Source of the DNA: Planctomycetaceae bacterium
GTDB lineage: Bacteria > Planctomycetota > Planctomycetia > Pirellulales > Lacipirellulaceae
Reading direction: 5' to 3'
Assembly (NCBI GenBank): GCA_002713555.1
Contig: PATG01000082.1
Coordinates: forward strand, 1 to 16,903
Length of the DNA: 16,903 nt
Under the pieces are notes generated by a model, which was not told the DNA's origin, made no database searches, and saw only the letters and a list, made by a program, of their open reading frames with translations. The translations under genes were made by a program, and so were the position numbers. Each line of letters opens with the position of its first letter. The stretch's first letter is position 1. Positions 1-16,903 of the stretch are shown in pieces.

Positions 1-52
1 CTGTTCCGGCCCAGTCATGTGTTCCAAGCATTTCTAAGCCCACCTCAATCGG

Positions 53-331
53 TTAGCTAATAGGATAAGCAAAGCCTGTGCCAAAAGAAGAAATGAGGTC
101 GCTGCGCTCGGTCAGAATGACAAATGACAGTTGTTCTAATTCCATTATGCGTGCAACAAACTGGGGGGAGTCACGCGAGCCACCACCCGGTCCACGCTGG
201 GGAGTAACTTCTTCATAAGTCAGATTACCGTCCTTGTCTTGATCGGGCTTTTTCAGGGCAGAAATGGCTTTACTCAATTCGCGAGAATTTATAATTCGAT
301 CACCATTGGTGTCTAGCGTCTCAAAAATCAA
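53..331 (-). CDS. EF-hand protein fragment, probably degenerate
   Basis: This short reading frame encodes two EF-hand calcium-binding loops close to the N-terminus: DTNGDRIINSRE (residues 7-18, with Arg where Gly is usual) and the canonical DQDKDGNLTYEE (about residues 30-41). A Gly/Pro linker (RGPGGG) follows. The only available start is TTG at 331, and the frame is closed by a stop at 350-352, so a signal peptide or upstream domain expected for an exported planctomycete EF-hand protein is missing. The C-terminal third (ELEQLSFVILTERSDLISS) is encoded largely by a dispersed repeat (95-129) and is unlikely to be native protein. I read it as the remnant of a longer EF-hand gene rather than a functional gene. 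A small genuine calcium-binding protein is possible but less likely. Confidence 0.4.
   Translation of the reverse strand: MIFETLDTNGDRIINSRELSKAISALKKPDQDKDGNLTYEEVTPQRGPGGGSRDSPQFVARIMELEQLSFVILTERSDLISSFGTGFAYPIS
95..129 (-). repeat. Dispersed 'GTCATTCTGA' type repeat
   Basis: Read on the minus strand this segment is TGTCATTTGTCATTCTGACC followed by GAGCGCAGCGACCTC. It closely resembles the short intergenic repeat (GTCATTCTGAGCG..GCGAAGAATC) I recall as scattered through many environmental bacterial genomes. It supplies the end of the EF-hand reading frame. A related sequence in the opposite orientation is at 16648-16680. Family membership is from memory and needs a self-comparison of the genome. 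Confidence 0.45.
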
Positions 332-1008
332 GCTTCTGACAGAACTTCTCTATGAATCATTGACCGAACTGGGATTCTCCAGGGCTTACGATGTTGGAAG
401 GGTTCGCTGCCTGAATTCCAGGGAGTTTGTCGGATAACCCAACTGGCCCGGATGTATCGTATGTTCGGGCACCAAAGCTGAAGCATAACGTGACCAGGGT
501 AGGCCAGTTTGAATAAGTGACACTGCGGCTGCCGGAGTAGGAGCAGATAAACTATCCGGGCTAACCGCTATATCTTTTGGTGCATTTCAAGGGTTTTGAA
601 AAACCTTCCATATCCTGCTAGCAAACAAAGTGGGTCCTCTGGAAATTGGATACTATTGCTAACCTCTTGTCAGTTCTCGTTTTGTGACGGGCTGTCTGAC
701 ATCAAGCAGGCTCTATCGAGATTTGGCACAGGGGATGCATTAGCTTGAGTCCTGCAACTGGCCTGGGAGGCCAACGCAGCGGAAGCGAATTCCCAGTAGG
801 GATAGCTTTCGCAGGTGGTGTACTTTGCTTCAAGGCCAAGGGATTGTAAGGCTTGGAGGGTACCTGCCTCTTTTCTGGACTCTTGTTGAAATCATCAAAA
901 TGGGCAAATCTTGCCCACATGTGGGAAGGAACACCAATGGTAGCTCCTCGTAGAATGAAACGCATTTTTTGTACGGTTGTTCGTGTGCCTGCGACCGAAA
1001 ACACAAGC
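332..1008. other. Non-coding or decayed stretch
   Basis: I see no convincing gene here. On the minus strand two overlapping open stretches of about 65 codons exist between roughly 350 and 560 (one spans 357-551), in different frames and with no credible start codon. They may be decayed coding sequence upstream of the EF-hand fragment. A small imperfect hairpin with arms gcccg/cgggc lies at about 450-477. Longer minus-strand frames over 702-1098 overlap the plus-strand gene that follows and look like its shadow. Confidence 0.35.
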
Positions 1009-1266
1009 ATGAGCACACACCAACGATTCAGCACCAAGCCTAGCGATTTGATTCCCTGGGCCGATCCGTACATTGCCCAACTGGTTACCAAGCTTCAAAA
1101 AGAAGTACGTAACGAAAGGTTTGGATTTACGGAATCAATCCGAAAAGACGATTTACCGGACCGATCCAAAGCACTGGCTGCTGAACTGGAACCACCTGGT
1201 CCGGGTATAGAATTCGAGGGGGACTGGCATGAAGAGCCTCGCTGGACATTCAGCGACGAATTTTAA
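1009..1266 (+). CDS. Small conserved-looking hypothetical protein
   Basis: This encodes an 85-residue soluble protein starting MSTHQRFSTK. It has a hydrophobic/aromatic patch (LIPWADPYIAQLVTKLQ), a charged middle and an acidic tryptophan-rich tail (EFEGDWHEEPRWTFSDEF). There is no signal peptide, membrane segment or recognised domain. The style (a PWADPYIA-like helix followed by an acidic W-rich tail) recalls short hypothetical proteins of planctomycetes, but I cannot name a family. The frame is open from a TTG at 853, with other ATGs at 919, 940 and 955. I chose 1009 because protein-like composition begins there; no start has a Shine-Dalgarno sequence. It stands alone and converges on folC, and the product end is firm at the TAA. 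Confidence 0.55.
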   Translation: MSTHQRFSTKPSDLIPWADPYIAQLVTKLQKEVRNERFGFTESIRKDDLPDRSKALAAELEPPGPGIEFEGDWHEEPRWTFSDEF

Positions 1267-1442
1267 GGGAGTAGACTTCGCGGATTGACGCGATTGGCAT
1301 AGCACGAAAGGATTTCCGGATGCTAACGTATTTGAGCTGCTGTTTTGCTATCTACCTTGCCCGCAAGTACGATTTGACATGCTTCTTGTCTGCACGCGCC
1401 AATCCAGAGCCTTTGATGGAAGAATTAAGTTGAGCAGTGCGA

Positions 1443-1478
1443 CCTGTGTGATTCAGCGCGCCCTGTGTGATTCAGCGA
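1443..1478. repeat. 19-bp tandem duplication at the folC stop
   Basis: The sequence cctgtgtgattcagcg occurs at 1443-1458 and again at 1462-1477, a direct repeat with a 19-bp period. The folC stop codon (1453-1455) lies inside one copy. Because 19 is not a multiple of three, the duplication changes the reading frame and sets the last residues of FolC. Confidence 0.8.
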
Positions 1479-2973
1479 GCAAGCTGGCGCGTAACTCCGC
1501 TGCAATGAAGAAGGATCCTGTGATACAGATCAGTTGATCCTGTGGCGTTTGCGACTTGGCCAGGTGCCAGGCATCAAGGGGCAAGGTGGCTTCCAGAAGC
1601 TCAAACGTTCCTGCTTTTGTGCTGTGATTTGGGAACTGCTGTTCGACGAGTGCTCGAAGTTCGGGCACAGGTACGGCGCGAGGGTTGTCTTGATACGCTG
1701 TCAAAACGACCCTCTGGAAGTGGGGCAATAGAGTTCGCACAATACCTGCCACATCTTTGTCTTTGGATACGGCCAGCAATAAAGTGCGTTGTCGATCACC
1801 GAAGCTTGATTCCAGGACCTCAGTCAAGGCTTGAGCAGAAGCAACATTATGCGCCACATCGAGAACAACGGTAGGATCGCGAAGCACTATTTCAATTCGT
1901 GCTGGTAACGATAATTCAGCAAGTCCTGCCCGGAGGGCATCGTCTGCAATGGACCAATTCTGCCGTCGCAGCTCTTCGCAGACGGCTACTGCGAGTGCTG
2001 CATTGGCGGCCTGATGGATTCCCAAGAGTCGCAGGGGCAAGTTTTGGAACTGTACCGAATCTCCGGCAAAATTCCCCCTGAAATCAAGCCGTCCCAAACC
2101 GTCTTGCCGATTGAGGTGCTGGGGAGGTGTGTACTCGTAAAAAAAGTCTTGACCCGCTTCAAACATCCGGCAGCCATGTTGTTTGGCGGTGCCGGCGATC
2201 ACTTCGCGCGAAGCCTCATCCAAAGGACCGCAGAATACAGGAACACCCGGCTTGATAATGCCGGCTTTTTCCGCCGCGATTTTCTCCAGGGTGTCTCCCA
2301 ACTGCTTGGTATGGTCCAGGCTGATACTTGTGATTACGGTCACAACGGGTTGGCAGACATTGGTGGAATCCAAGCGGCCACCCAAGCCAACTTCCAATAC
2401 GGCTAAATCCACATTGCGTTGCACAAAATGCATCAGAGCAAGTGCCGTGGTTAATTCAAAGTAGGTGGGGGAAAGAAATCGATCACCAGCGCAACGAGCT
2501 TCGTCATCAAGCAATTGAACGACTGGTCGCAAGCGATCGATGAGTGCCACCAATTCTTCGGACGTGCATGGCTGTCCCTGCACGGCAAATCGTTCTTCCA
2601 TCCGTTCAAGGTGAGGCGAACTAAACAGCCCCGTTTCATAACCAGTTGCTTTCAAAATGCTGGCTACCAGGGCCGATGTGGAACCTTTTCCCTTGGTGCC
2701 TGCCACATGGATGATCGGTAGTCCCGCATCAGGGTTACCGAGTCGGTTCAAGAGTTGACGCATTCGATCGAGCTTCATTTGCCTGAGACCATAAGGCACG
2801 ATCGGAGTTTGCTCATAGTTGATCCGCCCCAATAAATAGGCAAGTGCCTGCTCATGTTGAGTTCGGCTAGTCGAAGAATCGGGAGTTGGTGGTAATGGCG
2901 GCATGCTTCGAGGGATAGATTGTTTTGCACGGGTAGCTGGATATATCCACGTCTTCTGAGGTGGGCCCACCAT
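1453..2973 (-). CDS. folC: Bifunctional folylpolyglutamate synthase / dihydrofolate synthase
   Basis: A Mur-ligase family enzyme that adds glutamate to dihydropteroate and/or to folates using ATP, in the cytoplasm. The ATP-binding P-loop HVAGTKGKGS is at about residues 89-98, preceded by the family-typical ALAYLLGRINYEQ segment. Further family motifs are FSSPHLERMEERF, EVGLGGRLDSTNV, TSISLDHTKQLG with EKIAAEKAGIIKPG, and the C-terminal domain motif DVAHNVAS (usually DGAHNP). Its 506 residues are slightly longer than most FolC because of a proline-rich N-terminal extension. The frame is open to a TTG at 2994. I prefer ATG at 2973; ATG at 2904 would remove the extension and is also plausible. 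No start has a clear ribosome site. The last residues (ESHRAR) come from a 19-bp duplication. It stands alone, with a terminator-bearing leader region upstream. Confidence 0.93.
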   Translation of the reverse strand: MVGPPQKTWIYPATRAKQSIPRSMPPLPPTPDSSTSRTQHEQALAYLLGRINYEQTPIVPYGLRQMKLDRMRQLLNRLGNPDAGLPIIHVAGTKGKGSTSALVASILKATGYETGLFSSPHLERMEERFAVQGQPCTSEELVALIDRLRPVVQLLDDEARCAGDRFLSPTYFELTTALALMHFVQRNVDLAVLEVGLGGRLDSTNVCQPVVTVITSISLDHTKQLGDTLEKIAAEKAGIIKPGVPVFCGPLDEASREVIAGTAKQHGCRMFEAGQDFFYEYTPPQHLNRQDGLGRLDFRGNFAGDSVQFQNLPLRLLGIHQAANAALAVAVCEELRRQNWSIADDALRAGLAELSLPARIEIVLRDPTVVLDVAHNVASAQALTEVLESSFGDRQRTLLLAVSKDKDVAGIVRTLLPHFQRVVLTAYQDNPRAVPVPELRALVEQQFPNHSTKAGTFELLEATLPLDAWHLAKSQTPQDQLICITGSFFIAAELRASLLAESHRAR

Positions 2974-3092
2974 AATACCATCAGAGTTGTTCAACCGGCA
3001 GGCTTAGACTTTCTGGGTCCAAACCCAATATCTACCCTCGATCTGCGCACGCCCGTATCGCGAGTGAAAATTATTGACCTTGAGCTCGAGAT

Positions 3093-3311
3093 AAGAAAAA
3101 AGGGCCGACGAGATGCGGGATAACTCGTCGGCCCTCAAGGGGGGAGACTGTAAAGGTGGGACATGTCTCACTCGATGGCACGAGCGTGGGTGGCCCTTTT
3201 CCCGGCTTACCCGCTGGGAATTAAGCCGCTCTGTGCATCGTATCTCTCTTCTACCGACAACCAGCATTCGCAAATCGGATGCCAAACTCTTGATTGCCTT
3301 GCTAGCAATCA
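3093..3311 (-). ncRNA. Candidate structured small RNA or terminated folC leader
   Basis: In the minus direction this stretch contains consecutive hairpins. The arms are 3291-3297/3305-3311 (tgattgc/gcaatca), 3264-3270/3276-3282 (gcattcg/cggatgc, one G-U), and 3203-3209/3222-3228 (cggctta/taagccg, with an inner ccc/ggg). A near-palindrome around gacatgtc follows at about 3157-3172, and the series ends with the 3101-3135 terminator and U-tract. No plausible protein is encoded. I looked for hallmarks of tmRNA, RNase P RNA, SRP RNA, 6S RNA and cobalamin riboswitches and saw none. It could be an unassigned small RNA or a regulatory leader of folC. The 5' end is not visible; 3311 is just the edge of the last clear hairpin. 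Confidence 0.35.
3101..3135 (-). terminator. Strong intrinsic terminator, minus strand
   Basis: This is a perfect 12-bp inverted repeat: agggccgacgag (3101-3112) and ctcgtcggccct (3124-3135), with an 11-nt loop. In the minus direction the stem is followed directly by a T-rich tract (the complement of the A-run at 3093-3100). No T-run follows on the plus strand, so it is directional. It sits about 130 bp upstream of the folC start, yet no credible minus-strand protein gene precedes it. It must therefore end a non-coding transcript or act as an attenuator before folC. Confidence 0.85.
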
Positions 3312-3772
3312 GGCCCCACGGACACCCTTGGCACTTGCCCTAAAGCCTTGAATGCAATGGTTGCCAGTCGAGATCCAGAAATCTGAAACGTGTATCTCAA
3401 GGGTCTCTTGCAATTCCTTCGTAGTTCTTTTGTAAATATTTCCAAAAGGGATGAACCTGCTGCTAGCAAGTGGCGTAGTAATACGGTTCTTAGTTGTCGG
3501 TGGCCACTTGTAAAGCTCTGAAGATCGCCTGTCGTAGTACAGGATGTGTCAGGAAGAGCGAAGGGGTGGCAATTGCCTGCAGAACAAGTACGAAGTATTG
3601 AATTCCCGGGCCAACTGCCGAATAGGAGTCGTCTATTGCTCAAATGGCAGGTGAGCTATGATATTCCCCCTCTAGCCCAGAGAACGCGCCAGCCCTGAAA
3701 AGATTTCAACTGGGTTATTTGCCTGCCACCGTTTCCCCTCATTGAAGAAGCATAGCCAGAAATCACAACAAG
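3312..3772. other. Gene-free stretch upstream of the ABC operon
   Basis: I find no convincing coding sequence. A minus-strand frame over 3302-3643 has no recognisable domain and an unnatural composition. There is a perfect 8-bp inverted repeat, caagtggc (3467-3474) and gccacttg (3503-3510), and a 10-bp palindrome ggcaattgcc at 3568-3577. A weak sigma70-like promoter for the ABC genes could be ttgctc (3636-3641) and tatgat (3657-3662), but the 15-bp spacing is poor. No Zur-type or Fur-type operator was obvious by eye. Confidence 0.3.
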
Positions 3773-4444
3773 ATGTTGCTCCTGGAAAACGTTCGCAAAT
3801 CGTATCGCGAGCCCGACGGCGAGATTTTGCCCATCCTCGAGATCCCTCGACTGGAAATCGCTGCGGGAGAGCAAGTTGTCCTGCGCGGACGCAGTGGATG
3901 CGGCAAGACAACACTTCTGAACTGTATTTCAGGATTGAGCACAGTCGATGCCGGGAATATTTTTATTAATGAGCATGATATTACCGGTTTGCATGAGATG
4001 GCACGCGACCGTTTTCGTGCCCAGCATATTGGTTTCGTATTTCAAACTTTTAATCTTCTGCCCGCATTTACAGCACACGAAAATGTGCTCCTGGGCATGA
4101 CCTTTACGGGTCAGAAAACCGACCCCAAACGGGCGGCAAACCTCTTGGAGGAAGTGGGGCTCAGCCATCGTTCTCATCACAAACCGGCAGAGCTTTCGGT
4201 CGGTGAACAACAACGCGTTGCAGTAGCGCGCGCACTTGCCAACCAACCTTCGTTAATCCTGGCCGACGAACCAACTGCCAACATCGATCCTGCCCATCAG
4301 CAGCAGGTCATCGATCTCCTGCGAGGTGCTTGCGAAAAAGAGAATATCGCCATGCTTCTCGTTACACACTCTCCCGAAGTTTCGGCGCAGTTTGAGCGCG
4401 TCGACGAATTAGAAAAAGTAAATCAAGTTTTAGCAAAAGCGTAA
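3773..4444 (+). CDS. ABC transporter ATP-binding protein (LolD/MacB/DevA-like)
   Basis: A 223-residue single nucleotide-binding domain that powers the membrane permease encoded downstream, acting at the cytoplasmic face. Walker A is GRSGCGKTT (39-47), the Q-loop glutamine is in FVFQTFN (Q91), and the signature is LSVGEQQRVA (141-150, LSVGE in place of LSGGQ). Walker B is LILADEPTA (161-169), the D-loop is NIDPA and the switch histidine is H199 in LVTHS. All catalytic positions are intact, and the length fits the LolD/MacB-type ATPases that pair with FtsX-like permeases. These usually drive mechanical extrusion or lipoprotein movement rather than classical import. The gene starts at ATG with no clear Shine-Dalgarno sequence. 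The permease gene begins 63 bp later, presumably on the same transcript. The neighbouring DUF3299-like genes suggest an envelope metal-related role; this is inference. Confidence 0.93.
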   Translation: MLLLENVRKSYREPDGEILPILEIPRLEIAAGEQVVLRGRSGCGKTTLLNCISGLSTVDAGNIFINEHDITGLHEMARDRFRAQHIGFVFQTFNLLPAFTAHENVLLGMTFTGQKTDPKRAANLLEEVGLSHRSHHKPAELSVGEQQRVAVARALANQPSLILADEPTANIDPAHQQQVIDLLRGACEKENIAMLLVTHSPEVSAQFERVDELEKVNQVLAKA

Positions 4445-4507
4445 AATCCGCATTCAAGATCGGATTCTTTCCACACCACCCTATCTCGCGACCCCAGTAC
4501 CCATCCG

Positions 4508-5857
4508 ATGCCTTTCTGGAAAATAGCCTGGAGAAACATGGAGCAACGGTCCCTGGCTTCCTCGCTTACGGGTTTATCGATGGCGCTGGGGGTAGCGCTG
4601 ATGATCCTGGTGATCGTGATCCATCAGGTTGTGGTCAAGCAGTTTGAAGGGGATGCGGAAGGCTACCACTTAATTGTGGGGGGCGGCAAGGCAGGGGATG
4701 TTCAGTTGGTGATGAATACGGTCTTTCACATTGGTGAACCCATCTATCCCATTCCGTACAGCTATTACAAACAATTTGTCGATGGCGAATATGCGCCTTT
4801 CACTTCGGTGGCAATTCCCTATTGCATTGGCGACAGCTACCACATCAATGGCCTGCGATTTCGTGTCGTGGCAACCACTCCTGATTTGTTCGAGAAACTT
4901 GCCTACGGTGCCAACGAAGATGGCTCCGACAAGCGATATGAATTTTCTTCCGGGAGAAATTTTCGGTCCGATCATTTTTTTGAAGCCGTGATTGGTGCGG
5001 TGGTCGCCAGTAAATCCGGATTGGAAGTTGGCGATACGTTCCAACCGACTCACGGGATGAGTTCAAAGGGTGAAAAGCATATCGAGTTTGAAATTGTTGG
5101 TGTTTTGAAATCCACTGGAACATCCAATGACCGGGCAATCTTTGCCAATATGGAGGGGTTTTATCTGCTCGATGGCCATGCCATGCCATTAGAAGAGGGG
5201 GAGGAGGAGGCGGGGCAATCCATGAGCGAATCGGGCATGGCAGTATCCGTGGACCCCAAGGATCCCAATCGAGGGCGTAGTCCTTTGCCTGAGAGGCAGC
5301 GAGAAGTTACTTCGATCTTGGTGCGCTGCGAAAGTGACACGGCCATGATGTATCTGGACAATGCGATCAACAAGGGCAAGGATCGAACGACCGTAGCGGT
5401 GAAACCGGGCTATGTGGTGCAGGACATGCTCGACAATATTATTGGACCCATGCAATTGGTACTGCTGATCCTTACCGTTTTGATCGTGATCGTGGCAGGC
5501 ATTAGTATTTTGGTCAGCATCTACAACTCCATGAGTGAACGGAGCCATGATATTGCAGTCATGCGCGCTTTGGGTGCCAGTCGCACGGCCGTGATGGGAA
5601 TTATTCTTGTGGAGTCGATATTGCTCGCTCTTCTGGGGGGTGTCTCGGGTGTGGCACTGGGACATGTGGTCCTGGCGGCCATTAGCCCCTATGTTGAGAG
5701 TCAAAGTGGAATTACCTTGGGTTTTTGGCAGTTTAGCTGGCAGGAGGGTGTCCTGATACCCAGCCTGGTTGTGTTTGCTGTTCTGGTCGGTTATCTGCCT
5801 GCATTAACAGCGTATCGTACGGATGTGGGACGTGCACTCGGCAGCGGTCGATACTAG
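4508..5857 (+). CDS. ABC transporter permease, FtsX/MacB/DevC type
   Basis: A 449-residue inner-membrane protein with the four-helix MacB/FtsX topology. TM1 is at about residues 20-43, followed by a large periplasmic domain (about 45-310). TM2 (about 314-340), TM3 (about 363-392) and TM4 (about 412-434) follow. The cytoplasmic MSERSHDIAVMRALGASR segment just after TM2 is the typical family motif that contacts the ATPase. The periplasmic domain has an unusual acidic stretch (PLEEGEEEAGQ) and a charged linker around residues 225-265. With the ATPase it should form an ABC complex that moves or remodels something at the outer face of the inner membrane; the substrate cannot be read from sequence. 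Its stop codon lies in the left arm of an inverted repeat, and the CPFC gene follows 208 bp later. Confidence 0.9.
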   Translation: MPFWKIAWRNMEQRSLASSLTGLSMALGVALMILVIVIHQVVVKQFEGDAEGYHLIVGGGKAGDVQLVMNTVFHIGEPIYPIPYSYYKQFVDGEYAPFTSVAIPYCIGDSYHINGLRFRVVATTPDLFEKLAYGANEDGSDKRYEFSSGRNFRSDHFFEAVIGAVVASKSGLEVGDTFQPTHGMSSKGEKHIEFEIVGVLKSTGTSNDRAIFANMEGFYLLDGHAMPLEEGEEEAGQSMSESGMAVSVDPKDPNRGRSPLPERQREVTSILVRCESDTAMMYLDNAINKGKDRTTVAVKPGYVVQDMLDNIIGPMQLVLLILTVLIVIVAGISILVSIYNSMSERSHDIAVMRALGASRTAVMGIILVESILLALLGGVSGVALGHVVLAAISPYVESQSGITLGFWQFSWQEGVLIPSLVVFAVLVGYLPALTAYRTDVGRALGSGRY

Positions 5858-5954
5858 CCCAAATTACTTATACCGAGCTTAAATGGCTTCAGGCGGTCAG
5901 CGCATCTAAGCTACGGATAGCATTTGGTCCAGCACGCATTAAAGTAATGGGCTA
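5855..5954 (+). repeat. Nested inverted repeat between permease and CPFC genes
   Basis: The outer arms are tagcccaaattactt (5855-5869) and aagtaatgggcta (5942-5954), complementary apart from a 2-nt bulge. Inner arms are ccgagctta (5873-5881) and taagctacgg (5907-5916), with one bulged base. The element is 100 bp and begins exactly at the permease stop codon. No T-run follows, so it is not an obvious terminator. It could be an mRNA stability or processing element that tunes expression between the two genes, or a small MITE-like insertion. The remaining 5955-6065 holds nothing I recognise. Confidence 0.55.
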
Positions 5955-6065
5955 GTTGGTAGGCATTTGTCTGTTGCAGCCTGCTTGCTATAGGATGGGA
6001 GTAGGCAATCGAATGATCATTGCATCAACCTGGAGCCCAACCGTATCAGGAACTTCAAAGCAATA

Positions 6066-7703
6066 ATGTTTATACCCAAGCACAGACTCTTTTTGTGGAT
6101 GGGCTTCATGATGTACTCGGTGTGGTATGCCGGTACTGCCAATGTGAACGCTTGTCCGTTCTGTAGCGCAACACAGCAAACGATTAGCGAAGAAATAGCC
6201 TCTGCCGAAATCAGTGTGATTGCCAAGCTGATCCAGCCAGCTGCTACAAGTGATGATCCGACCAATTTTGATCTGGCGGGCAACGACTGCGGAATGGCGC
6301 GGTTTGCAGTACAAAATGTGCTCCGGGGAGATGAAAGTTCTGCCGCTATGGAAGAGATCGAGGTGGTCTACTTTGGCAAGGATGACAAGGATCGGAGTTT
6401 TCTCATCAATGCACTCGTCAATAAGGGGCCCAGGATAGAAAAGATCGCCGTTTCCAGCATTGATTGGGCGACACCTCTTCCTCTGACCGAGCGGGGAGTC
6501 CACTACGTCAATCAACTTGCAGACTTGCCTAAGAGAGGCGCAGATCGCCTGGCGTTTTTTCAAGAGCATTTGGAAGATGAAGATCCCCTCCTGGCACAAG
6601 ACGCGTACGATGAATTTGCCATTGCCCCTTATAGTGAAGTGGTTGATCTGGCAGATCGGATGGATCGTCAGCAGCTCATCGACTGGATTTCAGATCCGCG
6701 CATTGGCCCATCACGTAGGCGATTGTACCTGACCATGCTGGGCACATGCGGCACTGCGTCGGATGGGGAGCTATTAGAATCACAACTATTGTACGATTAC
6801 CAACTCCTGAAACCCGGAGTTTCGGTAATGCTAGCAGCTATGGCGCGCACGGGCCCGGCGATGAGTGTGTCGATTCTGGACGAATTGATTCGAGCTGATG
6901 TTCGACGTAAGCAACAATGCCTCGATGCGCTCATTGCGGCTTATCTAAAACTCAAGGGGCCAACTGGTTTGCCCTTGGTTGAAGAGAAGTTTCTCAGGAA
7001 TTCAGAAACAGAATACAGCCACACGTATGCTGCCTTGATGGCACTGCGATTTCATGGTGAGGAGACAGACGTTTTGCCGCGTGAGCGGATTCTGGAATCC
7101 TTACACTTGGTGCTCGACAATAAACAGTTTGCCGATCAGGTCGTTCCCGATCTTGCGCGTTGGGAAGACTGGAGCGTCATGGACAAGTTGGTTTCTTTAT
7201 TTAAAGCGGGTGAGAAAGACGGCTGGATCCGTCAACCAGTCGTTTCTTATTTGCTCGTGGCGGCCGAGCAGGAGGGGCCTGTTGGAGATCGCGCGGATGC
7301 CGCTCTCGCCGATCTGGAGGAGATTGATCCGGAGTGTGTGACCAGGGCACGAAGGAACTCCGCTTTTAGTATGTTTGCAGCCGCAGTCACAAAGTCTGGC
7401 GAGGGACTGGCAAAGACTCTTGAAAAACCCGTTGAAGCACCCCAAGGTGTGGTAGGGCAACCATCTCTAGAAAAAGCAGCACCGTCTACTCCGAACAGTC
7501 CCGAGTCGGCAAAAACAGCAGCAAAAATGACAAGTTCCGAGGTCCAACGTTCAGCAAAAGACAACGAAGGGTCCCCCAGTCAAATTATTTTGATTGGTGT
7601 TCCGCTGATAGCAGGTCTTGTATTGATGGGGATATTTGCCCTGTTGCTACGCGGGGCTGATGTGCGATCGGGTAGTGCAGACACTGACGTTCAAAACCAA
7701 TAA
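6066..7703 (+). CDS. Exported CPFC-motif alpha-helical protein with C-terminal membrane anchor
   Basis: The 545-residue product begins with a signal-peptide-like segment (hydrophobic region about residues 8-29). Immediately after it comes the motif CPFCSATQQTISEE, with Cys30 and Cys33 placed near the expected cleavage site. The central part (about 170-440) is rich in regularly spaced helices and resembles a HEAT/ARM-like solenoid, without a definite family match. A low-complexity Pro/Ala/Ser/Lys linker (about 453-503) leads to a C-terminal transmembrane helix (about 507-530) and a short acidic tail. The protein should therefore face the periplasm and be anchored at its C-terminus. The CxxC pair could bind metal or form a disulfide. 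It lies between the ABC permease and two DUF3299-like genes, 18 bp before the first, so a shared pathway is likely. I do not recognise a named family. Start: ATG, no evident ribosome site. Confidence 0.75.
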   Translation: MFIPKHRLFLWMGFMMYSVWYAGTANVNACPFCSATQQTISEEIASAEISVIAKLIQPAATSDDPTNFDLAGNDCGMARFAVQNVLRGDESSAAMEEIEVVYFGKDDKDRSFLINALVNKGPRIEKIAVSSIDWATPLPLTERGVHYVNQLADLPKRGADRLAFFQEHLEDEDPLLAQDAYDEFAIAPYSEVVDLADRMDRQQLIDWISDPRIGPSRRRLYLTMLGTCGTASDGELLESQLLYDYQLLKPGVSVMLAAMARTGPAMSVSILDELIRADVRRKQQCLDALIAAYLKLKGPTGLPLVEEKFLRNSETEYSHTYAALMALRFHGEETDVLPRERILESLHLVLDNKQFADQVVPDLARWEDWSVMDKLVSLFKAGEKDGWIRQPVVSYLLVAAEQEGPVGDRADAALADLEEIDPECVTRARRNSAFSMFAAAVTKSGEGLAKTLEKPVEAPQGVVGQPSLEKAAPSTPNSPESAKTAAKMTSSEVQRSAKDNEGSPSQIILIGVPLIAGLVLMGIFALLLRGADVRSGSADTDVQNQ

Positions 7704-7721
7704 ACCAACTTATAAATTCCG

Positions 7722-8414
7722 ATGGCAAGTGACGATTTCGAATACCGACCACTCAGCACTGGGGCGATTGTATCCGCCGTTTTTGGTGTGTTGTCCTTGT
7801 TGATATTTGTTGCCGCTGGCAGCAGTCTGTCTTCTTCCTTATGGCTAGCGCCGATACCCGTAGTGGGTCTTGTGGCCGGATCGTTATCACTGCACAGGAT
7901 TCTTGCGTTCCCTAACCAGCTCAGTGGGCGCCGAGTTGCAATGATCGGCATCATGCTATCCGTCCTGGGACTTGCAGGGGGGCTTGGTTATGCAGGATAT
8001 ATCCACGCCACAGAAGTTCCAGATGGATACATACGAACTTCTTTTTATGAATTTCGTCCCGATCAGGTCGAAGAACGCGGTGGTGACTATGTCCCCCCAG
8101 ACATTTTAGAACTCCATCAGAAGCAGGTTTTTATTAAGGGATTTATGCGTCCTGGAACACATTACTCTAAAGAAGGGACTCCCGTGCGTAACCATGTGAA
8201 CCGCTTTCTGCTGGTTCGCGACAATAATGAATGCTGCTTTGGCGATATCTCGGATGTGCAATATTTCGACCAGGTGCTCGTGCAGATGCAAGGCAATAAA
8301 ACGACGAACTATTCCGGGGGGATGTTTCGCATGGGAGGCACATTACGTGTTTTTCCCCGCAATGTCCATTTGAAAAAACCTGTCTACGTGCTAGTCGCCG
8401 ATTACGTTAAATGA
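7722..8414 (+). CDS. Three-helix membrane protein with DUF3299-like domain
   Basis: The 230-residue product has two parts. The first 92 residues hold about three transmembrane segments (about 14-33, 40-58 and 71-93) of a DUF4190-like style. The rest is an extracytoplasmic domain matching the DUF3299 pattern: strand VFIKGFMRPG (136-145), FLLVRDN (162-168), a vicinal cysteine motif CCFG (171-174), FDQVLVQM (182-189) and GGTLRVF (205-211). In proteobacterial DUF3299 proteins the equivalent strand ends in a single 'GAC' cysteine (from memory), so a Cys-Cys pair is a notable variant and could bind metal. The TGA stop overlaps the next ATG (ATGA, 8411-8414), implying translational coupling with the paralogous lipoprotein gene. 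Function is unknown; the context with an ABC transporter suggests work on the outer face of the inner membrane. Confidence 0.75.
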   Translation: MASDDFEYRPLSTGAIVSAVFGVLSLLIFVAAGSSLSSSLWLAPIPVVGLVAGSLSLHRILAFPNQLSGRRVAMIGIMLSVLGLAGGLGYAGYIHATEVPDGYIRTSFYEFRPDQVEERGGDYVPPDILELHQKQVFIKGFMRPGTHYSKEGTPVRNHVNRFLLVRDNNECCFGDISDVQYFDQVLVQMQGNKTTNYSGGMFRMGGTLRVFPRNVHLKKPVYVLVADYVK

Positions 8415-8917
8415 ATACCAACCGATTGTTCTGTGTCGTGGTTTTGATGCTGCTGTCAGCTATCCTGGGATGCAATCGTCAGCAGACCGTCGCTGCCAGT
8501 GGAGTGCGAGAAGCCTCTGATGACGTACAAGCTCCCCGCACGGTTTCTCGTATTGTAGATTGTACGTTTGACAATATTAAGTTCGACATGGCCGACCAGG
8601 CGACGTTTGAGAGAACTCTACTGACCCCTAAGATTGAGCAGCTTTTTGGCCAGCGGATCCGCATCCGAGGCTATATCTTTCCGACGCTCAAGAGAAAAGG
8701 TTTGAAGCAATTTATCTTAGTGCGTGACAACCTGGAGTGTTGCTTTGGACCCGGCGCTGCTCTGTTTGATTGCATTGCGGTCGAGATGGAAGCGGGTAAA
8801 ACGGCGGAATACTCATTTCGTCCGGTTATTGTGGAGGGCACATTTGGCTTGAATGTGCAAGAATTCAATGGCACGATTGTAGCCATTTATCGGATGAGTG
8901 GAGAAAATGTAGAGTGA
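8411..8917 (+). CDS. Lipoprotein with DUF3299-like domain
   Basis: A 168-residue protein with a short lipoprotein signal: hydrophobic LFCVVVLMLLSAILG followed by Cys21 (lipobox ILGC). A polar linker leads into a DUF3299-like domain: RIRIRGYIFP (82-91), FILVRDN (101-107), the vicinal cysteine motif CCFG (110-113), FDCIAVEM (119-126) and VEGTFGL (141-147). It is clearly paralogous to the preceding protein over this region, sharing LVRDN-x-ECCFG. It is translated from a 4-bp overlap with that gene. A lipid-anchored partner of a membrane-anchored paralogue suggests that the two form a pair on opposite membranes or a heteromer. In Pseudomonas the DUF3299 protein PA4066 is the last gene of a zinc-responsive operon with an ABC ATPase and an FtsX-type permease, which matches this layout. 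It is the last plus-strand gene before the convergent coiled-coil gene. Confidence 0.78.
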   Translation: MNTNRLFCVVVLMLLSAILGCNRQQTVAASGVREASDDVQAPRTVSRIVDCTFDNIKFDMADQATFERTLLTPKIEQLFGQRIRIRGYIFPTLKRKGLKQFILVRDNLECCFGPGAALFDCIAVEMEAGKTAEYSFRPVIVEGTFGLNVQEFNGTIVAIYRMSGENVE

Positions 8918-9038
8918 GCAAAAGTGCTCTCCCTTTAGGCGTTCTCGAATCCCAAATCCTACTTCCCCGTTTTCGGGCGAGGCCAGTATTCTTAAAAGTG
9001 CGGGTCATGCCCAGGTGAAAACCTCCCACCCCAAACAA

Positions 9039-9058
9039 CCGAATTCTCACGAATTCGG
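9039..9058. repeat. Perfect EcoRI-arm palindrome between convergent genes
   Basis: ccgaattc (9039-9046) and gaattcgg (9051-9058) form an 8-bp perfect stem with a tcac loop, in the 196-bp gap between two genes that end toward each other. Neither side has a real T-run (the minus direction reads ttgtttgg), so it would be only a weak bidirectional terminator. From memory, this ccgaattc-n-gaattcgg hairpin recurs in planctomycete intergenic regions, so a dispersed palindromic repeat is equally likely. The rest of 8918-9113 shows nothing else clear. Confidence 0.55.
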
Positions 9059-9113
9059 CTACGAAAATAGCTCACTGCGTTGCCTTGCAGGGAGTCGCGA
9101 ATGTGGGTGCCCC

Positions 9114-10865
9114 CTATTGCGGATCCTCCTCTTCTTCCTTGAGGCCCAATGCTGAGAGCCAGCGGTGGCGAGGTTTTCCTCTCGCGTCCGAGTTCGAGTC
9201 GTATTGGGTGTCTTGCAGTCCGGCTAGCCTTTCCTCCAGGTCTGATCGTTCACGCGCTAACTTGGCCCGGTCGACCGAGATTTCCAATTCGGCACTGCGG
9301 AGCTTTTCTTGCCATTCCTGCTGTAGCTTTTCCAGGCGGCGACGTTCTGTTTGTATCAGTTCGTCATTGCTGCAGATTTCTTCCTGGATAGCATGCTTCA
9401 TTGTTTCGATTTCGGCTTTAGCAGGACGCGCTTCTAGAGAAGCCTGCAGTTCGGCAATCTGCTTGTCCTTTTCGGCGACCACCTGATCAGTAAGCGTAAT
9501 AGTACCTTCAATGGTAGCTCGGGCCGCACGACGTTCGTCCGTCAACGAACTCTGCTCTTCGGCGTCCAATTCGGCCAGTAAGCGCGCTTTTTGTGCCTGC
9601 CAGTCCGATCCGTCAATGGCGGGATCTTCAGCAGCTAGAGGTTGTTGAGACAACTGTTCTTGCAGCTTGGAATTGATCTGTTTGAGCTGCCGCACATCGT
9701 CGGCAGCTAGTTCGAAACGACGTTGGAGATCAGATATTTCTTGCTGCAGGTCACCATCGATAACCTCGGGAGGTGAATTTTCAAGTTTGAAGACTCGGTC
9801 AGCCAACGCATCTCTCTCGCTGCGCAGGCTCACTAGTTCTGGTGAGGATTCGTCACTCGCAGCTGATCGGCTAGCCAACTCGGAGTTCAGTTCCGCATTT
9901 TCTCTTTTTAGCTTTTGGACATCAGCCAGTGCCAGCTCAAATTTTCGATTGAGTTGCTCAAATTGGTACTGGTGTTCCTGTTTATTGTCCAACTCCTGAA
10001 TACGCGTTTCGGCCGTCTTGAGCAAAGCTGCCATTTCTTCACTTTTGGCCACTAACTTTTCTAATGCAGCAGTCGTGTCGGATTGCAGCTGTTCCAGAGA
10101 ACGAAATTTCTCGTGTGCGCTTTTTAGCTGCTGCTGTAGTTCTTCATTCTGGTGTTGCAGGTTTTTGAGTTCTTCACTTTTGCTGGCACAGTCGGCACAC
10201 TCCTGAGTTTGGAGTTGTTCGAGGGATTGCTGGGTGGCATGGGGTTTGTCATGCAACTGCGAGGTTTCGTTCTGCTCCTGCTCGCGCTGTTGTTGGAGTT
10301 CGGTTAACTCATTGCGCAGGTTATCACAGGCACGATACGGTTCGGCGCGTAATTCTTTAAGTGCCCGCTGTGCAGCTTGCAAATCCTCGGAGAGCTGCGC
10401 ACCCGTTTCACTTTCTTTTTGCAACTGCCTGGCAAGTTCAGCACACTGGGATTGAGCTTGTTCAGCCTGCTCAATCAACTGTCCCAACTCTTCTTCGCGC
10501 TGATCGAGACGCTGCTGGTAGTCGCTGGCCTGGCTTTCCAGCATTTCTTGCAGGGACTGAATCTCAGCATCGTTGCCAGTCAGCGTTGATTGCAGGCCTT
10601 CAAGTTCTTCTTGCAATTGCGCAGCAGCGGCAGCTTCCATTTCTTCAGCGACACGATCTCGAGCAATCTCTTCTGCGATTTGTTTTAGGCGCAGATTGAG
10701 CTCTGCTTCGATATGGCTAACCCGGCGGCGATGGCCAGAAAGCGTTTCGTCGGCCTGCTCGCGCAATAGGCGCAGCTTTTCCGCAGTTTTTTGAGAGCGA
10801 TCGTCGCCCACAGTTTTCTGGGAACGCTCATCACGTTCCACGGGCCAGGATTGCGGTTCTTCCAT
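9114..10865 (-). CDS. Large coiled-coil protein
   Basis: This 583-residue protein (ATG at 10865; a TTG at 10898 would add 11 residues) is almost wholly predicted coiled coil. From about residue 25 to 545 it is dominated by Glu, Gln, Leu, Lys and Ala in heptad-like order, for example EELEGLQSTL and QQREQEQNETSQLHD. There is no signal peptide or transmembrane segment, so it is probably cytoplasmic and structural or scaffolding. Near the N-terminus a short motif is duplicated (ERSQKTVGD / DRSQKTAEK). A CxxC pair (CADC, residues 223-226) sits in the middle and could allow disulfide or metal cross-linking. The C-terminus is a non-coiled basic segment followed by an acidic end (GLKEEEEDPQ). Family and function are not recognisable, since coiled coils match many unrelated proteins. 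It is the last gene of the minus-strand run. Confidence 0.8.
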   Translation of the reverse strand: MEEPQSWPVERDERSQKTVGDDRSQKTAEKLRLLREQADETLSGHRRRVSHIEAELNLRLKQIAEEIARDRVAEEMEAAAAAQLQEELEGLQSTLTGNDAEIQSLQEMLESQASDYQQRLDQREEELGQLIEQAEQAQSQCAELARQLQKESETGAQLSEDLQAAQRALKELRAEPYRACDNLRNELTELQQQREQEQNETSQLHDKPHATQQSLEQLQTQECADCASKSEELKNLQHQNEELQQQLKSAHEKFRSLEQLQSDTTAALEKLVAKSEEMAALLKTAETRIQELDNKQEHQYQFEQLNRKFELALADVQKLKRENAELNSELASRSAASDESSPELVSLRSERDALADRVFKLENSPPEVIDGDLQQEISDLQRRFELAADDVRQLKQINSKLQEQLSQQPLAAEDPAIDGSDWQAQKARLLAELDAEEQSSLTDERRAARATIEGTITLTDQVVAEKDKQIAELQASLEARPAKAEIETMKHAIQEEICSNDELIQTERRRLEKLQQEWQEKLRSAELEISVDRAKLARERSDLEERLAGLQDTQYDSNSDARGKPRHRWLSALGLKEEEEDPQ

Positions 10866-10910
10866 GATGATGAAGCCGAAGTTGCCGGTGTCTAGCAATG
10901 GGAAAACGGT

Positions 10911-10928
10911 CTGCCCTCGTCAGGGCAG
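10911..10928 (-). terminator. Possible weak terminator after the acyl-CoA synthetase gene
   Basis: ctgccct (10911-10917) and agggcag (10922-10928) form a perfect 7-bp stem with a 4-nt loop. In the minus direction it is followed by accgttttccc, a short T-tract. It lies between the end of the synthetase gene (11025) and the start of the coiled-coil gene (10865), so it could end the translation-cluster transcript or attenuate into the next gene. Confidence 0.4.
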
Positions 10929-11024
10929 TTAGGAGCTGATTTCCCAAGAAAAGACTAGGTTGCTCCGACTCGTTGGTCAAAACAGAAGTTGGTATTTAAT
11001 CGTTTATGCCAATTTTGAGGTCTG

Positions 11025-12617
11025 CTAACGATAGATAGATTCGATGAGATGAGAAAAATTGGCGGCAATTTTTGAGCGTCGCAGGCTCAACTTGGTTGTG
11101 ATTTCACCTTGCTCCAGTGCAAAGTTGCGATCCAGGATTGCAAAGGGTCCAACCTGTTCTGCCCGACTTACGCCAGCCAAGAGGCGATCTATTTCGCTAC
11201 GAAAAAGTTCATGGACTCGCGGATGGGTTACGGCACGACGGCGCGACCAGACCCACAGGCGTTTTTGTTGAATGAACGTGCGGAGGGCAGCAGGGTTCGG
11301 TACGATCAAAGCAGCCAAACATTTACGACCATCACCAACAACACAAACGGATTCTACATAGGGTGAGCCGACGAGTAGATTTTCGATTTGCGTTGGCGAA
11401 ACATTTTTGCCTGTCGTAAGAACGATAAGTTCTTTGGCGCGGCCCGCAATTGTCAGATTGCCACTGGCAGACCATTGGCCCAGATCCCCCGTCTTGAGCC
11501 AACCCTCTGCCAGTGTGTTTTGGGTGGCGAGAGGGTCGCGCCAATAACCTTGCATCACTCCGGGACCGCGTACAAGGATTTCATGATCGTCGGACAGATG
11601 CACCTCGATACCTGGCAAAGGCCGACCAACACTCCCCGCCTGGTAATTCTCCAAGGAAGTGGCAGTCACGACAGGCGATGTCTCTGTCAGGCCATAACCG
11701 GATAATAGTGGGAGCCCCTGCTGTTCGAATAGCGATTCCACTTCAGGTGCCACCGCTGCTCCACCGCAAAAGCAACGTTTTATCCGGCCTCCCAGCAGAG
11801 ACTCGAGCGTACCCGATTTGGCATCCTGAAGTTGCTCAGCGAGTTTCTGATAAAAATAGGGTACCCCGTTGATCACACTGGGGCTGGCAATTTGGCAATC
11901 GCGTACAATCGTCTCACGGTTTTCTGCCAACACTAGCTGCGATCCCTGGAAAAGCCAACTGTAGAGATCACACGTGCGGGCATAAATGTGGGAAAAAGGC
12001 AAAAAGCAAAGTCTTGTTTCGTCCGCCTGCGTGCCGACCGCTTGGGTAACGCTGATCGCATTGGAAGTAAGATTCTGGTGGCTCAACATCACCCCACGAG
12101 GCTTGCCGGTCGTGCCTGAAGTGTAAATCAAGGTGGCCAGATCATTGGCGCTTGGCAGATTGGGATAGGCCTCGGCAAAGTTTTCAATGGGTGTTGCGGG
12201 GTCGTTCTTCGCTTGTGCACTCGTATGGAGGAGAACGGTACAACACGTATCAAGCTTCTGCTTGAACTTTGACTGGGCTGCTGGCGAAAGAAGAACTACC
12301 TGAGCATCGCAGTCCCTGATCTGATCGACTAACTGCGACGCAGCCAAGGAGACATGCATGGGGACATGCACCGCACCGAGGGAAAGAATTGCCAGATCGA
12401 CAGCAATCCAAGCCTGACAATTTTCAGAGACCTGGCCTACCCGGTCGCCCGGTTGCACTTGATGGGTGCGCAGCAAGCGGGCGTATTGATCCACCTCCAG
12501 GCGAAGGTCCTGCCACGTGCGCCATTGGAGGTGACCTTCGTGAATCGTCCCCAAGGCAGGCCGATCGGTTCCGTTTTCAACGGCTTGAGCAAAGAGAGCA
12601 GGAATTGTCATCCGCAT
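11025..12617 (-). CDS. AMP-dependent long-chain acyl-CoA synthetase
   Basis: A 530-residue adenylate-forming enzyme that activates a carboxylic acid, most likely a fatty acid, with ATP and joins it to CoA. The A3 motif YTSGTTGKPRG is at 165-175. YGLTETSP (308-315) is the A5 region, GWLKTGDLG (372-380) is the A7 region, and the hinge region TTGKNVSP is at 401-408. The C-terminal catalytic lysine is probably K509 in GEITTKLSLRR. All core residues are present, and the overall pattern is closest to bacterial FadD15-like long-chain acyl-CoA ligases, though chain length cannot be set by eye. An oddly basic stretch (RLWVWSRRRAV, about 453-463) interrupts the C-terminal domain. The start is firm: ATG at 12617 follows the strongest Shine-Dalgarno in the window. 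It begins 28 bp after pheT and is probably co-transcribed, although it has no obvious translation role. Confidence 0.9.
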   Translation of the reverse strand: MRMTIPALFAQAVENGTDRPALGTIHEGHLQWRTWQDLRLEVDQYARLLRTHQVQPGDRVGQVSENCQAWIAVDLAILSLGAVHVPMHVSLAASQLVDQIRDCDAQVVLLSPAAQSKFKQKLDTCCTVLLHTSAQAKNDPATPIENFAEAYPNLPSANDLATLIYTSGTTGKPRGVMLSHQNLTSNAISVTQAVGTQADETRLCFLPFSHIYARTCDLYSWLFQGSQLVLAENRETIVRDCQIASPSVINGVPYFYQKLAEQLQDAKSGTLESLLGGRIKRCFCGGAAVAPEVESLFEQQGLPLLSGYGLTETSPVVTATSLENYQAGSVGRPLPGIEVHLSDDHEILVRGPGVMQGYWRDPLATQNTLAEGWLKTGDLGQWSASGNLTIAGRAKELIVLTTGKNVSPTQIENLLVGSPYVESVCVVGDGRKCLAALIVPNPAALRTFIQQKRLWVWSRRRAVTHPRVHELFRSEIDRLLAGVSRAEQVGPFAILDRNFALEQGEITTKLSLRRSKIAANFSHLIESIYR

Positions 12618-12620
12618 CGA

Positions 12621-12629
12621 CCTTCCTCC
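12621..12629 (-). promoter_or_regulatory. Strong Shine-Dalgarno for the acyl-CoA synthetase gene
   Basis: The minus strand reads ggaggaaggtcg directly before ATG at 12617. The GGAGG core is 7 nt from the start codon. It fixes the start and is unusual in this window, where most genes have no recognisable ribosome site. It suggests efficient independent initiation within a polycistronic message. Confidence 0.75.
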
Positions 12630-12645
12630 GTCAGAGCAAATTGTC

Positions 12646-14658
12646 CTAAGCTCTCAACTTACCGTCCACTTCTTTGCCCAGGGCTGCAACAATTTGGTCG
12701 CGCATGGCATCGGCTTGTTCGTTCGTTAGTGTTTCGGAGGCTGAGCGAAGTTGGATGCTAAATAAAACACTCTTCTTCCCTTCACCCAACTGCTTGGGGT
12801 CCCGATAAGAATCATCCTGAAATAAGATGGACTCCAGCACATCGGCGCCCTTGGATATGACAATTCTTTCGATGTCCGCCCAACAGACATCTTGATTGAC
12901 CACGATATTGAGATCTCGCCTCACGGGCGGGAACGCCGACAAAGGTTTCACGCGGCGAATGGGTACGGCATGGTCACCCAGCACTCCCAGGTCAAGTTCG
13001 GCAACCGTCGCTGAACTTCGTAGTTCAAATTGTTCGAGTCCCTCTTGGCTTACTTCTCCCAACACTCCACAGACCTGGTCCCCGAGTTTCAGTTCACAAC
13101 CCTGGGCGAATAGAGGGTCCTCGATCTCGTTAGCTGCCAGCGGCATGTCGGGAGCAATCGTCTCGACAAGTGTTTCTAAAACCCCTTTCAATTCAGTAAA
13201 ACTGCGTCCCGAGGTGATGGCCAGCATCCGACGTTGATCTGGCAATTCACCCGCGCAAGGAAGGTAGATCGAGGCAATTTCAAAAAGCTCGATCACGCTG
13301 TTAAAAAGCTTTTCGTTGTTGAGTCGAGCATACAATAAACTGGGTATCAAAGTTTGTCTCAGGCAATCTGCCCGACGTAGTACAGGAGTGCTGACCGTGA
13401 GAGGATCTGCTTGTGACCATGGACGATACCTATCGACCCAATTGCGGTCGACGGCACTCACGGTCATCGCTTCGTCAAATCCGGTAGCCACAAGTACGTT
13501 GCGAACTTTTTCCAGGACACGATCTTCTGGGGTGCGTGTCGATGCGACCATCTTGACGCCAGCATCTTCCGGAATGCGATCGTAACCGTGGATTCGCGCA
13601 ATTTCTTCGATAAGATCAATTTCGCGGGTCAGGTCTGCACGCCAACTGGGTGCCACAACTTTCACACAATGGTCACAAATATGAGTTTCTTTGCAGCCCA
13701 GATCTCCCAGAATTCTCTGCACCTGCTCAGTAGGAACCTCAATACCCAGGATTCGCGGTAATTCTTCAAAACGAAGTTTAACCGGTTCGCTTGGAGGTCT
13801 TGCTGAGCCCATATCAATCACATCTGTGGCCAATTCTCCTCCGGCCAGTTCCAGGATTAGTTCGCAGCAGCGCCGACTCGCCCAATCGATCCGATCGGGA
13901 TCAACGCCCCGTTCAAAGCGATAAGAAGAGGGGCTATGCAGATTCAATTTTCTGGCAATATTGCGTACCGAGAGCGGATCAAAACTGGCCGCCTCAATCA
14001 ACAGGTCGGTCGTTTCAGCAGTAACTTCCGTGTCGGCCCCGCCCATCACGCCTCCCAGGGCGACAGCTCGCTGGGAATCGGCGATCACACAAGCTCCTGC
14101 CGGAAGCTCGTACTCGTGGTGATTGATGGCCGTGAATATTTCGCCTGCCTTGGATTCCCGGACAATGATTTTTTTGTCGGCCAGTTTCTCAAAGTCAAAA
14201 GTATGCAGTGGTTGGCCGCATTCCATCATGACGTAATTTGAAATATCGACCACATTATTGATCACTGCGATCCCCAGCGATTGCAACCGATTGGCAAGCC
14301 AGGCCGGGCTAGGCCCAATCTTGATGCCACGGATAACGCGTGCTGTATAGCGATGGCATCGTTGGGGGGCTGCAATTTCGACAGATGCCAGAGTTTGAAC
14401 AGGCGCGCCTTTCTGGGGTGGTTCTGCGGCTGGCTCACGCAACGACTGTTGCCAAATCACGGCGACTTCGCGGGCAACGCCAATATGCCCCAAGCAATCG
14501 GGGCGGTTGCTGGTGACCTCCAGGTCGATGGCCACATCCTCACCGATCTTCTCGACGCCTTCCAGGTTCAGGCCAGTCAAGGTAAGCCGGTCGGTAAGTT
14601 CATCGACAGACATGTCGAGATCAACATATTCCTTCAGCCAATTCCAGGAGATGATCAT
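12646..14658 (-). CDS. pheT: Phenylalanyl-tRNA synthetase beta subunit, short form
   Basis: With PheS this makes the alpha2-beta2 enzyme that charges tRNA-Phe. At 670 residues it is the short form: after MIISWNWLKEYV..LEGVEKI (1-38) it goes straight to DLEVTSNRPDCLGHIG (about 45-60). The roughly 110-residue EMAP/OB-fold tRNA-binding domain of the E. coli-type protein (about 795 residues) is absent. The editing B3/4 domain (about 115-270, including NNVVDISNYVMMECGQPLH), the B5 domain (about 290-365), the catalytic-like core (about 385-560) and the C-terminal anticodon-binding FDX-ACB domain (about 577-670, with FPPVRRDLN) are all present. The absence is a lineage trait rather than damage, as the reading is continuous. 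It follows pheS by 72 bp and precedes the acyl-CoA synthetase gene by 28 bp. Confidence 0.96.
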   Translation of the reverse strand: MIISWNWLKEYVDLDMSVDELTDRLTLTGLNLEGVEKIGEDVAIDLEVTSNRPDCLGHIGVAREVAVIWQQSLREPAAEPPQKGAPVQTLASVEIAAPQRCHRYTARVIRGIKIGPSPAWLANRLQSLGIAVINNVVDISNYVMMECGQPLHTFDFEKLADKKIIVRESKAGEIFTAINHHEYELPAGACVIADSQRAVALGGVMGGADTEVTAETTDLLIEAASFDPLSVRNIARKLNLHSPSSYRFERGVDPDRIDWASRRCCELILELAGGELATDVIDMGSARPPSEPVKLRFEELPRILGIEVPTEQVQRILGDLGCKETHICDHCVKVVAPSWRADLTREIDLIEEIARIHGYDRIPEDAGVKMVASTRTPEDRVLEKVRNVLVATGFDEAMTVSAVDRNWVDRYRPWSQADPLTVSTPVLRRADCLRQTLIPSLLYARLNNEKLFNSVIELFEIASIYLPCAGELPDQRRMLAITSGRSFTELKGVLETLVETIAPDMPLAANEIEDPLFAQGCELKLGDQVCGVLGEVSQEGLEQFELRSSATVAELDLGVLGDHAVPIRRVKPLSAFPPVRRDLNIVVNQDVCWADIERIVISKGADVLESILFQDDSYRDPKQLGEGKKSVLFSIQLRSASETLTNEQADAMRDQIVAALGKEVDGKLRA

Positions 14659-14730
14659 GTTTAGGTCTCACAGAGTGAGGTTGAATCGCTCTCGGCGTCC
14701 AGTCGTAACGACGTTTCGCTCTGTCGGGGT

Positions 14731-15792
14731 TCAAAATTGCGAAAGGAAGCGGACGTCATTCTGATACAAAGCGCGGATGTCGGTGATGCCATGTTGGCGC
14801 ATGCATATGCGTTCGACACCCAGGCCAAAAGCAAAACCGGTAACTTCTTCCGGATCGTAGCCAACCGCGCGCAATACATTCGGATCGACCATACCGGCCC
14901 CACCCATTTCCATCCAGCAGTCGTTGCCAGCCGCGTCGCGCCAATTCATGTCGACTTCTACGCTTGGTTCGGTGAACGGAAAAAACGAAGGACGAAAACG
15001 GACATGCACCTCTTCCTCGCCCCCGAAATAGCTTTGGCAAAAGAGTCGTAAGACACTTTTGAGATCGGCCATGGTCACGCCTCGGTCAACGAGCAAACCT
15101 TCGATCTGGTGAAACATGGGATAGTGGGTGGCATCTGCCGTGTCGGGCCGATAAACGCGGCCCAATGAGATAATTCGCACAGGGGGGGCGGGTTCGCCTG
15201 GGGCACTGCCAGCAACAGCAGCCTCCATGACCCGGATTTGTACGGTGCTCGTTTGTGAACGCAGCAGCAGGGGTGAATCGTGGCTGGTTTCTGCCACCCC
15301 AAGATAGAAATTATCAAGTGGATCGCGGGCTGGATGCGAAAGGGGAATATTGAGCGCCTCAAAATTATGCCAATCGTCCTCGATTTCGGGGCCCTCCACG
15401 GCGGTAAATCCGAGCCGTCCCATAATGTCTTTCATCTCGCAAATCGTCTGCGTGATGGGGTGGAGATGACCGATGCGGACGGGCTGTCCAGGGACCGTGA
15501 CGTCGAAGGCCTCTCCTGCTTGGGAGCCTCCATCGGCCAGCTTTTGTTGGGCTTTTTCAAAGGCGGCTTCGACCGACAGCTTCACCTCATTGAAGCGTTT
15601 TCCAGCCACCGGCTTGTCGGATTTGTCAACCGCCCCGAGGCCTTTCTGCACTTTACGCAACAGCCCCGCTTTGGCTCCCAAAAAATCTACCCGTACATCT
15701 TCGAGCGCATCTTCAGAGTCGGCAGCAGCAAATGCAGATTGCGCTTGCTCTACAAGCTTGTCCAAACTGGCGAGAAAATCGGCGAGCGCCAC
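14731..15792 (-). CDS. pheS: Phenylalanyl-tRNA synthetase alpha subunit
   Basis: The catalytic class II subunit of phenylalanyl-tRNA synthetase, 353 residues, a normal length. The N-terminal part is a helical coiled coil that contacts tRNA. The catalytic domain starts around [14 protein letters not shown]. Motif 2 region [12 protein letters not shown] is at about 266-277, and motif 3 [10 protein letters not shown] is at about 322-331 within [11 protein letters not shown]. The start is GTG at 15792: the frame closes with TAG five codons upstream and no ATG is available, so the start is well determined. It lies 49 bp after rplT and 72 bp before pheT, as in the conserved infC-rpmI-rplT-pheST order. 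Confidence 0.97.
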
Positions 15793-15841
15793 GTGATTAT
15801 GTCCCGGCTAGGATGCCTGACTGGAAATTCATGAATCGAAA

Positions 15842-16198
15842 TCAGGCTGCCAGTGCTTCACGTGCCTTTTCTACGATGGCATCAAAGGCGGCCGGATCGT
15901 GAATGGCCATCTCAGAAAGCATCTTGCGATTGATTTCTACTTCAGCTTTTTTGAGTCCATTCATTAACTCGCTATAGCGAAGTCCACGTTCACGAGAAGC
16001 AGCGTTGATACGAATGATCCACAGCTTGCGGAACTCACGCTTACGGACACGACGATCGCGAAAGGCATAGGCTTCAGCGCGAATGAGTGTTTCTTTTGCA
16101 GTCCGAAGGAGTGTGCCACGTCCGCCGACGTAGCCCTTGGTTTTTTTAAAGAGACGATTCTTGGCCCGATTCCGGGCACTGCCTTTGGTGGTTCTCAT
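15842..16198 (-). CDS. rplT: 50S ribosomal protein L20
   Basis: The 118-residue large-subunit protein that nucleates early 50S assembly. The family core is clear: [42 protein letters not shown] and the C-terminal globular part ending [17 protein letters not shown]. The first 25 residues differ from the usual MARVKRG start ([19 protein letters not shown]) but stay highly basic. In other bacteria L20 represses its own operon by binding mRNA. A hairpin at 16240-16257 in the 99-bp rpmI-rplT gap is a possible but unproven site for such control. Confidence 0.97.
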
Positions 16199-16239
16199 GG
16201 GAGAAACCCCTTATCTTGCTGATGTGGCCCACCCAGGTC

Positions 16240-16257
16240 CCTTTCAACTGTGAAAGG
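16240..16257 (-). promoter_or_regulatory. Hairpin in the rpmI-rplT spacer
   Basis: cctttca (16240-16246) and tgaaagg (16251-16257) form a perfect 7-bp stem with a 4-nt loop, 42 bp upstream of rplT. No T-run follows, so it is not a terminator. It could be an RNA-processing or L20-binding element, or simply fortuitous. Confidence 0.35.
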
Positions 16258-16297
16258 CGTTCTGTACCCGACGAGCTTGTGTCGCTTCGTGTTTTGC

Positions 16298-16495
16298 TTA
16301 TCCTGCGCCGAGCGCCTTCTTAATCATTTTTGAGTTCGTATCATTTGTGCAAGTTGTGCCACGCAAATTGCGTTTTCTTTTCTGGCTCATACGGCCTGCC
16401 AGATGGCTGGTCCCTGCCGCGCGGTGTTTGGCCTTGCCACTTGCTGTCAGCCGGAACCGTTTTTTGGTTCCTTTGTGGGTTTTTTGTTTAGGCAT
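16298..16495 (-). CDS. rpmI: 50S ribosomal protein L35
   Basis: A 65-residue highly basic ribosomal protein with the family hallmarks: N-terminal MPKQKTHKGTKKRFRLTASGK, then KHRAAGTSHLAGRMSQKRKRNLRG, and MIKKALGAG at the end. Its length is normal. It has no Shine-Dalgarno: the sequence just before the ATG is ggaatcacctccg, which resembles the 16S rRNA 3' end rather than its complement. It lies between infC (about 360 bp upstream) and rplT (99 bp downstream). Confidence 0.97.
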   Translation of the reverse strand: MPKQKTHKGTKKRFRLTASGKAKHRAAGTSHLAGRMSQKRKRNLRGTTCTNDTNSKMIKKALGAG

Positions 16496-16496
16496 C

Positions 16497-16508
16497 GGAG
16501 GTGATTCC
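16497..16508 (-). promoter_or_regulatory. Anti-Shine-Dalgarno-like sequence directly before rpmI
   Basis: The minus strand reads ggaatcacctcc one base before the rpmI ATG. It matches the conserved 16S rRNA 3' end (ggatcacctcc) except for one extra A. On the plus strand the same bases are a perfect ggaggtgat, but no plus-strand gene follows. It cannot pair with the ribosome as a normal binding site; its role, if any, is unknown. Confidence 0.5.
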
Positions 16509-16543
16509 CTGCAGAAAAATCGGTTAGCTGTGTGGGGTGAGAG

Positions 16544-16570
16544 CCCCGCATTGTAGCAGATTTTGCGGGG
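16544..16570 (-). promoter_or_regulatory. Candidate internal promoter and hairpin upstream of rpmI
   Basis: On the minus strand tacaat (16550-16555) is a 5-of-6 match to a sigma70 -10 element, but only a weak -35 (gttttc, 17 bp upstream) is present. The same place has an inverted repeat, ccccgca (16544-16550) and tgcgggg (16564-16570). Transcription from here would give rpmI a leader of about 48 nt and uncouple it from infC. Low certainty. Confidence 0.25.
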
Positions 16571-16647
16571 GCGAAAACCCGCCTTTTACAGCAGATTGTT
16601 GCAGTGAGGGCAAAGCCGGCGGCAGCAATCTGCCCCCGTAGTGGGCC

Positions 16648-16745
16648 TGTCATTCCCCGCATTTGTCATGCCGACCGAGGAACCTAGCCCGCAGCCGAGT
16701 GGGCAGTAGGCCGGACCAAGCGCAGCGCCGTTCCGGCAGTCACGA
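16648..16745 (+). repeat. Structured repeat-like element in the infC-rpmI gap
   Basis: The element begins tgtcattccccgc and continues tttgtcatgccgaccgagg (16662-16680), which shares the TTTGTCAT-n-CYGACCGAG core of the repeat at 95-129 in opposite orientation. It continues into GC-rich imperfect dyads: cctagccc/gggcagtagg (about 16682-16710), ccgga/tccgg, and tgccg/cggca closing the unit near 16740. There is no coding potential. It looks like a mobile intergenic repeat or MITE-like unit. The right boundary is approximate. The rest of the gap, to 16854, shows further small GC-rich hairpins on the infC side but no gene. Confidence 0.4.
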
Positions 16746-16854
16746 GATGGCTCCGCCACGAGTGGCCGGGCATTCCCATGTATTAGCACGTCCCCGCAGA
16801 GACGCTGCTGCAGAAGGGGCCTGCCCTGAAGGATAGCCTGTCCCAAAGATACGC

Positions 16855-16903
16855 TTATTTTGGCGCCAAAATGACCACAATCCGACGACCCATCATCGAA
16901 GGT
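16855..16903 (-). CDS. infC: Translation initiation factor IF-3, C-terminal end only
   Basis: Reading the minus strand from the window edge gives PSMMGRRIVVILAPK followed by TAA (16855-16857). This matches the conserved IF-3 C-terminus (P-x-M-x-GR-x-[IM]-x-[MV]-LAPK). The remainder of the gene lies beyond the window. IF-3 binds the 30S subunit and checks start-codon pairing. Its position upstream of rpmI-rplT-pheST is the standard bacterial order, which supports the call despite the short visible length. Confidence 0.85.
   Translation of the reverse strand, partial: PSMMGRRIVVILAPK

Follow-up and report, generated by a model that had tools for sequence, protein, structure and literature searches.

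In the window, by which we mean the whole stretch of 16,903 nucleotides analyzed here, five genes (X1–X5) lie on the + strand between positions 3773 and 8917 and are read in a single direction. The intergenic gaps are 63 bp (X1–X2), 208 bp (X2–X3), and 18 bp (X3–X4), and X4 ends at 8414 while X5 starts at 8411, giving the 4-bp overlap noted in the original prediction. That prediction also described an ABC ATPase, an FtsX/MacB-type permease, an exported CxxC protein, and two DUF3299-like genes in one direction, and the coordinates and Pfam matches agree with it.

X1 (3773–4444, + strand) encodes a LolD/MacB-type ABC ATPase of 223 aa (Pfam ABC_tran, E 7.5e-35) in which Walker A, the signature LSVGEQQR, and Walker B all read as intact. 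X2 (4508–5857, + strand) encodes an FtsX/MacB-type permease of 449 aa (Pfam FtsX, 2.3e-14; MacB_PCD, 5.9e-10) whose hydrophobic segments suggest four helices, the first two being 274 residues apart, which is the MacB topology. The large extracytoplasmic domain of X2 contains D109, H182, H191, and D208. The permease thus resembles MacB in topology and domains, but the X1 ATPase is separate and not fused to X2. This resemblance favors an alternative in which the cluster would be a MacB-like exporter whose cargo is a metallophore or some other small molecule or peptide; X3 and the two DUF3299 proteins would then serve as periplasmic adaptors, replacing MacA. In its favor, a 2024 study argues that the homologue PA4065 of Pseudomonas aeruginosa exports a pyochelin–cobalt complex (PMC11481552), and in Ruegeria an ABC-FtsX-DUF3299 relative directly follows a biotin/lipoyl-binding, HlyD-like (membrane-fusion-like) gene. 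However, none of the eight proteins scanned with Pfam (the five of the cluster and three flanking ones) matches a membrane-fusion family at E≤10, and D109, H182, H191, and D208 are all missing from E. coli MacB, so we consider such an exporter unlikely.

LolD is the top-scoring NCBIfam model for X1, at 189.3 bits, below the equivalog cut-off of 307.75. LolCDE is likewise a type VII ABC system, but X1 stays under the LolD cut-off, there is one permease gene, and the partners are DUF3299 proteins. YbbAP-TesA also combines a type VII ABC with an envelope partner protein, but is described with a permease of ten helices and an esterase as the partner (PMC12646458). In a machine that extracts lipids or lipoproteins in the manner of LolCDE or YbbAP-TesA, the OB-fold and HEAT-like proteins would be chaperones or cargo and any metal would be incidental. 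The LolD match and the lipoprotein-like X5 are consistent with this, as is the pairing of a type VII ABC with a hydrolase in YbbAP-TesA (PMC12646458), which the phosphatase-led operons described below might share. Such a machine would nevertheless leave unexplained both the His-rich loops and lipoproteins of sister operons and the reported Zur control of proteobacterial homologues (PMC10393844), and we regard it as quite improbable.

X4 (7722–8414, + strand) encodes a membrane-anchored DUF3299-type OB-fold protein of 230 aa with a CCFGD motif, and X5 (8411–8917, + strand) encodes a DUF3299 lipoprotein-like protein of 168 aa with a CCFGP motif and, on reading, a lipobox-like ILGC. Both had been called DUF3299-like, and both are, on different grounds: X5 scores 29.7 bits against Pfam DUF3299 (PF11736), above the gathering score of 22 bits, whereas X4 has no PF11736 match in the Pfam scan and is assigned to the DUF3299 superfamily through its profile and predicted fold, with PA4066 as the best match. 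Four of 20 X4 relatives match DUF3299 at E≤1 (best 0.065), a distant X4 of Singulisphaera scores 32.6 bits, and the solved structure closest to both X4 and X5 is that of PA4066. The hydrophobic segments of X4, read at 14–32, ~39–63, and 72–90, are N-terminal to the DUF3299-like domain, and this membrane part is DUF4190-like (17.5 bits, below the Pfam cut-off of 35). At the Cys motif, PA4066-type proteins have CIH or CVH (5/5) whereas X4 and X5 have CC, so their metal preference may differ. The doubling of DUF3299 stands for this cluster but is nothing special, because two copies also occur in Sulfitobacter and in 19/77 planctomycete survey loci, which rules out the view that doubling is unique.

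X3 (6066–7703, + strand), an exported CPFC protein of 545 aa, was characterized from its sequence and an alignment of relatives, which are found in planctomycetes; the window protein matches no Pfam family up to E 10. Read from the sequence, its N-terminus resembles a signal peptide and closes with ACPFC, and its single hydrophobic helix lies at 507–525, near the C-terminus. Among the 70 rows of the relatives' alignment, 68 have a CPFC-like motif and 32 match HEAT_2 at E≤1 (best 3.3e-9; the window X3 is not among them), while 2 of 7 short relatives give a HEAT match at E 0.02–0.06. PF10986 (DUF2796) is absent among the 25 families listed for these 70 rows, and the lack of any Pfam match for the window X3 likewise led us to reject it as a DUF2796 protein. 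The proposal that the CPFC protein stands in for DUF2796 is unsupported, no link between the two being detectable. As a replacement for the His-rich part described below, X3 is also unsupported, because X3 and a His-rich permease loop occur together in 6 of the 9 X3-bearing survey loci.

The Cys motifs bring up a thiol-redox relay, in which disulfide exchange in the envelope would be carried out by the CPFC of X3 and the CC of X4 and X5, with X1 and X2 powering or gating it. CPFC is glutaredoxin-like, the motif is conserved among X3 relatives, and the X3 profile gives glutaredoxin matches around it, although these are weak (E 0.34–0.46) and we did not adopt X3 as a glutaredoxin. We judge the redox relay very unlikely: CPFC directly follows the signal-peptide-like stretch, with no room on our reading for the first glutaredoxin strand, and PA4066-type proteins have one Cys plus a His at the corresponding site (5/5).

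In relatives, the genes tend to stay together. Among the 80 loci with permeases closest to the window X2, the exact order X1–X5 is found in 22 of the 45 with enough flank (at least 1.2 kb before and at least 5.2 kb after X2; 35/80 were dropped), which is not a phylum frequency because the 80 were chosen for likeness to the window permease. In a sample spread evenly over the phylum, X2 is linked with DUF3299 at 56/77 X2 loci, the order X2-X3-DUF3299-DUF3299 occurs at 3/77 (genomes G001, G127, and G211), and the same parts occur in permuted order at 6/77. In G001 the fetched stretch stops before X1. The absence of DUF2796 was correctly foreseen: none of the five cluster proteins matches PF10986, which is over its cut-off in 1/246 planctomycete genomes, there with an internal stop codon, and reaches E≤0.001 in 10/246.

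The suggested kinship with the PA4063–PA4066 and zrg operons is supported by permease grouping, shared residues, and gene content. In our tree, planctomycete, Zrg (PA4065-type), and phosphatase-linked permeases share one side of a branch with support 83/96, which falls below the 95/80 mark in a tree with long outgroup branches. D109, H182, H191, and D208 are present in all four Zrg-type permeases compared, a set without the Vibrio sequences. H182 and D208 are common to planctomycete and Zrg-type permeases and absent from 5/5 outgroup permeases, in a comparison with gaps at several outgroup positions of the His columns. Of the four residues, D109 alone is found in LolC and H191 alone in LolE, each in one of the five outgroups, so we rejected a D/H/H/D signature exclusive to the lineage; no more than H182 and D208 are missing from all five outgroups. 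Judged from sequence, these shared residues argue that X2 most likely belongs to the ZrgB/PA4065 lineage.

Like PA4063–PA4066 and ZrgABCDE, the cluster keeps its ABC ATPase apart from its MacB-type permease and has a DUF3299 OB-fold protein after them. It differs in lacking DUF2796/ZrgA, in its extra X3, in having two DUF3299 proteins with CC rather than CIH (one of them on membrane helices), and in showing no sign of Zur control. Because DUF2796/ZrgA is missing, we treat it as a sister variant of these systems and not as a member. No palindrome shared upstream of X1 was found in the 16 loci with a usable start (of 29 tried, window included), and an Rfam scan of the window gave no match; thus, no metal-dependent regulation is evident. 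In this matrix-free search, perfect palindromes with 7-bp arms occur in 2/16 upstream stretches; they are mutually unrelated and neither is the window's. Promoter-like sites (4 vs a shuffle mean of 5.7) and terminator-like sites (8 vs 6.2) are within the range given by shuffled sequence.

The Zrg/PA4063–PA4066 system responds to zinc starvation with strong induction, and its direction and mechanism are disputed. Vibrio work argues for zinc import, and zrg and zrgA mutants are described there as impaired under zinc limitation (PMC9820375, PMC9817125). If the planctomycete cluster were likewise a zinc importer, its extracytoplasmic proteins would be substrate-binding proteins and X2 would pass zinc to the cytoplasm. 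However, type VII permeases are described as having no pore (PMC12646458), and the five cluster proteins match neither DUF2796 nor a solute-binding-protein family; import is therefore, in our estimate, decidedly improbable.

In many relatives of X2 the loop after residue 224 is His-rich; in the window X2 it is acidic, with one histidine and no His-rich run. Across the 77 survey loci, a His-rich permease loop occurs in 19 and a His-rich lipoprotein family in 23, and never both. The threshold of 6 His in 24 residues was chosen after data inspection, some contigs end near the cluster, and 6 of the 23 lipoprotein family members fall under that threshold. The first His filter gave 19 genomes, including four with ORFs judged false on reading (G111, G152, G187, and G240), and G177 was dropped from the X2 loop count (20 to 19) because its His run is part of the lipoprotein, which shares that reading frame. 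For the lipoprotein family, 14 of the 23 matched genomes seeded the model and 17 passed the position filter, and the match lies in a long or displaced frame in six (G011, G114, G138, G177, G202, and G217). The in-place lipoprotein family, the His loop, and X3 are all missing from 37/77 loci, or from 32 when displaced family matches are counted. The loop could be parsed in 70/104 X2 sequences, and counts from that parse are not used as frequencies. As a control, 2/28 other MacB_PCD permeases were flagged, and both flagged frames, read stop to stop, have the His run upstream of the first ATG; the control was drawn from 8 genomes, every one with a His-rich X2, and its result is therefore limited to those genomes, where other permeases are not His-rich.

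We give about an even chance to the reading that these genes specify a type VII (MacB/LolCDE-like) ABC machine, probably of the ZrgBC/PA4064–PA4065 permease lineage and without ZrgA, that acts as an extracytoplasmic metal relay. This reading starts from direct results, namely homology, gene order, the predicted fold of X4, the conserved residues, and the His-rich elements of sister operons; from them we infer metal binding, the identity of the metal, the direction of transfer, and the role of X3. X1 would hydrolyze ATP in the cytoplasm, and X2 would convert this into movement of its own extracytoplasmic domain; there, a candidate metal-contact site would consist of H182, H191, D208, and perhaps D109. 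X4, on its membrane helices, and X5, on its lipid anchor, would accept or hand over a transition metal, zinc being the likeliest, via Cys-Cys, and X3 may be an additional anchored partner with the task of presenting metal, receiving it, or docking a client. The work would be done outside the inner membrane and would not require passage of ions through X2. The metal-trafficking role first proposed for the cluster is strengthened by the His-rich elements in relatives' operons and keeps its conditional standing. Counting against the metal relay are the window X2 without a His-rich run, the lack of any His-rich protein in the five-gene cluster, and the HlyD-like neighbor in Ruegeria, as expected of an exporter. 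The sub-threshold branch support, the partly shared and gapped outgroup columns, the absence of regulatory signals, the 37/77 loci with none of the three parts, the weak match of the phosphatase-linked OB protein to PA4066-type proteins, and the published cases for pyochelin–cobalt export and zinc import weigh on the same side.

Six of the 10 plasmid loci opened begin with an alkaline phosphatase (PF00245 was checked in 2/6; the remainder rest on annotation). Such phosphatase-led ABC/FtsX operons, from Deinococcus, Allomeiothermus, Paracoccus, and Shinella, share the same four permease residues (5/5) and encode, next to ABC and FtsX, an OB-like Cys protein that is small and exported; they differ in the leading phosphatase, the CPFC motif in the OB protein, and the absence of X3 and X4. 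A more specific reading, possible though we would not call it probable, is that ABC, FtsX (H182/H191/D208, with D109), and the DUF3299 OB protein make up an ATP-driven envelope metal-insertion machine with an interchangeable collector and metalloenzyme clients. Collector options would be ZrgA, the His-rich lipoprotein, the His-rich permease loop, and perhaps X3, and the phosphatase leading some operons hints at a client. In the literature searched we found no precedent for metal insertion by type VII ABC transporters, and among titles and abstract openings, with subscription journals and most preprints outside the scope, no published planctomycete version or phosphatase-led operon. If this insertion reading were true, the import-versus-export dispute over Zrg would be a false choice. 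In the planctomycete variants, a fixed core (ATPase, permease bearing the H/H/D signature, and DUF3299) can be told apart from the His-rich part, which is swapped. This makes the constant permease residues candidates for mutation, in organisms that are harmless, and a metallation role is directly testable because the phosphatase-led operons suggest a client. More generally, the comparison with relatives offers new clues to how such machines may handle metal outside the cell membrane.

The phosphatase-linked OB protein matches the X5 profile with a probability of 97.7 and the X4 profile with 96.9. Against PA4066-type proteins directly the probability is 20 (six sequences against five), too weak for us to accept it as PA4066-type kin, and PF11736 has no match on the Deinococcus or P. 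pantotrophus plasmid. At one of the phosphatase-led loci (L199), the permease is short and adjoins an IS6 transposase.

Gene calling placed five complete genes at 3773–8917 on the forward strand, and these encode in order an ABC ATPase (X1), an FtsX/MacB-type permease (X2), a 545-residue exported CPFC protein (X3), and two DUF3299-type proteins of 230 (X4) and 168 (X5) residues, with spacings of 63, 208, and 18 bp followed by a 4-bp overlap. X2 shares 100% identity with a permease from a Planctomycetaceae MAG, which makes the source a planctomycete. On the left, on the opposite (minus) strand, is a folylpolyglutamate-synthase-like gene with Pfam Mur ligase domains. Directly on the right, also on the minus strand, is the gene for a Q/E-rich, coiled-coil-like protein of 594 residues (9114–10898) that matched no Pfam family above the cut-off, and the right flank also contains an AMP-binding enzyme (Pfam) and pheT-, pheS-, and rplT-like genes, judged by eye. 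Apart from these, a minus-strand reading frame at 53–331 contains the EF-hand-like stretches DTNGDRIINSREL and DQDKDGNLTYEE.

We surveyed an even sample of 246 Planctomycetota genomes, where X2 matches at E ≤ 1e-30 were found in 77 genomes, X4 profile matches in 121 (some spanning the membrane part only), X3 matches in 18, and the zinc-binding DUF2796 protein above its cut-off in one. The original prediction was that these genes form a metal-trafficking cluster with DUF3299 proteins, and it holds up in this respect: DUF3299 was matched and the genes are kept together. Of the 77 X2 genomes, 56 have a DUF3299 gene downstream of X2 in the same orientation (54 within 4 kb by listed coordinates). 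The full set of the window is less common. The order X2-X3-DUF3299-DUF3299 is found at three of the 77 loci (G001, G127, G211). Six others (G054, G075, G158, G187, G233, G244) read X2-X4-X5-X3, and X3 can be present there in as many as three copies. X3 lies beside a DUF3299 gene in 14 of its 18 genomes, even when the ABC genes are elsewhere, and is on a different contig in the other four (G222, G088, G153, G182), three of which are weak matches. That the X1–X5 set is kept though reordered argues for one functional module.

Gene order was also counted in the closest permease relatives, where loci were fetched for the best 80 of 205 X2 relatives and 45 of them had at least 1.2 kb before and at least 5.2 kb after X2. 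Among these 45, the exact X1-X2-X3-DUF3299-DUF3299 order is present at 22, X1-X2 by themselves at 11, X1-X2-DUF3299 at five, and X2 by itself at three. Two of the 45 (L039 and L033, the latter with X1 undetected) have an additional X3 copy, and one (L035) has a single DUF3299 gene. At locus L075, where X1 was likewise undetected, one 450-residue reading frame (11318–12670) scores like a fused X4 and X5. An exception to linkage is Rhodopirellula solitaria, whose X1-X2 pair (L072, after an smpB-like gene) is separate from tandem DUF3299 genes elsewhere in the same genome (L084, 827–2388, adjoining a recA-like gene by eye). As a separate observation, Bythopirellula polymerisocia has, away from its ABC cluster, a frame of about 775 residues (L081; G003:C2:468178-469206) in which two DUF3299 domains score 119.7 and 62.5 bits.

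Among the 100 plasmid records matched, the top relatives of X2 are PA4065-type permeases, and we opened ten loci. Three have the order DUF2796-ABC-FtsX-DUF3299; in Phaeobacter a Fur-family regulator precedes the set, and Sulfitobacter carries an additional DUF3299 gene. In a maximum-likelihood tree, the planctomycete, Zrg, and phosphatase-linked permeases are set apart from MacB and LolC/E by a branch with support of 83/96, which is below the 95/80 mark and is accompanied by long outgroup branches. Extraction of lipid or lipoprotein is a reading that we consider quite improbable for this system. Because DUF2796 was tested for and is missing from the window cluster, the system falls outside ZrgABCDE membership and is a new variant of the Zrg type. 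For Zrg itself, two papers argue for zinc import (PMC9820375, PMC9817125), and we think that role quite unlikely here. Export of a metallophore, for which another paper argues in the case of PA4065 (PMC11481552), is favored by one of the ten plasmid loci, in which Ruegeria conchae has a biotin/lipoyl-binding protein-ABC-FtsX-DUF3299 order (L108, 3176–7076) and another DUF3299 gene on the opposite strand at 9640–10404; we consider it unlikely.

The remaining arrangement, alkaline phosphatase-small exported OB-like CPFC protein-ABC-FtsX, is found at six of the ten plasmid loci, all six from Deinococcota and Alphaproteobacteria: Deinococcus radiodurans, D. wulumuqiensis, Allomeiothermus, two Paracoccus, and one Shinella (L105, 1605–6098; L106, 2095–6200; L107, 1869–6173; and L197, L198, and L199). 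The phosphatase family PF00245 was confirmed at two of the six, and in D. wulumuqiensis an IS6 transposase directly adjoins the permease, which is short. Zinc is the cofactor of alkaline phosphatases in this family, and the operons suggest a client enzyme in the envelope. The small CPFC protein matches the X5 profile with probability 97.7 and the X4 profile with 96.9, its CPFC aligning with the Cys-Cys site of X4 and X5, and reaches a probability of only 20 against the PA4066-type profile. A search of titles and abstract beginnings found neither the planctomycete version nor the phosphatase-led operon described.

Four X2 residues, all within the extracytoplasmic domain between helices 1 and 2, form a putative metal site: D109 is kept in 73, H182 in 75, H191 in 71, and D208 in 76 of the 77 survey permeases. 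All four are kept in 4/4 Zrg-type and 5/5 phosphatase-linked permeases. H182 and D208 occur in none of five outgroup permeases, several of whose positions at the His columns are gapped in the alignment; LolC has D109 and LolE has H191. In type VII ABC systems, according to PMC12646458, extracytoplasmic domains move and no pore is seen. We propose, with about an even chance for the explanation as a whole, that X1 and X2 would spend ATP to power metal transfer, with zinc the first candidate, that the metal would pass between the conserved His/Asp residues in X2 and the paired cysteines in X4 and X5, and that X3 would be an additional anchored partner. The analysis establishes homology, gene order, predicted fold, and residues; the metal, its direction, and this role of X3 are inferred. 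A thiol relay in place of metal transfer is very unlikely in our estimation.

Metal transfer is also where histidine-rich elements of the relatives bear. By a measure of at least six His per 24 residues, chosen after seeing the data, the permease is His-rich in 19 of the 77 survey genomes. A TGT.D motif could be located in 17 of the 19, and in these the His run follows it at a distance of 16 to 73 residues in the same loop. In 23 of the 77 there is a lipoprotein family with the pattern GC...(HDH)n...APHGG...LTGE.VGDTS, directly after X2 in 17 (at 4893–5408 in L127 and likewise at 16 more loci). The same measure marks 17 of its 23 members as His-rich, and Pfam gave no family above the cut-off for the two that were scanned (L127, L151). 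A His-rich permease and this lipoprotein family occur together in 0 of 77 genomes (Fisher 0.0004, with related genomes not independent and the threshold post hoc). At six further loci (L040, L041, L044, L047–L049), the fetched sequence shows no ATPase gene next to the X2 relative; instead a small lipoprotein gene is oriented divergently from X2, and most of these lipoproteins are strongly His-rich. Reading of five of these loci also showed an OB-like lipoprotein with NCPFC before X2. The X2 loop has one His in the window and one to five in its nearest kin (L001–L008), and since these are poorer in His, the metal link rests on the sister systems and not on the window. CC is present at the Cys-Cys site in 72 of 79 planctomycete DUF3299 reading frames, where five proteobacterial DUF3299 proteins have CIH or CVH, and from this difference in residues it is possible that the planctomycete proteins handle another metal or pass it on in another way.
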